Assembly: GCA_032620915.1 (NCBI GenBank)
Contig: CP136052.1
Coordinates: 2,410,001 to 2,474,000, forward strand
DNA from: Oscillospiraceae bacterium NTUH-002-81
Lineage (GTDB): Bacteria > Bacillota > Clostridia > Lachnospirales > Lachnospiraceae
Direction: 5' to 3'
DNA length: 64,000 nucleotides
Below the pieces are notes generated by a model. It saw nothing but the letters and a program-made list of their open reading frames with translations. It was not told where the DNA came from and did not search any database. Position 1 is the stretch's first letter. Every line of letters begins with the position of its first letter. The position numbers and the translations under genes are program-made. Shown piece after piece: positions 1 to 64,000 of this stretch.

Positions 1-99
1 GTCCAATATCAAGAATACCCAGACATTGGCCACTGGATCTGGCTCAATGCCTGGGATGAACCCGGCCTTCTCGACTGGTTGTTTTCTGTTTCCAAATAA
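1..99 (+). CDS. C-terminal end of an alpha/beta-hydrolase-like protein (partial)
   Basis: An open frame enters from the left edge and ends at TAA (97-99), giving 32 residues. It contains the pattern YPDIGHWIWLNAW followed by LLDWLFS. A Y-x-x-x-G-H-x-x-W stretch followed by a D-W-L tail is typical of the C-terminus of dienelactone-hydrolase or PHB-depolymerase-like serine esterases, where the histidine of GH completes the catalytic triad. The gene converges on rseP and its stop lies three bases from the rseP stop. The family call rests on this tail alone, so substrate and length are unknown. Confidence 0.55.
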   Translation, partial: VQYQEYPDIGHWIWLNAWDEPGLLDWLFSVSK

Positions 100-102
100 T
101 TT

Positions 103-1149
103 TTACCAGAAAATCTGGCGAATGTCGTTGAACATGACGAATACCATCAACGCCATGAGCGCTACCATACCGACCATATGGACAAAGCCTTCTTTTTCCG
201 GGTCGATGCCCTTTCCACGGATGGCCTCAAGGACGAGAAAGACCAGACGGCCGCCATCCAGCGCCGGGATGGGCAGCAGATTCATGACGCCCAGGTTGGC
301 CGACAGCAGGATCGCGATGTTGAGCATATTCAGCCACACGTAAAAGGCTCCGTCCGAACGGCTCTCCTCATACGTATCGCCGATATAGTTCACGATGCCC
401 ACCGGGCCGGACACCTCATTGGCCCCCACCTGCCCATCAAAGAGCATCCCCAGGCTTTTCAGCGTGGTGCTGATCCAGTATTTCACCTCGTAGGCACTGT
501 ATTTTAACGTGGTAACCACGCCGCCCCGGGTACGGATGCCGGAGCCGGTAAACCCAAGATAGTAATTGCCGTTCTCTGCCTGTCGGGGTGTCAGTGTCAC
601 CGTCCGTTTCTCCCCGGTCTCGCCATCCCGATAGGTCACCTCCACCGGCGCATCTGCATTTTTCTGATTCAGCTGAACGAACAGCGTCACCTCCCGGTAA
701 ACGTGGATGTTCGTGTGGTTCAAACGAAGGATCGTATCCCCTGCCTCGATGCCCGCCTCCTGTGCCGGGAACCCATCTGTCACCTTCCACACCACCGGTG
801 CGTCATAGCCGATGCTTCCCACAATAAACAGGGAAAGGATAAAGGCAAGGATAAAATTGAAAACCGGCCCGGCTGCCACCACAGCGATCCGTGCGCCCAC
901 CGGTTTATTGTTAAACGCATTGACGTCGTCGCTGTCCTCGTCCTCTCCCACCATGAGGCAGGAGCCGCCGAAAGGAAGCAGCTTGATGGAATAGCGCGTC
1001 TCTCCCCACACATGGGAAAGGAGCCGCGGGCCCATCCCCAGGGAAAATTCCGTCACGGTAATGCCGTTTTTCTTGGCCAGCAGAAAATGTCCCAGCTCAT
1101 GGAACACCACGATCAGGCTGAAAATCAGCAATGCCAGTATGATTTTCAA
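103..1149 (-). CDS. rseP: RIP/site-2 metalloprotease RseP (RasP)
   Basis: Intramembrane zinc protease that cleaves transmembrane anti-sigma factors and leftover signal peptides. The HELGH zinc motif lies at residues 17-21 in the first membrane helix. A PDZ-like domain occupies roughly residues 115-200. The second family motif, NLLPIPALDGG, lies near residues 290-300 and supplies the third zinc ligand. At 348 residues it has normal family length. The start is TTG, placed next to the dxr stop with AGGTGG as ribosome-binding site, so it is translationally coupled to dxr. It is the last gene of uppS-cdsA-dxr-rseP, an order conserved in Firmicutes. Confidence 0.95.
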   Translation of the reverse strand: MKIILALLIFSLIVVFHELGHFLLAKKNGITVTEFSLGMGPRLLSHVWGETRYSIKLLPFGGSCLMVGEDEDSDDVNAFNNKPVGARIAVVAAGPVFNFILAFILSLFIVGSIGYDAPVVWKVTDGFPAQEAGIEAGDTILRLNHTNIHVYREVTLFVQLNQKNADAPVEVTYRDGETGEKRTVTLTPRQAENGNYYLGFTGSGIRTRGGVVTTLKYSAYEVKYWISTTLKSLGMLFDGQVGANEVSGPVGIVNYIGDTYEESRSDGAFYVWLNMLNIAILLSANLGVMNLLPIPALDGGRLVFLVLEAIRGKGIDPEKEGFVHMVGMVALMALMVFVMFNDIRQIFW

Positions 1150-1150
1150 T

Positions 1151-2293
1151 CTACCACCTGCTTTCTATTCTTTCATATACTTCCCGCTCCACGCCAAGAA
1201 TATCCTCCACGGAAGGGGAAGTCAGCGTCAGATGACTGTCCATGCAGTCCTCGATGATATCCGTGATATCCAGATAACGGATCTTGCCGTCCAAAAATAA
1301 GCTCACCGCTTTTTCATTGGCCGCATTGTACACGGTAGGCATGGAACCGCCCTCCCGCAGGGCACGGTAAGCCAGCGTCAGGCCCCGGAACGTCTCTGTA
1401 TCCGGCTTTTCAAAGGTGATCTGGGAAAGCTTCCAGAAATCCAACCGGTCGCCGGGCAGATACCGCCGCTGAGGATAATACAGGGCATATTGAATAGGAA
1501 GCTTCATATCCGGTGTGCCCAGCTGGGCGATCACCGCACCGTCATCAAATTCCACCATGGAATGAATGATGCTCTGAGGCTGCACCACCACCTGGATCCG
1601 CTCGGGATCCACGTCAAACAGCCACTTCACTTCCATGACCTCCAGACCTTTGTTCACCAGGGTAGAGCTGTCAATGGTGATCTTCCGGCCCATAGACCAG
1701 TTGGGATGCTTCAGGGCATCCTCCGGCCGGATATGCTCCAGCTCCTGACGTTTTTTCCCGCGGAAGGGGCCGCCGGAAGCCGTCAGCAAAATTTTCGAAA
1801 TATGATTCTGCCGTTCCCCGTTCAGCGACTGAAAAATCGCACTGTGCTCGCTGTCCACCGGTAAAATGGACACCTTGCGCTCCTTTGCCAGCGGCATGAT
1901 GATATGGCCCGCTGTCACCAGCGTCTCTTTATTGGCCAGCGCAATATTTTTCCCTGCACGGATGGCCGCCACTGTCGGACGGATGCCGATCATGCCCACA
2001 ATGGCCGTCACCAGAATCTCCGATTCCGGAATCTGGGCCACCTCCAGAAGGCCTTCCATGCCCCAGACGATTTTCGTCGGCAGATCCCGCACCATGAGCC
2101 GCAGCTGTTTGGCATTCTCCTCACTCCATACGGCCGCCAGTTTTGGCCGGAACTCTCGGATCTGCTGCTCCAGCAGCCGGATATTGGAGCCTGCTGCCAG
2201 CGCCACCACCTTGATGTCCCGGTTATTGCGCACCACTTCCAGTGTCTGCGTTCCGATGGAACCCGTAGATCCCAGAATCGCAATTTTCTTCAT
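1151..2293 (-). CDS. dxr: 1-deoxy-D-xylulose-5-phosphate reductoisomerase
   Basis: Converts DXP to MEP with NADPH, the committed step of the non-mevalonate isoprenoid pathway. The NADPH-binding loop GSTGSIG is at residues 8-14. The metal-binding segment LPVDSEHSAIFQ lies near residue 147, and the flexible-loop region GRKITIDSSTLVNKGLEVME is present. The length (380 aa) is standard. It is preceded by a good AGGA site and followed directly by rseP. In this operon it supplies isopentenyl units that UppS turns into the lipid carrier for peptidoglycan. Confidence 0.97.
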   Translation of the reverse strand: MKKIAILGSTGSIGTQTLEVVRNNRDIKVVALAAGSNIRLLEQQIREFRPKLAAVWSEENAKQLRLMVRDLPTKIVWGMEGLLEVAQIPESEILVTAIVGMIGIRPTVAAIRAGKNIALANKETLVTAGHIIMPLAKERKVSILPVDSEHSAIFQSLNGERQNHISKILLTASGGPFRGKKRQELEHIRPEDALKHPNWSMGRKITIDSSTLVNKGLEVMEVKWLFDVDPERIQVVVQPQSIIHSMVEFDDGAVIAQLGTPDMKLPIQYALYYPQRRYLPGDRLDFWKLSQITFEKPDTETFRGLTLAYRALREGGSMPTVYNAANEKAVSLFLDGKIRYLDITDIIEDCMDSHLTLTSPSVEDILGVEREVYERIESRW

Positions 2294-2310
2294 GCTTTAT
2301 CCGTCCTTTC

Positions 2311-3117
2311 CTACAGTAAAAACGATGCCAGCGTGAAAATGATCGGCGCCGTCACAATGATACTGTCAAACCGGTCCAGAATGCCGCCGTGGCCCGGAAT
2401 GAGCGTCCCGTAATCCTTAATGTCATGATTGCGCTTGATGGCAGAAGCCGCCAGGTCGCCGATCTGGGAGATCACCGCACCTGCCGCACAGCAGATAAAA
2501 AATGCCAGCACCACCGACTGCTCTGATTCCACCAGGCCGATACGCTCTCCCACCGCGCCGTAAGCCGCACCCAGAAGGGCAGAGCCCACGATACCGCCGA
2601 TGCCGCCCTCCACGGATTTCTTCGGGCTTAAGATGGGCGCCATCTTATGTTTTCCAAACAACATGCCCACCACGTAGGCACACGTATCACAGCCCCAGGC
2701 ACAGAAAAATACCAGCCCCGTCAGGTACGCGCCGTTCTCCAGGCCCCGCAGCTGATACAGATAAGACAGCATGAACACCACGTACACCACGCCGAACAGC
2801 GCTTCCATAATGTCCTCCGTCCGGTATTTCGGATAGTCAAACACGTACACCGTCAGCAGGCAGATGAGAAAGCCCAACAGCAGCTCCTCGATATAGCCCT
2901 TACCGCCCACATACAGCACGGCATAGTACACGGCAGTGAACAGGTATCCCAAAATACCCAGGATATTTTTTTCCATATGAAATACCCGGTACAGCTCATA
3001 CAGACCGATGAAAGAGATGGCCGCCACCACGGCAAACATCACATTGCCGCCCAGGATAATGGAGGCCGCCGCCACGATCACAAGCACAATGCCGCTGATC
3101 AATCTGGTTACAAACAC
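2311..3117 (-). CDS. cdsA: Phosphatidate cytidylyltransferase CdsA
   Basis: Membrane enzyme that makes CDP-diacylglycerol from phosphatidate and CTP. The protein is strongly hydrophobic throughout (about seven to eight membrane segments). It ends with the family signature KDYGTLIPGHGGILDRFD, which carries the catalytic aspartates. The length is 268 aa. The start is GTG, five bases after the uppS stop, with AAAGGAGGAG overlapping the end of uppS, which indicates translational coupling. Confidence 0.95.
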   Translation of the reverse strand: MFVTRLISGIVLVIVAAASIILGGNVMFAVVAAISFIGLYELYRVFHMEKNILGILGYLFTAVYYAVLYVGGKGYIEELLLGFLICLLTVYVFDYPKYRTEDIMEALFGVVYVVFMLSYLYQLRGLENGAYLTGLVFFCAWGCDTCAYVVGMLFGKHKMAPILSPKKSVEGGIGGIVGSALLGAAYGAVGERIGLVESEQSVVLAFFICCAAGAVISQIGDLAASAIKRNHDIKDYGTLIPGHGGILDRFDSIIVTAPIIFTLASFLL

Positions 3118-3119
3118 CG

Positions 3120-3827
3120 CTACTCCTCCTTTACCCCGCCATATCTTCTGTCCCTGCTATTATATTTCTCAATGGCCTCCGCCAATTCCTCTTTTGTAAA
3201 ATCCGGCCAGGGCGTATTCGTAAAATAAAACTCCGTGTAGGCCAGCTGCCACATAAGGAAGTTGGACAGCCGCAGCTCCCCGCTGGTGCGGATGAGCAGA
3301 TCCGGATCCGGAATGCCTGCGGTATCCAGATAATTGGAAATGGTTTTCTCCGTCACCGAGGTGGGATCCAGTTTCCCCGCTGCCACATCCTCCGAGATGT
3401 GCCGCACCGCCCGGGCGATCTCATCCCGGCTGCCATAATTGATGGCAATGGTAAAATTCAGGCCATCGTTGTCTTTGGATGCCTCCTCCAGCTCCCGGAT
3501 CCGTGTCTGGATATCGGGATCCAGACCGGTCTTGTCACCGATGACCCGCACCTTCATCCGGTTCTTCTTCGCGGTGTTCAGGCAGGTCTTCATATAATTG
3601 CGAAGCAGCGTCATCAGCGCGTCCACTTCTCCCTTGGGCCGGGACCAGTTTTCCGTGGAAAACGCATACACCGTCAGGTATTTGATACCCATTTTGTAAG
3701 CATCCTCACAGATGCGTTCCACGTTCTTGCTTCCCTGGGCGTGCCCGTAATTGCGGGGCATTCCCTTGCTCTTGGCCCAGCGGCCGTTTCCATCCAGAAT
3801 AATCGCAACATGCTGCGGTACATTCAT
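3120..3827 (-). CDS. uppS: Isoprenyl (undecaprenyl) diphosphate synthase UppS
   Basis: Condenses isopentenyl units into undecaprenyl diphosphate, the lipid carrier for wall polymers. The N-terminal motif HVAIILDGNGRWAK carries the catalytic Asp, and RTSGELRLSNF with the following TEFYFTNTPWPDF is the C-terminal family signature. I place the start at MNVPQHVAI because GGAGGAG sits at ideal spacing upstream; the frame stays open for 16 further codons that do not look coding. The gene begins shortly after the terminator-like hairpin that follows frr. Confidence 0.95.
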   Translation of the reverse strand: MNVPQHVAIILDGNGRWAKSKGMPRNYGHAQGSKNVERICEDAYKMGIKYLTVYAFSTENWSRPKGEVDALMTLLRNYMKTCLNTAKKNRMKVRVIGDKTGLDPDIQTRIRELEEASKDNDGLNFTIAINYGSRDEIARAVRHISEDVAAGKLDPTSVTEKTISNYLDTAGIPDPDLLIRTSGELRLSNFLMWQLAYTEFYFTNTPWPDFTKEELAEAIEKYNSRDRRYGGVKEE

Positions 3828-3854
3828 GTCTTTCTCCTCCTCATCCCTGCAATC

Positions 3855-3892
3855 GAAAACAAGGGGGCAGCGCATGTGTGACTGCCCCCTTA
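3855..3892 (-). terminator. Hairpin terminator between frr and uppS
   Basis: On the minus strand, AAGGGGGCAG pairs with CTGCCCCCTT around an 11-base loop, followed by GTTTTC. It lies 15 bases after the frr stop and about 30 bases before the uppS start, so it may let only part of the pyrH-frr transcription reach uppS. The U-tract is short, so termination is probably partial. Confidence 0.75.
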
Positions 3893-3906
3893 CGATCTGT
3901 TCTGTC

Positions 3907-4459
3907 CTATACGGTCATGATCTCCTTGGATTTCTCTTCGATCTCTTTGTCGATATTGGCAATGAACTTGTCTGTCATCTTCTGCAGCTGTCCCTCCAGA
4001 TCCTTGATCTGATCCTCGGAAACCTCTGTTCCCTTCAGCTTCTTGAAAGCATCGTTGCCGTCACGACGGATGTTGCGGACTGCAACCTTGGCAGCCTCAC
4101 CCTTCTTCTTCACATCCTTTGCCAGCTCTTTTTCTGCGCTCCTCGGTGAGCTCCGGGAAGATCAGGCGGATCACCTTACCGTCATTGTTCGGGTTGATGC
4201 CGATATCAGACGTCATGATCTCCTTCTCAATGGCTTTGATCAGACTGGACTCCCAGGGCTGGATCTGGATCATTCTTGCCTCCGGCACAGTCACATTCGC
4301 CAGCTGCTGGATCGGTGTGGGGGTTCCGTAATAATCAACTCTGAGCTTGTCCAGCACGTGAGGGTTCGCACGTCCTGCACGGATCGCTGCGAATTCCTTC
4401 ACCAATCCGTCATAGGTCTTCGTCATCTTGCTCTCATATACCGCTAACTTCTCATCCAT
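3907..4459 (-). CDS. frr: Ribosome recycling factor (broken by a 1-base insertion)
   Basis: RRF splits post-termination ribosomes together with EF-G. The upstream frame starts MDEKLAVYESKM after a strong AGGAGG site and runs to the FPELTEERRK region. The downstream frame continues with KKKGEAAKVAVRNIRRDGND to the end. Removing one base from the T5 run at 4129-4133 (A5 on the coding strand) joins the two into a normal RRF of about 184 residues with the expected RRKELAKDVKKKGE join. RRF is essential, so a sequencing error is the likeliest cause. The gene sits 17 bases after pyrH. Confidence 0.93.
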
Positions 4460-4475
4460 AATAAGTCCTCCTGTT

Positions 4476-5171
4476 TTACACGGTCACCTTGGTTCCCGTA
4501 AATGTGCCTTTCACTGCATTGACAATGCCGTCCTCGGCGTTCAGGCCGAATACGTACATCGGCATGTGGTTCTCCATACACATGATGGACGCCGTCATAT
4601 CCACCACCTGAAGCTTCTTGTCGATCACTTCCTGGATGGATACCTCGTCATACTTCTTCGCATCGGGGTTCGTCTTCGGGTCACTGTCGTACACGCCGTC
4701 CACTGCTTTGGCAAGATAGATGGCCTCCGCCTCGATCTCGATGGCCCGCAGCACTGTGGTCGTATCCGTGGAAAAATACGGATGTCCCGTGCCGCCTGCA
4801 AAGAAGGTCACGATGCCTTTCTCAAAATACTTCATCACACGATCCTTGGAAAACAGCTTCGTCATCGTACCGCATTCAAAGGGGGTGAGGATCTGGGTCT
4901 TCATGCCCACATACCGGAAAATCTCCGACACATAAATACAGTTCATCACCGTTGCCAGCATACCGATCTGGTCTGCCTTCGTCCGGTCGATGGTCTGGCT
5001 GGAACGACCTCTCCAGAAGTTGCCGCCGCCGATGACGATGGACACCTCCATGCCGTCATCCACCAGCTCTTTCACCTGCTTCGCAACGCCGATGACCGTC
5101 GCCTCGTCAAATCCTGTCTTCTTATCTCCTGCAAGCGCTTCACCGCTCAATTTCAGTAAAATACGTTTCAT
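4476..5171 (-). CDS. pyrH: UMP kinase PyrH
   Basis: Phosphorylates UMP to UDP; bacterial type, amino-acid-kinase fold, hexameric. It starts MKRILLKLSGEALAG, the phosphate-binding Lys/Gly loop of the family. Further motifs are VIGGGNFWRGR near residues 46-56 and FFAGGTGHPYFSTDTT, the GTP/UTP-responsive region. The length of 231 aa is normal. It is the first gene of the pyrH-frr unit, with its own sigma-A promoter just upstream. Confidence 0.97.
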   Translation of the reverse strand: MKRILLKLSGEALAGDKKTGFDEATVIGVAKQVKELVDDGMEVSIVIGGGNFWRGRSSQTIDRTKADQIGMLATVMNCIYVSEIFRYVGMKTQILTPFECGTMTKLFSKDRVMKYFEKGIVTFFAGGTGHPYFSTDTTTVLRAIEIEAEAIYLAKAVDGVYDSDPKTNPDAKKYDEVSIQEVIDKKLQVVDMTASIMCMENHMPMYVFGLNAEDGIVNAVKGTFTGTKVTV

Positions 5172-5208
5172 TTGAACAATTCTCCTGATTCTGTCATTTA
5201 ATAGTTTT

Positions 5209-5236
5209 ATTTTACCATATATTCGGAAAATTTCAA
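5209..5236 (-). promoter_or_regulatory. Predicted sigma-A promoter of pyrH-frr
   Basis: On the minus strand, TTGAAA (5231-5236) and TAAAAT (5209-5214) are separated by 16 bases in an AT-rich stretch, 38 bases upstream of the pyrH start. Confidence 0.6.
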
Positions 5237-5316
5237 CCCGCCGGAACGATTAATTGTTCATACCTGTTTTCAGGAAATCCCAACTGTTTTCCTTCCACCT
5301 GATCGTGATCGGATCA

Positions 5317-5380
5317 TTAAAAAATCCCCGCCAGCCGCCTCTGGTTTTCACCAGTCCACAGCCATCGGGGATTTTCTTTT
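5317..5380 (-). terminator. Terminator after purB
   Basis: On the minus strand, AAAATCCCCG pairs with CGGGGATTTT and is followed by a T run. An inner CTGGT/ACCAG helix extends the structure. It lies directly after the purB stop and isolates purF-purB from the pyrH promoter. Confidence 0.85.
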
Positions 5381-5394
5381 TTGTATCGCTTTGT

Positions 5395-6829
5395 TTATAC
5401 GTTGATCTCTGCCTTGACGCCCAGCAGTTCTTTGTTCTCTTCCAGCACCGGGCGGACAAAGTTCTTCAAATATGCGTCTACCTGCACCTGGGATCTGCCG
5501 GTGTATTTGGACGGATCCATGGTCTTGGCCAGCTCTTCCTCGGTCATGCGGAAGGCCGGATCTGCGGCGATGAGCTCCAGCAGGTTGTTGTCGCCGCCGT
5601 TGACTTTGACGTTCTTGCCTGCTTCCATGGACAGGGTACGGATCTTCTCGTGCATTTCCTGACGGTCGCCGCCTGCTTTCACCGCATCCATCATGATGTT
5701 CTCGGTTGCCATGAAGGGCAGCTCGGCGCGGAGGTGTTTCTCCACAACCTTCGGATATACCACCAGACCGTCTACCACGTTGAGGCACAGATCCAGGATG
5801 CCGTCGATGGCAAGGAAGCCCTCAGCGATGCTCAGCCGCTTGTTGGCGGAGTCGTCCAGTGTCCGCTCAAACCACTGGGTTGCGGAGGTGATGGCCGGAT
5901 TCAGGGCGTCGATCATGACGTAGCGGGACAGGGATGCGATCCGCTCGCTGCGCATGGGGTTGCGCTTGTATGCCATGGCGGAGGAACCGATCTGGTTTTT
6001 CTCAAAGGGCTCTTCCACCTCTTTTAAATGCTGTAACAGACGGATGTCGTTGGACATCTTGTGGGCGCTGGCTGCGATGCCTGCCACCACGTTCATGACG
6101 CGGGTGTCCACCTTCCGGGAGTAGGTCTGGCCGGATACCGGATAGCAGGCGGTGAAGCCCATTTTCTGTGCGATCATGGGATCGATCTTATCAATTTTTT
6201 TCCTGATCGCCGTCAAACAGCTCCAGGAAGCTTGCCTGGGTGCCGGTGGTTCCCTTGGAACCCAGCAGCTTCAGGCTGCCCAGCACATAATTCAAGTCAT
6301 CCAAATCCATCATAAACTCATTGAGCCACAGGGTGGCACGTTTTCCCACGGTGGTGGGCTGTGCAGGCTGGAAGTGGGTGAAAGCCAGGGTGGGCTGTGC
6401 CTTATATTTGTCTGCAAAGTTTGCCAGCTCAGCGATGACGTTGACCAGCTTTTTGCGCACCAGCTTCAGCGCCTCTGCCATGATGATGATGTCGGTGTTG
6501 TCTCCCACGTAGCAGGAGGTTGCTCCCAGATGGATGATGCCCTTTGCCTTGGGGCACTGCACGCCGTAAGCGTATACATGGGACATGACATCGTGACGCA
6601 CCAGTTTTTCCCGCTCCTGGGCCACTTCATAGTTGATGTCCTCGGCGTGGGCCTTCAGCTCCTCGATCTGCTCCTCTGTGATGGGCAGTCCCAGCTCCCG
6701 CTCGGTCTCTGCCAGGGCGATCCACAGTTTTCTCCATGTACGGAACTTCATATCCGGGGAAAAAATGTACTGCATTTCCCGGCTTGCATACCGCTCAGAA
6801 AGCGGGCTTACATATCTGTCTTTCATCAT
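5395..6829 (-). CDS. purB: Adenylosuccinate lyase (broken by a 1-base insertion)
   Basis: Catalyses two steps of purine synthesis: SAICAR to AICAR and adenylosuccinate to AMP. The first frame begins [16 protein letters not shown] after GGAG and ends in [12 protein letters not shown]. The second continues with [14 protein letters not shown] and includes the fumarase/lyase signature [11 protein letters not shown] with its catalytic flexible loop. Deleting one base from the T7 run at 6195-6201 fuses them into about 477 residues, the normal size. Everything except that join is intact, so I read it as a sequencing error. It is co-transcribed with purF. Confidence 0.94.
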
Positions 6830-6889
6830 CCATTCTCCTTCTATCGTCTCATTTTCACATCAGGTCTCTTCCCGACTACTTTATCTTTC

Positions 6890-8341
6890 TTATCGCTGGT
6901 ACTCGCCCCGGATATCTTCCGTCGGCGGTTCCATGGGATATTTTCCTGTGAAACATCCGGTACAGATGCCTCTTCCTTCCACCATCTCGCTTAAGCGCTC
7001 TACCCGCAGGTACCCCAGGCTGTCTGCGCCCAGGATCTGGCGGATGTCCTCAATGGAACGGTTGTAGGCGATGAGCTGCTCCCGCTCCGGGATGTCTGTG
7101 CCAAAGTAGCAGGGCCATAGGAACGGCGGTGAACTGATCCGCACATGCACCTCAGTGGCGCCGGCTTTTTTCAGCATGCTGACGATCTGGTCGCTGGTGG
7201 TGCCCCGGACGATGGAATCATCGATCATGATGACCCGCTTGCCGTCCACGGCTTCCTTCAACACGTTTAATTTCACGCGGACACTGGATTCCCGGCTGCT
7301 CTGCTTGGGCTTGATGAACGTTCTGCCCACATAGCTGTTCTTGACGAAAGCCGTGCCGTAGGGAATACCGGACTGCTGGGAATAGCCGAGCGCCGCCGCA
7401 TTGCCTGACTCCGGTACGCCCACCACCAGGTCTGCGTCCACCGGGGAATCCATGGCCAGGTATCTGCCCGCCATGATCCGGGTGTGGTACACACTGATGC
7501 CGTCCATGATCGTATCCGGTCTTGCAAAATAAATATATTCAAACACGCAGCGCGCCTGTTTTTCCCGGTCGATGCGCAGGCTGAAATCAGACTGGATGCC
7601 GCCATCCGGGGAAATGGTCACGATCTCTCCCGGCTCCACGTCCCGGACGAATTCTGCACCCAGCGTATCCAGCGCACATGTCTCGGACACGATGAAATAC
7701 GCATTGTCCCGCTTGCCGATGCAAAGGGGCTTGAATCCAAAGGGATCCCGCACGCCCATGAGCTTTCTGGGGGACATGATGACCAGGGAATAGGCGCCCT
7801 TGATCTTCTTACAGGCTCTGGACACCGCCTCCTCCGCCGTCTTGCTGGTGACACGCTCTCTGGCGATGTGGTAGGCGATCACCTCCGAGTCGATGGTCGT
7901 CTGGAAAATCGCACCGGAATATTCCAGCTCCCGGCGAAGCTCCGGCGCATTGATCAGGTTGCCGTTGTGGGCCAGACCCAGCGTTCCCTTGATGTAATTG
8001 AGCACCAGCGGCTGGGCATTTTCCCGGGTACTGCTGCCCGCTGTGGAATAGCGCACATGGCCGACACCGATGTTGCCCTTAAGGCCCGCCAGGATCTCCG
8101 GCGTGAACACTTCATTTACCAGTCCCATATCTCTGTGGGAAGACACCTTTCCCTTCGGACCGCTGGTGTCGCTCACCGCGATACCGCAGCTCTCCTGCCC
8201 TCTGTGCTGCAGGGCAAACAATCCGTAATAGATGGAAGAGGCCACATCATTGCCGTCAAAATCATACATGCCGAATACGCCGCACTCCTCATGCAGTGCA
8301 TCCGAATACTCCATCTGCTCGTAAATCTGCTCTTTTTTCAT
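6890..8341 (-). CDS. purF: Amidophosphoribosyltransferase PurF
   Basis: First committed enzyme of purine synthesis, moving the glutamine amide onto PRPP. I start at MKKEQIYEQM, which leaves a 19-residue propeptide before Cys20 of EECGVFG, the glutaminase nucleophile exposed by processing in Bacillus-type enzymes. The PRPP-binding motif VIMIDDSIVRGTTSDQ is present. Cysteines in the C-terminal region (ICTGCFTGKYP) fit the Fe-S type of PurF. The open frame extends 26 codons upstream through the promoter region, but those codons do not look coding. Confidence 0.95.
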   Translation of the reverse strand: MKKEQIYEQMEYSDALHEECGVFGMYDFDGNDVASSIYYGLFALQHRGQESCGIAVSDTSGPKGKVSSHRDMGLVNEVFTPEILAGLKGNIGVGHVRYSTAGSSTRENAQPLVLNYIKGTLGLAHNGNLINAPELRRELEYSGAIFQTTIDSEVIAYHIARERVTSKTAEEAVSRACKKIKGAYSLVIMSPRKLMGVRDPFGFKPLCIGKRDNAYFIVSETCALDTLGAEFVRDVEPGEIVTISPDGGIQSDFSLRIDREKQARCVFEYIYFARPDTIMDGISVYHTRIMAGRYLAMDSPVDADLVVGVPESGNAAALGYSQQSGIPYGTAFVKNSYVGRTFIKPKQSSRESSVRVKLNVLKEAVDGKRVIMIDDSIVRGTTSDQIVSMLKKAGATEVHVRISSPPFLWPCYFGTDIPEREQLIAYNRSIEDIRQILGADSLGYLRVERLSEMVEGRGICTGCFTGKYPMEPPTEDIRGEYQR

Positions 8342-8390
8342 TCTAACCAATGCCCTTTCGTAACGTCTCCGCAATGTCCAGTTTACGCAA

Positions 8391-8419
8391 ATTATATAAT
8401 AACTTTTTTCAAAAAGCAA
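8391..8419 (-). promoter_or_regulatory. Predicted sigma-A promoter of purF-purB
   Basis: On the minus strand, TTGCTT (8414-8419) and a perfect TATAAT (8391-8396) are separated by 17 bases. The -10 box is 50 bases upstream of the chosen purF start. No PurR box or guanine riboswitch is visible in the short leader. Confidence 0.7.
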
Positions 8420-8424
8420 CAGGT

Positions 8425-9180
8425 TCAGCTGTTCTCCCTGTCATACTCCCGTTTCAGTTCTACCACGGGCAGGCTTTTTTTCTCCGGCACAATGGCTTCC
8501 GCCTCCCCGAGAAACGAGAAGATCTCTCCCTCCGAAAAGCCCTCGAAGGCCGCCCGCTTCGTAAACTCCTCCCGGGGGACCATCAAGTAAAGTGCCCCCA
8601 GCAGCGCCTGTCCCGACGCCTCGCTCCGGAGCTCCTCATGGGCCTTTTTCATACAGGAAAACGCCTCATCAAACAGGTACAGGGCGGCGTAGGCCAGCCC
8701 CTTATTGTTCCACACATTTCCGTAAAAATCACCGGTCAGCTCCTGGTTTTTGCGCATCCCCAGGATCTGGTTGTACATGCCGATGGCCCGGCGGTATTTC
8801 CGGTCGCCCAGAAAATAATCGCCTTTCTGTTTCAGCCGCTCCATCTCCGACACATGCTCCATGCCGTCCAGAAACCGGGTCAGCTGCTCGATCTCCGCCC
8901 GGGTGCAGTACCCGGTGTTGGTCAGCAGGATCTCCATAAAATTCCGCAGGGATTTTCCCCGGTAATACTCCGCATAGAGAAGCTTGGCAAGCCGGGGCAT
9001 CAGAAGCTGCCTGTCCACCCAATCGCACAGATCCTCGCAGAAAAAGCCGCTGTCCAGCAGCCACACATAGCTGCTCACATAGTAGCACAGCTCCTCGATG
9101 GTCCAGATCCGGATGCCCACTGCTTCTATATAATAAGGCCTGGCGGCCTTTTTTTCATGGCATAAAATATATCCGCTCAT
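8425..9180 (-). CDS. Uncharacterised TPR-like helical protein
   Basis: Soluble, 251 residues, mostly alpha-helical, with no signal peptide or membrane segment. Residues about 135-205 read as two to three TPR-like helical pairs (KQKGDYFLGDRKYRRAIGMY, then NNKGLAYAALYLFDEAFSCM). The N-terminal half (WTIEELCYYVSSYVWLL) is aromatic-rich and unlike common families. It starts after AGGAGG at good spacing and is the last gene of the three-gene operon with the two proteins upstream, which suggests a joint complex. I do not recognise a function; an adaptor or co-chaperone role is only inference from the TPR-like helices and the Hsp70-fold-like neighbour. Confidence 0.8.
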   Translation of the reverse strand: MSGYILCHEKKAARPYYIEAVGIRIWTIEELCYYVSSYVWLLDSGFFCEDLCDWVDRQLLMPRLAKLLYAEYYRGKSLRNFMEILLTNTGYCTRAEIEQLTRFLDGMEHVSEMERLKQKGDYFLGDRKYRRAIGMYNQILGMRKNQELTGDFYGNVWNNKGLAYAALYLFDEAFSCMKKAHEELRSEASGQALLGALYLMVPREEFTKRAAFEGFSEGEIFSFLGEAEAIVPEKKSLPVVELKREYDRENS

Positions 9181-9198
9181 CCACCCATTCCTCCTGTG

Positions 9199-10470
9199 CT
9201 ACAGCTTCAGCCGCTCTGTCCATGTGAAATCCGAGGCCGGGAACCATTCCCCGAAGCCGCAGTCCTTCACGTCGATCCGGCACTCCCGCACGCCCGTAAA
9301 GGTGATGGACAGCCGCAGGCGGGTCGTTTTATTGGGCCGCTTGGGCAGGCCGTCCAGGGGCACCCGGATCTTTCGCGTCTCCGACCGGTCGATGGTCTGG
9401 ATGCACAGCTCGATGCTTTCTTCCTTGTCCAGCAGGAACTCACAGCTCCCTTTGGCCTCGAACCAGTTCACCCCGGCGGAAATGATGCCGAAATATTCCT
9501 TTCGCCCGTTGCGGAACACGTCCATACCGATATTGTGGGTGATCTTGTGTTTGCCCATGAAGAGAAATTCCATGCCTCTGGCGGCATTGGCCTCATCCAT
9601 GGCCCGGTAACAGGCGCCCTTGACGTACAGGTTTTTCCCGGAGAACACCCGCCTGCCCCGGCAGAGCAGCTTCAGCGACTGGGCATACCAGTCCGTGTCG
9701 AAGCCGTCCCCGGTGAGATATACCGTCGAAAAAATATTGGAGCGGAACATTTCCTCGATGAAATGCAGAAACGCCGCATCCTTCTCCCGATCTGCTGCCT
9801 CGCCCCGGCTCATGACGCTCTTGTCCTCCGGCACAAAGGACAGCTCCCCGGCCGGATGCACCGTCACCACCTTGGGGAAAGATTTCCGGTGCACGAACAG
9901 ATCATAGGCCTCCAGATGATCCTTCTCACAGTGAAACAGCGCCACATGATACGCCCGCAGCTCCTGCTTCTGATGAATGACATAATAATAGAAGCTTTCC
10001 TGATAATCCTGGAGGCTGGCCTGCTCTTCGGAAAAGCCCAGCAGCCGGATGACCTCCTCCATGACAGAAATGATGCCCGGATGGAGATCCGGCAGGGTAA
10101 ATACGATCCGGCTGATGTTTTCCGGTGTACAGTCTGTGCTCACCAGCCGCAGCGACCGGCGGATGAACAGCGCCAGCAGCTCCTTGGGATCGCCCCCCAA
10201 GGGATGCTCCTCCCCCCGGCAGCTCATCATGGCCTCGATGATCAGATTGTCCAGCAGCACGCCCCGGCCTTCCCTGGCCGCACGAAGCGCCTCCTGGCCG
10301 CACACGTATCCTTCCGTCCCCGGCAGCTTTAAGAGCACCGCCGGGATCTGAAACTTTTCCAGTCCCAGAGAAAGATCCGCCGACTCGGGCTCCTTCATTT
10401 TTGCATTATAGAAGCTGATCTGCGCCGCCTGGGCCGTCAGCTCATATCCGATGATCCACGATTCTGCCAT
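9199..10470 (-). CDS. DUF5716-like protein, divergent Hsp70/actin-fold candidate
   Basis: A 423-residue soluble protein, which I believe is the family called DUF5716 in Lachnospiraceae. Reading it against the Hsp70/actin ATPase fold gives plausible matches. GYELTAQAAQISFYN (residues 8-22) occupies the phosphate-1 hairpin position. VALFHCEKDHLEAYDLF sits where phosphate-2 would be. TVYLTGDGFDTDW, followed by an AxGA-like VKGACYRA, resembles the adenosine motif. The C-terminal 90 residues are beta-rich, like a substrate-binding sandwich. The glycines and aspartates that bind nucleotide are largely missing, so ATPase activity is doubtful. The fold assignment is inference; the operon position is certain. 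Confidence 0.75.
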   Translation of the reverse strand: MAESWIIGYELTAQAAQISFYNAKMKEPESADLSLGLEKFQIPAVLLKLPGTEGYVCGQEALRAAREGRGVLLDNLIIEAMMSCRGEEHPLGGDPKELLALFIRRSLRLVSTDCTPENISRIVFTLPDLHPGIISVMEEVIRLLGFSEEQASLQDYQESFYYYVIHQKQELRAYHVALFHCEKDHLEAYDLFVHRKSFPKVVTVHPAGELSFVPEDKSVMSRGEAADREKDAAFLHFIEEMFRSNIFSTVYLTGDGFDTDWYAQSLKLLCRGRRVFSGKNLYVKGACYRAMDEANAARGMEFLFMGKHKITHNIGMDVFRNGRKEYFGIISAGVNWFEAKGSCEFLLDKEESIELCIQTIDRSETRKIRVPLDGLPKRPNKTTRLRLSITFTGVRECRIDVKDCGFGEWFPASDFTWTERLKL

Positions 10471-10488
10471 CCGTGTCCGTCTCCTTTT

Positions 10489-13400
10489 TTATCGTTTCCC
10501 TGTATCTTCTGTCTTTCTGATCTGGAAGAAATGCTTCACCAGCGCCTCCTGCCCGGCGTACTGCTCCAGCAGCTCCCGGCCGGTCAGCTCGTCGTGCAGA
10601 TCCTGGCAGATGAGCATGTCGTTAATGAGGTGGTATTTGTCCCGGCCGCCGCTTAAGAACACGTCGTCCCGGCACACATGGGTCTCTTCTGTCTTCTTCT
10701 CCGGCTCTCCCGGGATTTCTTCCGTGATAAAATAGTCCAGCACATCCCCGTAGAACAGGGTGAATTCCCGGTTGTAAACACCGCCGAAAACCTCCGGCAG
10801 CCGTTCCTTGCCATAGGTCTCCTGCTGCTCCGCCCCCACGGTGTTCAGCCGGAAATGCACGTACACCTGCCGTCCCGGCGCGGTGCGGTATTCCACAAAA
10901 TATTTATCCGAAATGAAATAGGGCTCCAGCAGATGTCCCGGCAGCTTCTGATAGAAGGCAAACCGGTATTCCCCGCAGGCCATCTGCTCCAGCAGCTGAC
11001 GCACGGCCTCCTCCTGCCGGAAGATCATGCCCGGATGCTCCGCATAATATTTGAGCAGCGCCAGGCGGCACACATCAGTAGAAAGCCCCTGCTCCCGGTA
11101 CCGGGTCTCCAGCTGCTCGAACAGCCGCCGGTCCGGGTGTTTGCGATCCAGAAAATATTCCCAGGAAAGATAGGAAAGGTAGGCCCGTTCCACCATGCCG
11201 TGACCGCCCTGCTGCAGGTACTGCTTCAACAGGTCAAAGTCCGCCATATCCGCCGTCCCGGTGAACAGCCGCTGCATGAGGATCCGCTCCGTCAGGAAAA
11301 AGGTCTGCAAGTCAAAATTTTCCCCGGCATCCCGGATGCACAGCAGTTCTTCCATGCTGCCCTCGAAATAATCGCACAGATACTGGAGCACCGTCTCGTC
11401 GTATTTGTGCTGCAAAAATGCCCCGTGGCACAGCGCCGTCAGATAGGCATCCTTTTCGTATTCTTTTCGCCGGATGAGCCGCATGCACAGGCGCACCAGC
11501 AGCTTGGGAGAAACTTTTTCATAGCCGTATTCTTTTACCAGCTCGTAGGTCCGGTCGTACATGCCTCTGGAAATGTAGATCTCCACCAGGCGCACCCGGT
11601 CCGCAGCGTTCAGAGACGCCGGTGCAATATCAAACAGGCTCTCCTCCAGAAGCTCCGCGTCATAGTTTTCATAACAGTAGGCCAGAATGTCCCCCCGGAT
11701 CTTTTCCCGGAATTCCGGTTCCAGGAAGGGCAGCTTCACCAGCTTTGTAAACTGCATGATATTGTCGCTGTTGATGACATAATATTCGCTTTTCCCACAG
11801 CAGCGGTACATAAGGATCATGCCGTCCTCCGGGAAAAAGGATTCACACACCGGCAGAAACCGCTCGGTATCCAAAAGCTGCCGCAGTTCGTACTCTTCCT
11901 CGTCCACGTAGATCTCCCCGTGTTCGTCAGTGAATACCAGCTTGCAGTCTTCCATATACATGTTCACATAGGCCCGCTGCTCCTGCACCGGTACCGTCTG
12001 CCAGGTGTCCACAAACTTGTGCACCGCCGTCACCCTGGAAAAATGCCGTCCCCGGCACACCACCTCGTGGAGGAACAGCATGCCTGTCAGGGAACGGGCC
12101 AGCTCCTTGGTGAGCATTTCCTCGTGGAGGAACACATTGTAAAGAAACGCCAGATTCCGGTCAATGTGCTGTTCCATGAGCTGTTCCGTGACAAATTTGT
12201 CGATCTGGGGTTCAAACTGCTGATAAATGTTGCCGTAGGACTTCCGGTACCGGTACAGGTTCGTGTAAAGGAACGCCTTGCGCCGGTAGTCCAGCGTGTT
12301 GTTGTACTGGAAATACATGACCAGCGGCAGCGGCAACCGGGAACGCACATGATCCCCCACCGTATATATGTAATACTCGTACAGACCGGCGATGTTCAGA
12401 TTCCGCTCCACGCCCTCCTTATACCAGCTGAAATATTTCCGCTGCCGGAAGCCGCCCCGCATGAGGCAACTGATGATGGCACCCAGCAGCGTCTCGGAAG
12501 GAAATTTGTCATACAGGCCGGTAAGCAGCCGGATCATGGCCCGGTCGTAGTACCGGCTCTGCTGGGCCAGCGTGCCCAGCTGCATGGCCATCTGCTCGTC
12601 CACCAGGCCTTCCTTTAACGCCCAGAGGTAGATCCGCACCTCCAGCCGCGTCAGCTTTTTCAAAAGCTCCGGTTCCTTTTTCAGCAGAAAAAATCCCTCC
12701 GCCAGCAGCAGGGGACTGGCACAGCCATAGGCGATCTGCTCCCGGATATCCTCCAAAATGCGGGCAGCGCCTGCCTTTCTGTACTCCGGCATCTGCAGCA
12801 GGATCCACAGATACTGCCAGCACTCCCGATCCCGGTCATGCTGGTTCAAAAGATCGCTGCACGCTTTTTTCCGCTCTTCCTCCGAGCCGTGCCTCTGGCT
12901 GAGCCACGTATGGGCTGCTGCCAGCAGCGGATCCTTCATCCGCTTCGGGTCCTGGGCCACCCCGGAAAGGATCCGGGCCGTCTGCTCCTTCTCCCCGGCC
13001 AGATCTAGGAAAAATGCCTGTAACAGGGGATCTGCGCCCCGCAATTTTCCACCGGCTGCCAGCTCATTCATCCCTTTTTGCATCTGTTCCAGCATATGCT
13101 CTTTGGAGGATTTGCCGGTGCGGTAATCCAGCCACTGCTCCGTCATGGAAAGCCGCAGGGCAGAGAGCGTTCTTCTCTGGGCCCGGGCCTTTTTGTGCTG
13201 TTCCTCCTCCGCTTTTCTTGCCTTTACGGTAAAGGTCAGCTCCTGGGTCTTGGTGCGGATGGTGATGGAGCCGCAGTTTAACCCCGCGTGGAGACGGGAC
13301 ACCTCCACCAGGAACGGAAAATCACAGTATTTTCCCACAAAATCCTCGGAGGTTACGGTTTTTTTCCGCAAAATCAGAAACGGCGCATCCACAGAAATGT

Positions 13401-14077
13401 CCCCGTGAAGATATCCCCAGTTCTCTTTTTCCAGCGGGATGCTGCCCTGGAGCGTCTCCTTCATATCGTTCAGTTCCAGGCAGTCCTTACCCAGCCGCAG
13501 GCTGCAGCGCTTCTTTTTATGTACGCCGATAAGAAATTCCTCCATGGCCGCTCGGGTCAGCCCCGTGCGTTTCAGGCACCGATACAGCGTCTTCTGGTCA
13601 TCTTCATTTTCCGAAAAAATCTGTTCAAAAGAATCGGAAATAAAAATCCGGTAGGCTTCCTCATAATCAGAGTTGGCCAGATTCGTAAAATGGAACAGAT
13701 TACGCACATTTCCCATGGAGGAATCGCTTCCCAGCCGCAGGATTTTCACGAAAAACGGAACCTGCACCTCTCCGGCGTCCGTCACCAGCGTCAGGTTCCC
13801 GTTCAGCTCCTCCCCGGCATCCAGACCAAAGCTGCAGATCGTGTAGATGATCTGTGCCTGATCCTCGGTGAGGATGCTCTCCTTGATCTTCACCCGGGGT
13901 GTCGAGCTGTATACGCGGCCGTGAAGTGCCTTGTGGTTGCGCACTTCCAGCGTGATGCTCCCCCTCGTAGATCTCATTTTTGCCCATGCGGACAGAAATA
14001 CACGCGTCCTCTGTATTCAGTTCGGGCCTTTCATATAGAAACTGCCCCTTCGCCAGCTGTTCTACTACCTGTCTCAT
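10489..14077 (-). CDS. DUF5717-like giant helical-repeat protein (broken by a 1-base insertion)
   Basis: About 1,195 residues once a C5 run at 13960-13964 is shortened by one base; this joins MRQVVEQLAKGQFLYERP...NEIYEG to SITLEVRNHKALHGRV. Residues about 15-110 and 190-260 look like beta-sandwich modules. The remaining roughly 900 residues are an alpha solenoid of degenerate repeats. There is no signal peptide or transmembrane helix. I believe it is the DUF5717 family, always beside DUF5716. It is the first gene of the operon, transcribed from a promoter at 14321-14350 through the structured leader copy. The role is unknown; size and architecture suggest a scaffold. Confidence 0.8.
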
Positions 14078-14151
14078 CTGTTTGCTTTCCCTGCCAATTC
14101 CTGATTTGCCGATTGCTTTTTTCTTGCGTTGTGTATAAAATATGTAGATAT

Positions 14152-14316
14152 ACCATACGAATTGCTACATACTCCGTATTCTCGCAATTCTGCTCACCAT
14201 TCGGATATCGTGTGGCATACGCCCCACTTTTATCCTCATATTGAGCAAGTCGCTAAGCCTCTCAATCACTTCTATGCAAGCATATCGTGATTTCAGGCTT
14301 CCGACTTTTGGTATCG
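14152..14316 (-). ncRNA. Structured leader element, copy 1 (5' of the DUF5717-like gene)
   Basis: Read on the minus strand, this copy forms three consecutive hairpins. P2 is nested: AAGTCG/CGACTT, AAGCCT/AGGCTT, AATCAC/GTGATT, ATG/CAT, capped by CUUG. P3 is GGAT-AAAA-GTGGGGC/GCCACAC-G-ATATCC. P4 is GAATTGC/GCAATTC enclosing ATAC/GTAT. A weak closing helix (ATACC/GGTAT) flanks them. The same architecture with different stem sequences occurs at 28064-28230 and 57353-57519. It starts where the promoter at 14321-14350 should initiate, so it forms most of the 5' leader of the operon. Confidence 0.8.
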
Positions 14317-14320
14317 TACT

Positions 14321-14350
14321 AGTATAACACTTTTTCCCACTGCCGCGCAA
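14321..14350 (-). promoter_or_regulatory. Predicted promoter of the DUF5717-DUF5716-TPR operon
   Basis: On the minus strand, TTGCGC (14345-14350) and TATACT (14321-14326) are separated by 18 bases. The predicted start, near 14314, falls at the 5' edge of the structured leader. The divergent PLP-enzyme gene begins only 40 bases away, so its own promoter must overlap this one or the leader. Confidence 0.6.
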
Positions 14351-14389
14351 CACTATATGCAATGGGACGAAAGAAATGGAGGTTTTTCT

Positions 14390-15506
14390 ATGAGCGAACA
14401 GACACCCGTCATTGAACATAAAGACCATTTTCATGGCAGTGATCTGGAAAAGATCGAAGAAATTTACGGCATCAAAAAAGAAGATATCACCAGTTTTTCC
14501 GCCAATGTGAACCCGCTGGGCATTTCTCCGAAGCTTAAGGAAGCGCTGGCAGAGCACATCGATGTGATCACGTCCTACCCGGATCGGGAGTACACCTCTC
14601 TTCGCAAGAGCATTGCCCGGTATACCCACACCGACGCGTCCCACATCATCGTGGGCAACGGCGCCACGGAGCTGATCTCTCTTTTTATCCAGATCGAGCA
14701 TCCGAAAAAAGCGCTGATCATCGGCCCCAGCTACTCGGAGTACGAGCGAGAAATTGAACTGGGCGGCGGCACGGCGCTGTACTATCCGCTGAAAGAGGCC
14801 AATGATTTTGCCCTGGATGTGCCCCATTTTCTTGGCAAGCTCAACGAAACCATTGATCTGCTGGTGATCTGCAATCCCAATAACCCCACCTCCACCGCCA
14901 TCAACCGGGCAGATATGCGCCGGATCCTGGACGAGTGCAAGAGCTATGGCATTTATGTTATGGTGGATGAGACGTATGTGGAATTTGCGCCGGACACGGA
15001 TGCCCTGACCTCCATCCCGCTGTCCCACATTTACAGCAACCTCATCATCCTGCGGGGCATTTCCAAGTTCTTCGCCTCCCCCGGGCCTGCGGCTTGGCTA
15101 TGCGGTCACCGGTAACCAGGATCTGATCAAGGAGATCAATGGCCGGAAAAATCCGTGGACCATCAATTCTCTGGCCGAAGTGGCCGGGGAGCTCATGTTC
15201 TCCGATGAAGATTACATCCGGGAAACCCGGGCACTCATTGCAGAGGAGCGCACGCGCATCTACGGCATCCTCTCCGGCATGGATACACTCAAGGTGTACG
15301 AACCCACCGCCAACTTCCTGCTGGCCCGCATTTTAAAACCCGGCGTCACCGCCCAGGATCTGTTCGACCACGCTATCCGCAAGGGACTGATGATCCGGGA
15401 CTGCTCTTCCTTCCCGTTCCTGGACGCCAGCTACTTCCGTTTCTGTTTTATGAGCCCGGAAAAGAACGATGAACTCATCGCCTGCATCAAAGAGCTGTTG
15501 GCATAA
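14390..15506 (+). CDS. CobD/HisC-like PLP-dependent aminotransferase (broken by a 1-base insertion)
   Basis: Fold-type I PLP enzyme of about 372 residues. The N-terminus (HFHGSDLEKIEEIYGIKKED, then SFSANVNPLGIS) is characteristic of the threonine-phosphate decarboxylase/histidinol-phosphate aminotransferase group. CNPNNPT and DETYVEF are PLP-contact motifs, and GISKFFASPGLRLGYAV holds the Schiff-base lysine. The last motif appears only after removing one C from the C5 run at 15078-15082; otherwise translation stops at 15115 and resumes in another frame to 15506. The start follows GGAGG by seven bases. No cobalamin or histidine genes adjoin it, so the substrate is open. It is one of few plus-strand genes here. 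Confidence 0.88.
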
Positions 15507-15577
15507 GATACAAAAATACACATGGCAGATTGGGCACTTTGCCTTTTCTGCCATTTTTTCATGCTCGTTTTGGTTAA

Positions 15578-15595
15578 TGTATCTAAATTTATACA
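15578..15595 (+). promoter_or_regulatory. Possible enhancer-binding-protein site (imperfect palindrome)
   Basis: TGTATCTAAATTTATACA is an imperfect inverted repeat (TGTAT...ATACA). Its 3' end is about 70 bases upstream of the -24 element of the sigma-54 promoter, close to the usual distance for upstream activator sites. This is position and symmetry only; the activator is not in the window. Confidence 0.35.
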
Positions 15596-15663
15596 TGTTT
15601 TTTGTTCATATTGACTACAACAATTTTTCATTTTTTCTTTTTTGACGGTAAATGGGAGAAAGG

Positions 15664-15680
15664 TTGGCACAGGTATTGCT
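15664..15680 (+). promoter_or_regulatory. Sigma-54 (-24/-12) promoter
   Basis: TTGGCACAGGTATTGCT matches the sigma-54 consensus TGGCAC-N5-TTGCW, with the invariant GG (15666-15667) and GC (15678-15679) separated by exactly ten bases. The predicted start is near 15691. What follows is a small ORF with a good ribosome-binding site and then two strong hairpins, so this is probably a genuine promoter and not a chance match. Confidence 0.75.
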
Positions 15681-15765
15681 TAGACCCCTTGTCTGTGATA
15701 GGATACAGGTGTCAAGAGAAATAAGACAAAAACAAAAAACAAACAATCGAAAGGAGAAATGAACA

Positions 15766-15840
15766 ATGACGATTATCGAAAAGATCTGGGAAAGCTTATG
15801 TGCATTATCTGAGGAGATCTACGAAGAGAACTATCGCTAG
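15766..15840 (+). CDS. 24-residue peptide under the sigma-54 promoter
   Basis: An ATG nine bases after AAAGGAG opens a 24-codon frame beginning MTIIEKIWESLCALSEE and ending in Tyr-Arg. The peptide is acidic (six Glu against one Lys and one Arg) and could form an amphipathic helix with a single Cys at position 12. It has no leader-peptide or lantibiotic hallmark I recognise. A second ATG at 15759 opens an 18-codon frame but is only two bases from the ribosome-binding site. It could encode a small regulator or be a coding stretch inside an sRNA. Confidence 0.45.
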   Translation: MTIIEKIWESLCALSEEIYEENYR

Positions 15841-15922
15841 TTCTGGTAGACTCCCGGTTCGATAGGCTACCGAGCCGGGAGGAAGTGACAGCCCGAAATT
15901 GCAAAGACGCAATGTAACAGGA

Positions 15923-15962
15923 AGATTGATGATTCAGGAAAGAATCCTCAATCTATTTTTTT
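15923..15962 (+). terminator. Terminator of the sigma-54 transcript
   Basis: AGATTGA-T-GATTC pairs with GAATC-C-TCAATCT around AGGAAA and is followed by A and seven T. This is a classical rho-independent terminator on the plus strand. Confidence 0.85.
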
Positions 15963-16098
15963 GCATTTTTCTTCCAATTATTATCCTATCCCGTCAGGAA
16001 TCCTTTCACGCAATCCGGTTATATTCTATCTGGATGCGTTCGATTTGGTTCCGTTCGGTCTGATCTTGTTCCGTATCACTATGTTTCTCCTGTTGTTC

Positions 16099-16878
16099 CT
16101 AGCTTTCTAAATACTGCCGCATCACTTTCAGTGCGTTTTTCTCCAGACGGCTCACCTGTGCCTGAGAAATCCCCACCTCTTTTGCCACTTCCATCTGGGT
16201 TTTCCCCTCAAAATACCGCAAGTTGATGATATGAGCTTCCCGTTCTCCCAGCCGCTTCATCGCCTCGCTCAACGACAGATCCTCCACCCAGCTCTCTTCC
16301 TTATTTTTCTTATCGCTGATCTGATCCATCACATAAAGCGTGTCCCCGCCCTCCGTGTAGACGGGCTCAAACAGGCTCACCGGGCTCTGGATGGCGTCCA
16401 GCGCCGTGGTGATATCCTCGCTGCTGATGCCGATCTCCGCCGCGATCTCGTTGATGGTGGGCTCCCGCAGATTCTCTTTCGTCATATGTTCCCTGGCATA
16501 AATCGCCTTGTAGGCCGTGTCCCGCAGCGACCGGCTCACCCGGATGGAATTGTTGTCCCGCAGATACCGGCGGATCTCCCCGATGATCATGGGCACTGCG
16601 TATGTGGAAAACTTCACCTGCAGTTCCACGTTGAAATTGTCAATGGCTTTGATCAGACCGATGCAGCCGATCTGAAACAGGTCGTCCACATTTTCATTAC
16701 TGGAGGAAAACCGCTTGATGATGCTAAGAACCAGCCGCAGATTCCCTTCAATGAAGATCTGCCTGGCCTCTTTGTCCCCGCGGATGATCCTCTGAAACAG
16801 GGCGTCCTTCTCCTCGTTGGTCAGAAGCGGCAGCTTTGCGGTGTTCACTCCACAGATTTCGACTTTATTCACAGCCAT
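16099..16878 (-). CDS. sigG: Sporulation sigma factor SigG
   Basis: Late forespore sigma factor. The N-terminus MAVNKVEICGVNTAKLPLL is the near-invariant SigG start, including the region that contacts anti-sigma factors. Region 2 (FSTYAVPMIIGEIRRYLRDN) and a C-terminal region 4 helix-turn-helix (TQMEVAKEVGISQAQVSRLE) follow. The length of 259 aa is normal. The start follows GAGGAGG. In Bacillus sigG directly follows sigE; here a Fic remnant, ylmC and an MBL gene lie between them. Confidence 0.97.
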   Translation of the reverse strand: MAVNKVEICGVNTAKLPLLTNEEKDALFQRIIRGDKEARQIFIEGNLRLVLSIIKRFSSSNENVDDLFQIGCIGLIKAIDNFNVELQVKFSTYAVPMIIGEIRRYLRDNNSIRVSRSLRDTAYKAIYAREHMTKENLREPTINEIAAEIGISSEDITTALDAIQSPVSLFEPVYTEGGDTLYVMDQISDKKNKEESWVEDLSLSEAMKRLGEREAHIINLRYFEGKTQMEVAKEVGISQAQVSRLEKNALKVMRQYLES

Positions 16879-16946
16879 GACAGCATCCTCCTCGTATGTT
16901 TTATGATGTATACAAGAAGGATTCTCACTATCCTCATGGAATATAC

Positions 16947-16982
16947 GAAGGGCTGAAAAATTTCATAAAATTTCAGCCCTTG
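16947..16982 (-). terminator. Strong hairpin between the Fic gene and sigG
   Basis: AAGGGCTGAAA pairs with TTTCAGCCCTT around a 14-base AT-rich loop. No clear T run follows on either strand, so it may be a weak terminator or a transcript-stabilising hairpin. It lies about 80 bases after the Fic stop and 70 bases before sigG. Confidence 0.5.
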
Positions 16983-17063
16983 ACAATTCTAACTTATGCG
17001 GTTTTTCTGAGCCAGTCATGTTACACGACATATGACCTGGTTCGCAGCTTATCGCTCCTCTCT

Positions 17064-17942
17064 TTATCCTCTTTTCACATACCTCTGATTTCTGCTGTTC
17101 GGTTTATCCGGGATAGTCATCTGAATGCAATTCATTTTCAGTGCCGGGCAAAGATAATTTCTTCGAAATCCTTCCTTTGCTTTTAATCCCAGTTTTTCCA
17201 TCAGCGCATTGCTCGTATAGGGAATATCATATTCCATCACTTCAAGCAGTTTTTGGACGGTTTCAGGAAGATACGCATTTGTTTCATTCATTTGCGAAGA
17301 AACATCATCCAGAATTTTATCTATCTGCGCCAGCATAAATTCAATAAAAATTGTAGACTCACCGGCAGCATGGCATCTGGAAATAGCCTCATAATATTCA
17401 TCCTGGAATTTCTCGATCTGGCTTTCAATAGGAATAAATTCAAATACCGGTTTCCATTTGGACAAAATAGCCGTATGCCACAACCTTGCCATTCTGCCGT
17501 TTCCATCAGAAAAAGGATGGATAAATACAAACTCATAATGAAAAACACTGCTCAAAATCAACGGATGAACATCGTCCTTCGCTTCCCTCATCCAGTCAAA
17601 CAGCTCTTCCACCAGCTGCGGTACCAACCGTGCGGGCGGTGCCATGAAAATACATTGCTCTCCATTGAAAACGCCCTCTTCTCCTGCGCGAAACTCCCCG
17701 GATTCCTCCACGAGATATTTTGTCATAATCCCATGGAGCTGCTTCAACTGCCGCATGTCATACGGATCCATTCCCGAAATCCGCTCATAGGCAGCATATG
17801 CATTCTTTACTTCCTGAATTTCCTTTTGCGCACCAAGCACGATCTTTCCATTGATGACATCCCGCACCTGTCCCATCGTCAGCGAATTTGCTTCGATCTT
17901 CAAGGAAGCGTGAATCGACTTGATCCTGTTGTTCCGCCACAA
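17064..17942 (-). CDS. Fic family protein, N-terminally truncated
   Basis: Fic enzymes transfer AMP (or other phosphate-containing groups) onto target hydroxyls. The catalytic motif HPFSDGNGRMARLW is complete, and an inhibitory-helix-like motif SLKIEAN lies near the start. The C-terminal winged-helix-like region is present. The usual 50-90 residue N-terminal segment is missing. The frame extends upstream through a plausible NLEAKPH but meets TGA at once, and the only early start is a TTG without a ribosome-binding site; the first in-frame ATG lies further in. The upstream sequence is AT-rich and unlike Fic. I read it as a decayed or transferred remnant inserted in the sporulation cluster. Confidence 0.75.
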   Translation of the reverse strand: MWRNNRIKSIHASLKIEANSLTMGQVRDVINGKIVLGAQKEIQEVKNAYAAYERISGMDPYDMRQLKQLHGIMTKYLVEESGEFRAGEEGVFNGEQCIFMAPPARLVPQLVEELFDWMREAKDDVHPLILSSVFHYEFVFIHPFSDGNGRMARLWHTAILSKWKPVFEFIPIESQIEKFQDEYYEAISRCHAAGESTIFIEFMLAQIDKILDDVSSQMNETNAYLPETVQKLLEVMEYDIPYTSNALMEKLGLKAKEGFRRNYLCPALKMNCIQMTIPDKPNSRNQRYVKRG

Positions 17943-18056
17943 ATGCGGCTTTGCTTCCAGATTTCAAGTCAAAATGCAATACGACATTCGTAATAGATCA
18001 AGTGCATTTTGAACGGCAACTTTTGATTTGTTCTACTATATTTCAATTTCATTAGT

Positions 18057-18308
18057 CTAAAGCTTATGCTTCGCCTTTTCCGGATCCACATCCACAAGGA
18101 TGATATCCGGCCCGATCTGGCAGATGCATTTCCAGGGGATGACGTATTCGAAATCATACCCAAAGATACAGAAACGGACCGGCCCCGGCACGATCAGTGC
18201 CAGGACACAGCCCGTCTTACAGTCAATGTCCAGGTCTTCCACAAAGCCCAGTCTGCAGCAGTCCTTCGCATTGACAACTTCTTTTTCTTTCAGCTCACAC
18301 AGACGCAT
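18057..18308 (-). CDS. YlmC/YmxH family PRC-barrel sporulation protein
   Basis: An 83-residue single-domain PRC-barrel protein (MRLCELKEKEVVNAKDCCRLG, then GFVEDLDID and IPWKCICQIGPDIILVD). YlmC/YmxH proteins are small and linked to sporulation genes in spore-forming Firmicutes; their biochemical role is unclear. The start follows GGAGGCGTAC. It lies between the MBL gene and the Fic remnant, on the sigG side of sigE. Confidence 0.88.
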   Translation of the reverse strand: MRLCELKEKEVVNAKDCCRLGFVEDLDIDCKTGCVLALIVPGPVRFCIFGYDFEYVIPWKCICQIGPDIILVDVDPEKAKHKL

Positions 18309-18354
18309 GTACGCCTCCGCACCCTTTGTTCTTCTTACCTATAATATATGACGC

Positions 18355-19956
18355 CTATCTGTCCCACTTGTCGCACAGAGCATGGATCTGGTTCATGAAC
18401 TTGGTGAGATCCTTATTGGTGCCGCCCTCGTTGTGGGTGATGACTAGCATCAGACGCTTGCCGGCCTCAACCAGCCTTGCGTAAACATCGGATCTGTGGC
18501 GTTCCACAGGCTTCTCGCTCTTGACGTAGACCTTGATGCCTTCTTTCTCCCAGCAGGCATTGGCCAGATCGTAGATGGCGCCGCTGAACGGAGCTTCCGC
18601 GTCCAGTCCGTGTTCCTCTTTCAGGCATTTGACGAAGGATTCGCACACCAGATCTTCGCCGTGGACAACGAATACCTTCTGCGGCTTCGGGGTGAAGTGG
18701 TTCACCCATTCCAGCAGACCATTCTTGTCGGCGTGGCCGCTGATGCCGGACAGCTTGCGGATCTCCGCCTGGACTTCGATGGTCTCACCGAAGAGCTTCA
18801 CATAGTTGGCACCCTCTGTCAGCGCACGGCCCAGGGTACCTGCGCCCTGATAGCCGACGAAGAGCACAGTACACTCTTTCCGCCACAGGTTGTGCTTCAG
18901 ATGATGCTTGATCCGGCCGGCGTCGCACATGCCGGAGGCGGAAATGATAACCTTGGGCTCCATGTCAAAGTTGATGGCACGGGATTCATCGGAGCTGACA
19001 GCCAGATTCAGGCCGTCAAACTTGATGGGGTTGATGCCCGCGTTGATGAGCTTCATGGCATCTTCATCAAAGCATGCCCGGAAGTTCTTGTTGAACACGT
19101 TGGTGGCCTCGATGGCCAGCGGACTGTCCACGAATACCTTGAAGCAGCCGTGTCCGGTGACCAGACCTTTTTCCTTGATCTCCCGGATGAAATAAAGCAT
19201 CTCCTGGGTACGGCCCACCGCAAATGCCGGAATGACCACGTTGCCGCCCCGGTCGAAGGTCTCCTGGATGATGTTGGCCAGTTCGGTCACGTAATCCGGC
19301 CGCTCTCCGTGGGTTCTGTCGCCGTAGGTGGACTCCATCACCACATAATCCGCTTCTGACAGATACTCGGGATCCTTGATCAGCGGCTGGTTCGTATTGC
19401 CGATATCGCCGGAAAATACGATCTTCTTGGATACGCCGTCCTCGGTGATCCATATCTCAATAGATGCGGAACCCAGCAGGTGTCCCACATCCGTGAACCG
19501 GATGGAAATGCCCTCCGTCAGTTCGATCTTCTGGTTGTAATCGCAAGGATGGAACAGCTCTACAGCCCCCAGCGCGTCATCCATGGTGTACAGCGGTACA
19601 AATTCTTCCTTACCTGCACGGCGGCCCTTCCGGTTGCGCCATTCTGCCTCGAATTCCTGAATGTGGGCGCTGTCACGCAGCATGATGCTGCACAGGTCGC
19701 TGGTGGCAAAGGTGCTGATGATCTCCCCCCGAAAACCATTCTTGAACAGCAGCGGCAAAAGCCCGGAATGATCGATGTGTGCATGGGTCAGCAGCACATA
19801 GTCAATCTGACTGGCCGGAACCGGGATCTCCACGTTCTCAAAGACATCCTTGCCCTGTTCCATACCGCAGTCTACCAGAAACCGTTTTCCGCAGGCTTCC
19901 ACATAATGGCAGCTGCCGGTTACCTCATGATCCGCCCCGATAAAATATAATTTCAT
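18355..19956 (-). CDS. MBL-fold protein with beta-CASP RNA-specificity domain
   Basis: Predicted zinc-dependent ribonuclease-like hydrolase, 533 residues. The metallo-beta-lactamase motif THAHIDHSG is at residues 57-65. The beta-CASP domain includes VMESTYGDRTHGERPDY, FAVGRTQEMLYF and SGMCDAGRIKHHLK. The late motif SGISGHADKNGLLEW carries the final metal-binding His. This CPSF/Ysh1-like single-chain type differs from RNase J in size and C-terminus. The start is the ATG after AGGGGAGAG; the frame runs 25 codons further upstream. It is co-directional with sigE, 141 bases downstream of it, but its target is not known. Confidence 0.9.
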   Translation of the reverse strand: MKLYFIGADHEVTGSCHYVEACGKRFLVDCGMEQGKDVFENVEIPVPASQIDYVLLTHAHIDHSGLLPLLFKNGFRGEIISTFATSDLCSIMLRDSAHIQEFEAEWRNRKGRRAGKEEFVPLYTMDDALGAVELFHPCDYNQKIELTEGISIRFTDVGHLLGSASIEIWITEDGVSKKIVFSGDIGNTNQPLIKDPEYLSEADYVVMESTYGDRTHGERPDYVTELANIIQETFDRGGNVVIPAFAVGRTQEMLYFIREIKEKGLVTGHGCFKVFVDSPLAIEATNVFNKNFRACFDEDAMKLINAGINPIKFDGLNLAVSSDESRAINFDMEPKVIISASGMCDAGRIKHHLKHNLWRKECTVLFVGYQGAGTLGRALTEGANYVKLFGETIEVQAEIRKLSGISGHADKNGLLEWVNHFTPKPQKVFVVHGEDLVCESFVKCLKEEHGLDAEAPFSGAIYDLANACWEKEGIKVYVKSEKPVERHRSDVYARLVEAGKRLMLVITHNEGGTNKDLTKFMNQIHALCDKWDR

Positions 19957-20097
19957 TCTGCTCTCCCCTTCCCGGATACAGATGTATCGTTTTCTTAGCA
20001 TTATTTTAACACGTTCCCCCGGGGAGTTCAATTCATTTTGCCGAATATTTTTACTTATTTAATCTATTTTTTATACAATTTTACTAATATGTCGTTT

Positions 20098-20838
20098 TTA
20101 TTCGAATCGCACGATTTCCTTGCGCAGCCGCTTCATGATCTTTTTCTCCAGACGGGAAATATAGGACTGGGAAATGCCGAGAAGATCCGCCACCTCCTTC
20201 TGAGTTTTCTCCTCCCCGTCGCCGCCGTTTAAGCCAAACCGCAGCTCCACGATGGTGCGCTCCCGATCGGAAAGCTTGCAGATGGCCCGGTTTAACAGCT
20301 TGTGCTCCACCTCCTGCTCCATATCCCGGTAGATCACGTCCTCGTCGGTGCCGAGAATGTCCGAAAGAAGCAGCTCATTGCCATCCCAGTCCACGTTCAG
20401 CGGCTCGTCGATGGACACCTCCATGCGTGTTTTGCTGTTGCGCCGCAGATACATGAGGATTTCGTTTTCGATACAGCGGGAAGCGTAGGTGGCCAGCTTG
20501 ATGCACCGATCCGGATTGAAGGTGTTGATGGCCTTGATAAGGCCGATGGTGCCGATGGAGATCAGATCCTCCACGCCCACGCCGGTGTTGTCAAAGCGCT
20601 TGGCAATGTAGACCACCAGCCGGAGGTTGTGCTCGATGAGCAGCGACTTGGATTCCTGATCCCGCTCTGTCCCCAGCCCGTTGATGACTTCCTGCTCTTT
20701 TTTCGGCTCCAGCGGTGCCGGAAGTACCTCTGCCCCGCCTATGTAATGAATGTCGCCGCTTCTGGAAAACAGGACATTATGAAGATTCGAAACCGACTTT
20801 AATTTAAAATGCCCGGGCATAGATACTTTCATTAACAT
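20098..20838 (-). CDS. sigE: Sporulation sigma factor SigE (pro-sigma-E)
   Basis: Early mother-cell sigma factor, 246 residues, made as an inactive precursor. The first 25-30 residues form the propeptide removed by SpoIIGA, followed by the conserved [12 protein letters not shown]. Region 2 ([23 protein letters not shown]) and the region 4 helix-turn-helix ([20 protein letters not shown]) are intact. The start follows GGAGGAG, 17 bases downstream of spoIIGA, so substrate and protease are made together. Confidence 0.97.
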
Positions 20839-20854
20839 GTTTGACTCCTCCTAC

Positions 20855-21691
20855 TCACTGTCTGAATTTTTCATGCAGTATCATCTGGTATGCTTTCTCT
20901 GTCGATACTGTCCCTCTGCTGATGCCGATGACCGGTGCCTGGATGACCTGCTCGCCGTCCGTCCCCTCGATGACCATACGGGTGAAAACAAGGCCGGTGA
21001 GCACGCCGGACGGGCAGCCCACGGAGCTGTATGGGATCATGTGGAACTTTAACGTTTCTGCCAGAGATTTTCCCAAAAGCTCCTCCACAGAAAACGGCAG
21101 CGCCCCTTCCTCCAGAATGCTCACAGGCCGGTGCAGCCACGGATCCTGCAGCCGGTTGCCTGTGTCCCGCAGGGCCATGACCCGCCACTGGGTATCGCCT
21201 ATGTAGAGCCGCACCGGGCAGAGATCCATCTGCCGGTGTTTTGCCGCGGCAAAAAGCTTGCATCCTGCCTGTAAAACGGCATATGCCGCAAAGACGGCCA
21301 GCCAGAACCGGAAGAACATCCGCTGCCAGAAGGGATGCAGTGCCTGCAGCAGGCCCGATAACAGAAATGCCGCTGCTGCAAAGGTGATCCACAGCTGCAG
21401 GCGATCTGCCAGGCTCCGGTGCCGTCCCCTTTTTCCCGGAAAGGCGATTCCTGTCATGACCGGGATCAGCAGCCAGCCCAGAACCGGCATTGCTCCACCG
21501 CAGAAATGCCAGCCGGACAACACCCCGGCCGCCAGCAGCGCCACATGCGCCAGAGCGCCCGCCGCCGCAGCCAGCGCCGCCCTTGCGAACCGCACGCCTG
21601 TCCCGACGATCCTGGCCGTCAGCAGCACCACACACAGGTTCAGCACCCACTCCGTCAGAAACTGCACATCCAAATAGATCTTTGCCTGCAT
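20855..21691 (-). CDS. spoIIGA: Sigma-E processing peptidase SpoIIGA
   Basis: Membrane-bound aspartic protease that matures pro-sigma-E after a signal from the forespore. The N-terminal half holds five predicted membrane segments. The cytoplasmic half has the aspartic-protease motif LRDTGNRLQDP with catalytic Asp176, aligned with the Asp of Bacillus SpoIIGA. The length is 278 aa. A sporulation-type promoter with unusual spacing lies upstream (21742-21774). Confidence 0.93.
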   Translation of the reverse strand: MQAKIYLDVQFLTEWVLNLCVVLLTARIVGTGVRFARAALAAAAGALAHVALLAAGVLSGWHFCGGAMPVLGWLLIPVMTGIAFPGKRGRHRSLADRLQLWITFAAAAFLLSGLLQALHPFWQRMFFRFWLAVFAAYAVLQAGCKLFAAAKHRQMDLCPVRLYIGDTQWRVMALRDTGNRLQDPWLHRPVSILEEGALPFSVEELLGKSLAETLKFHMIPYSSVGCPSGVLTGLVFTRMVIEGTDGEQVIQAPVIGISRGTVSTEKAYQMILHEKFRQ

Positions 21692-21741
21692 GAGGCACCC
21701 CCCTCACCTGTCCCTCACCTGTTCTTGCATTGGGTAGCCTC

Positions 21742-21774
21742 ATTATACGTTCCCATCCCCGCAGAACCTGTCGG
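21742..21774 (-). promoter_or_regulatory. Candidate spoIIG promoter with long spacer and 0A-like box
   Basis: On the minus strand a perfect TATAAT (21742-21747) has no -35 at 17 bases, but CCGACA (21769-21774) lies 21 bases upstream. The Bacillus subtilis spoIIG promoter has a similarly stretched spacer and is activated by Spo0A bound over its -35. Overlapping the same bases on the plus strand is TGTCGGA, one mismatch from the 0A box TGTCGAA. Confidence 0.4.
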
Positions 21775-21805
21775 ATTCCCGGCGCATTTTCGCATTTTTC
21801 ATCAT

Positions 21806-21860
21806 AAAAAAAAGACAGGAAAAGAACCGTTGTGACACGATTCTCTCTCTGTCTTTTTTA
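21806..21860 (-). terminator. Terminator between aroD-aroK and spoIIGA
   Basis: AAAAAGACAG pairs with CTGTCTTTTT, extended by an inner AGAATCG/CGGTTCT helix, with T runs on both sides. It is a symmetrical, bidirectional-looking terminator that separates the aro gene from the sporulation unit. Confidence 0.8.
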
Positions 21861-21957
21861 TCTCCTGAACTGTCTATCCTTGCGTAAGCTTTAAAAAAAT
21901 CCGTGATAACAGGATAGTTTTGCAGTGCCTCTCCTGTTCCGTCACCGGAATTTTCTG

Positions 21958-23241
21958 TCACTGCACTTCCTTTTCTGTCAGTTTCTGTAAAATTTCCCGA
22001 CAAATGTCGTCTACCTGCCGCCCGTCGGTGCACACCACCACATCTGCGGCCGCCTCGTAGAAGGGCCTGCGCTTTTCCATCAGCTCCGCGATATACGCCT
22101 CGTTCATATGCCCGTTGAGGATGGGCCGCTCTTCACTGTCCTTCACCCGGCTTAAGATCTCTGCCGGACTGGCTGTCAGCAGCACGGTATAGCCGCTCTC
22201 CTTCATCAGGTGTACGTTTTCCTGGCGCATGGGCACTCCGCCGCCGCAGGATACGAGATAGCCGCCGGTATCCGCGATGAGCTTTAACAGGGCTGTCTCC
22301 ACCCCCCGGAAATAGTCTTCCCCGTCCTGGGCAAAGATATCCGCGATGGGCCGGTTCTCCATGCGGACGATCTCCTCGTCCATCTCCATCTCCCGCATCC
22401 GGGTGTTGCTGCCCAGGGCATGGGAAATGGTGCTCTTGCCGCAGCCCATGAAACCGATGAGATAAATGTTGGGCTTCTTTTTCTTCTTGCCTGCCAGAAG
22501 GGACAGGATGGTGCGCAGCTCTCCCACCGGCAGCTGACCCGGTGCAGAAGCCGCAGAAGCGCTGCCAAAGGTCACGGCACTGCCTGTCAGCTCCCCGGAG
22601 ATCCGGCTCACCAGCCCCAGTTTTCCCATGGACATGGTAATATAAGGGCGGTCTGCATAGCGTTCTTTCATGGCCGTGGATACGGACAGCAACCTGGTCA
22701 CATCCTCGCTGTCGTGGGGCATCACTGCCAGCTTGGTAATGTCAGCGTTTGCTTTCTGCATCCGCACCAGCTTCTGCAGCATCTCCTCCGCTGCCGGTGT
22801 CCGGTCAAAGTTGTGATGGGAAAGAACGGTCAGTACCCCTGCTTTTCTGGCTGCCTCGACCAGCGTACGCACCGTCTGTTCTCCCCGCTCATACTCCACA
22901 TCAATGAGCTGTGCCAGACCGAGAGACATCAGGTCTTCATACAGCGCCACGTAATCAGAGGCCGTGATGGCCTGCTCACCGCCTTCCTCTTTCGTGCGGA
23001 AGGTAAGCAGAATGGGCCGCTCGCCCAGCACCTGCCGAAGGGACGGCAGAAACTTCGATGCCGAGAACGGATCCTCCAGCCAGTCCAGCCGCCACTCCAC
23101 CAGATCTGCCGGAAGGGCACTGATCTGTCTTGCCTGTGTCAGCACCTGTTCCTCATTTTTCGCCACGATCGGTACGCAGATCTTCGGGATGCCGTCCCCC
23201 AGCACCACATTTCCTGCCTTCACACTCTGCCATCTGCTCAT
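21958..23241 (-). CDS. Bifunctional 3-dehydroquinate dehydratase (type I)/shikimate kinase
   Basis: One 427-residue chain carries two shikimate-pathway enzymes. Residues about 15-250 are a type I dehydroquinase: EWRLD at 49-53, the catalytic His in LSHHNF (142-143), the Schiff-base Lys in ADITKLAVMP (170), and the substrate loop GKLGLVSRISGELTGSAVTF. A five-lysine linker (252-256) leads to shikimate kinase with Walker A GFMGCGKST (263-271), MDEEI, EDYFRGVE and the shikimate-binding CGGGVP. The intervening enzyme (AroE) is not encoded nearby. Since AroD and AroK act two steps apart, the fusion couples non-consecutive steps. Symbols aroD and aroK would apply to the two halves. Confidence 0.94.
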   Translation of the reverse strand: MSRWQSVKAGNVVLGDGIPKICVPIVAKNEEQVLTQARQISALPADLVEWRLDWLEDPFSASKFLPSLRQVLGERPILLTFRTKEEGGEQAITASDYVALYEDLMSLGLAQLIDVEYERGEQTVRTLVEAARKAGVLTVLSHHNFDRTPAAEEMLQKLVRMQKANADITKLAVMPHDSEDVTRLLSVSTAMKERYADRPYITMSMGKLGLVSRISGELTGSAVTFGSASAASAPGQLPVGELRTILSLLAGKKKKKPNIYLIGFMGCGKSTISHALGSNTRMREMEMDEEIVRMENRPIADIFAQDGEDYFRGVETALLKLIADTGGYLVSCGGGVPMRQENVHLMKESGYTVLLTASPAEILSRVKDSEERPILNGHMNEAYIAELMEKRRPFYEAAADVVVCTDGRQVDDICREILQKLTEKEVQ

Positions 23242-23294
23242 ACTTCTTTCGTCTCCCCTCTGTCACCAATATCTGCATTTCGTTTCAGTCTCGA

Positions 23295-23315
23295 CCAGTG
23301 CATAACAAACATCAC
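23295..23315 (-). repeat. Short motif upstream of aroD-aroK, also upstream of the EIIA gene
   Basis: On the minus strand TTTGTTATGCACTGG lies about 60 bases 5' of the fusion gene. An almost identical TTTGTTATGCATTGG occurs at 59608-59627, about 115 bases 5' of the EIIA gene, in the same orientation, with weaker similarity on both sides. Confidence 0.4.
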
Positions 23316-23425
23316 TGACACCTGCATCCTACAAATCACTCTGTTATTCACAGTGCATTCCATCACGAAGGATTCCCTCCTGTGCCATGGAAATCTGCGC
23401 CTTCGTTCAAATATCCTGCAATCAA

Positions 23426-23465
23426 GAGAAGGGCTGCCCTGTACATCTCGGACAGCCCTTCCCAG
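23426..23465 (-). terminator. Terminator after ftsZ
   Basis: On the minus strand, AAGGGCTGTCC pairs with GGGCAGCCCTT and is followed by CTCTT. It lies 30 bases downstream of the ftsZ stop and closes the dcw cluster. The stem is strong but the T run is poor. Confidence 0.65.
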
Positions 23466-23493
23466 GGTCTGAATCTATTCTCGTTCTGTTCTC

Positions 23494-24720
23494 TTATTTC
23501 TTTCTTGTCAGGAAGGACGGAATCTGGATATCATTCTCCTGCACGTTGCTTCTGGGCGCTGCGGGCTTCTGGATACCCGGAATCGGTCTGGTTGCCTGCT
23601 GCGGCATACCCTGTCCCACATTCTGGGAAGGCATGGGCATTCCCTGCTGGGGTGCATGCTGCTGCATCATCGGTCTTCCGCCCTGCATACCCTGTGCGAA
23701 CTTGCCCGCATTCGGATATGTAAAGTTCGGAACAACTTTACCAAGGGAAGGTGCTGCCTGCTTCTCCTCCACATCATGAAGGCCGGTTGCGATCACGGTG
23801 ATTCTCGCATAGTCTGTATTCTCCGCATCGTACATGGCACCGAAGATGATATTCGTATCCTCGCCTGTCAGGTCACGGATGTAGCTTGCTGCATCGTTGG
23901 CATCCATCAGGCTGATATCACCGGAAATGTTGATGATGACATGGGATGCGCCGCTGATGGTCGTCTCAAGCAGCGGGCTCTCTACTGCCTGCTTCACAGC
24001 CTCCAGTGCCTTATCGTCACCCTTGGCCTCACCGATACCAATGTGTGCGATGCCCTTATCCTTCATAACGGTCTGTACATCTGCGAAGTCCAGATTGATC
24101 AGTGCCGGCAGGTTGATCAGGTCTGTGATACCCTGTACAGCCTGCTGCAGAACCTCATCTGCCTTCTTCAGTGCCTCGGGCATGGTCGTTCTGCGGTCAA
24201 CGATCTCCAGCAGCTTGTCGTTGGGGATCACGATCAGGGTGTCCACGGACTCCTTGAGCTTCTCAATACCGGCAATGGCATTGTTCATACGGGTTCTTGC
24301 CTCAAACTTGAACGGCTTGGTCACAACGCCGACGGTCAGGATTCCCATATCCTTGGCAAGCTTGGCCACAACGGGAGCTGCACCGGTACCGGTACCGCCG
24401 CCCATACCGCAGGTAACGAATACCATGTCTGCGTGCTTGAGCACTTCCTTGATCTCCTCAGCGCTCTCCTCGGCTGCCTTCTCACCGATCTCCGGCTTTG
24501 CGCCTGCGCCCAGGCCCTTGGTCAGCTTCTCACCGATCTGCAGAGCGGTGGGGGACTTACAGAGCTTCAGCGCCTGGCTGTCTGTATTAATACCGACGAA
24601 TTCCACGCCGGCGATCTGTTCATCAATCATGCGGTTCACTGCATTGTTGCCGGCGCCGCCGACACCGATTACAATAATCTTTGCAGCAGATTCTGTTTCA
24701 TTTGTCATAATCTCTAACAA
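23494..24720 (-). CDS. ftsZ: Cell division GTPase FtsZ
   Basis: Tubulin homologue that forms the division ring. Nucleotide-binding [13 protein letters not shown], the tubulin signature [10 protein letters not shown] and the T7 loop region ([11 protein letters not shown]) are intact. The C-terminus has a Gln/Met/Pro-rich linker and ends with the conserved tail [13 protein letters not shown] that binds ZapA/FtsA/SepF-type partners. The start is TTG (MLEIMTNET), set by GGAGG seven bases upstream; the next ATG is too far away. The length is 408 aa. ftsA is not beside it. Confidence 0.98.
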
Positions 24721-24786
24721 GGTAGTTCCTCCTTTATATATAAACCTATCCGTATTTGTCGCAATTTTCGTTAATATACTCTACTT

Positions 24787-24815
24787 ATAATAGTATTTTT
24801 TCACCGATTAATCAA
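24787..24815 (-). promoter_or_regulatory. Predicted sigma-A promoter of ftsZ
   Basis: On the minus strand TTGATT (24810-24815) and TATTAT (24787-24792) are separated by 17 bases in the AT-rich gap between divIB and ftsZ, giving ftsZ an initiation point of its own within the dcw cluster. Confidence 0.65.
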
Positions 24816-24834
24816 TAGCAAATTTGATTTTTTT

Positions 24835-25576
24835 TTACCCGTCATCCCCGTCAAAGATGAGATTCTGGGTATCTTCGGTAAAGTTTTCCATATGAAGCGT
24901 TCCTTTGCGCTCTTTCAGGTCATCAACAAAGGAGGCCAGGTTGGCGATTTTCTCATCCATCATATCTTCCGTGCCGAATAGCACCCGGGCCTCGCCGAAC
25001 CACAGGGTGATGCTTAAGTTGTCCGCAAACGCGATCCGATCCGGGTGGACGTCATTCTTGTCCAGCGCCTGGGTCAGATTGAGAATGATCCGAAACACAT
25101 CCGGCTTGCTCACCGGCAGCTGCTCATACAGCGTCACCTCGGAAAATTTCAGCCCCGAGATCTGCGGTACCCCGTCCAGCACCTCGGTGGAGCTCTCCAC
25201 CACCATACCGTCCTTGTCAAAATAGAGGTTTGTCCCCATGTAGGACACGTAACCCACGATGGTCTTCTCATATACCCGGATCCGGATGTGGCCCGCCGAC
25301 AGGGCTTCCACCTCCAGGGTACTGATAAAAGGGATATTTCCGAACCCTCCGGAACGGCTCTTGGCCATCAGGAGCAGCGTATTGGAGTATCCCTCGCCCA
25401 GCACCAGCTGTTCAATCTCCGCATCCGTATACCGCTCATTGCCTTCCACCGTCACATCCCGGACAGCAAATGCATTGAAAAATATGGCCGCGCCCAGCAC
25501 CAGCAGTCCCAGTACCACGGCGACGGCGATCCATTTTCTGTTTTTTTCTCTTCCTTTTCTCTTCCAAAGGCGTCAC
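24835..25576 (-). CDS. divIB: Cell division protein DivIB/FtsQ (frameshift near the N-terminus)
   Basis: Single-pass division protein that links FtsL and the septal synthase. A basic cytoplasmic segment precedes one hydrophobic helix (VLGLLVLGAAIFFNAFAV). A POTRA domain (VRDVTVEGNERYTDAEIEQL) and a beta domain follow. In the given frame no start exists except an internal GTG (25518) with no room for the cytoplasmic tail. Removing one A from the A-rich stretch at about 25534-25549 opens a frame starting GTG at 25576, whose GTGA overlaps the murA stop and reads MTPLEEKRKRKKQKWIAVAV, a typical DivIB tail. Confidence 0.85.
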
Positions 25577-26827
25577 CTTTTCTCTATGTGCGCGCCCAGG
25601 GCAGACAGCACCCGCTCCGGCTGCTCGTATCCCCGGGCAATATATCCCTCATCCAGGACGGTGGTTGTTCCCCGGGCAAAAATGCCCGCCAGCAGCAGTG
25701 CCGCCCCGCCCCGCAGCTCATGGGACTCTACCACAGCGCCCGCCAGACTTTCTGTGCCGTGTACGGTGCAGTCCTGCCCGCAGATGTCCACCTGCCCACC
25801 CAGCTTCCGAAATTCTTCCGCTGCCCGGAACCGGGATTCAAAAATCGTTTCCCGCACCCGGCTGGTACCCCGGGCCCGCAGCAGCACCGCCAGCAGCTGA
25901 GACTGCAGATCGGTGGGAAATCCCGGATATTCCGCCGTCTGTACAAAGGGCAGCGCCGGAAAATGCGGTTTTCCCACAACAGACAGGGGTTCCCTTTTTC
26001 TTCCCGGACTTCCATTTCCAGCTGCCGCAAAATGCCAAGCAGGGCGTCCAGCTGGCCCACCGGCGGATTTTCAATGGTGAGGCGTCCACCGCTTCCGGCG
26101 GCTGCCAGAAGATAGGTACCGGCCACGATCCGGTCCGGCATGACCGTCACCCGGGCATCGTGAAGGCGCTTCACCCCACACACCCGGATCACCGGTGTCC
26201 CCGCCCCGGAAATGTCCGCGCCCATCCGGCCAAGCAGACGGCACAGTTCCCCGATCTCCGGCTCCATGGCCGCGCCCCGGATCACCGTGACACCTTCCGC
26301 CAGCACCGCCGCCAGCAGCACGTTTTCCGTGGCGCCCACGCTGGATCTTGCAAAGGAAATGGTCTGCCCGGTCAACCGGGATGCCGACACGTCCAGCCAG
26401 TCATCTTCCTGGGTGACCGCTGCGCCCATCTGCTCCAGCGCCGACAGATGCAGGTCGATGGGCCGCCTGCCAATGACACAGCCGCCGGGATAGCATAGCC
26501 GGGCTTTGCCCTTTCTGCCCAGCAGCGCCCCCCAGAAGCATGACGGAGGATCGCATCCGTTTGGCTTCTTTTTCCGGTACGGTCACCGAACGGATCTCCT
26601 GTGCATCAATGATCAGCGTGTGTCCTTCCCAGTTCACCGTGCAGCCCAGTTTTTCCAGGATCCGCACCATGCACTGTACATCCGAGATCACCGGGCAGTG
26701 CTCCAGCACCACCGTTCCCTGATGCAGTACCGCTGCCGCCATCATGGGCAGCACCGCATTTTTAGATCCCCTGTATGCTGACCTCGCCCACCAGCGGTCT
26801 TCCTCCGTCTATTTCATACCGTTCCAC
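25573..26827 (-). CDS. murA: UDP-GlcNAc 1-carboxyvinyltransferase MurA (three frameshifts)
   Basis: First committed enzyme of peptidoglycan synthesis, adding enolpyruvate to UDP-GlcNAc. The start is GTG at 26827 behind AGGGAGG. Three corrections restore it: one base out of C4 at 26768-26771 (giving QGSKNAVLPMM), one out of C6 at 26528-26533 (giving LLGRKGKARLCYPGGCVIG with the PEP-binding Cys), and one base into CCC at 25992-25994 (giving GEPLSVVGKPHFPAL). The C-terminal part has TAEYPGFPTDLQSQ and ARGTTTVLDEGYIARGYE. The repaired length is about 417 residues. Its fixed place in the dcw cluster argues for errors rather than decay, but three in one gene is notable. Confidence 0.85.
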
Positions 26828-26910
26828 CGCCAACCTCCCTCTGAAAGCCTGCTCTTCCCTGCATCTGTTATAAATTATCATATGCAGAGACGCCTTCCTT
26901 GGTGCTTTGG

Positions 26911-28015
26911 CTACAGCTTTGTCCGGGCGGATACGCTTAAGGCAATGCCCATTTCCGCCAGCAGAAAACAGACTGAGGTGCCGCCGTAGCTGACGAAGGG
27001 CAGCGTGATCCCGGTATTGGGGATGGAATTGGTCACCACCGCAATGTTCAAAATGACCTGGATGGCGATGTGGCCCATGATGCCCGCTGCTAGCAGCGCC
27101 CCGAACAGGTCTTCCGCGTGCATGGCAATGACCATGAATCGCCAGATCATCAGGGAAAACAGTAGGATCAGCGCCAGGGCGCCCACCAGACCCAGCTCCT
27201 CACAGATGATGGAAAAGATCATATCATTCTGCGCCTCCGGCACGAAGCCCAGCTTCTGCATGCTGCTGCCCAGCCCCTGGCCGAAAACACCGCCGGAACC
27301 GATGGCGTACAGTCCCTGGATCGTCTGGTAGCCCTTCTCATAATTTTCCGGATGCCGCCAGATCATGAGCCGCTCCAGGCGGTAGCTTTCCATGCCGAGA
27401 AAAACCGCCACCAACCCTGCGCCTGCGGCCCCCATGAACACAAAGGGCACATACCGGGGCGTGGAAAGAAAAATCAGCAGAAACCCGATGCCCAGGATGA
27501 TGACGGCGGTGCTTAAGTTGTTCGTTCCCACCAGCGCCACGATGGGCAAAAGCAGAAGCAATACGCCAATCAGAGAGCGCATTTTTTCCATCCGTCCCTT
27601 TTTTCGGTCCACCGCCCAGGCCAGCAGCAAAATCACCGCTACCTTTGCAAATTCCGCCGGCTGGAAGGACAGCGGGCCCAGGGCCAGCCACCGCTTGGAG
27701 CCGTTATACTCCCGGCCAACCACCAGCACCAGGGAGCTTAACACCAGCGACAGCCCATAGGCCGGGACTGCCAGGAACCGCAGCAGCCGGTAATCCAGCC
27801 GGGAGACCGCCACCATGGCCGCCAGCCCCAGGCTGGTGGCAAACAGCTGTTTTTTTCACATAATAACCGGCATCCCGGAACTTCACATAGCCGTTCCAGG
27901 CGCTGGTGCTGGCCAGCATCACCAGCCCGAATGCGGTAAGTATACAAACCAGCACGAACAACACGGTGTCCCGGCTTCCTCTGTGCTTCGCGTAAAACTC
28001 CGGCCGCATACGCAT
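26911..28015 (-). CDS. ftsW: Septal SEDS glycosyltransferase FtsW (broken by a 1-base insertion)
   Basis: Polytopic peptidoglycan polymerase working with a class B PBP. The first frame carries RDTVLFVLVCILTAFGLVML and VKFRDAGYYVKK. After removing one base from T7 at 27850-27856 it continues QLFATSLGLAAMVAVSRLDY to the end. Family motifs are KRWLALGPLSFQPAEFAK, the catalytic-loop region, and NTGITLPFVSYGGTS near the C-terminus. The repaired length is about 367 residues with about ten membrane helices. I start at the ATG at 28015; the site upstream (AGGGAAA) is weak. A structured leader copy lies directly 5' of it. Confidence 0.93.
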
Positions 28016-28063
28016 CCCGCTTTCCCTTATTTTAATAATGTTAGGAACAAAAACCTCGACTTT

Positions 28064-28230
28064 GATGCCTACGGATTGTTCCGTGCTACGCACTCCCGCA
28101 ATCCTCCCCACTATTCGCATATCGTGGGATTGTCATCCCACTTTTATGCTCATATCGGGGGCGGGTCCCAAGGTCTTTCGCCCACTGATGAACAAGTTCA
28201 TATGGGCTTAGACCTTTTGACCCTGGCATC
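28064..28230 (-). ncRNA. Structured leader element, copy 2 (between murD and ftsW)
   Basis: Begins four bases after the murD stop. On the minus strand a closing helix GATGCC/GGCATC encloses three hairpins. P2 is nested: GGGTC/GACCC, AGGTCT/AGACCT, GCCCA/TGGGC, ATGAA/TTCAT, with a CUUG loop. P3 is GCAT-AAAA-GTGGGAT/ATCCCAC-G-ATATGC. P4 is GATTG/CAATC enclosing GTGC/GCAC. Stem sequences differ from the other two copies while pairing is kept; the internal loop RAAAG/CGATAT and the linker GAAT are conserved in sequence. There is no T run after P4, so it is not a simple terminator. Confidence 0.82.
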
Positions 28231-28232
28231 AT

Positions 28233-29645
28233 TTAAATGGACTTTACAAAGTCCTTGAACACTTTTCCGCGTTCCTCATAGTTCTTGAACATGCCCCAGC
28301 TGGCGCAGGCCGGTGACAGCAGCACCGCATCCCCGGGCTGTGCCCGGTCCTTGCACCAGGTGATGGCTTCTTCCAGGGAATCCGCATAGGCGCAGGCAGT
28401 GAACCCGCAGCGCTCGGCTGCCGCACGGATCTTCTCCCGGGTGGCACCGATGAGCACCAGTCCTTTTACCTTGCCATCAAAGGCCTGGATCCACTCCTCA
28501 TACTCGGAGTTCTTGTCATAGCCGCCGCCGATGAGCCAGGTGGGCCGTGTCATGGCCTGGATGCCCTTGATGGCCGCATCCGGGTTGGTTCCCTTGGAAT
28601 CGTTGTAATAGGCCACACCGTTTTTCTCTGCCACGAACTCGATCCGGTGCTCCACCGCCGTGAACCGGCGCAGAGTGCCGCGGATGCTGTCCATGGGCAC
28701 ACCCAGCTCCAGAGAAATGGCAACGGCTGCCATCACATTTTCATAATTATGCCGGCCCAGCAGATTTAATTCCGAAATATCGCACACTTTCTCTGTCTGC
28801 CCATCCCGGCGGATGAAAATGCTCTTACCGTCAAACCAGAGGCCTTCCTCCAGCGGCTGTACCCCGGAGAACCAGATCACCCTGGTTTTCAGCGTCTGTC
28901 CGAAAGCGCGCAGCACCTCATCCTCGTAGTTGAGGACGCAGGCATCCGCCGTGCCCTGGTTTTTCGTGATATCTTCCTTGGCCTTTATGTAGTTTTCCAT
29001 GGTGTGATGCCGGTTCAGATGATCCGGCGTGATGTTGAGGATGGCGCTGACCTGGGGATGGAAGGTGTCAATGGTCTCCAGCTGGAAGCTGGAAATCTCC
29101 GCCACCGTCACAGAATCCGGACGGGTCAGGGCTGCCGTGCTGGTGTAGGGAATGCCGATGTTGCCCACCACAAACACGCTCTCGTAATAATCCTTCATGA
29201 TCTCGCCGGTGAGGGCTGTGGTGGTCGTCTTTCCGTTGGTGCCGGTGATGGCCGCGATCCGTCCTCTGGCAAACCGGTATGCCAGCTCTACCTCGCCCCA
29301 GATGGGCAGGTGGGCTGCCAGCGCCGTGACAAAGGGCAGATCGGTGGGCACGCCGGGGCTTAACACCACCAGAGACAGCTCCGCCTCCCAGTCCGCCGCA
29401 AAATCCCCGAGACGGACCGCAAAGCTGCCCTCTCCCACCGTTTTTTCCGGGATCCCGGCCGCTTTTTCTGCTTCCAGCAGGGCCGCTTCCTCTGCCTGTA
29501 CCTTTTCTGTCAGCGTCTGGACATCCAGACTGCCGTTTCCGTCATACAGGATCACCTGTTTTCCCTGGGATAAGAGCAGGGCCGATGCCGCAATGCCGCT
29601 CTTTCCGCCGCCTACCACCAGGACTTTTTTCTCAAATACATCCAT
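28233..29645 (-). CDS. murD: UDP-N-acetylmuramoyl-L-alanine--D-glutamate ligase MurD
   Basis: Cytoplasmic ATP-dependent ligase adding D-Glu to UDP-MurNAc-L-Ala. The N-terminal Rossmann loop VVGGGKSGIAASALL, the ATP-binding AITGTNGKTTTTALTGE near residue 130, ILNITPDHLNRH and YNDSKGTNPDA are all present. The length of 470 aa fits. I start at MDVFEKKVLVV, 12 bases after a GGAGG; the frame remains open 34 codons upstream into mraY. The stop is followed immediately by the structured element preceding ftsW. Confidence 0.97.
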   Translation of the reverse strand: MDVFEKKVLVVGGGKSGIAASALLLSQGKQVILYDGNGSLDVQTLTEKVQAEEAALLEAEKAAGIPEKTVGEGSFAVRLGDFAADWEAELSLVVLSPGVPTDLPFVTALAAHLPIWGEVELAYRFARGRIAAITGTNGKTTTTALTGEIMKDYYESVFVVGNIGIPYTSTAALTRPDSVTVAEISSFQLETIDTFHPQVSAILNITPDHLNRHHTMENYIKAKEDITKNQGTADACVLNYEDEVLRAFGQTLKTRVIWFSGVQPLEEGLWFDGKSIFIRRDGQTEKVCDISELNLLGRHNYENVMAAVAISLELGVPMDSIRGTLRRFTAVEHRIEFVAEKNGVAYYNDSKGTNPDAAIKGIQAMTRPTWLIGGGYDKNSEYEEWIQAFDGKVKGLVLIGATREKIRAAAERCGFTACAYADSLEEAITWCKDRAQPGDAVLLSPACASWGMFKNYEERGKVFKDFVKSI

Positions 29646-29662
29646 GGAACCTTTTCCTCCTT

Positions 29663-30619
29663 TTACATTGCAAGAAGCGCTGCGAGACACAGCAGCGCTG
29701 TGATGATCGAAAATACTGCCACCACCCGGGTCTCTGACCAGCCACACAGCTCGAAATGGTGATGGATGGGCGCCATCTTGAAAATCCGCTTGCCGTGGGT
29801 TGCCTTGAAATAGCTGACCTGGATGACCACAGACAGCAGCTCCACCGCATAGATAAAGCCCACGATGGGGATAAACAGTGGCATCTGCATCATGTACGCC
29901 GTACCTGCCACAAAACCGCCCAGCGCCAGGGAACCCGTATCTCCCATGAACACGCTGGCCGGGTACACATTAAACAGCAGGAAGCCCAGCAGGCCGCCGG
30001 CCACCGCACAGGTGATGGGATGGATGCCGCTGTTGGTACCGATAGCCACCACGCTGAAAAAGGTAGCCACCAGAACGGTGACGCTGGAGGACAGGCCGTC
30101 CAGTCCGTCCGTGAAATTTACTCCATTTACCGTAGCAAGTACGACGATGAACAGCATGGGAATGGCAAGAATGCCAATGTTCCAGTAATAGCCGTGGGAA
30201 AACGGCACCAGCAGTGTCAGCTCCACATCGGTGTAGTGAATGAGGTAATAAGCGAAGATCGCTGTCACCACGATCTCCCCGATGAGCTTCTGCCAGGGCA
30301 GCAGACCGTCGGAGCGCCGGAGCACCACTTTCAGGTAATCATCCAGAAAACCGATGATGCCAAAGCCCAGCGTCAGGAACAGCACCGGCACGATCTTCGG
30401 ATACTGCCGCAGGTAAATAAGGCAGGTGACCGTGATGCCGATGAGAAACAGGATGCCGCCCATGGTGGGGGTTCCCGCCTTCTTCAGATGGGATTTGACG
30501 CCCAGCTCCCGCTCGGTCTGGGATAATTTCAGATTCCGCAGAAACGGGATGAGCACCGGGCCTAACACCGCGCTGACCACAAAGGAGATAAATACCGGAA
30601 GGATAAATGAATAATTCAT
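29663..30619 (-). CDS. mraY: Phospho-MurNAc-pentapeptide-transferase MraY
   Basis: Ten-helix membrane enzyme that makes lipid I on undecaprenyl phosphate. GVKSHLKKAGTPTMGG is the conserved first cytoplasmic loop, GFLDDYLK holds the catalytic Asp pair, NFTDGLDGLSSS the next conserved Asp, and MAPIHHHFELCGWSET the His-rich final loop. The length of 318 aa is normal. It lies between the second PBP gene and murD, as in most dcw clusters. Confidence 0.97.
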   Translation of the reverse strand: MNYSFILPVFISFVVSAVLGPVLIPFLRNLKLSQTERELGVKSHLKKAGTPTMGGILFLIGITVTCLIYLRQYPKIVPVLFLTLGFGIIGFLDDYLKVVLRRSDGLLPWQKLIGEIVVTAIFAYYLIHYTDVELTLLVPFSHGYYWNIGILAIPMLFIVVLATVNGVNFTDGLDGLSSSVTVLVATFFSVVAIGTNSGIHPITCAVAGGLLGFLLFNVYPASVFMGDTGSLALGGFVAGTAYMMQMPLFIPIVGFIYAVELLSVVIQVSYFKATHGKRIFKMAPIHHHFELCGWSETRVVAVFSIITALLCLAALLAM

Positions 30620-30664
30620 GTCGCACCTCTTATTTCTTTCGTTTTTTGTCAGTATAAAACTTTT

Positions 30665-32443
30665 TTATTTCTGAATGCAAGCCACCCCGAGATAGGGAAG
30701 GATATTTTCAAAAATCTCCCGCAGCACCGGGGCCGCGATGGTTCCGCCGTAATAGATGCCCTGGGGGTCGTGGATCACCACCAGCCCCGCCACTATTGGG
30801 TCATCCGCCGGGGCAAATCCCACAAAAGAGGAAATGTAGCGGTGGGCGCTTCTGGGCAGCGTCTGGGAGGTAGCGGTCTTGCCGCCGATGGCGTACCCTT
30901 CGATATAGGCGTTTTTTCCGGTGCCCTCAGACACCACCTTTTCCAGGATCGTCCGCATGGTGGCCGACGTCTCTTCGGACAGGATCTGCCGGTCGGTGTC
31001 CCAGTCAAATACCTGCTGCACCTCCCCGTCCCGGTTTTTCACACTGCAGGCCAGGTGGGGTGTCACCAGACGGCCGCCGTTCACAAGGGAACTGACCGTG
31101 GTCAGCAGCTTTAACGGAGTGATCTGGAAGGACTGGCCAAAGGAAATGGTGGCCAGCTCCACCTGCCCGATGGCATCCTTTTTGTGCATGATGGTACCCG
31201 CCTCGCCGGGCAGGTCCACGCCGGTCTTTTCCAGCAGGCCAAATTTCTGAAAATAATCATACATCCGCTCCGGCCCCAGCCGCAGCCCCACCTCCATGAA
31301 AACCGGGTTGCAGGAATTCATCGTTCCCTGGATGAAATTTTCCGAGCCGTGGCCGCCCACCTTGTGGCAGCGGATGCGCCGGTCCTCCACGATCTTGTAG
31401 CCCGGGCAGAAGAAAGCGTCCGAGGTGGACACCACCCCTTCCTCCAGTCCCGCCGAGGCGGTGATGACCTTGAAGGTGGAGCCCGGCTCGTAGGTATCGT
31501 TGATGCAGGCATTGCGCCACATCTGGTTCAAAAGATCCTGCCGCTCCTTTTCCGTCAGGGACGGGTGGGCGTCCAACGTCTCCTCCGACAGGGTGAAGGG
31601 ATCATTGAGATCAAACTCCGGCACGTTCACCATGGCATAGATTTCCCCGTTCTGCGGGTTCATGAGCAGCACCGACACCCGTTCTGCCTGTTTTTCTTCC
31701 ATGACCTTCTCTGCCGCCTGCTGAGCGTAGGCCTGGATGTTGCTGTCCAGGCTGACGTACAGGTCATACCCGGGCACCGGCTCCGTCCGCGCCTCGGCGG
31801 CGTTTTCGATCTCCACGCCCCGGGCATCCGTCAGTGTTCGGATCTGGCCCGCCGTGCCTTTCAGGTATGATTCATAGGCAACCTCCAGGCCGATGATGCC
31901 CTGATTGTCGCTGCCGGTAAAGCCCAGCACCTTGGAGGCCAGCTCCCCCAGCGGATAATACCGCTTGTAGTCCTCATCCACCTTTACCCCTTCATAGTGA
32001 AAAGCCCGGATGCGGTCGCCGGTCTCTTTGTCCACGTTGGAACGGATCAGCTCCCGGGAACTGACCTTTTCCACTTTTTTGCGGATGACGGCCTCGTCCA
32101 TCCCCAGATTTTCCGTCAGCATGTGGATAACCCCCTCTGGATCCTTTACCTGACTGTGGATCACAGAAACGGTACACACCGGCCGGTTGTCTGCCAGCAC
32201 CACGCCTGCCGCATCCACGATCCGCCCTCTGGCGGCCTTGATGTCCCGTTCCCGCTCATGCAGACGGACGGCTTTTCCCGCATAATCCTCCGCATCAAAA
32301 AGCATCAGATATGCAAGCCGTCCGCATAATCCTATCATCATGGCCAGCAGGATCAGAAAAGCTGCCAGAATCTTTTTCCGGTTCCAGGTTTTGTTTTTGT
32401 GCACTGCATATCCCCGACTTTGATATCCATACAGTGTATGCAC
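30665..32443 (-). CDS. Class B penicillin-binding protein, SpoVD-like
   Basis: Transpeptidase anchored by one N-terminal helix (ILAAFLILLAMMIGLCGRLAY). The catalytic serine lies in YEPGSTFKV, the second motif is NSCNP, and the third is GGKTATSQ, with Ala in place of the usual Gly of KTG. The 592-residue protein lacks PASTA repeats. Two class B PBPs in tandem, both before mraY, match the pbpB-spoVD pair of spore-formers. Which one serves division and which the spore cortex cannot be settled here; the KTA variant and the position next to mraY suggest this one is SpoVD. Confidence 0.9.
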   Translation of the reverse strand: MHTLYGYQSRGYAVHKNKTWNRKKILAAFLILLAMMIGLCGRLAYLMLFDAEDYAGKAVRLHERERDIKAARGRIVDAAGVVLADNRPVCTVSVIHSQVKDPEGVIHMLTENLGMDEAVIRKKVEKVSSRELIRSNVDKETGDRIRAFHYEGVKVDEDYKRYYPLGELASKVLGFTGSDNQGIIGLEVAYESYLKGTAGQIRTLTDARGVEIENAAEARTEPVPGYDLYVSLDSNIQAYAQQAAEKVMEEKQAERVSVLLMNPQNGEIYAMVNVPEFDLNDPFTLSEETLDAHPSLTEKERQDLLNQMWRNACINDTYEPGSTFKVITASAGLEEGVVSTSDAFFCPGYKIVEDRRIRCHKVGGHGSENFIQGTMNSCNPVFMEVGLRLGPERMYDYFQKFGLLEKTGVDLPGEAGTIMHKKDAIGQVELATISFGQSFQITPLKLLTTVSSLVNGGRLVTPHLACSVKNRDGEVQQVFDWDTDRQILSEETSATMRTILEKVVSEGTGKNAYIEGYAIGGKTATSQTLPRSAHRYISSFVGFAPADDPIVAGLVVIHDPQGIYYGGTIAAPVLREIFENILPYLGVACIQK

Positions 32444-32463
32444 CTTGGAATAAGTTTATGACT

Positions 32464-34695
32464 TTATTCCCCGGTCATGGCCGCTTCCTCGCTCTTGGTC
32501 ACCGTGTCTTCCTCGCTGTCCGCCGAACCGGTGTAGCCATCCGGCAGCACGGATTCCTGATCCAGGGATTCTCCGGTGTTGGGATCCAGATTGTTGGCCG
32601 CTGCGTACTCGGGATCAATGTGCATGCCGTCGATGACCCGGCCTGTCTCTGTGACAATGACCTTGTTGTCGTTGGCGGTGTCTTCTGCCGTATCCTCCGC
32701 CGCAGTATCCTCTGCCGTGGTATCACCCTCCGCAGTGTCCTCCGGTGTGGAGGTGACTGCCTCTGTGGGATAAATGTTCATGTAGGGCAGCATTTCCTTC
32801 ATGATGCTGCTGAAAATCTCCTGGGCGTAAGTACTGTGGGACTGTTCCGCCACGTTGGGCTCATCCACCACCACATACAGAACGACCTGGGGATTGTCAA
32901 TGGGAGCCGCCCCCAGGAAGGAAACAACGTAATTTTTCTTGTCTCGGGGAATCTTCTCCGCCGTACCGGTCTTGCCGCCGATCTTGTAGCCTTCCACGCC
33001 TGCCGCACTTCCGGTACCGGTCATAACGCCGTCCCCGGCAATAACGTGATACAGATAAGTCCGCAGCGTCTCCGCTGTCTTCTGGGACACGGTGCGCTTC
33101 ATCACCTGGGGCTGGATCGTCTCCACGGTGGCGCCGCTGCTGTCCAGAATCTTCTTCACCACATGAGGCTGATAGTAGGTGCCGCCATTGACAATGGAAG
33201 AAAAGGCGGAAACCATCTGGATCATGGTGGTGTTAAAGCCCTGTCCGAAGGAGTTGGCCGCCAGGTCGGTGATGGTCATGGCGTCCGCATCCAGCACCAG
33301 ACCGGCTGCCTCGCCCGGCAGGTCAATGCCCGTGCGGTTTCCGATGTTGAAGATCGTCATATATTTTCGGAAATCGTCCACACCGATGCGCATACCCATG
33401 GTCATAAGGGCCGCGTTGCAGGACTTCATCAGCGCCTGATCTGTCGTCAGATAACCGTGGCCGTACCGGTTGGAGCAGCGAATGTCGTGCTCACCTACGT
33501 GAAGAATTCCCACACAGGTAAAGCCGTCGCCGTCCCGCACCTTGCCCGTCTCCAGACCGGCTGCAATGGTCATGGGCTTCATGGTGGAACCCGGCTCGAA
33601 GCCATCGGAAATACAGTGGTTTCGCCAGATACTGTAATATGCCTCGCCCAGCGCCTTGTCATCCATGGCCGCGATCTCTTCGTCTGTATAGAGGCCGGTC
33701 ACCGAAAGATCCCGGGGATTGTTCAGGTCAAAATTGGGATACTCCGCCATGGCCAGCACCGCCCCGGTGTTGGGATCCATGACGATTGCCGCACTGACCT
33801 TACTGCCCAGACCTTCTCTCGCCTCATTGGCATGCTGCTCATTGAATTCCCGCAGCTTCGTCTCCACAATGGTCTGGATGTTGGCGTCAATGGTGGACAC
33901 CACGGTCTTGCCGTCCTGGGCGGATTTTACTGTCCGTTCCAGCTCGGAATTCTCATTCAGATACCCGTATTCCCGGCCATTTACTCCATTTAACGTACTA
34001 TTATAGTATTCCTCGATGCCCCAGACGCCCTGATTGCCGGACACGGTAAAGCCCAGCAGATCACTGGCCAGCGTGCTGTACGGGTAGCGGCGCACGTAAT
34101 CCTTCTCGAACCAGACGCCGCTGATGTCAGGATTGTTTTTCTTATCTGCCATCAGTTCTTCAAAGGCGCTGATCTGATCCTTGGTCAGCTTCTTGGCCGC
34201 CACATAGTACTGGTTGTCCGGCTTGTCCGCCACATGCTGCCGGATGGCTGCAATGTCAATGGTGGCACCGGTGCTGTCTACCGTATCCCCGAAGCACTGG
34301 GACAGGGCTGCCAGGGTAGGTTCCAGATAGGAATCTTTCTCCAGCATCTGCTTGGCGTCAATGATCAGATTGTAGACCTCCTCGCTGGTGGCAAGGATCG
34401 TGCCGTTGGTATCGGTGATGTCTCCCCGCTTGTACGGAAGGGTGGAGCTGGAATAGCCCCGCCGGGAAAGCACCTGCTTGGCATACTGTTCTCCGTTTTC
34501 CCGCTGGATCCGTGTGATCTGATAACCTAAACCAAGCAAAGCCAGCAAAATCACGAAAAAGGTGACTGCCAGCTTTCTCTTCATTTTTCCTGTGAATTTC
34601 AAAGGTTCCCTTCTTCGCCGGGGACGCCTGCCGGATCCGTCCATCCGCTGCGGGCGCCTCCCCCGACGATGATCGTATCTGTCATCTCTGCTCAC
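32464..34695 (-). CDS. Class B penicillin-binding protein, FtsI/PbpB-like, with acidic tail
   Basis: Division-type transpeptidase of 743 residues. An Arg-rich cytoplasmic tail (about 45 residues) precedes a membrane helix (LAVTFFVILLALLGLGYQI). The dimerisation domain and transpeptidase domain follow, with FEPGSTMKP, MKSCNAALM and IGGKTGTAEK. The last 100 residues or so are a low-complexity extracellular tail rich in Thr, Glu, Asp and Ala, with repeated DTAED-like units, where PASTA domains often sit. The start is GTG nine bases after GGAG. It follows ftsL directly, the usual place of the septal PBP. Confidence 0.92.
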   Translation of the reverse strand: MSRDDRYDHRRGRRPQRMDGSGRRPRRRREPLKFTGKMKRKLAVTFFVILLALLGLGYQITRIQRENGEQYAKQVLSRRGYSSSTLPYKRGDITDTNGTILATSEEVYNLIIDAKQMLEKDSYLEPTLAALSQCFGDTVDSTGATIDIAAIRQHVADKPDNQYYVAAKKLTKDQISAFEELMADKKNNPDISGVWFEKDYVRRYPYSTLASDLLGFTVSGNQGVWGIEEYYNSTLNGVNGREYGYLNENSELERTVKSAQDGKTVVSTIDANIQTIVETKLREFNEQHANEAREGLGSKVSAAIVMDPNTGAVLAMAEYPNFDLNNPRDLSVTGLYTDEEIAAMDDKALGEAYYSIWRNHCISDGFEPGSTMKPMTIAAGLETGKVRDGDGFTCVGILHVGEHDIRCSNRYGHGYLTTDQALMKSCNAALMTMGMRIGVDDFRKYMTIFNIGNRTGIDLPGEAAGLVLDADAMTITDLAANSFGQGFNTTMIQMVSAFSSIVNGGTYYQPHVVKKILDSSGATVETIQPQVMKRTVSQKTAETLRTYLYHVIAGDGVMTGTGSAAGVEGYKIGGKTGTAEKIPRDKKNYVVSFLGAAPIDNPQVVLYVVVDEPNVAEQSHSTYAQEIFSSIMKEMLPYMNIYPTEAVTSTPEDTAEGDTTAEDTAAEDTAEDTANDNKVIVTETGRVIDGMHIDPEYAAANNLDPNTGESLDQESVLPDGYTGSADSEEDTVTKSEEAAMTGE

Positions 34696-34718
34696 TGTTC
34701 AACACTCCTGTTTCCTGC

Positions 34719-35256
34719 TTACTTTCCGAAAAGTGCTGCCGCCTTGCTCTTGACGCCGCTTTCTGCGGATGTCTTCGGCACATCCTGATACTGCCGCACA
34801 TAGTCCGTATCCTTGCTGTCATACAGGACAACCTGGTTCTCGTCCGCATACACCATGCCCAGTTCCTCTGTGGCAATCTTGCGGACTGTCTCCAGATCCA
34901 CGGAAGACATGACCCGGTTGTACTCCGCGTCATTCTCTGCCTTCAGATCGTTCAGCGTGCTCTCCAGCTTGTTGATGTTCTCCATGGAGGCGGTCACCCG
35001 GGACTGGATCTGCAGGTACCGCACACAGCCAAACACCAGCAGGCCCATGATGCATGTCAGAAATGCCGCATACAGGGCATGCGTCCGGGTCTTCTGCTTA
35101 TAGCGGACAGCGGAATGTACCTTTGCCTGTCTTCTCTTTTTTTCTTCTGACTGCCGGTTCCTCCTGCGGCAGTGTCTCTATGGTACGGACGGTGTTGCCG
35201 TCCACATAGGTGTCATAATAGCTGGTCTTTCTGGATGCCAAGATCCCACTTCCCAT
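34719..35256 (-). CDS. ftsL: Cell division protein FtsL (broken by a 1-base insertion)
   Basis: Small bitopic division protein with a cytoplasmic tail, one helix (LYAAFLTCIMGLLVFGCV) and an extracellular leucine-zipper coiled coil (INKLESTLNDLKAENDAEYN). The downstream frame alone gives 109 residues starting inside the helix. Removing one base from the T7 run at 35137-35143 extends it upstream through a basic stretch (RRKKRRQAKVHSAVRYKQKT) and an N-terminal region SRKTSYYDTYVDGNTVRTIE, about 178 residues in all. ATG at 35256 or TTG at 35241 could be the start. It lies between rsmH and the septal PBP, the standard position. Confidence 0.87.
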
Positions 35257-35336
35257 CTTCTTATTTTCTAAATTATTTTTATGGAGTTCTTCTCTGTTTC
35301 TCTTCTATCATTTTCCACAATACATGCTGTTGTATT

Positions 35337-36281
35337 CTACTTCTCTGTCCTGCGTTCGAAAATACGCAGCTTCGCACTCTTGCTTCTGGAATTGTTCTCC
35401 AGCTCTTCCTCCGACGGGAGGATCGGTTTTCTCGTGATCACTTTTCCCTTGGATTTCCGTCCGCATACGCACACCGGAAGGTTCTTCGGGCAGATGCACG
35501 GATCTTCGTTCTTGCGGAAGATCGTCTTGACGATCCGGTCTTCCAGGGAATGGAAGGTGATGATGCAGATCCTGCCATCCTCGTCCAGTAGATCGATCAT
35601 ATCGTCCAGCGTATCTCGCAGCACGTCCAGTTCCCGGTTCAACTCAATGCGGATGGCCTGAAAGGTACGCTTGGCCGGATGGCCGCCGGTTCTTCTGGCT
35701 TTCATCGGAATGGATTCCTTCACGATCTCCGCCAGCTCCAGCGTCGTCTCAACGGGATGCTCCTGCCTTGCCCGGACAATGTGTCGTGCAATGCTGCCCG
35801 CAAACTTGTCCTCTCCGTAATCCCGGATGATGCGGGTCAGTTCCGCTTCGCTGTATTCGTTGACGATGTCTCGCGCCGTCAGGGACTGCCGCTGATCCAT
35901 GCGCATATCCAGCGGTGCATCTTCCCGGTAGGAAAATCCCCGTTCCGCGGTGTCCAGCTGATAGGAGGAAACCCCCAGATCCAGCACAATGCCGTTGACC
36001 TTCCGGATGCCCAGCTCCTCCAGCACCCGGCGCATCTCGCAGTAATTGCTGCGGACGATGGTCACCCGGTCGCCGAATTCAGCCAGCCGTTCTCCCGCTG
36101 CCGCAATGGCAGCCGCATCCTGGTCAATGCCGATGAACCGTCCCTTTTCTGATAATTGTCTGCATACATGCCAGGCATGTCCGCCGCCGCCAAGGGTGCC
36201 GTCCACGTAAATGCCGTCTGGCCGGATATGCAATCCTTCTATTGTCTCCTGAAGCAATACGGATACGTGTGAAAAACTCAT
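35337..36281 (-). CDS. rsmH: 16S rRNA (cytosine-1402-N4)-methyltransferase RsmH (MraW)
   Basis: SAM-dependent methyltransferase acting on the decoding centre of the small subunit. The SAM-binding motif [15 protein letters not shown], then [17 protein letters not shown] and the C-terminal signature [10 protein letters not shown] are intact. At 314 aa it has normal length. It follows mraZ as second gene of the dcw cluster. Confidence 0.97.
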
Positions 36282-36359
36282 GCCTGTCTGTTCTCCTGTT
36301 TCTAAATTTCTGCATCTTGCTATTCTGCTTTGGTATTCTGTCCGCGCGCGTGTTGTGTT

Positions 36360-36791
36360 TTACAGGGAAAGTCCGCGCTCTGCCATCATCTCGGCGATCT
36401 CGTTCATATCGTCAATATTGGTAGCCTGTTCCCAGCGATCCTTATCCCAGATCTCGATGCGCTCCATCATGCCTGCCAGAACCACATCCTTATCTATCCC
36501 CACATGTGTTCGAAGCGATGCAGGCAGCAGGATTCTTCCCTGCTTGTCGAATTCGCATTCCGATGCTCCGGCGATAAACTGCCGTTTGAACTTTCGTTCC
36601 GATTCCTTCAGCAAATTCAGGCCAGCGAACTTCTCCACCATCTTTTCCCACTCTTCCATGGGATACAGATATAGACAGGTATCCAATCCCTTCGTCACAA
36701 CCATCTTGTCCCCAAGCTGTTCGCGATATTTCGAAGGAATGATCAGCCTGCCTTTTGCGTCCACACTATGCTGGTATTCACCCATAAACAT
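36360..36791 (-). CDS. mraZ: Transcriptional regulator MraZ
   Basis: AbrB-like DNA-binding protein with two SpoVT/AbrB repeats (MFMGEYQHSVDAKGRLIIP, then QFIAGASECEFDKQGRILLP), 143 residues. MraZ represses or tunes its own dcw operon by binding short direct repeats in the leader. A matching repeat array lies just upstream (36831-36880). Confidence 0.97.
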   Translation of the reverse strand: MFMGEYQHSVDAKGRLIIPSKYREQLGDKMVVTKGLDTCLYLYPMEEWEKMVEKFAGLNLLKESERKFKRQFIAGASECEFDKQGRILLPASLRTHVGIDKDVVLAGMMERIEIWDKDRWEQATNIDDMNEIAEMMAERGLSL

Positions 36792-36830
36792 ATTGGATCA
36801 CCTGCTCTCTGGCCGGGGGCTTGTCTTTTC

Positions 36831-36880
36831 CACCACAAATCCCCCCACTTGCTACCACCTTTCACCACAATTCACCACTT
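36831..36880 (-). promoter_or_regulatory. MraZ-binding repeat array
   Basis: On the minus strand, downstream of the promoter, GTGGTGAATT, GTGGTGAAAG, GTGGTAGCAA and GTGGGGGGAT follow each other at exact 10-base spacing, with a further GTGGTGGA soon after. MraZ octamers are known to bind GTGGTG-type repeats once per helical turn. The location between the -10 box and the mraZ start fits autoregulation. Confidence 0.85.
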
Positions 36881-36888
36881 ATGAGTTC

Positions 36889-36917
36889 ATTCTAGTGCAT
36901 TTTTCAGGAAAGTGCAA
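36889..36917 (-). promoter_or_regulatory. Predicted sigma-A promoter of the dcw operon
   Basis: On the minus strand TTGCAC (36912-36917) and TAGAAT (36889-36894) are separated by 17 bases. Transcription would start near 36882, at the first MraZ repeat. Confidence 0.75.
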
Positions 36918-37280
36918 GGCTTTTTCTCAAAAACCTCACAAAAGGCCGGTGCCAATTCATGGAAAAACAATCCTCTTGCAGCTCATTTTTGCTCATGAAA
37001 AGAACATACGAGTGCACTGTAACCCGCCCAAAAGGTCTCCACCGCCACTCACTCCCACTTTTTTGACTGTAAAAACAGGGGCACAGGACATTTTGTCCCC
37101 ACCTTCCCCCCACAAAGTGACGGCCACCTCCACCTGTTCCCACTCGTGAACTTCCCAATCAAAGAAAATCTCACCCTCAAACGGCGGCATGGCTGACACA
37201 ACGCAGCCAAGTCCACATTTTCCACACACAGGGTTTTCTGGAAATATATTTTACGAATGGAACTGGGGAGAGGTTCATGC
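36918..37280. other. Non-coding stretch between mraZ and the lipoprotein gene
   Basis: About 360 bases with no convincing gene. Minus-strand frames of 78-84 codons exist but have no good ribosome-binding site and odd composition. The strand is strikingly C-rich and G-poor between 37020 and 37230, with several CCCCAC and CCACC runs and one DnaA-box-like TTTTCCACA near 37217. I see no RNA structure that stands out. Confidence 0.5.
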
Positions 37281-37286
37281 TATAAT
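37281..37286 (+). promoter_or_regulatory. Extended -10 promoter of the lipoprotein gene
   Basis: TGCTATAAT combines a perfect -10 with the TGN extension; only a poor -35 (TGGAAC) lies 17 bases upstream. The gene starts 44 bases downstream with GGGAGG at good spacing. Confidence 0.6.
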
Positions 37287-37329
37287 ATAGAAGAAATACG
37301 ATTTTCTTTTACAAAGGGAGGAATATGAT

Positions 37330-38118
37330 ATGAAAAAATGGATACAGGCAGGATGCGTGGCTCTCGTCACGGTTCTGATGATCGTTGTGGGCTGTGTGTC
37401 CAAGAACCCCTGGCAGGTGCTGGCCCGGTCTGTCGCCAAACAGGCCACCCTTACCGATCTGGATACCAGTGTTGCTATGGAAATGACGCTGTCCCAGGAG
37501 GGGCAGAAGGTGTCCGTCGTCTCCGACATGGATCTGAAATGCTCCGGCATCAACACACCGGATATGAAGTACGCCACCGATTCCGCCATGACGGTATCGG
37601 CTCTGGGCATCACCCAGCAGCTGGATATGCAGACCTACTATTATGACGGCTGGTGCTATACCGACATGATCGGGGAGAAGTACAAATACGCCACCGATCT
37701 GAGCACCATCATGAACTCGCTGCAGCAGAACATGAACACGTCCAATCTCACGGCTGCGCAGATGCTGGATCTGTCCATGACAGAGGAAAACGGGCAGACC
37801 GTTCTGGCCTTCACCGCAGACCCGACGCAGATGAACGAACAGGTAAAAGAAGCGCTGGGACTCATCGGCGATCAGCTGGCTTCTCTGGGAGAGATCGCCA
37901 TGGATGTCCATGATGTCCACGGCACTTACACCATCAACAAGGATGGCTATTACACCGCCGCCCATGTGATCATGTCCTATGAGATGAGCATTCTCGGCAT
38001 TTCCATCCCGGTGGACGCAGACATCCACATGACCTTCAACAACCCCGGAGAGCCCGTAAACGTGGAACTGCCGGATCTGTCCGCCTATAACGAAATAGAG
38101 CTCCCGGAAGCAGATTAA
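37330..38118 (+). CDS. Lipoprotein, LolA/LppX-like (DUF6612-type) candidate
   Basis: 262 residues with a lipoprotein signal peptide (basic MKKWIQ, hydrophobic core, lipobox IVVGC with Cys near residue 22). The mature part alternates beta strands (VAMEMTLSQEGQKVSVVSDM, YYYDGWCYTDM, TYTINKDGYYTAAHV), as in LolA-like half-barrel lipoproteins found in clostridia as DUF6612. The ligand is unknown. It has its own promoter on the plus strand and converges with the next gene. Confidence 0.75.
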   Translation: MKKWIQAGCVALVTVLMIVVGCVSKNPWQVLARSVAKQATLTDLDTSVAMEMTLSQEGQKVSVVSDMDLKCSGINTPDMKYATDSAMTVSALGITQQLDMQTYYYDGWCYTDMIGEKYKYATDLSTIMNSLQQNMNTSNLTAAQMLDLSMTEENGQTVLAFTADPTQMNEQVKEALGLIGDQLASLGEIAMDVHDVHGTYTINKDGYYTAAHVIMSYEMSILGISIPVDADIHMTFNNPGEPVNVELPDLSAYNEIELPEAD

Positions 38119-38156
38119 CTGCTTTCGAAAGCTCTATAAAGATTTTTGTTCAGCTG

Positions 38157-39197
38157 CTACTCGAGCGTCAGCGTCATGCTGGCGCTCTTTGCGTTGGTGG
38201 GCACAAATTCCACTGCCTCCAGCAGCGCATCGGACGTATCGCTGACGGAGTAAACCTCGCAGGCTGTCACGGTAGCCCCGGGCTGTACTTCGGTCTTGTA
38301 GTTGTTCATCTCGTCATTCATCTCTGCCACGGAAGCCTTGCCGCACTCGCTGCCGTTCTGGGTCAGCTTCGTGTAGGATACGGACGGGATGGACACGGCC
38401 TGATCGCTGTTGTTGGTGAAATCATAATAAACATACACACAGGGACTGCCGTTCACATCTTCCCCCATCTCATGCCGCACATATTTGAGGGTAAAGGAAT
38501 CGGTCACCAGATTCAGTGTACCGGAGGCGTCCGTACTCTGAGAAGCATCCGTGGACGTTCCGTCTGTGCCGGTCTCGCTGCCAGCCGCCGTACCATCCGC
38601 AGCCGTGCCATCCGTTCCGGTCTGGGTGCCATCTGTGGCCGTCCCGTCGCTGCTCTGGGTCTGGGTACCGTTCCCCTGCGCAGCAGAGCCTTTGACCAGC
38701 AGACAAACCACTGCCGTGAGCACCACTGTCACAACGAGAAGCACCACCGGCACTGTCAGTCCCCGCTGCCGGTGCAGACACAGAAAAACAAGGAAAAGAA
38801 CTGCCAGCACTGCTGCTGCCACGGCCCACAGCTTCCATTCGTTCATCTTCGATGCATGGATGAGGCAAGTGATATCTGCCAGCAGGCAGAACAGGAACGG
38901 TGTCAGAAATGCCACCGGCGCTGCCCGGTGCCGCATCTGAATGGCCATCACGCCCCCAAAGAAGAACAGCACCGCCGGGATCAGTCCCAGCATACCGATG
39001 CCTGCGCCTTCCTTGAACACACCGGCCAGCACCGACCGGTACACAAGCCCCAGGGCAGCCAGGATACACAGTACGCCCAGCCCCAGTCTGGCTCCCGTGA
39101 ACCGCGGCCCTCTGCGTCCTCTTCCTCCTGCTCTTCTGCGATGATCCTGCTGACGGCTCCCCGCTCCGCCGCCGCGACTGTTTCTCTGACTGCTCAT
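38157..39197 (-). CDS. Membrane protein with C-terminal DUF5067-like domain
   Basis: 346 residues. A basic Gly/Arg/Ser-rich cytoplasmic tail (about 35 residues) is followed by four or five membrane helices. A Thr/Gly/Asp/Ser low-complexity linker (about residues 175-225, repeated DGT units) follows. The extracellular beta domain (FTLKYVRHEM, VYVYYDFTNNSDQAVSIPSV) resembles DUF5067, a fold common in surface proteins of Firmicutes. The function is not known. The start follows GAAGGAG. A possible promoter (CTGACG-16-TATAGA) lies near 39252-39279. Confidence 0.72.
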   Translation of the reverse strand: MSSQRNSRGGGAGSRQQDHRRRAGGRGRRGPRFTGARLGLGVLCILAALGLVYRSVLAGVFKEGAGIGMLGLIPAVLFFFGGVMAIQMRHRAAPVAFLTPFLFCLLADITCLIHASKMNEWKLWAVAAAVLAVLFLVFLCLHRQRGLTVPVVLLVVTVVLTAVVCLLVKGSAAQGNGTQTQSSDGTATDGTQTGTDGTAADGTAAGSETGTDGTSTDASQSTDASGTLNLVTDSFTLKYVRHEMGEDVNGSPCVYVYYDFTNNSDQAVSIPSVSYTKLTQNGSECGKASVAEMNDEMNNYKTEVQPGATVTACEVYSVSDTSDALLEAVEFVPTNAKSASMTLTLE

Positions 39198-39317
39198 CTT
39201 ATCTTCACTCCTTCTTTATTCCAAACCCCACAGGGATTCTGTTCGACTTCTATACTACCACATTCCCCTCCGTCAGAGTGAATTTCCATAAATTTTTCAC
39301 AGGTTTGTCATAAAATT

Positions 39318-40196
39318 TTAAGATTTCGCCTGCGTTTCTGCCTTCCTGTGCTTCCGTCCAACGAGGATGATACCAAGAGAAACAACTACCATCGCCACCG
39401 CCAGCATCTGGGAAACCGCAAGCCCAGTTCCGAAGAAAATCAGCTGGTCTGTCCGCAGGCCCTCAATCCAGAAACGGCCAATGCCGTAAAGGAGCAGATA
39501 CAGGCAGAACACTTCACCGTGGAATTTCTTTTTCGGCGAATACCAGATAAGAAAAAGAAGCACACATAAATTCCACAGAGATTCATACAGGAAGGTGGGA
39601 TGCACCTGAATATAATCAATACCGCCTACGTTCATGATATGTGCCGCCAGATCTGCACTGATATCCGACCGGCGCACCGCACTCACCGGCAGCTGCATAG
39701 CCAGAAGATTATCTGTATAACCGCCAAAAGCTTCCCGATTGAAGAAATTACCCCAGCGTCCAACCACCTGTCCCAGTATCAGCCCCAGCCCAGCCGTATC
39801 CGTCAGCAGGCCAAAGGGCTGTTTTTTCACTTTGGCAAACACAAATACGGTGGCGATGGCTGTCAGCACACCACCGTAGATGGCCAGACCGCCGTTGCGG
39901 ATATTGAAAATACTGAGCAGGTCGTCCTTGTACATATCCCATGCAAATACCACATAATACACCCGGGCACCAATAATAGAAAGCACCACAGCGATCATGG
40001 CCAGATCCAGATACATCTCCGGATCCTGACCGGTGCGTCTGGCCTGCCACTGGGCCAGCATCAAACCACCGATGATGCCGATGCCAATAACGATGCCATA
40101 ATAGGCAATGGTAAATCCGCCAATCGATATGCTCTTACCCACATGCTCCAGATAAATGCCCAGATGGGGAAAGTTGATATTCCAGTCCATAGACAT
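39318..40196 (-). CDS. lgt: Prolipoprotein diacylglyceryl transferase Lgt
   Basis: Transfers diacylglycerol to the lipobox Cys of prolipoproteins. Seven membrane helices, the family signature GRWGNFFNREAFGG near residues 145-160, HPTFLYESLWN and the C-terminal GIGRFWIEGLRTDQL are present. The length is 292 aa. The two ATGs at 40196 and 40190 are both possible starts. Two lipoprotein genes lie in the window. Confidence 0.97.
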   Translation of the reverse strand: MSMDWNINFPHLGIYLEHVGKSISIGGFTIAYYGIVIGIGIIGGLMLAQWQARRTGQDPEMYLDLAMIAVVLSIIGARVYYVVFAWDMYKDDLLSIFNIRNGGLAIYGGVLTAIATVFVFAKVKKQPFGLLTDTAGLGLILGQVVGRWGNFFNREAFGGYTDNLLAMQLPVSAVRRSDISADLAAHIMNVGGIDYIQVHPTFLYESLWNLCVLLFLIWYSPKKKFHGEVFCLYLLLYGIGRFWIEGLRTDQLIFFGTGLAVSQMLAVAMVVVSLGIILVGRKHRKAETQAKS

Positions 40197-40203
40197 CCCT
40201 CTC

Positions 40204-41301
40204 CTATACGTTAAAGCGGAACAGGATCACATCACCGTCTTTTACTACGTAATCCTTTCCCTCCAGACGGACAAGGCCCTTCTCTCTGGCTGCCGCATAA
40301 GCCTGGCAGTCCAGCAGATCCTTATAATTCACCACCTCAGCCCGGATAAAACCACGTTCAAAGTCTGTATGGATCTTGCCTGCCGCCTGAGGTGCCTTTG
40401 TTCCGGCCTTGATTGTCCATGCTCTCGTCTCATCCTCCCCGGAGGTCAGGAAGCTTAACAGCCCCAGCAGATGATAGCTTGCCCGGATCAGTTTCTCCAG
40501 ACCGGACTCCTTCAGACCCAGATCCTCCAGGAACATGGCCTTCTCATCCTCCTCCAGCTGGGAGATCTCCTCCTCGATCTGGGCGCAGATGACAAACACC
40601 TCACTGCCCTCGCTCGCTGCATACTCCCGCACCTGCTGTACATAGGCGTTGCTTGCACCGTCGTCCGCCAGATCATCCTCGGAAACGTTGGCCGCGTAGA
40701 TCACCGGCTTGTAGGTCAGCAGATTATAGGAAGCGATCCATGCCTGCTCATCCTCATCGTCCACCTGCAGGCTTCTTGCCAGCTTGCCATCCTCCAGATG
40801 GGCTTTGATCCGCTCCAGGAAAGCCACTTCCTTGGCCAGCTCCTTGTCATTCTTGGCGCCTCTGGACGCTTTTGCGATCCGGCGCTCCAGGATCTCCACG
40901 TCCGAGAAGATCAGCTCGAAGTTGATGGTCTCAATGTCCCGCAACGGGTTCACACTGCCGTCCACATGCACCACATTGCTGTCCTCAAAGCAGCGCACCA
41001 CATGAACGATGGCGTCTACCTCACGAATATTGGACAGGAACTGGTTGCCCAGGCCCTCGCCCTTGGACGCGCCCTTTACCAGACCGGCGATGTCCACAAA
41101 CTCAATGGTGGCCGGTGTCACCTTCTTGGAATGATACATGTCGCCCAGCAGACGGAGACGCTCATCCGGCACTGCCACGATACCGATGTTCGGGTCGATG
41201 GTACAGAACGGATAGTTGGCAGACTCCGCACCCGCCTTGGTCAGAGAGTTGAAAAGTGTACTTTTGCCGACATTCGGCAGACCGACGATACCTAATTTCA
41301 T
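40204..41301 (-). CDS. ychF: Redox-regulated ATPase YchF (OLA1 family)
   Basis: Obg-family P-loop protein that prefers ATP and associates with ribosomes. Walker [13 protein letters not shown] (residues 6-17), [19 protein letters not shown], the altered G4 region [10 protein letters not shown] and the C-terminal TGS-like domain ending [15 protein letters not shown] are intact. The length is 365 aa. The start is the ATG immediately before [11 protein letters not shown]; the frame is open further upstream but runs through a terminator. It is close to lgt (8-base gap). Confidence 0.96.
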
Positions 41302-41385
41302 TTTATGTTTTACCTGTCCGAAAACCTTTGATTTATCGGGGTTTTCGCCTTTCCTTAGATTTCTTGTACGCCCTTTTTTCCTGCA

Positions 41386-41439
41386 ACAAAAAAAGAGTCC
41401 AACGCAACTATATATGATAGCATAAGGACTCTTTTTTTT
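41386..41439 (-). terminator. Bidirectional terminator between MATE and ychF
   Basis: AAAAAGAGTCC pairs with GGACTCTTTTT around a 25-base loop, with A and T runs on both flanks. It overlaps the MATE stop and ends that transcript before ychF. Confidence 0.85.
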
Positions 41440-42800
41440 CAATCCAAACCGGATTTTCCCAACGACGAGTTAAAATTCATGAGCCAGAAAAAAACAACGG
41501 TAAACAGAATTCCCTTTATGACAGATGTCGCGGAAATCGCCCACCAGATCCCGGTAAGTCCGAATATACCGCTAAGCACGATGGCCAGAGGGATCCTTGC
41601 CCCGGTAAAAACAATGCTGATCACGCTGCAAAGATTGGTTCTGCCAAGCCCCGACAAAGCTCCGACTGTCGTAAGTTCAACACACATAAAGGCTTCGCTG
41701 AAACCGACAATCATCAAATATCCCACAGCAATTTCCATTGCACCGGCTTCATGGAAAAAGCATCCTGCGATCGTTTCCGGAAAAAACACAAATGCTGCCG
41801 TGATAAATAATCCCCATACACCGACACAAATGAAAGCTGCATTGTACCCTTTTTTGATCCGGTCTTTCTTTCCGGCACCGTAATTCTGTGCCACAAAAGC
41901 ATTCAGGGCAGCCGCAAATCCATCTGCCGTGTTCCAGGAGACCGACTCGATCTGTCCGCCCACGCGTTGCGTTGCCACCGCGTCCGATCCATAGACGGAT
42001 ATCATACGGGTCAATACCATAGAAATCACACAATATGCCATTCCCTGTAATGCGCTCGGAATCCCTATCCGGCAGATCCCTTCGACATAGGTTCCGTGAA
42101 TGTGGGAAAACAAATGGATCCCCTGTAAGGCATGTTCCTGTTTTTTCAGAAAAATACCGGCGATCAACAGCAGCATGACGATAGCCTGCGCCGTCACTGT
42201 AGCTATCGCTGCTCCCGCAGCACCAAGTTTCGGGCAAAAACCAATTCCCATAATCAGGAGTGGATCTAAAATCATATTCGCTGCCAGACCGACAAGGTTT
42301 GCCACAAAGGGCGTCTTCGAATCACCTTCAGCCATATACAACCCCGTCAATGTCAATGACAGAAAAGAAAATACAATGAATCCGCAGGCAATCTTTGTAT
42401 AGGAAAGTGCCGCACGATAGGCTTCCGGATCCGACAACCGGAAAAATCCAACCAGTGGACGTACAAATACAAGCACTGCCAGAGCATAAACCATACCCAT
42501 CATACAAGATAACTGTACTGCAGTCTGCGCATATCCATGTGCGCTTTCCCTGTCTCCCCGGCCTATGCACTGTGCGACCTGAACCTGTCCTCCCATGCGT
42601 GCCATCGTAGCCAGTCCCTGAGACAGCCAGGTAAACATGCCGCCGACACCGACACCAGCAACAGCCCTGGCCCCCAGCAGACCAATCCAGGCCATATCCG
42701 TAATATTATATAATGTTCCCAAAAAAGAAGATGCCATGATCGGAATGGCAAGTTTCGTCAATGTCTTAAAAATCGGGCCATTTGTCAAATTTGATTCCAT
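41439..42800 (-). CDS. MATE family efflux transporter
   Basis: Twelve-helix Na+/H+-coupled exporter of the multidrug and toxic compound extrusion family, DinF/NorM-like branch. Typical are the opening TLTKLAIPIMASSFLGTLYN ITDM region, the internal two-fold repeat, and GVGGMFTWLSQGLATMARMG. The length is 453 aa from the ATG after AGGAAG; the frame extends 13 codons upstream without support. It has its own promoter and terminator, so it is a monocistronic unit. The substrate cannot be predicted. Confidence 0.93.
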   Translation of the reverse strand: MESNLTNGPIFKTLTKLAIPIMASSFLGTLYNITDMAWIGLLGARAVAGVGVGGMFTWLSQGLATMARMGGQVQVAQCIGRGDRESAHGYAQTAVQLSCMMGMVYALAVLVFVRPLVGFFRLSDPEAYRAALSYTKIACGFIVFSFLSLTLTGLYMAEGDSKTPFVANLVGLAANMILDPLLIMGIGFCPKLGAAGAAIATVTAQAIVMLLLIAGIFLKKQEHALQGIHLFSHIHGTYVEGICRIGIPSALQGMAYCVISMVLTRMISVYGSDAVATQRVGGQIESVSWNTADGFAAALNAFVAQNYGAGKKDRIKKGYNAAFICVGVWGLFITAAFVFFPETIAGCFFHEAGAMEIAVGYLMIVGFSEAFMCVELTTVGALSGLGRTNLCSVISIVFTGARIPLAIVLSGIFGLTGIWWAISATSVIKGILFTVVFFWLMNFNSSLGKSGLD

Positions 42801-42907
42801 AACTGCTTCCTGTCTCTTCAAAAAATGTTCTTTATGCACATTCCTACTTATCCGCCCTGTAAAAGCGCTCTTTTGAAAGAATATACATTTCTCTGCGTGT
42901 CTTTCCT

Positions 42908-42936
42908 ATTATCCCTGTATTACAGCAGATATGCAA
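42908..42936 (-). promoter_or_regulatory. Predicted sigma-A promoter of the MATE gene
   Basis: On the minus strand TTGCAT (42931-42936) and GATAAT (42908-42913) are separated by 17 bases, about 110 bases upstream of the start. A long leader remains in which I see no clear riboswitch. Confidence 0.6.
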
Positions 42937-42969
42937 GCTTTATTTTAATGCCACAGAAAAACCGTAGCA

Positions 42970-43015
42970 GAAAAGGAGCTGACGCACCCGTCATACTGTG
43001 CGTCAGCTCCCTTTC
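42970..43015 (-). terminator. Terminator after the small lipoprotein gene
   Basis: On the minus strand GGAGCTGACGCAC pairs perfectly with GTGCGTCAGCTCC around a 10-base loop and is followed by TTTT. Confidence 0.85.
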
Positions 43016-43037
43016 TCTGCTCTTCATTTAAATTCTC

Positions 43038-43442
43038 TTATCTGTCCTCGGCAATTTCCTCATATACACCGCTTTTGGCATCCAGTGTTACAAAAGGAAC
43101 CACCTCTCCATCTTTCTCTGCATAGACGGTATAGAATCCATCCTTGATTTCCTCATAGTGATCCACCGGAACCTTGTAAACCTCTTCAAACTGCTCTTCA
43201 AACTTGGGCTGCCAGTCTGCAAATGCAGACGTAAGCCCGTTGTCCTCTTCCTCCGTCTGCTCGTTCTCCATAATGGAGGATTCCACACCCTGCATACCGA
43301 GCGTACCTGCACTGCTGTTGCCCGCCTCGCTTGCATTGTCTGCTTTCTGACATCCGGACATAGATGCCAGCATACATACAGCCAGCAATCCTGCTGCCGT
43401 TTTCCCCATCGTCTTTACCATCTGATTCTTCATTTTCTTCAT
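43038..43442 (-). CDS. Small putative lipoprotein, unknown function
   Basis: 134 residues. The N-terminus has several Lys, a hydrophobic stretch (AAGLLAVCMLASMSGC) and a lipobox Cys near residue 31. The mature part has a Ser/Glu-rich linker and a short acidic domain (WQPKFEEQFEEVYKVPVDHY, then YTVYAEKDGEVVPFVTLDAK) that looks like one small alpha/beta module. I do not recognise a family. It is the last gene of the murE-to-thiN string, about 40 bases after thiN, and is closed by a terminator. Confidence 0.75.
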   Translation of the reverse strand: MKKMKNQMVKTMGKTAAGLLAVCMLASMSGCQKADNASEAGNSSAGTLGMQGVESSIMENEQTEEEDNGLTSAFADWQPKFEEQFEEVYKVPVDHYEEIKDGFYTVYAEKDGEVVPFVTLDAKSGVYEEIAEDR

Positions 43443-43479
43443 TCTCCTCTTTTACACACATAATGTAATCTATTCAGAA

Positions 43480-44211
43480 TCAGTCCCTGGTCTCAAAGCA
43501 GGCCAGGATTCCTGTCTGAAACGAAATCATGCCCCGGTTCTCTGTCAGTTCATTGCTGACTCCCAGAGTGTTGGCACACGTCATGGTGTGCATATGCAGC
43601 GGATACTTGAATCCCTGCAGCGTAATGCCGGTCACATCTCCGCCAATGGGAAGCAGGGAAATGTACGACTTCGTACATGTCTTTCGCTCCTTCACATAGG
43701 TGCCTGGCCACAAAAGCCGAACCCGGTTATGCGCATCTACCAGTTCACAGGGGTAATCAGGCCCCAGTCCTGCCATCGCATAAATCGTGCCCAGCATATG
43801 ATCCAGTCTTGTGCCGGTACCGCCCAAAATGGTAATCATATGATCTGCTGCATTTCCATCCACATAAGACACGGATGCTTCCTCCTGTGCATGCGTTATC
43901 CTCTGCTGCTCTCCTGCAGCCAGAAATTCTCTTGCCTCCTGCAATGCGATCTCAATATCCGCATCATCCTTCTCCGGCCGGAACCTGCGCACAGGAACTC
44001 CCTGAGCCTCCCATTTCTTCAGGATTTCCGGAGAAAGTGTATCGAAATCCCCGGTCAGAAGATCCGGCCGGATGCCGTTCTCCCAGCAGAACAACGCCCC
44101 TTTATCCACAGCAATTACATAATCATATTCTCTTTTGCTCAAAAAAGCAAGGGCGTATTTTGTATCTATACTGCCCCCGCTGATAATCAATACCTGCATT
44201 TTTCTCTCCAT
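43480..44211 (-). CDS. thiN: Thiamine diphosphokinase
   Basis: Converts thiamine to thiamine diphosphate using ATP. The family motifs GDFDTLSPE, FRPEKDDADIEIAL and GGTGTRLDHMLG are present, and the C-terminal beta domain (KSYISLLPIGGDVTGITLQG) is complete. The length is 243 aa; an insert around residues 100-120 is slightly longer than usual. A second ATG, MQVLIISGG at 44199, has a better-placed GGAGAG and may be the true start. It is in its conserved Firmicutes position after rpe. Confidence 0.93.
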   Translation of the reverse strand: MERKMQVLIISGGSIDTKYALAFLSKREYDYVIAVDKGALFCWENGIRPDLLTGDFDTLSPEILKKWEAQGVPVRRFRPEKDDADIEIALQEAREFLAAGEQQRITHAQEEASVSYVDGNAADHMITILGGTGTRLDHMLGTIYAMAGLGPDYPCELVDAHNRVRLLWPGTYVKERKTCTKSYISLLPIGGDVTGITLQGFKYPLHMHTMTCANTLGVSNELTENRGMISFQTGILACFETRD

Positions 44212-44280
44212 ATCCTGTGCATTCCGCCATTCCGCCGATCACACGGTTTTCGGGCAATCTCTATTCCATGTATATCCGCT

Positions 44281-44946
44281 CTACCGTTGATTATACTCAT
44301 CCAGCACAGACATCAGTGCCCGGGTCTTACCCTCGATATCACCGCCGAACACGGCAGAACCGGCCACGATGATATTGGCCCCGGCGTCCAGCACCTCCCG
44401 CAGATTGGCTGCCGACACACCGCCGTCCACCTGAATGTCGGCCTTGCTGCCCCGGGCATCCAGCATGGCTTTCAGCCGACGGATCTTGTCTGTGGAGGAC
44501 GGGATGTATTTCTGACCGCCCAGTCCCGGCTGCACGCTCATGATGAGCACCATGTCCACCAGATCCAGCACCGGCTCAATCGTTTCCAGTGGGGTAGCCG
44601 GATTCAGCGTCACGCCGCAGCGCATGCCTGCCGCCCTGATGCCCTCCAGCGTTGCCCGCACATCCTTGCAGGCTTCCACATGGACGGTCATGCCGTCTGC
44701 CCCGGATTTTTGATAAATATCCGTAAACCGTCCCGGCTCCTCCACCATCAGATGTACATCCAGAAAGGCATCTGTCACGGGCCGCAGGGACGCCACGATG
44801 GGGTCGCCAAAGCTGATCCGCGGCACAAACTGGCCGTCCATCACATCAATGTGCACATATTTCGCGCCGGCGTCCACCGCCCGCTTCACATCACTGCCCA
44901 GCACCGCAAAATCTGCGGATAAAATCGAAGGTGCCAGTATATACAT
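44281..44946 (-). CDS. rpe: Ribulose-phosphate 3-epimerase
   Basis: TIM-barrel enzyme of the pentose phosphate pathway. APSILSADFAVLG, VHIDVMDGQFVPRISFGDP (metal-binding His/Asp), MSVQPGLGGQKYIP and VDGGVSAANLREVLDAG are all intact. The length is 221 aa. AAGGAG overlaps the end of rsgA, one base before the start, showing tight coupling. Confidence 0.97.
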   Translation of the reverse strand: MYILAPSILSADFAVLGSDVKRAVDAGAKYVHIDVMDGQFVPRISFGDPIVASLRPVTDAFLDVHLMVEEPGRFTDIYQKSGADGMTVHVEACKDVRATLEGIRAAGMRCGVTLNPATPLETIEPVLDLVDMVLIMSVQPGLGGQKYIPSSTDKIRRLKAMLDARGSKADIQVDGGVSAANLREVLDAGANIIVAGSAVFGGDIEGKTRALMSVLDEYNQR

Positions 44947-44947
44947 G

Positions 44948-45833
44948 CTAATATCTCCTTTTCTGTTTCAGTTCTTCATACATGAGTACATAATTGTCAT
45001 ACCGCATCCGGGAAATGGCCCCGACCTCCAGCGCTTCCTTCACCGCACAGCCCGGCTCATGGGTGTGGGTGCAGGGGCTGAAACGGCAGTTCCCCTCGTA
45101 GGGGTAAAATTCCGGGATATAGTCTTTCAGCTCTTCTTTTTCCATATCCTCCACATAAAGGGAAGAAAATCCCGGGGTATCCACGATGTACGTGTCCTCC
45201 CCCAGGGGGATGAGCTGGGAATGTCTCGTGGTGTGTCGTCCCCGGTCGATCTTCTGGCTCACCATGCCGGTCTCCATCACTTCCACGCCGCCCAGGGCGT
45301 TGATGAGGGAAGATTTTCCCACACCGGAAGGGCCCGCCACGGTGGTGGTCTTCCCTTTCAGGAGACCTTTCAACAGCTCCAGATTTTTTCCCTCCAGCGC
45401 ACTGGTAAACAGGAGACGGCAGCCGCTGTTTTCATAGATTTTCTGTAAATTTTCCAGTTCCTCCGGTGATACCAGATCCTTCTTATTAAAGCAGATCACC
45501 GTGGGAATGTCCTGTCTGCGCATCATGAGCAGAAACCGATCCAGCAGGTTGAAGTTGGGTGCCGGACGGATGGAGGCAAAGATCACCAGCGCCTGATCCA
45601 CGTTGGCCACCGCCGGACGGATGAGTTCGCTTCTCCGGGGCAGGATGTCGATAAGATTGCCGGTCTTCTCTTCCTGAGAGATCACCTCGATCTCCACATC
45701 GTCCCCCACCAGGGGTTTGCGCTTCTCTTTTTCTGAAAATGCCTCTGGCCCGGCATTCATACACGCCGCCGTCTGCCCCGGCAGCGTCCACATAATAAAA
45801 TCCGCCGATGCCCTTGATAATCTTTCCCTGCAT
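44948..45833 (-). CDS. rsgA: Ribosome small-subunit GTPase RsgA (broken by a 1-base insertion)
   Basis: Circularly permuted GTPase that checks late 30S assembly. The order of motifs is characteristic: G4 FNKKDLV, then the G5 region, then G1 GPSGVGKSSLIN, then G3 DTPGFSSL, and a C-terminal zinc-binding CRFSPCTHTHEPGCAV. The N-terminal OB domain lies in another frame (MQGKIIKGIGGFYYVDAAG, then GIFRK). Removing one base from T5 at 45728-45732 gives EKRKPLVGDDVEIEV and about 294 residues. It starts 5 bases after the pknB stop. Confidence 0.93.
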
Positions 45834-45837
45834 ATGG

Positions 45838-48195
45838 TTACTGCCCTTCCTCCGGTGCCTGCGTATGATCCTGGGCCGGCTCCGGTCCAAGGCTCACATA
45901 AAGGGTGATGGTCGTCCCCTTTGCCGCTTTGGTGTTAGCTGCCACCGACTGGGATGCCACATTTCCCTCAGCCACTGTTGCATGATACTGGGTTTCTTCC
46001 TTAACCACATAACCCAGTGCTTCCAGTGTTTCCTGGGCATCCTCAAAATCTGATCCTACCACATTGGGGACTGTCGGTGCATCACTGCCGGTACTGACAA
46101 CCAGATCTATGGTCTTACCCTGATCCATCTTCGTGCCGGACACCACACTCTGGCTGATGACACGGCCCTCGGTCACCTCATCGCTGGAGCCCTCGGTGAT
46201 GGAACCCACCTTGAACCCGGCAGCAATGATGGCCGCCTGGGCGTCTGCCTGGGTCATCTTCACCACATTGGGCACGGTTCCGGTCTTGGTCTCCGGCCCC
46301 TGGCTCACCGTCACGGTGATCTGCTGGCCTTTCACCACATCACTGCCGGAAGCGGGATTCGTGGAAATAACTTTTCCCACATCCACCGTATCACTGTAGG
46401 CGAACTGGGTGTCCGCAGTCAGGCCCAGATCCTTCAGCGCCTGCTCCGCCGCGCTCTGCTCCTTGCCCTCCAGGGACGGCAGGCTGATGACCTCCTTGCC
46501 GCTGCACACCGTCACGTTGATGGTGGCGCCGGTCTTTACCATCTCGCCCTCGGCCACCGACTGGGTCATGACCTGGCCCTCTTCATAATTATCTGCCTCC
46601 TGGTAGGTTGCCTTTACCAAAAGCCCTAAGGAAGTCAGTGTCTTCTGCACATCGCTGTACTGCTCTCCCACCAGCTTGGGCATCTCTACCTGCCCGGAGT
46701 CCTCGGTGGTCTCCTGCTGATCCGTATTGGACTTGCTGCCAAACTTAAACAGACCGAAGGCTTTTCCGATGAGCACCAGAATGATGCAGGCAATGATCAC
46801 CGCCACGATGATACCGCCCACGAACATGAGCTTCTCCAGCTTCGGGTTCAGCTCGCCCTGCTCGTCATCCTCCTCGTCCTCATACCGGCTTTTCTTCTTC
46901 CGGCTGCGGCGGTCGTCGTAAGAATCGTCATAGTCATCCTCGTCGTAGCCGTCATCGTAATCGTCGCCTTCGTAATCCTCTTCATCATAGTCGTCTTCTG
47001 CGTAGCCATCGTCGTCATAATCCCCTTCCTCGTAGGCAGGATCATAATCATCGGCGTAGCGCCCCTGTCCGCCGCCGTAAGCATCATCGGCATAACGGCC
47101 ATTCTGGTCGTACCGGCCGTCTCCGGCATAGCCATCCTCACCGGCGTACTGGTCGTCATATCCGCCTTCGCCGTAGCCCTGATCGGCATACCCCTGCTCA
47201 TAACCATCGGCATATCCATTCTGGGCATAACCGTTCTGGTCTGCACCGTAGGCGTCCGCATAAGCGGCATTGTCTCCATAAGCATCGGCCTTGATCTTAT
47301 TCATATCTCCCTTGGTGAACAGCATGGTCTTGCCTGTCTCATCCGGGGAAATGATTTTTACAAAGGAAGCATCCGGTGTCACCAGCGACTGCTTCAGATC
47401 CTTCAGAAGCTCTGCCACATTGGCATACCGGCGCTCCTGGCTTTTCTGGGTACATTTTAAAATGATCTCCTCCAGGCTCACCGGGATCTCCGGCGCGTAT
47501 ACATGGGGCGGCACCATCTCTTCCTGCAGGTGCTTCACCGCCACAGTCACTGCCGTTTCCCCGTCAAAGGGCACCCGGCCGGTGATCATCTCATACATAA
47601 CGATACCAAGGGAATAAATATCGCTCTTGGCATCGCTGTAGCCGCCGCGGGCCTGCTCCGGGGACGTGTAGTGCACGGAACCCATGGTCACCGAGCTGAT
47701 GGTGCGGCTGGATGCCACCTTGGCAATGCCAAAATCCGTCACTTTCACCTTTCCTTCTCTGGAAATGATGATGTTCTGGGGCTTGATGTCCCGGTGCACA
47801 ATGTTCAGATTGTGGGCCGCCTCAATGCCCATGGCCACCTGAATGGCAATGCTGGTCGTCTCCCGGACGGTCAGCTTGCCCTTGCGCTCGATATAATTTT
47901 TGAGGGTAATGCCCTCCACCAGTTCCATAATGATATAGTTAATGCCGTCCTCATCGCCGACATCGTACACATTTACCACGTTGGGATGGGCCAGACGGGC
48001 TGCCGCCTGGGCCTCTGCCCGGAATTTTGCCACGAAGCCCTTGTCCCCGCGGAATTCCTCCTTCAGCACCTTGATGGCCACATACCGGTCCAGCTTGTGG
48101 TCTTTTCCTTTATATACATCGGCCATTCCCCCTACGCCAATATGGGAAATCACCTCATATCTATCTCCAATAAACATTCCTTTTCTCAACAACAT
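45838..48195 (-). CDS. pknB: PASTA-domain Ser/Thr protein kinase PrkC/PknB
   Basis: Membrane receptor kinase sensing muropeptides or lipid II, 785 residues. The kinase domain (about 12-275) has GVGGMADVYKG, catalytic IVHRDIKPQNI, DFGIAK and the SPEQ motif. An unusual linker of about 150 residues (roughly 320-470) is dominated by Asp, Tyr, Gly and Glu, then a basic patch. One membrane helix (VGGIIVAVIIACIILVLIG) follows, then four extracellular PASTA repeats. The ATG overlaps the end of prpC. The cognate phosphatase precedes it, as in other Firmicutes. Confidence 0.95.
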   Translation of the reverse strand: MLLRKGMFIGDRYEVISHIGVGGMADVYKGKDHKLDRYVAIKVLKEEFRGDKGFVAKFRAEAQAAARLAHPNVVNVYDVGDEDGINYIIMELVEGITLKNYIERKGKLTVRETTSIAIQVAMGIEAAHNLNIVHRDIKPQNIIISREGKVKVTDFGIAKVASSRTISSVTMGSVHYTSPEQARGGYSDAKSDIYSLGIVMYEMITGRVPFDGETAVTVAVKHLQEEMVPPHVYAPEIPVSLEEIILKCTQKSQERRYANVAELLKDLKQSLVTPDASFVKIISPDETGKTMLFTKGDMNKIKADAYGDNAAYADAYGADQNGYAQNGYADGYEQGYADQGYGEGGYDDQYAGEDGYAGDGRYDQNGRYADDAYGGGQGRYADDYDPAYEEGDYDDDGYAEDDYDEEDYEGDDYDDGYDEDDYDDSYDDRRSRKKKSRYEDEEDDEQGELNPKLEKLMFVGGIIVAVIIACIILVLIGKAFGLFKFGSKSNTDQQETTEDSGQVEMPKLVGEQYSDVQKTLTSLGLLVKATYQEADNYEEGQVMTQSVAEGEMVKTGATINVTVCSGKEVISLPSLEGKEQSAAEQALKDLGLTADTQFAYSDTVDVGKVISTNPASGSDVVKGQQITVTVSQGPETKTGTVPNVVKMTQADAQAAIIAAGFKVGSITEGSSDEVTEGRVISQSVVSGTKMDQGKTIDLVVSTGSDAPTVPNVVGSDFEDAQETLEALGYVVKEETQYHATVAEGNVASQSVAANTKAAKGTTITLYVSLGPEPAQDHTQAPEEGQ

Positions 48196-48948
48196 GCCTT
48201 CACCTCTTCTTCAAACGGTTCTACCAGGATCACGGAGATATTGTCCTTTCCTCCGTATGTATTGGCCCGGTTAATCAGTTCTCCCGCCCGTCTGGACAGT
48301 TCTTCCGGCCGGTTGACGATATCGAAAATCTCCTCGTCCTCCAGCATATTGGTCAGACCGTCAGAGCACAGCAGGATCTTATCGTTATCACGAAGCTTGT
48401 GCCCGAAAAAATCTATCTTCACGTCATACTCTGCCCCGATGGCTCTCGTAATGACGTTCTTATCCGGATGAAATCTGGCTTCCTCCCTGCGGATCTCGCC
48501 CATCCGGACCATTTCCTCTACCAGCGAATGGTCTCTTGTCACCTGTCGGATCTCCTCCCGGTTGATGACATACAGCCGGCTGTCTCCCACATTGGCAATA
48601 TACGTATACCCATGCATGATACAGGCCGCCACCAGCGTCGTCCCCATTCCCTCATATTCCGGCGAACTTCCGGCTTTCTCAATGATCTCCCGGTTCGCCT
48701 GCTCAATGGCACTGCGCAGCAGCTTCACCGGATTCGTCTCATCGGAACGCCCGATGGATTCTGTGATGACCGCCACCGCATACCGGGATGCAAAATCTCC
48801 CGCCTTGTGGCCGCCCATGCCGTCCGCCACAATAAAAAGGTTGGGCAGATTGCCCACCGGTTCCTTCGACATAAAGACGTAGTCCTGATTCATGGATCGC
48901 TTTTTTTCCCACGTCTGTGATCGCTATCGCTTTCATGCGTCTTACCAT
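48186..48948 (-). CDS. prpC: PP2C-family Ser/Thr phosphatase PrpC/Stp (broken by a 1-base insertion)
   Basis: Mn-dependent phosphatase that reverses PknB phosphorylation. The main frame has NQDYVFM, FIVADGMGGHKAGDFAS (metal-binding Asp), GDSRLYVI, TRAIGAEYDVKIDF and LLCSDGLTNML. Its true N-terminus (MKAIAITDVGKKRSM) appears only after removing one base from T7 at 48901-48907. The start is ATG 48948, with AAAGG five bases before it, or 48936. The gene overlaps pknB by ten bases. Confidence 0.93.
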
Positions 48949-49017
48949 GCGCCTTTCTGTATAATATCGTAGTTATCTTATCACAACCCGGGGAAAAAGA
49001 ACAATCCCCCGGACACT

Positions 49018-50058
49018 TTAAAGTGTCTCAGAGGATTTCTCGTAGCTTCGGCGCAGCTGTCCGCAGGCGCCGTCAATATCTCTTCCCATTTCTCTTCGGA
49101 TTGTCGCATTGATCCCGTATTTTTCCAGCTTATCTTTAAAATCCAGCACCGCCGTGCGGTCCGGCTGGACGTAACCCTTCTCCTTCACCGGGTTCACCGG
49201 GATCAGGTTCACATGGCAGTTCTGCCCCCGCAGCAGCCCCACCAGCGCTTTCGCATCCTCCCGGGTGTCGTTGACGCCGCCCACCAGACTGTACTCATAG
49301 GTCATCCGGCGGCCGGTTTTCTGAAAATAATACCGGCAGGCATCCATGACCTCCCCCAGGGAATAGGTGTAGGCAATGGGCATCAGCTCTTTGCGCTTCT
49401 CGTTGTCCGAGGCGTGTAAGGACAGGGCCAGCGTCACCTGCAGGTCTTCCTCGGCAAAGGCGCGGATCTTCGGCACGATGCCACAGGTGGACACGGTGAT
49501 GTTGCGCTGGCTGATATTTAAACCGTTGGTGTCAGTGAGCATCCGCAGGAACTGGATGAGAGTGTCGTAGTTGTCGAAGGGTTCTCCCGTGCCCATGACG
49601 ACCACATTGGACACCCGCTCCCCGGTGAGCTTCTGGATAGCATACACCTGGGCCAGCATTTCCCCCACGGTCAGGTTCCGCACCAGACCGCCGATACCGG
49701 AGGCGCAGAATTTGCAGCCCATGCGACAGCCCACCTGGGAAGAAATACAGACGGAGTCGCCGTGGTGGTATTGCATCCACACGCTTTCCACCACCTGCCG
49801 GTCAGACAGGGCGAAGAGAAATTTCTTCGTGCCGTCGATCTTTGACGTCTGCACCCGCAGCGCCTGCAGCGGCCACAGTGCATAGTTTTCCCGCAGCTTT
49901 TCCCGCAAAGCCCGGGACAGGTTGGTCATCTCGTCAAAATCATCCACCAGCCGCACGTGCAGCCACTCGTAAATCTGTTTTGCCCGGAAGGGCTTCTCCC
50001 CCAGCGCCGTCATGGCCTCTTTCAGTTCTTCCAGTGTCATGGAACGAATATCCGTCAT
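49018..50058 (-). CDS. rlmN: Dual-specificity RNA methyltransferase RlmN
   Basis: Radical-SAM enzyme that methylates C2 of A2503 in 23S rRNA and A37 of some tRNAs. The radical-SAM cluster motif GCRMGCKFCASG, GTGEPFDNYDT, and the C-terminal methyl-carrying Cys in DIDGACGQLRR are present. The length is 346 aa. It lies 12 bases after rsmB, in conserved order. Confidence 0.97.
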   Translation of the reverse strand: MTDIRSMTLEELKEAMTALGEKPFRAKQIYEWLHVRLVDDFDEMTNLSRALREKLRENYALWPLQALRVQTSKIDGTKKFLFALSDRQVVESVWMQYHHGDSVCISSQVGCRMGCKFCASGIGGLVRNLTVGEMLAQVYAIQKLTGERVSNVVVMGTGEPFDNYDTLIQFLRMLTDTNGLNISQRNITVSTCGIVPKIRAFAEEDLQVTLALSLHASDNEKRKELMPIAYTYSLGEVMDACRYYFQKTGRRMTYEYSLVGGVNDTREDAKALVGLLRGQNCHVNLIPVNPVKEKGYVQPDRTAVLDFKDKLEKYGINATIRREMGRDIDGACGQLRRSYEKSSETL

Positions 50059-50070
50059 CGTCTTCCCCTT

Positions 50071-51425
50071 TTATGCTTTGCGCCGCAGCTTCGCCAGGAA
50101 AAATCCGTCGCAAGGGTGTGTTCCCGGCAGCAGCTGCAGATAGCCGTTCTTTGTTGTATCGCCTCTTAGCATCTTTGGCAGCCGGTCATCCAGGCTTACC
50201 GGTTCAAAAGGAAACTGCTCCGTAAACCAGAACAGGTTCTCCTCATTTTCTTCTCTGTTGATGGTACAGGTACTGTATACCAGCGTACCGCCCGGTTTTA
50301 CATAGGATGCGGCGACGCTTAAAATCTGTCGCTGCAGCGATGCCAGCGCATGCAGGTCTTCCTCCCGCACCCGGTAGCGGATGTCCTTCTTGCGGCCCAG
50401 TACCCCAAGACCCGAGCAGGGCAAATCGGCCAGTACCACATCTGCCCGTCCTTCCATGGACGGGTCAGGGATGGTGGCATCCCACTGTCTGGCTGCGATG
50501 TTGGCAAAACCGCTGCGGGCAATATTTTCTTCCAGAAGTCCCAGCTTATAGTCCGTCAGGTCTCTGGCTTCCACACTGCCGGTCCCCGACAGCAGATCTG
50601 CCAGCTGCAGACTCTTGCCCCCCGGTGCTGCACAGATATCCAGACAGCAATCTCCCTGTCCGGGTGCTGCCACATAAGCAGGCAGCATAGAGGAAGCATC
50701 CTGTACCTGGAACAGTCCTTCCCCGAAGGAAGGCAGGGCTTCCAGATAATCAAATCCTGTCAGACGCAGGGCATCCGGCACAAATCCGTCCGGCACTGCC
50801 TCTGCCCCTTCTTTTTGCAGCCGCGCCCGCAGGGCATCCGGCGAGATCCGGGAGCTGTTGCAGCGGATATAGGTCGCCGCCGGTTCCAGAAAAGCCTGAA
50901 GCATCTGCTCCACCACAGCTTCCGGATAAACGTCCAGCCATTTTTTTTCACGATCCAGCGGGGCATAGAATAGCGGACAGAAAGATAAGCTTCCCCGCTT
51001 CCCTCCACCTGTAATGCTTTGTCTTTTTCTCTTGCGATACTTCGAAGCACACCGTTGACAAAGCCCTTCAGATTGTAAAAGCCCTTGCGGGTAGCCAGCT
51101 TCACCGATTCGTTGCACACCGCCGCGTCCGGCACGCTGTCCATGAACAACAGCTGGTAGACGCCCAGCCGCAGGATGCCCCGGATCACCGGCTTCATTTT
51201 TTTCACCGGCACCTTGGAAAACCGGTTCAGCACATCGTCGATGCGGATGAGCTGTTCCAGCGTTCCCTCACACAGGCGGCTTAGGAACGCCCGGTCTCTT
51301 TTCTCCATATACTGGTATTTTTCCAGCACATTTTTCAGCACATGGTTGCTGTACTCCCCGCGGTCTGTCACCTCTGTCAGCACATACAACGCCAGCTCCC
51401 GCACGTTGGGATTGTCCTTAGTCAT
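50071..51425 (-). CDS. rsmB: 16S rRNA (cytosine-967-C5)-methyltransferase RsmB (frameshifted)
   Basis: Two frames make up one protein. The first, from MTKDNPNVRELALYVLTEV, holds the N-terminal NusB-like RNA-binding domain and ends near MPRWIVKK. The second holds the SAM domain: DICAAPGGKSLQLADLL, DLPCSGLGVLGRKKDI with one catalytic Cys, and VYSTCTINREENEEN with the other. They join at the T8 run 50941-50948 if one base is missing (nine needed), giving IVKKKWLDVYPEAVV and about 451 residues. The start overlaps the protease gene's end by eight bases. Confidence 0.92.
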
Positions 51426-52122
51426 TTCTCCGTCTTCCTCCTGCCAGGATTAAAAGCCGCAGCAGCTGTAAAATGGATGCCGCCAGGCTTGCCACATAGG
51501 TGAGGGCAGCCGCTGTCAGCACCTTCTTCGTGCCGCCGATCTCCTGCTGGCCCAGAATGCCGCAGCTGTCCAGCAGACGGATGGCTCTTGCAGAGGCGTT
51601 AAATTCCACCGGCAGGGTCACCACCTGGAACAGCACGGCTGCCAGGAACAGGATAATACCGATGTCCAGCAGGGGCCCGATGGAAAAGATCAGACCTGCC
51701 ACAAAGATGGGCCAGGACAGACTGGAGCCAAAATTGGCAACGGGCACCAGGGCCGAACGGATAGACAGGGGCACATAGCCCACCTGATGCTGTACCGCAT
51801 GACCGCACTCATGGGCCGCCACACCGATAGCAGCCACAGAAGTGGATCCATACACGGAATCCGACAGCCGCAGTACCTTGCTGGACGGATCGTAGTGGTC
51901 GGTGAGATTGCCGCTGATGTGCTCGATGCGCACATCGTAGATGCCGGACTGGCGCAGGATCCGCTCCGCCGCCTCGGCGCCGGTGATCCCGGCCATACTC
52001 CGCACCCGGGAATATTTGTTGAATGTACTTTTTACTTTTGAAGATGCCAGCATGGACAGCACCACACCGATGAGTACGAGAATGTACGTGCCGTCAAACC
52101 GGTAAAAACCAAATCCATACAT
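51418..52122 (-). CDS. Neutral zinc metallopeptidase, YugP type
   Basis: 234-residue membrane protein of the putative neutral zinc metallopeptidase family (YugP). The zinc motif AAHECGHAVQH is near residue 115. There is one N-terminal helix (YILVLIGVVLSMLASS) and three C-terminal hydrophobic segments. The conserved FNKYSRVRSMAGITGAEAAE and LRLSDSVYGSTSVAAIGVA are typical. Its place between fmt and rsmB is common in clostridia. The substrate is unknown. Confidence 0.92.
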   Translation of the reverse strand: MYGFGFYRFDGTYILVLIGVVLSMLASSKVKSTFNKYSRVRSMAGITGAEAAERILRQSGIYDVRIEHISGNLTDHYDPSSKVLRLSDSVYGSTSVAAIGVAAHECGHAVQHQVGYVPLSIRSALVPVANFGSSLSWPIFVAGLIFSIGPLLDIGIILFLAAVLFQVVTLPVEFNASARAIRLLDSCGILGQQEIGGTKKVLTAAALTYVASLAASILQLLRLLILAGGRRRND

Positions 52123-53064
52123 TTATGCTTCCTCCTGTCCCAGCACGGTGCCCGGAAGCACTTCATAGCCGCGTAAAAATGCCTCCGTGTCCATGCGTTT
52201 CTTTCCTTCCAGCTGCACCTCGGTGAGGGCCAGCACCCGGTCGCCCGCCGCCACATACAGGGCGCCGTCCGCAGATACCACTTCCCCCGGCATATGCCCG
52301 GTGGATGGCTGATCCGTCACTTCCGCACTCCAGATTTTCAATGTCTTGCCGCCCAGCTTCGTATAGGCGCTGGGCCAGGGATTCAGGCCCCGGATGAGGC
52401 ACTCAATGCGCGCCGCCTCCATCTTCCAGTCGATCTGCCCCAGGCTCTTTTTGATCATGCCCGCATAGGTGGACTGGCTGGAATCCTGTTTTGTGAAAAC
52501 GGCGGTGCCATTTTCCAGCTGCCGCAGCGTCTCGATGAGCAGGTCAGCGCCTGCCCTGCTTAATTTGTCAAACAGGCTGCCGCCGGTCTCTTTCTCATCC
52601 AGGGGCACCACACATTTCAAGATCATGTCGCCGGTGTCCAGCCCCTCATCCATGCGCATGGTGGTCACGCCAGTTTCTTTTTCCCCGTCAATGACCGCCC
52701 ACTGGATGGGCGCTGCGCCCCGGTATTTGGGCAGCAGGGAGGCATGGACGTTGACGCAGCCGTATCGCGGCATTTCCAGAATGGACTTCGGCAGGATCTG
52801 TCCGAAAGCCACCACCACGATGACGTCCGGCTGAAAGGTGCGCAGATAGTCCACACAGGATGTTTCCCGGATCTTCACCGGCTGATACACCGGGATGCCG
52901 TGGGCCTCTGCCGCTTCCTTTACCGGTGTCGGCTGCATGGCCTTGCCTCTTCCCTTTGGTTTATCCGGCTGGGTCACGGCCAGCACCACCTCATGTCCGG
53001 CCTTCACCAGCGCTTCCAGGGTGCCCACCGCAAAATCCGGTGTTCCCATAAATACTACTCTCAT
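52123..53064 (-). CDS. fmt: Methionyl-tRNA formyltransferase
   Basis: Formylates initiator Met-tRNA. The N-terminal Rossmann half has VVFMGTPDFAVGTLEAL, HASLLPKYRGAAPIQWAV (formyl-folate site) and GVTTMRMDEGLDTGDM. The C-terminal OB-like domain binds the tRNA (NPWPSAYTKLGGKTLKIW). The length is 313 aa. It stops directly before the start of the YugP gene and lies 27 bases after def, which removes the formyl group later. Confidence 0.97.
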   Translation of the reverse strand: MRVVFMGTPDFAVGTLEALVKAGHEVVLAVTQPDKPKGRGKAMQPTPVKEAAEAHGIPVYQPVKIRETSCVDYLRTFQPDVIVVVAFGQILPKSILEMPRYGCVNVHASLLPKYRGAAPIQWAVIDGEKETGVTTMRMDEGLDTGDMILKCVVPLDEKETGGSLFDKLSRAGADLLIETLRQLENGTAVFTKQDSSQSTYAGMIKKSLGQIDWKMEAARIECLIRGLNPWPSAYTKLGGKTLKIWSAEVTDQPSTGHMPGEVVSADGALYVAAGDRVLALTEVQLEGKKRMDTEAFLRGYEVLPGTVLGQEEA

Positions 53065-53091
53065 CTGTATTCCTCCTCTGCCTGCGGATGG

Positions 53092-53553
53092 TTATTCCAC
53101 GTCCATGATCTCGCCTTCGGCCTTCTCCACATAAAGATGGCCGTCCAGATGGTCATTCTCATGCAGCACCGCCCGGGCCAGAAGCTCGGTGGCTTCCAGT
53201 TCGAAGGGCTCCATGTTCTCATCCAGGGCACGCACCTTCACATAGTTGGGTCTGGTGACAACGGCACACTTGCCCGGCACGCTCAAGCACCCCTCTTCCC
53301 CGGTCTGCTCTCCAGAGGTTTCCACGATCTCGGGGTTGATAAACACCCGGGGTGTATCTCCTGTGGTATCCACCACAAAAATCCGTTTCAAAATGCCCAC
53401 CTGGGGAGCCGCCAGGCCCACACCGCAGGCATCATACATTGTCTCAAACATATCCGAAATAAGGGTTTTCAGCCGCGGCGTCATCTCCTTTACCTCTCTG
53501 CACTGCTTGGTCAGTACCTCGTCTCCCATCACTCTGATCTGTCTTAATGCCAT
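53092..53553 (-). CDS. def: Peptide deformylase
   Basis: Iron or zinc hydrolase that removes N-formyl from new proteins. The three motifs are GVGLAAPQVG, EEGCLSVPG and VLHENDHLDGHLY. The third normally reads HExxH, and here the residues are HENDH, consistent with the metal site. The length of 153 aa is typical of the short clostridial type. Confidence 0.97.
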   Translation of the reverse strand: MALRQIRVMGDEVLTKQCREVKEMTPRLKTLISDMFETMYDACGVGLAAPQVGILKRIFVVDTTGDTPRVFINPEIVETSGEQTGEEGCLSVPGKCAVVTRPNYVKVRALDENMEPFELEATELLARAVLHENDHLDGHLYVEKAEGEIMDVE

Positions 53554-53603
53554 TGTCCTCTCTCCTTATCTGTACAAAAATCTCTGTTCCTGTTTTTATC
53601 CTG

Positions 53604-55847
53604 TCAAAAAGGATTCATCGGGTTGAAATCAAACTGGATCGCGATCGATGAAAATCCCTCGTTTGCTTCGATATATTTTTCCAGCGCCTCCCGGATCCGG
53701 GAAAGCAGGGCGCCGTCTGCATGTTTCACATAAATGTTTTTCCGGTAGCGGTCCTTCACCCGGGCCACCGATGCATCTGCCGGGCCGATGACCTGTACGC
53801 CGTGGCTGCCGCCCAGCCGTTCAATCATCTGTTTTAAATAGGAAGCACCCACCGCCAGATGTTCCTCTTCCTCACAGCTTAACAGCACCGCCATCATCTG
53901 TGCTCCCGGCGGATAGGACATCATCCGGCGAAACAGCATTTCCTGTGCATAGAAGCCTTCGTAGTCCTGCGCCGCCGCCAGGGTGATGCTGTAGTGATCG
54001 GGCTGGTACGTCTGGATCACCATTTCCCCGGGGCGCTCGCCTCTGCCTGCCCGGCCTGCCGCCTGGGTCAGCAGCTGAAACGTGCGTTCCGCCGACCGGT
54101 AATCCCCGGCAAACAAAGACAGATCCGCCGCCAGTGCCCCCACCAGCGTCACATCCCTGAAATCATGCCCCTTGACGATCATCTGGGTACCGATGAGGAT
54201 ATCCGCCCGGTGCTCCGCAAATTCCGTCAGGATCTTCGCGTGGCCGTCCTTGTTTTTCGTGGTATCCATGTCCATCCGCAGCACCCGGGCGCCAGGAAAG
54301 GTTTTCCGGGTCAGCTCTTCGATCTGCTGGGTGCCCGCCTTCATCTCGCTGATGTAGCCGGAGCCGCACACCGGGCACCGGGACACCTGCGCGGTCTCAT
54401 AACCGCAGTAATGGCACACCAGCCGTGCCGCGCCGCCCTTCCGGTGGACGCTTAAGGACACGTCACAGTGGGGACATTTCATCACCGCACCGCAGGAACG
54501 GCAGGAAACAAAACCGGAATACCCCCGGCGGTTCAAAAACAGCATGACCTGCTCCTGTTTCGCCAGCCGGTCCTCGATCTGTTCCTTTAAGTGCCTGCCG
54601 AACACGGAACGGTTGCCCTCCCGCAGCTCCTCCCGCATATCGGTGATGGTCACCTGAGGCAGGGGCTGATTGCCGGCCCGGCGGGTCAGCGTCAGCAGCC
54701 GGTATTCCCCGGTCTTCGCTTTATCATAGGATTCCACCGAAGGTGTGGCCGATCCCAGCAACACCGAGGCGTGACACATCTGTGCCCGGCGGATGGCCAC
54801 CTCCCGGGCGTGGTACCGGGGCATGTTTTCACTCTTATAGGTGCCCTCATGCTCCTCATCGATGATAATAAACCCCAATCGTAAAAACGGTGTGAACAGT
54901 GCCGACCGGGGGCCGATCATGATGTCGATCTCTCCCCGTTTGGCCCGCTCGAACTGGTCGTACCGTTCCCCTTGGGAAAGCCGGGAATTGATCACCGACA
55001 CCCGGTCGCCGAACCGGGTGTAAAACCGCAGCAATGTCTGGTAGGTCAGGGCAATCTCCGGGATGAGCACGATCACCTGCCGTCCCTCTGCCACCACTTT
55101 TTCAATGAGTTCCAGATACACCTCGGTCTTGCCGCTGCCGGTGACGCCGTGGAGCAGATACGTCTGACGGATGTCCCGCCGGTAATCGTCCCATACGGTA
55201 TCCACCGCCTGCTGTTGTTCCGCTGTTAGTTCTTTTTCTCCGTATTTCTGAGAAACCTGGCTCTCCGGGTTCCGGTACCGGGTCTTCCGGGAAAGGGTCA
55301 CAAGCCCCTTCTCTTCCAGCTCCCGTACCGTTTTGCCGTCACTTTTCTCCCGGCCCGTCAGCGCCTGCATCGTGCAGCTGCCCCGTTCCAGCAGAAACGA
55401 AAGCACCCGGGCTCTGGCCCGGTATTTTCGCCGCAGGCACAGGTCGTAATAGGCCTGCACTGCCTGTCGGTCGGAAGACAGGGTGACCGTCACCTCTTCC
55501 TGATTTTTCACCTGGGCGCGCACGGGCAGCACCGTTTTCAGCGCCTGGATCATGGTGGAGCCGTAGGTCTGCCGGATCCAGGCCGCCAGGGCAATAAGTT
55601 CCCCTTCCACCGGCACCGCCCCGGGCACAATGCCCGTCAGTTCCTTTATTTTTGCCGGATCGTAGGAGGGCTGGTCGGTGATGTCCAGCACAAAGCCCTT
55701 CTGCTGCCGGTTGCCGTTTCCGAATGGGAACAGCACCTGCACCCCCGGGGTGATCTGCCCGGCCAGTGCCTCCGGAATCCGGTACGTGAACGTGCGGTCC
55801 AGTTTTTCACTTGTGATATCTACAATGATCTGTGCATATTGCTGCAT
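53604..55847 (-). CDS. priA: Primosomal replication helicase PriA
   Basis: 3'-5' helicase that reloads the replisome at stalled forks, 747 residues. The N-terminal DNA-binding domain starts QQYAQIIVDITSEKLDRTF. Walker A is GVTGSGKTEVYLE, the DEAH-box is DEEHEGTYK, and a zinc module with eight Cys runs from CRSCGAVMKCPHCDVS to RCPVCGSGY. Helicase motif VI (TQAAGRAGRGERPG) follows. I start at MQQYAQII, one base beyond the murE stop; the longer frame runs into murE. Confidence 0.96.
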   Translation of the reverse strand: MQQYAQIIVDITSEKLDRTFTYRIPEALAGQITPGVQVLFPFGNGNRQQKGFVLDITDQPSYDPAKIKELTGIVPGAVPVEGELIALAAWIRQTYGSTMIQALKTVLPVRAQVKNQEEVTVTLSSDRQAVQAYYDLCLRRKYRARARVLSFLLERGSCTMQALTGREKSDGKTVRELEEKGLVTLSRKTRYRNPESQVSQKYGEKELTAEQQQAVDTVWDDYRRDIRQTYLLHGVTGSGKTEVYLELIEKVVAEGRQVIVLIPEIALTYQTLLRFYTRFGDRVSVINSRLSQGERYDQFERAKRGEIDIMIGPRSALFTPFLRLGFIIIDEEHEGTYKSENMPRYHAREVAIRRAQMCHASVLLGSATPSVESYDKAKTGEYRLLTLTRRAGNQPLPQVTITDMREELREGNRSVFGRHLKEQIEDRLAKQEQVMLFLNRRGYSGFVSCRSCGAVMKCPHCDVSLSVHRKGGAARLVCHYCGYETAQVSRCPVCGSGYISEMKAGTQQIEELTRKTFPGARVLRMDMDTTKNKDGHAKILTEFAEHRADILIGTQMIVKGHDFRDVTLVGALAADLSLFAGDYRSAERTFQLLTQAAGRAGRGERPGEMVIQTYQPDHYSITLAAAQDYEGFYAQEMLFRRMMSYPPGAQMMAVLLSCEEEEHLAVGASYLKQMIERLGGSHGVQVIGPADASVARVKDRYRKNIYVKHADGALLSRIREALEKYIEANEGFSSIAIQFDFNPMNPF

Positions 55848-55848
55848 G

Positions 55849-57310
55849 TTATCTGCCTGCCAGAATGTCTGCGATGAGATCCCGCTCATCCATGGGATGC
55901 TTCACGCCCCTGATCTCCTGATAATCCTCATGTCCCTTGCCCGCCAGAACGATCACGTCGCCGGGCTGGCCGTGGTGGATGGCGTAGGCAATGGCCTCCC
56001 TTCCGATCCGGGATCTCCACATATTTGCCATCGGTTTTGGCAATGCCCACCTTGATATCGTCGATGATGGCCTGGGGCTCCTCGTCCCGGGGATTATCCG
56101 ATGTGATGATCGTCAGATCCGCCAGACGGCCGGACACCTCGCCCATCTCATACCGGCGCAGCTTGGAGCGGTTGCCGCCGCAGCCAAACAGGCACACCAG
56201 ACGCTTGGGATTGTATTCCTTTAAGGTGGTTAAAAGACTTTCCAGGCTCATGGCATTGTGGGCGTAATCGATCATCAGCGTAAAATCATCTGACACTTTG
56301 ATAAGCTCGATACGGCCCTTCACCTTCGCCTGCTTCAGGGCATAGAGAATATCCTGATCTGCCACGCCGAAATGCCGGCAGACGGCAATGGCCATCAGGG
56401 AATTGTATACGCTGAACCGGCCCGGCAGGTCGATCTCCACATCCAGATCCATGGAACCGGACACGTGATAGGCCACGCCCAGATATCCGGCGCCGTTGAC
56501 CAGATGGACATTTTCCGCCCGCAGGGACGCCTCCGTGGAAAAGCCCACCGTCTCCAGACGGCACGTATGGCCCTCCAGCACCTGTTTCCAGTGAGGATCG
56601 TCCACGTTGACAATGCCCACCTTACACTGGCGGAACAGTCTGCCCTTGCACTCCATGTACTCTTCAAAGGAAGCGTGCTCATTGGGGCCGATGTGATCCG
56701 GTTCAATATTCGTAAACAGACCCAGCTCAAACAAAATCCCGGCTGTCCGGTGCAGCATGAGGCCCTGTGAGGACACCTCCATCACTGCGCAGTCACAGCC
56801 CGCATCCGCCATCTCCCGCAGATACTTCTGTACCGTCACCGACTCCGGCGTGGTATTGCTGGATGGAATTTTCTTTTCCTTAATAATCGTTTCAATGGTG
56901 CCGATCAGTCCCACCTGATGCCCCGCATGTTCCAGGATGGATTTGATCATATAGGTGGTGGTAGTTTTTCCTTTCGTTCCCGTCACACCGATGACCGGAA
57001 TCTGCTCCGCCGGGTAATCGTACCAGGCCGCCGCGATAAGCGCCATGGCATACCGGGGATCCTCCACCCGGATGACTGTCACGCTGTCCGGCACCTCCAC
57101 CTCTTTGGAAACCACCAGCACAGCGGCTCCCTGCTCCGCCGCCTGGGCGGCAAACTTATGTCCATCTGTCACGGCACCCGGGATACAGAAAAACAGGCAG
57201 CCCGGCGTGATCTTCCGGGAATCGTTCACAATATCCGTCACTTCTGTGTCAATACTGCCCTGTATGCATGTATAGGAAATCCGTTCCAGTAATTGATTCA
57301 GCTTCTTCAT
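55849..57310 (-). CDS. murE: UDP-MurNAc-tripeptide synthetase MurE (broken by a 1-base insertion)
   Basis: Adds the third stem-peptide residue to UDP-MurNAc-L-Ala-D-Glu. The main frame has VTDIVNDSRKITPGCLFFC, ATP-binding GVTGTKGKTTTTYMI, SSNTTPESVTVQKYL and SDNPRDEEP. The DNPR form is the signature of meso-diaminopimelate-adding enzymes. The C-terminus (EAIAYAIHHGQPGDVIVLAG, KGHEDYQEI) is reached after removing one base from CCC at 55998-56000. The repaired length is about 486 residues. The start is ATG 57310, seven bases after GGAGG. It is outside the dcw cluster, at the head of the priA operon, behind a structured leader. Confidence 0.94.
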
Positions 57311-57352
57311 GGTCATTCCTCCCCGATACTGATATCATTTCATTACATATCA

Positions 57353-57519
57353 TTATAACAGATTGCTCCGTGCTGTGCACTCCCGCAATCTTCCGACAGC
57401 ATTCGCATATCGCGAAGCATGCGCTCCGCTTTCATGCTCATGCTGCGGGCGTGTCTCAAGTCCTTTCATCCGCTTATGAGCAAGCTCATGCGGATTCATG
57501 CCTTTCGACACTGTTATAA
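57353..57519 (-). ncRNA. Structured leader element, copy 3 (5' of murE)
   Basis: On the minus strand TTATAACAG/CTGTTATAA closes the element. P2 is GTGTC/GACAC, ATCCGC/GCGGAT and ATGAG/CTCAT with a CUUG loop. P3 is GCAT-GAAA-GCGGAGC/GCTTCGC-G-ATATGC (one G-U pair). P4 is GATTG/CAATC enclosing GTGC/GCAC. Compared with copy 2, at least five stems have changed on both sides while keeping pairing. It ends about 43 bases before the murE start. Confidence 0.82.
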
Positions 57520-57547
57520 CAATAGCATACTTCCCCCTTTTTATCAA
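57519..57547 (-). promoter_or_regulatory. Possible promoter of murE and its leader
   Basis: On the minus strand TTGATA (57542-57547) and TATTGT (57519-57524) are separated by 17 bases. Initiation would fall near 57512, at the 5' edge of the structured leader, the same arrangement as at 14321-14350. The -10 is a weak match. Confidence 0.45.
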
Positions 57548-57691
57548 ACAGAAGGTTTTTGTTCTCTCTTCCTTCATTTTATCTTAAGATTTTTTCATTT
57601 ATTTTTAGAAAACGTCCACACTTTGAACACATTTTCCCAGTATACTATGAGTCAGATAGTTGATTTACACACTCACTATCTCCCCCCTCAT
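57548..57691. other. AT-rich intergenic stretch between arcC terminator and murE promoter
   Basis: About 140 bases of AT-rich sequence with runs of A and T. I see no gene and no clear hairpin. It completes the 430-base gap that also holds copy 3 of the structured leader and the arcC terminator. Confidence 0.5.
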
Positions 57692-57734
57692 AAAAAGGAA
57701 ACCCCCGGATGCGCTCCGGGGGTTTTCCTTTTCT
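57692..57734 (-). terminator. Terminator after the carbamate kinase gene
   Basis: On the minus strand AAAACCCCCGGA pairs with TCCGGGGGTTT around GCGCA, followed by CCTTTTT. It overlaps the last bases before the arcC stop region and separates the gene from murE. Confidence 0.85.
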
Positions 57735-57739
57735 CAACA

Positions 57740-58672
57740 TCATTCGATGACTGTTCCTGTTTTTCCGAGAAGACCGTCTCTTGCCCGGTCGATGGAGGTG
57801 ATGATGGCCTTTCTGCCGGGCTTTTTGCTGACGAATTCCACCCCGGCCACGATCTTGGGCTGCATGGTGGCTTCCTCAAACTGTCCGGCCACAATGGCCT
57901 TGCGGGCCTCCTCCACGGTCATGTGATCGATGGGTGTTTCGTTTTCCTTTCCATAATTCAGGAATACCTGATCCACGGTGGTGAGGATCATGAGAATGTC
58001 CGCGTCGGTCTGCTCTGCCAGACGGCCGCTGGCCAGGTCTTTCTCAATGACGGCACTGGCGCCTTTCAGACGGCTGCCCTGGGCCAGCACGGGGATTCCG
58101 CCGCCGCCGCAGGCAATGACGATCTGGTCTGCGTCTGCCAGTGCACGGATGGCGTCGATCTCCACAATGTCTCCGGGCCTGGGCGCTGCCACGACACGCT
58201 GATAGCCTTTTCCCGGCACCTCTGTCACATAATTGCCCTTGTCCTCTTCTGCTTCCGCCTCTTCTTTGGTCAGATACCGGCCGATCTTTTTCACCGGGCG
58301 ATAGAACGCCTCATCGTAAGGATCCACCAGCACCTGGGTGAGCAGCGTAGCCACAGTCTTGTATATCCCCCGGGAGAGCAGCTCTGCCCGGATAGCATTC
58401 TGCAGATCGTAGCCGATATAGCCCTGGCTCATGGCAGAGCACACCGACATGGGCGATACTGTGTAATCCTGATGGGCTTTTCCAAATTCATTCATGGCCG
58501 TATGGATCATGCCGACCTGCGGCGCATTGCTGTGGGAAATGATCAGCTGGCAGCCCTCTTCTGCCAGATCAGCAATGATTTTTGCGGAGGCACGAACCCC
58601 CTCCTGCTGCTGCGGGAGGGTCGTTCCCAGCGCTCTGTGTCCAAGTGCCAGTACAACTCTTTTTTTCTCCAT
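57740..58672 (-). CDS. arcC: Carbamate kinase family protein
   Basis: Amino-acid-kinase fold enzyme that makes ATP from carbamoyl phosphate, or the reverse. ISHSNAPQVG, PMSVCSAMSQGYIGYDLQNA, VACGGGGIPV-like IVIACGGGGIPVLAQG and PKIVAGVEFV are recognisable. The length of 310 aa is normal. The first phosphate loop reads LALGHRALGTT where classical enzymes have ALGGNALG, and HSNAPQVG replaces HGNGPQVG. These paired changes define a variant subgroup, so activity on carbamate is likely but not certain. It stands alone, without arcA or arcB, near carAB. Confidence 0.85.
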   Translation of the reverse strand: MEKKRVVLALGHRALGTTLPQQQEGVRASAKIIADLAEEGCQLIISHSNAPQVGMIHTAMNEFGKAHQDYTVSPMSVCSAMSQGYIGYDLQNAIRAELLSRGIYKTVATLLTQVLVDPYDEAFYRPVKKIGRYLTKEEAEAEEDKGNYVTEVPGKGYQRVVAAPRPGDIVEIDAIRALADADQIVIACGGGGIPVLAQGSRLKGASAVIEKDLASGRLAEQTDADILMILTTVDQVFLNYGKENETPIDHMTVEEARKAIVAGQFEEATMQPKIVAGVEFVSKKPGRKAIITSIDRARDGLLGKTGTVIE

Positions 58673-58740
58673 ACTTATCCCTCATTTCTCGCGTCTCCCA
58701 GTGAAAAGAAACGCGGCATATCTATCTTTATTCTACCTTT

Positions 58741-58769
58741 AGTATACAAAACAATGCCAGCGGCAACAA
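58741..58769 (-). promoter_or_regulatory. Predicted sigma-A promoter of arcC
   Basis: On the minus strand TTGTTG (58764-58769) and TATACT (58741-58746) are separated by 17 bases, about 70 bases upstream of the start. Confidence 0.6.
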
Positions 58770-58962
58770 GCATTCTCTGCGTATCTTTTCCACGATTATT
58801 ACAGTTCACTCCCGGCATCATAACGCGTTTTGCAATGCACAGAATTCATCCTTGTTCAGCCTCGCATACACATTTGAACCAAATCTGTAAAAAGCTGTAA
58901 AATACAACTATATGGGATGAAAACCATCAGTTCATTTTGTGAATACGTCATTCTCGGGATTT

Positions 58963-59499
58963 TTACCGGCTGCCCTTCATAATGACATCCCCGACCTTCA
59001 CTTTGCCCGGCGCCGCTTTTTCCACGGGCCACTCATCCGCGTTGGTGACGATCACCGGCGTCACAGTATCATAGCCTTCCCGCTTCACTGCCTCCAGATC
59101 CACACTTAACAAAAGCTGTCCTTTTTTCACCCGGTCGCCGGATGCCACCTGGGACTGAAAATGCTTTCCTTTCAGCTGCACCGTGTCCAGCCCCACATGG
59201 AGCAGCAGCTCCGCGCCATTATCGCACAGAAAGGTGATGGCGTGGCAGGTGTCAAACAGGGTGTCCACCGTGCCATCCGCCGGGGCATACATTTCCCCTT
59301 TGGTGGGACGGATGGCCACGCCGTCTCCCAGAATGCCCTGGGCAAAGGCTTCGTCGGGAACATCTTTCAGCTCGATCAGTTCCCCTTCCATAGGGCTGCC
59401 AATTTCATTTTTCGAGCCTGCACTTTTTCCTGCCACGGTTGATCCGTTCTGCTGTTGGCCTCTCTTTTCTTTTCCAAACAATTTTTCCATGAAGTTCAT
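58963..59499 (-). CDS. PTS glucose-type EIIA protein
   Basis: Stand-alone EIIA-Glc domain of about 178 residues. The first 30 residues are a charged, flexible linker (MEKLFGKEKRGQQQNGSTV). The EIIA barrel has DEAFAQGILGDGVAIRPT, APADGTVDTLFDTCHAI with one active-site His, and LLLHVGLDTVQLKGKHF with the phosphorylated His. The start is ATG 59499 behind GAAGGA; the frame is open 18 codons further up. No EIIB or EIIC gene lies nearby, so it probably serves other permeases. Symbol crr or ptaA would depend on its partner. Confidence 0.9.
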   Translation of the reverse strand: MNFMEKLFGKEKRGQQQNGSTVAGKSAGSKNEIGSPMEGELIELKDVPDEAFAQGILGDGVAIRPTKGEMYAPADGTVDTLFDTCHAITFLCDNGAELLLHVGLDTVQLKGKHFQSQVASGDRVKKGQLLLSVDLEAVKREGYDTVTPVIVTNADEWPVEKAAPGKVKVGDVIMKGSR

Positions 59500-59607
59500 C
59501 GGGATCCTTCTTTCTGTTTTTTCCTCTAGTATGAACAAACACACAGAAATCATTCCCCAATGTTCCTTATATATCGCTTACCGCTGTGCAACTCTCTGTC
59601 GCTCCAG

Positions 59608-59627
59608 CCAATGCATAACAAATGTCA
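59608..59627 (-). repeat. Short motif upstream of the EIIA gene, paired with 23295-23315
   Basis: On the minus strand TTTGTTATGCATTGG, one base different from the motif upstream of aroD-aroK, in the same orientation and also in a 5' intergenic region. Confidence 0.4.
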
Positions 59628-59697
59628 TCCACACATTGCGCCCCTCAAAGCGATTTTTCACTGAATAGCATCCACTGTAACACGCAGGCTGTCGGAT

Positions 59698-62600
59698 TTA
59701 TAATTTCGCAATATCCACCAGTGTCAGATGCTGATGATCGGCATTTTCTAGGCTCTCTACCAGCGCTCTCGCGGTGTCGATGGCCGTCAGGCAGTGGACG
59801 CCGGTCTCAATGGCGCTGCGGCGGATGAGGAATGCATCCTTGCCGTGCTGGCCGCCCCGGGCCGGAGTGTCGATGATCAGGTCGATCTCGTGTCCCAGGA
59901 TCAGATCCATCAGGTTCGGGGATTCCTGGGCGATCTTGCTGGTGCGGATGGCGTGCACGCCTGCGTCTGCCAGCGCTTTCTGGGTGCCCCGGGTGGCAAA
60001 GATCCGGTAGCCCAGTTTTTCAAACCGGCGACCGATGTCCACAGCCATTTCCTTATCCTCGTCGTTGACGGTCATAATGATATTTTTGTATTTCGGCAGA
60101 CGGATGCCCGCGCCGATAAATGCCTTGTACAGCGCTTCCTCGAAGGTTTTCGCAATGCCCAGCACCTCGCCGGTGGATTTCATCTCCGGCCCCAGGCTGA
60201 TGTCCGCGCCCTGTAATTTTTCAAAGGAGAACACCGGCATTTTCACGGCAACATAATCTGCCTCCGGCTGCAAGCCCGGCGTATAGCCCAGATCCTTCAG
60301 CTTTTTGCCGATGATGGCCCGAGTCGCCAGTCCCACGATGGGGATGCCGGTCACCTTGCTGATGTAGGGCACCGTCCGGCTGGAACGGGGGTTCACCTCG
60401 ATGACGTACACATCGTCCCCACACACGATGAACTGAATGTTGATCATGCCCTTGACGTGCAGCGCTTTGGCCAGCCGCTCCGTGTAAAGCACCACCGTGT
60501 CCTTGGCTTTCTGGCTGATGGAGCGGGCGGGGTACACCGAAATGCTGTCGCCGGAATGGATGCCGGCCCGCTCGATGTGCTCCATGATGCCCGGGATGAC
60601 AATGTCCTCCCCGTCGCAAACGGCGTCCACCTCGATCTCCTTGCCCTGGATGTATTTATCCACCAGGATCGGATGCTCCTGGGCGATCCGGTTGATGATG
60701 CCAATGAATTCGTCGATATCCCGGTCGTTGATGGCGATCTGCATGCCCTGGCCGCCCAGCACGTAGGACGGGCGCACAAGCACCGGATAGCCAAGCTGTG
60801 CTGCTGCCGCCTTGGCTTCCTCCGCCGTAAATACGGTGTGTCCTGCCGGACGTGGGATCTGGCACTGCTCCAGAATTTCGTCAAACAGCTCCCGGTCCTC
60901 TGCCGCATCCACGTCTTCTGCGGCCGTGCCCAGGATCGGCACGCCCATTTCCATCAGCGCTTTTGTCAGCTTGATGGCCGTCTGGCCGCCGAACTGTACC
61001 ACTGCGCCGTCGGGCTGCTCCAGCCGCACGATGGACTCCACATCCTCCGCCGTCAGCGGCTCAAAATACAGCTTATCCGCGATATCAAAGTCGGTGCTCA
61101 CCGTTTCCGGGTTATTGTTGACAATGATGGTTTCAAAGCCTTCTTTTGAAAAAGCCCAGGTGCTGTGAACAGAGCAGAAATCGAACTCGATGCCCTGACC
61201 GATACGGATGGGGCCGGAGCCCAGCACCAGCACCTTTTTGCGGCCGCTGGTCTTAGCCGCCTCGTTTTCCCCGTCAAAGCAGGAATAATAGTAGGGGGTG
61301 GAGGCTGCGAACTCTGCCGCACAAGTATCTACCATTTTATAGGCCGCCACGATGTCGTTTTCCAGACGGAGGGCTTTCACCTCGTCTTCCGTTTTTCCTG
61401 TGAGAGAAGCGATCACCTCATCCGGGAACTCCAGCCGTTTGGCCTCCTTTAAGAGCTCCGGTGTCAGCGGTTCTGTCTTTAACGCCTGCTCTATTTCCAC
61501 CAGAATGGCAATTTTATCGATGAACCACAGATCAATCTTCGTGATGTCATGGATTTCTTCATAAGAAATGCCTTTGCGCAGCGCCTCGGCGATGACCCAG
61601 ATGCGGCGGTCATCCACCACCGCCAGCTGCCGCAGCAGTTCATCCCGATCCAATCCGGAGAAATCATAGGACAGCAGGCTGTCCACATGCTGCTCCAGAG
61701 AGCGGATGGCTTTCATCAGCGCCCCCTCGAAGTTGGTGCAGATGCTCATGACCTCACCGGTGGCTTTCATCTGGGTGCTCAGCGTCCGCTTGGCCGACAG
61801 GAATTTGTCGAAGGGCAGACGGGGCATTTTTACCACACAGTAGTCCAGCATGGGCTCAAAGCTGGCAAAGGTCTTTTTCGTGATGGCGTTTGGAATCTCG
61901 TCCAGATGATAGCCCAGGGCGATCTTGGCCGCCACCTTGGCGATGGGGTAGCCGGTGGCCTTACTTGCCAGCGCGGAAGAACGGCTGACACGGGGATTCA
62001 CCTCGATGACGCAGTACTCAAAGCTGGTGGGATGCAGGGCAAACTGTACGTTACAGCCGCCGGTGATGTTCAGCTCGCTGATGATATTCAGCGCCGCGCT
62101 TCGCAGCATCTGGTGCTCCTTATCCCCCAGCGTCTGAGAAGGCGCCGTCACGATGCTGTCACCGGTATGTACGCCCACCGGATCCAGATTTTCCATATTA
62201 CAAACGGTAATGCATGTGCCGTTGGCGTCCCGCATCACCTCATACTCGATTTCCTTCCAGCCCGCAATGCAGCGCTCCACCAGCACCTGGCCCACACGGC
62301 TCAGCCGCAGGCCGTTGGCGAGAATCTCTTCCAGCTCCACCGGGTTGTTGGCGATACCGCCGCCGCTGCCGCCCAGCGTATAGGCCGGACGCAGCACCAC
62401 CGGGTAACCGATCTTTGCCGCAAAGGCAGCGCCCTCTTCCACCGTATACACGATCTGGGACGGGGCACAGGGCTCTCCGATCTTTTCCATGGTTTCCTTG
62501 AAAAGCTCCCGGTCCTCCGCCTTGCGGATCGTCTCCGGCGTGGTGCCGATGAGGGAAACGCCGTGGGCCTCCAGAAATCCCGACTCTGCCAGCTCCATGG

Positions 62601-62895
62601 CCAGGTTCAGCGCCGCCTGGCCGCCCAGGGTGGGAAGCACGCTGTCCGGTTTTTCCTTTAAAATGATCTCTTCTAACACCTTCACCGTCAGCGGCTCGAT
62701 GTAAACCATATCTGCAATGTCTTTGTCTGTCATGATGGTGGCCGGGTTGGAATTCACCAGCACCACACAAATGCCCTCTTCCTTCAGGGAACGGCAGGCC
62801 TGGGTGCCCGCGTAGTCAAACTCCGCCGCCTGGCCGATGATGATCGGGCCTGATCCAATGACAAGTACCTTTTTGATGTTTTTATTTTTCGGCAT
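59698..62895 (-). CDS. carB: Carbamoyl-phosphate synthase large subunit
   Basis: Makes carbamoyl phosphate for arginine and pyrimidines, 1,065 residues. It starts MPKNKNIKKVLVIGSGPIII. Two homologous ATP-grasp halves each carry a PVVLRPAYTLGG-like or PVLVRPSYVLGG motif, a NPRVSRSSALASKATGYP or NPRSSRTVPYISKVTGIP segment and a carbamoyl-carboxylate-type site. An oligomerisation domain lies between them and an MGS-like allosteric domain at the end (MAVDIGRRFEKLGYRIFATR). It overlaps carA by 14 bases. Confidence 0.98.
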   Translation of the reverse strand: MPKNKNIKKVLVIGSGPIIIGQAAEFDYAGTQACRSLKEEGICVVLVNSNPATIMTDKDIADMVYIEPLTVKVLEEIILKEKPDSVLPTLGGQAALNLAMELAESGFLEAHGVSLIGTTPETIRKAEDRELFKETMEKIGEPCAPSQIVYTVEEGAAFAAKIGYPVVLRPAYTLGGSGGGIANNPVELEEILANGLRLSRVGQVLVERCIAGWKEIEYEVMRDANGTCITVCNMENLDPVGVHTGDSIVTAPSQTLGDKEHQMLRSAALNIISELNITGGCNVQFALHPTSFEYCVIEVNPRVSRSSALASKATGYPIAKVAAKIALGYHLDEIPNAITKKTFASFEPMLDYCVVKMPRLPFDKFLSAKRTLSTQMKATGEVMSICTNFEGALMKAIRSLEQHVDSLLSYDFSGLDRDELLRQLAVVDDRRIWVIAEALRKGISYEEIHDITKIDLWFIDKIAILVEIEQALKTEPLTPELLKEAKRLEFPDEVIASLTGKTEDEVKALRLENDIVAAYKMVDTCAAEFAASTPYYYSCFDGENEAAKTSGRKKVLVLGSGPIRIGQGIEFDFCSVHSTWAFSKEGFETIIVNNNPETVSTDFDIADKLYFEPLTAEDVESIVRLEQPDGAVVQFGGQTAIKLTKALMEMGVPILGTAAEDVDAAEDRELFDEILEQCQIPRPAGHTVFTAEEAKAAAAQLGYPVLVRPSYVLGGQGMQIAINDRDIDEFIGIINRIAQEHPILVDKYIQGKEIEVDAVCDGEDIVIPGIMEHIERAGIHSGDSISVYPARSISQKAKDTVVLYTERLAKALHVKGMINIQFIVCGDDVYVIEVNPRSSRTVPYISKVTGIPIVGLATRAIIGKKLKDLGYTPGLQPEADYVAVKMPVFSFEKLQGADISLGPEMKSTGEVLGIAKTFEEALYKAFIGAGIRLPKYKNIIMTVNDEDKEMAVDIGRRFEKLGYRIFATRGTQKALADAGVHAIRTSKIAQESPNLMDLILGHEIDLIIDTPARGGQHGKDAFLIRRSAIETGVHCLTAIDTARALVESLENADHQHLTLVDIAKL

Positions 62896-63967
62896 CTGCG
62901 CATCCTCCCATCATTTTCATAAACTCCTCAAACAAATACCCGGAATCGTGGGGGCCTGGGCTGGCCTCCGGATGATACTGCACGGTCATGATGTTCTTCT
63001 TATGATAACGAAGCCCCTCGGTGGTACCGTCGTTGACGTTCACAAACCCGATCTGTGCCACCTCCGGATCCACCGTGTCCATATCCACCACGTAGCCGTG
63101 GTTCTGGGAGGAAATGTACACCTTGCCGGTTTTCAGATCCTTCACCGGATGGTTGCCGCCCCGGTGACCGTACTTCATCTTATGGGTGTCCGCCCCGGTG
63201 GCCAGCGCCATGAGCTGATGGCCGAGACAGATGGCAAAAATCGGCACCTCCGATGCGTACAGCTTCTGGATTTCCGCAATGATGGACGTACACTCCTTCG
63301 GGTCTCCCGGGCCGTTGGAAAGCATGATGCCGTCGGGCGCATCCGCCAGAATCTCCTCCGCCGTCGTCAGCGCCGGGTAAACCGTCACCTGACAGCCCAG
63401 CTTGTTCAGGCTTTTCACAATATTTTTCTTCGTTCCAAAATCCATCAGCGCCACGTGGAAACCATCCCCCGGCACCGTGTATTTCTGCTGGCAGGTCACC
63501 TTCTCCACCACCTTTCCCGTGGTGTAGGCTTTCAGCTTCGGCAGCACCTGGGCAAGGTCAAAATCCGCATTGGTGGTGATCATGCCGTTCATGGTGCCCT
63601 TTTCCCGGAGGAGCTTCGTCAGCGCCCGGGTGTCGATGCCGCAGATGCCCGGAATATCGTATTCCTTCAGGAAATCCTGAATGCTCTCCTCGCTGCGGAA
63701 GTTGCTGGGCATTCTGGAAAGCTCCCGGACAATATATCCGTCCGGCCACGGTCTTTCGGACTCCATATCCTCCCGGCAAATCCCGTAGTTTCCGATCAGA
63801 GGATACGTCATCACCACTGCCTGTCCCGCATAGGAGGGATCCGTCAGTACCTCCAGATATCCGGTCATGGACGTGTTAAACACGATCTCGCTGATGACCT
63901 CCCGCGTGGAACCAATACTCGTTCCTTCAAAGACTGTCCCGTCTTCCAGAATAAGAAAAGCTTTCAT
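62882..63967 (-). CDS. carA: Carbamoyl-phosphate synthase small subunit
   Basis: Glutaminase subunit that feeds ammonia to CarB. The N-terminal domain (ILEDGTVFEGTSIGS, then EIVFNTSMTGYLEVLTDPSY) interacts with CarB. The class I glutamine amidotransferase domain has SNGPGDPKEC, the nucleophile in FAICLGHQLMALATG, and the triad His in QYHPEASPGPHDSGYLF. The length of 361 aa is normal. AAAGGTGG lies seven bases before the ATG. The promoter is outside the window, so pyrimidine- or arginine-type control cannot be judged. Confidence 0.98.
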   Translation of the reverse strand: MKAFLILEDGTVFEGTSIGSTREVISEIVFNTSMTGYLEVLTDPSYAGQAVVMTYPLIGNYGICREDMESERPWPDGYIVRELSRMPSNFRSEESIQDFLKEYDIPGICGIDTRALTKLLREKGTMNGMITTNADFDLAQVLPKLKAYTTGKVVEKVTCQQKYTVPGDGFHVALMDFGTKKNIVKSLNKLGCQVTVYPALTTAEEILADAPDGIMLSNGPGDPKECTSIIAEIQKLYASEVPIFAICLGHQLMALATGADTHKMKYGHRGGNHPVKDLKTGKVYISSQNHGYVVDMDTVDPEVAQIGFVNVNDGTTEGLRYHKKNIMTVQYHPEASPGPHDSGYLFEEFMKMMGGCADAEK

Positions 63968-64000
63968 GCAACCACCTTTGTCCTTTCATTGAAATATGTA

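Follow-up and report, generated by a model that had tools for sequence, protein, structure and literature searches.

The Clostridiales-1 RNA family RF01699 is probably the core of a non-autonomous DNA transposon of Lachnospiraceae

Results and discussion

RF01699 copies in the window and their neighbouring genes

The window, a stretch of 64,000 nucleotides from Oscillospiraceae bacterium NTUH-002-81 (Lachnospiraceae), had three Rfam matches above the curated gathering cut-off (48 bits), all to the full model of RF01699, the Clostridiales-1 RNA. The copy under study lies between murD (28233..29747, minus strand, upstream of the copy; Pfam Mur ligase domains, MurD-like_N) and ftsW (26911..28015, minus strand; PF01098 over 26914-27816, split in two frames). 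Its core occupies 28063..28231 on the minus strand (169 nt; 141.3 bits, model 1-166, cmscan) and is made up of a closing helix (TGATGCC/GGCATCA) and three hairpins. A second core, at 14150..14314 (minus strand, 165 nt, 102 bits), lies 5′ of a DUF5717 gene (10489..14077, minus strand; PF18984/PF18983 over 10492-13977, with one frame change near the start). The third, at 57353..57519 (minus strand, 167 nt, 117.8 bits), lies 5′ of murE, which is downstream of it (55928..57316, minus strand; Pfam Mur ligase domains). Read from the sequence, the distance from element to start codon is 72 nt for the DUF5717 gene, 47 nt for ftsW and 36 nt for murE. A first-pass annotation of this DNA had placed the copies 5′ of these three genes, and the Pfam matches agree. 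It had also reported three minus-strand copies; these were confirmed with borders off by 2, 1 and 0 bases, but the genome holds 45 copies above the cut-off and not three.

The fold plan proposed in that annotation (closing helix, long hairpin with a CUUG loop, hairpin with an internal loop and hairpin enclosing a 4-bp stem) was seen in all three copies, with z between -7.1 and -8.7. The core between murD and ftsW folds at -84.6 kcal/mol (z -8.67), the one near the DUF5717 gene at -64.0 kcal/mol (z -8.46) and the one near murE at -74.0 kcal/mol (z -7.08); in each case 0 of 200 dinucleotide shuffles were as good.

The copy near the DUF5717 gene sits in a divergent gap, the other side of which is an aminotransferase gene (Pfam aminotransferase domain). 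By-eye comparison placed a -10-like box, TATACT, of a putative promoter at 14321..14326 (minus strand). The copy starts 6 nt downstream of this box, and by the same comparison all three congeners have TATAAT at the same place.

The N-terminal part of ftsW lies in a different frame from the remainder. At the split (27704-28015) a stretch of seven A exceeds by one base the length that the congeners suggest, and the additional A may come from a homopolymer error in the assembly. The DUF5717 gene has a similar feature, five G (about 13950-13977) where the congeners have one fewer, and the frame is shifted near the start. Taken together, the two frame shifts suggest homopolymer errors in this assembly.

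Prior knowledge and spread of the family

The element had been annotated as possibly undescribed, with a hit to a named Rfam family given in advance as a result that would overturn the claim, and all three copies are such hits. Clostridiales-1 was published in 2010 by Weinberg et al. (PMC2864571), with Clostridiales and the human gut as its source. A table in that paper grades it as a probable RNA that is probably neither cis-regulatory nor a riboswitch, and neither "transposable" nor "mobile" appears in the main text. Rfam lists the type as "Gene; sRNA", and the catalogue assigns no function. The literature searched held no statement of RF01699 as mobile; supplementary files and most subscription journals were outside the reach of this search.

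In the window genome (G000, 3.62 Mb, a single contig) we counted 45 copies above the cut-off and 73 matches at E <= 0.001. Among 120 genomes of the family, this one included, 53 had a match above the cut-off and 65 had any match at E <= 0.001. In this survey 21 candidates were scored per genome, so its copy numbers are minimum values. For the genus of the window genome, copies above the cut-off numbered 45 in G000, 32 in G122, 3 in G121 and 1 in G120. Muricomes intestini DSM 29489 (G038) had 86. A plasmid of Butyrivibrio fibrisolvens carries a copy at 75.8% identity. Copy numbers this patchy and prone to bursts agree with a mobile element.

RF01699 units were also seen arranged head to tail, three at locus L031 (G000:C1:906547-907068) and four at G038:C4:37247-37842. 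The latter array has a period near 146-150 nt, and its adjacent units overlap at their ends.

The full unit, its ends and target-site duplications

M. intestini copies are nearly identical and have clear edges, and their full unit is 185 bp long. It starts at the Rfam start (TGATACCAGGGTCAAAAGG), extends 31 nt past the Rfam end via a small hairpin and ends in ...CCTTTTGACCCCTACATCA, an imperfect inverted repeat of the unit start. The inverted terminal repeats are TGATRCCAGGGTCAAAAGG at the 5′ end and the complement of TGATGTWGGGGTCAAAAGG at the 3′ end, with variants such as TGATAGAAGCGTCAAAAG in G111, and they are present in most copies of the ten genomes inspected. Most of 60 copies from G111, G002, G027, G074, G042, G110, G047, G102 and G008 have the same anatomy, the exceptions being truncated, tandem or variant-ended. 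In M. intestini the end pattern occurred 98 + 102 times, against 0 + 0 for a reversed-pattern control.

The M. intestini sample comprised 73 of the 86 copies above the cut-off, of which the 57 with a recognisable 3′ end were used for duplications. An exact duplication of 5-8 bp was found at 46 of these 57 (about 2.6 expected from shuffled partners). It was exactly 6 bp long in 36 of the 46, and the target is AT-rich, about ATNNTA. Duplicated 6-mers exceeded shuffles in seven of eight other genomes tested: G111 (9/10 observed, 2.7 shuffled), G002 (7/10, 1.2), G027 (6/10, 2.0), G042 (4/5, 1.8), G047 (3/5, 1.2), G008 (3/3, 1.0) and G074 (4/10, 1.3). None was found in the five G110 copies. Duplications were not above chance in G122 (1/30, 0.3 shuffled) or in the window genome (6-mers 1/45, 1.3 shuffled; 5-mers 4, 3.6 shuffled). 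Since G110, G122 and the window genome have no excess, empty sites and kinship carry the case for movement there.

Of the 45 copies in the window genome, two showed a 3′ repeat when up to 4 substitutions were allowed, and three when up to 5 were. Only the copy between murD and ftsW and one other (L008) combine a 3′ repeat at <=4 substitutions with a matching duplication, so most copies in this genome look old. At the murD-ftsW copy the Rfam span (28063-28231) does not cover the whole mobile unit, the remains of which reach to about 28036. Its degenerate 3′ end (about 28036..28062, minus strand; ...TTTTTGTTCCTAACATTA) was identified by the pattern with <=4 substitutions and by comparison with intact 3′ ends. 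The target-site duplication is TTAAA, with its 5′ copy at 28232..28236 (minus strand), overlapping the murD stop codon, and its 3′ copy at 28031..28035 (minus strand).

As in a MITE, the unit is short and multi-copy, has no internal transposase gene and possesses inverted ends and target duplications. A MITE with target-site duplications was another result that the first-pass annotation had named as telling against it, and the M. intestini copies are of this kind.

The commonest unit sizes in the loci fetched were 38, 71, 185, 195 and 206 bp, and shorter units ending in the same way (38, 71 and 77 bp) are common. Units of 38, 71, 77 and 214 bp with similar ends were seen at L142-L144, L406, L407 and L412 in M. 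intestini and at L146-L148 in G047. The 38-bp unit looks like the 3′ hairpin of the full element, and for this reason the full element may be composite. A subfamily in G122 (L151-L180) has very different ends, AAAGCCC...GGGCTTT. Several of its copies extend as ATA/TAT in the flanks, and in many the 5′ segment is directly repeated after the closing helix. At L021 (G000:C1:111810-111969) the closing helix extends 8 more perfect bp into the flanks (GATTCGTA / TACGAATC).

Search for an autonomous partner

End-pattern searches in six genomes detected no transposase sharing the ends among the matches listed, and no autonomous partner was found in at least 119 stretches of named genomes. Two scans of viral contigs for the element gave 3 and 0 matches and no partner. 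No recurring ORF was common to 68 orphan ends. By eye, we saw no transposase among the ORFs fetched for 9 of 14 G047 regions and no transposase-like ORF in 11 M. intestini regions. Two candidates were rejected. Among end pairs spaced 0.45-7 kb apart a single one had a duplication (L322, 3.5 kb), and it was two separate MITEs around ordinary genes; a 1.5-kb end pair (L131) was, by eye, two MITEs flanking a methyltransferase-like gene. The transposase may have diverged ends, may have been lost or may reside in unsampled genomes.

Empty sites in congeners

At the murD-ftsW junction the element is absent from all three congeners (G120, G121 and G122), in which about 11-15 element-free nucleotides separate the murD stop from the apparent ftsW start. 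At the DUF5717 locus the same three congeners have AAAAAGTGYTATAATTCATTATAA, where the window has AAAAAGTGTTATACTAGTACG and then the element, so this site is also empty in three of three. The murE site lacks the element in both assessable congeners, G120 and G122; the G121 locus was not counted because of a contig edge. An Rfam scan of the eight congener loci gave no RF01699 match above the cut-off. All three window copies thus have empty orthologous sites, as expected of a MITE. A leader should be present upstream of orthologous genes, and for these three genes it was not (in congeners, and for murE also in further genera, by eye).

Orientation and position relative to genes

Gene calls behind the orientation counts came from a simple caller. 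In codirectional gaps of the window genome, 21 copies were sense and 6 antisense to the next gene (p = 0.006; 19:6, p = 0.015, with a tandem array collapsed), which supports the first-pass annotation, whose three copies lie 5′ of genes. Another 17 copies lay in divergent gaps and one in a convergent gap. Sense and antisense copies numbered 5 and 14 in G122 (p = 0.06) and 17 each in M. intestini. Divergent gaps held 31 of the 71 classified M. intestini copies and made up 4 of the 63 other gaps of the same loci, although this background, drawn from the 3-kb loci that contain the copies, is not independent of them. The 60 copies with 500-bp flanks were left out of the orientation counts, most of them being undetermined; those of G027 comprised ++ 2, -- 4, divergent 1, convergent 2 and undetermined 1. 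Overall, most copies lie on the promoter side of a gene. The constant orientation to a gene that a leader should have was not seen in the three genomes (21:6, 17:17 and 5:14), and a fixed orientation is no property of the family. The designation as leader RNA is therefore not supported, as orthologous leaders of assessable congeners lack the element and its orientation to genes varies between lineages.

Half of the window-genome copies with a sense gene downstream (19/38) end 19-60 nt before the called start. Promoter-like pairs were found upstream of 6 of 45 copies in the window genome (3.75 +/- 1.74 in shuffles) and of 18 of 60 in a mixed set from other genomes (8.9 +/- 2.8). We do not claim promoter targeting, as the excess of pairs is confounded by the AT-rich target. 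Survivorship or local recruitment may underlie the excess of sense copies in the window genome.

Conservation of the fold

The alignment for covariation contained 46 sequences, with the Rfam line as structure. The window genome supplied 30 of its 45 copies, mostly those with better scores, G122 supplied 3 of the 30 that had been fetched, and ten other genomes supplied 13. In this alignment 86.0% of cells were paired and 56 of 61 pairs had a double change, so the compensatory stem changes first noted among the three window copies hold more widely. The covariation score was 0.421, against 0.171 for shuffled and 0.081-0.134 for slid alignments. A consensus structure with covarying pairs, as required of RF01699, is thus present. 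Conservation was 0.997 for the tandem G-A, 0.94 for CUUG and 0.89 for the internal loop of hairpin 3, with stems at 0.51-0.85. The first-pass annotation had listed both CUUG and the RAAAG/CGAT inner loop of hairpin 2 as conserved; this is correct for the former, but the latter reaches only 0.71 in the wider family, the same level as the stems.

Mutations among recent copies were counted in 67 M. intestini copies of exactly 154 nt each. Distinct changes numbered 64 at 110 paired sites and 31 at 44 unpaired sites (p = 0.37), and those giving GU and AC numbered 23 and 22. A GU excess seen in 20 copies picked by covariance-model score (13 GU, 2 AC) was dropped on this larger set. By occurrences, unpaired sites carried more changes (168 at 44 sites, 147 at 110 paired sites), because unpaired variants are more often shared. 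Private changes ignored pairing, with 41 of 330 possible at paired and 13 of 132 at unpaired sites (p = 0.52). In a post hoc split, changes common to at least two copies were rarer on paired sites (23/330 vs 18/132, p = 0.03), and the shared and private splits differed at p = 0.049, also post hoc. Pair-keeping changes showed only a trend (13:10 among shared and 15:26 among private changes, p = 0.19). As private mutations ignore pairing while the fold persists between lineages, insertions are probably not guarded one by one; spreading lineages would keep the fold, which probably matters for propagation. Between lineages we counted 85 GU cells and 37 AC cells; shuffles, reflecting composition alone, gave 209:167, and G122 gave 8:8. 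From these sequence comparisons we favour a fold kept as RNA rather than as a DNA strand.

Interpretation and rival explanations

We suggest that RF01699 is, very probably, the core of a non-autonomous DNA transposon (MITE) of Lachnospiraceae. Because the duplication size is nearly fixed and the ends are inverted, we infer a DDE-type transposase, supplied in trans, that would recognise the inverted ends and move the unit. Copies in the window genome would be mostly old, with the folded core left behind, frequently inside a 5′ UTR. The core and its near-invariant unpaired motifs (tandem G-A, CUUG, GGGA/GGA) would be under selection on propagating lineages, as RNA or as single strand, and its conservation would not be due to service for each downstream gene. 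The preponderance of sense copies in the window genome would reflect which old insertions were tolerated, some perhaps having been recruited. What is new is the full extent of RF01699, its inverted ends, target duplications and empty sites; the RNA family itself was known. A bolder reading, tentative and on balance doubtful, is that propagation of the transposon requires the folded RNA or folded single strand that it encodes. The core motifs would then bind the transposase or a host factor, and only copies with an intact fold would found new copies. If so, RF01699, now catalogued as an orphan sRNA, would in fact be a transposition RNA.

Part of the covariation could arise at the DNA level, as template switching during replication corrects inverted repeats and so yields double changes without selection on RNA. 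This mechanism has been described for RNA hairpins (PMC8794818), palindromic relatives of 38 and 71 bp exist, and 4 of 66 distinct pair changes in M. intestini counted in its favour. We consider it unlikely, since switching does not explain why unpaired motifs are the most conserved (the hairpin-2 inner loop, at 0.71, excepted), internal loops have not been corrected away and GU exceeds AC between lineages (85:37, with the shuffled and G122 ratios given above). A 5′ leader or attenuator serving the host, transcribed ahead of the gene, with a fold that influences termination, translation or stability and owes its spread or retention to this role, would account for the sense orientation of 21 of 27 codirectional window-genome copies (p = 0.006) and for the 19 of 38 ending 19-60 nt before a start; the promoter-like pairs (6/45 vs 3.75) point weakly the same way. 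However, orthologous leaders of congeners lack the element, orientation is 17:17 in M. intestini and 5:14 in G122, private changes in recent copies ignore pairing, and the family was scored as probably not cis-regulatory in the table of Weinberg et al. (PMC2864571), all of which makes this reading improbable.

The Rfam type "Gene; sRNA", the stable compact fold and the conserved loops would suit a small RNA that acts in trans and is encoded by many gene copies. This is still harder to accept, as copy number per genome ranges from no hit to 86, private changes ignore pairing and the ends behave like transposon ends. Copying by some reverse transcriptase in trans, as a SINE-like bacterial element, would agree with a folded core that is kept between lineages as copies decay, but duplications of nearly fixed size (36/46 exactly 6 bp) and inverted ends make such retroposition very improbable indeed.

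On the MITE reading, a family that Rfam lists as an "sRNA gene" behaves as mobile DNA, reaches 86 copies in a single genome and inserts chiefly on the promoter side of genes, here next to cell-wall genes. If correct, this reading would explain why "leader" signals recur in Lachnospiraceae. It would also offer a simple test for other orphan RNA families, in which the sequence outside the model is examined for inverted ends and duplications and for empty sites. The case further cautions that covariation alone does not demonstrate a host function. Why a MITE should retain a multi-hairpin fold with near-invariant loops is a question that can be tested.

Comparison with known systems

REP/REPIN elements are dispersed intergenic hairpins that are moved by RAYT transposases and are not known to leave a target duplication. 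The RF01699 element likewise consists of dispersed hairpins between genes, but it differs in its target duplication, mostly of 6 bp in M. intestini, where insertion does not follow the duplication-free REP/RAYT mode. The Clostridiales-1 model has the same sequence and structure as the window copies, but ends with the closing helix and does not reach the 3′ repeat. BOX, RUP and SPRITE of Streptococcus pneumoniae, as described in PMC3049150, are likewise small, dispersed, folded, multi-copy elements with terminal repeats, co-transcribed with genes and regarded as likely MITEs. They differ in sequence and host, and IS partners have been proposed for them from end similarity (ISSpn2 for BOX; PMC3049150), whereas none was found for RF01699 in the sequences searched. 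A review of prokaryotic MITEs (PMC10969869), whose text as available holds no word beginning with Clostridi, Lachno or Rfam, describes features shared by the element: short length, inverted ends, direct duplications, AT-rich intergenic targets and stem-loop transcripts. Unlike these MITEs, the RF01699 element has a structured core with near-invariant unpaired motifs common to several genera.
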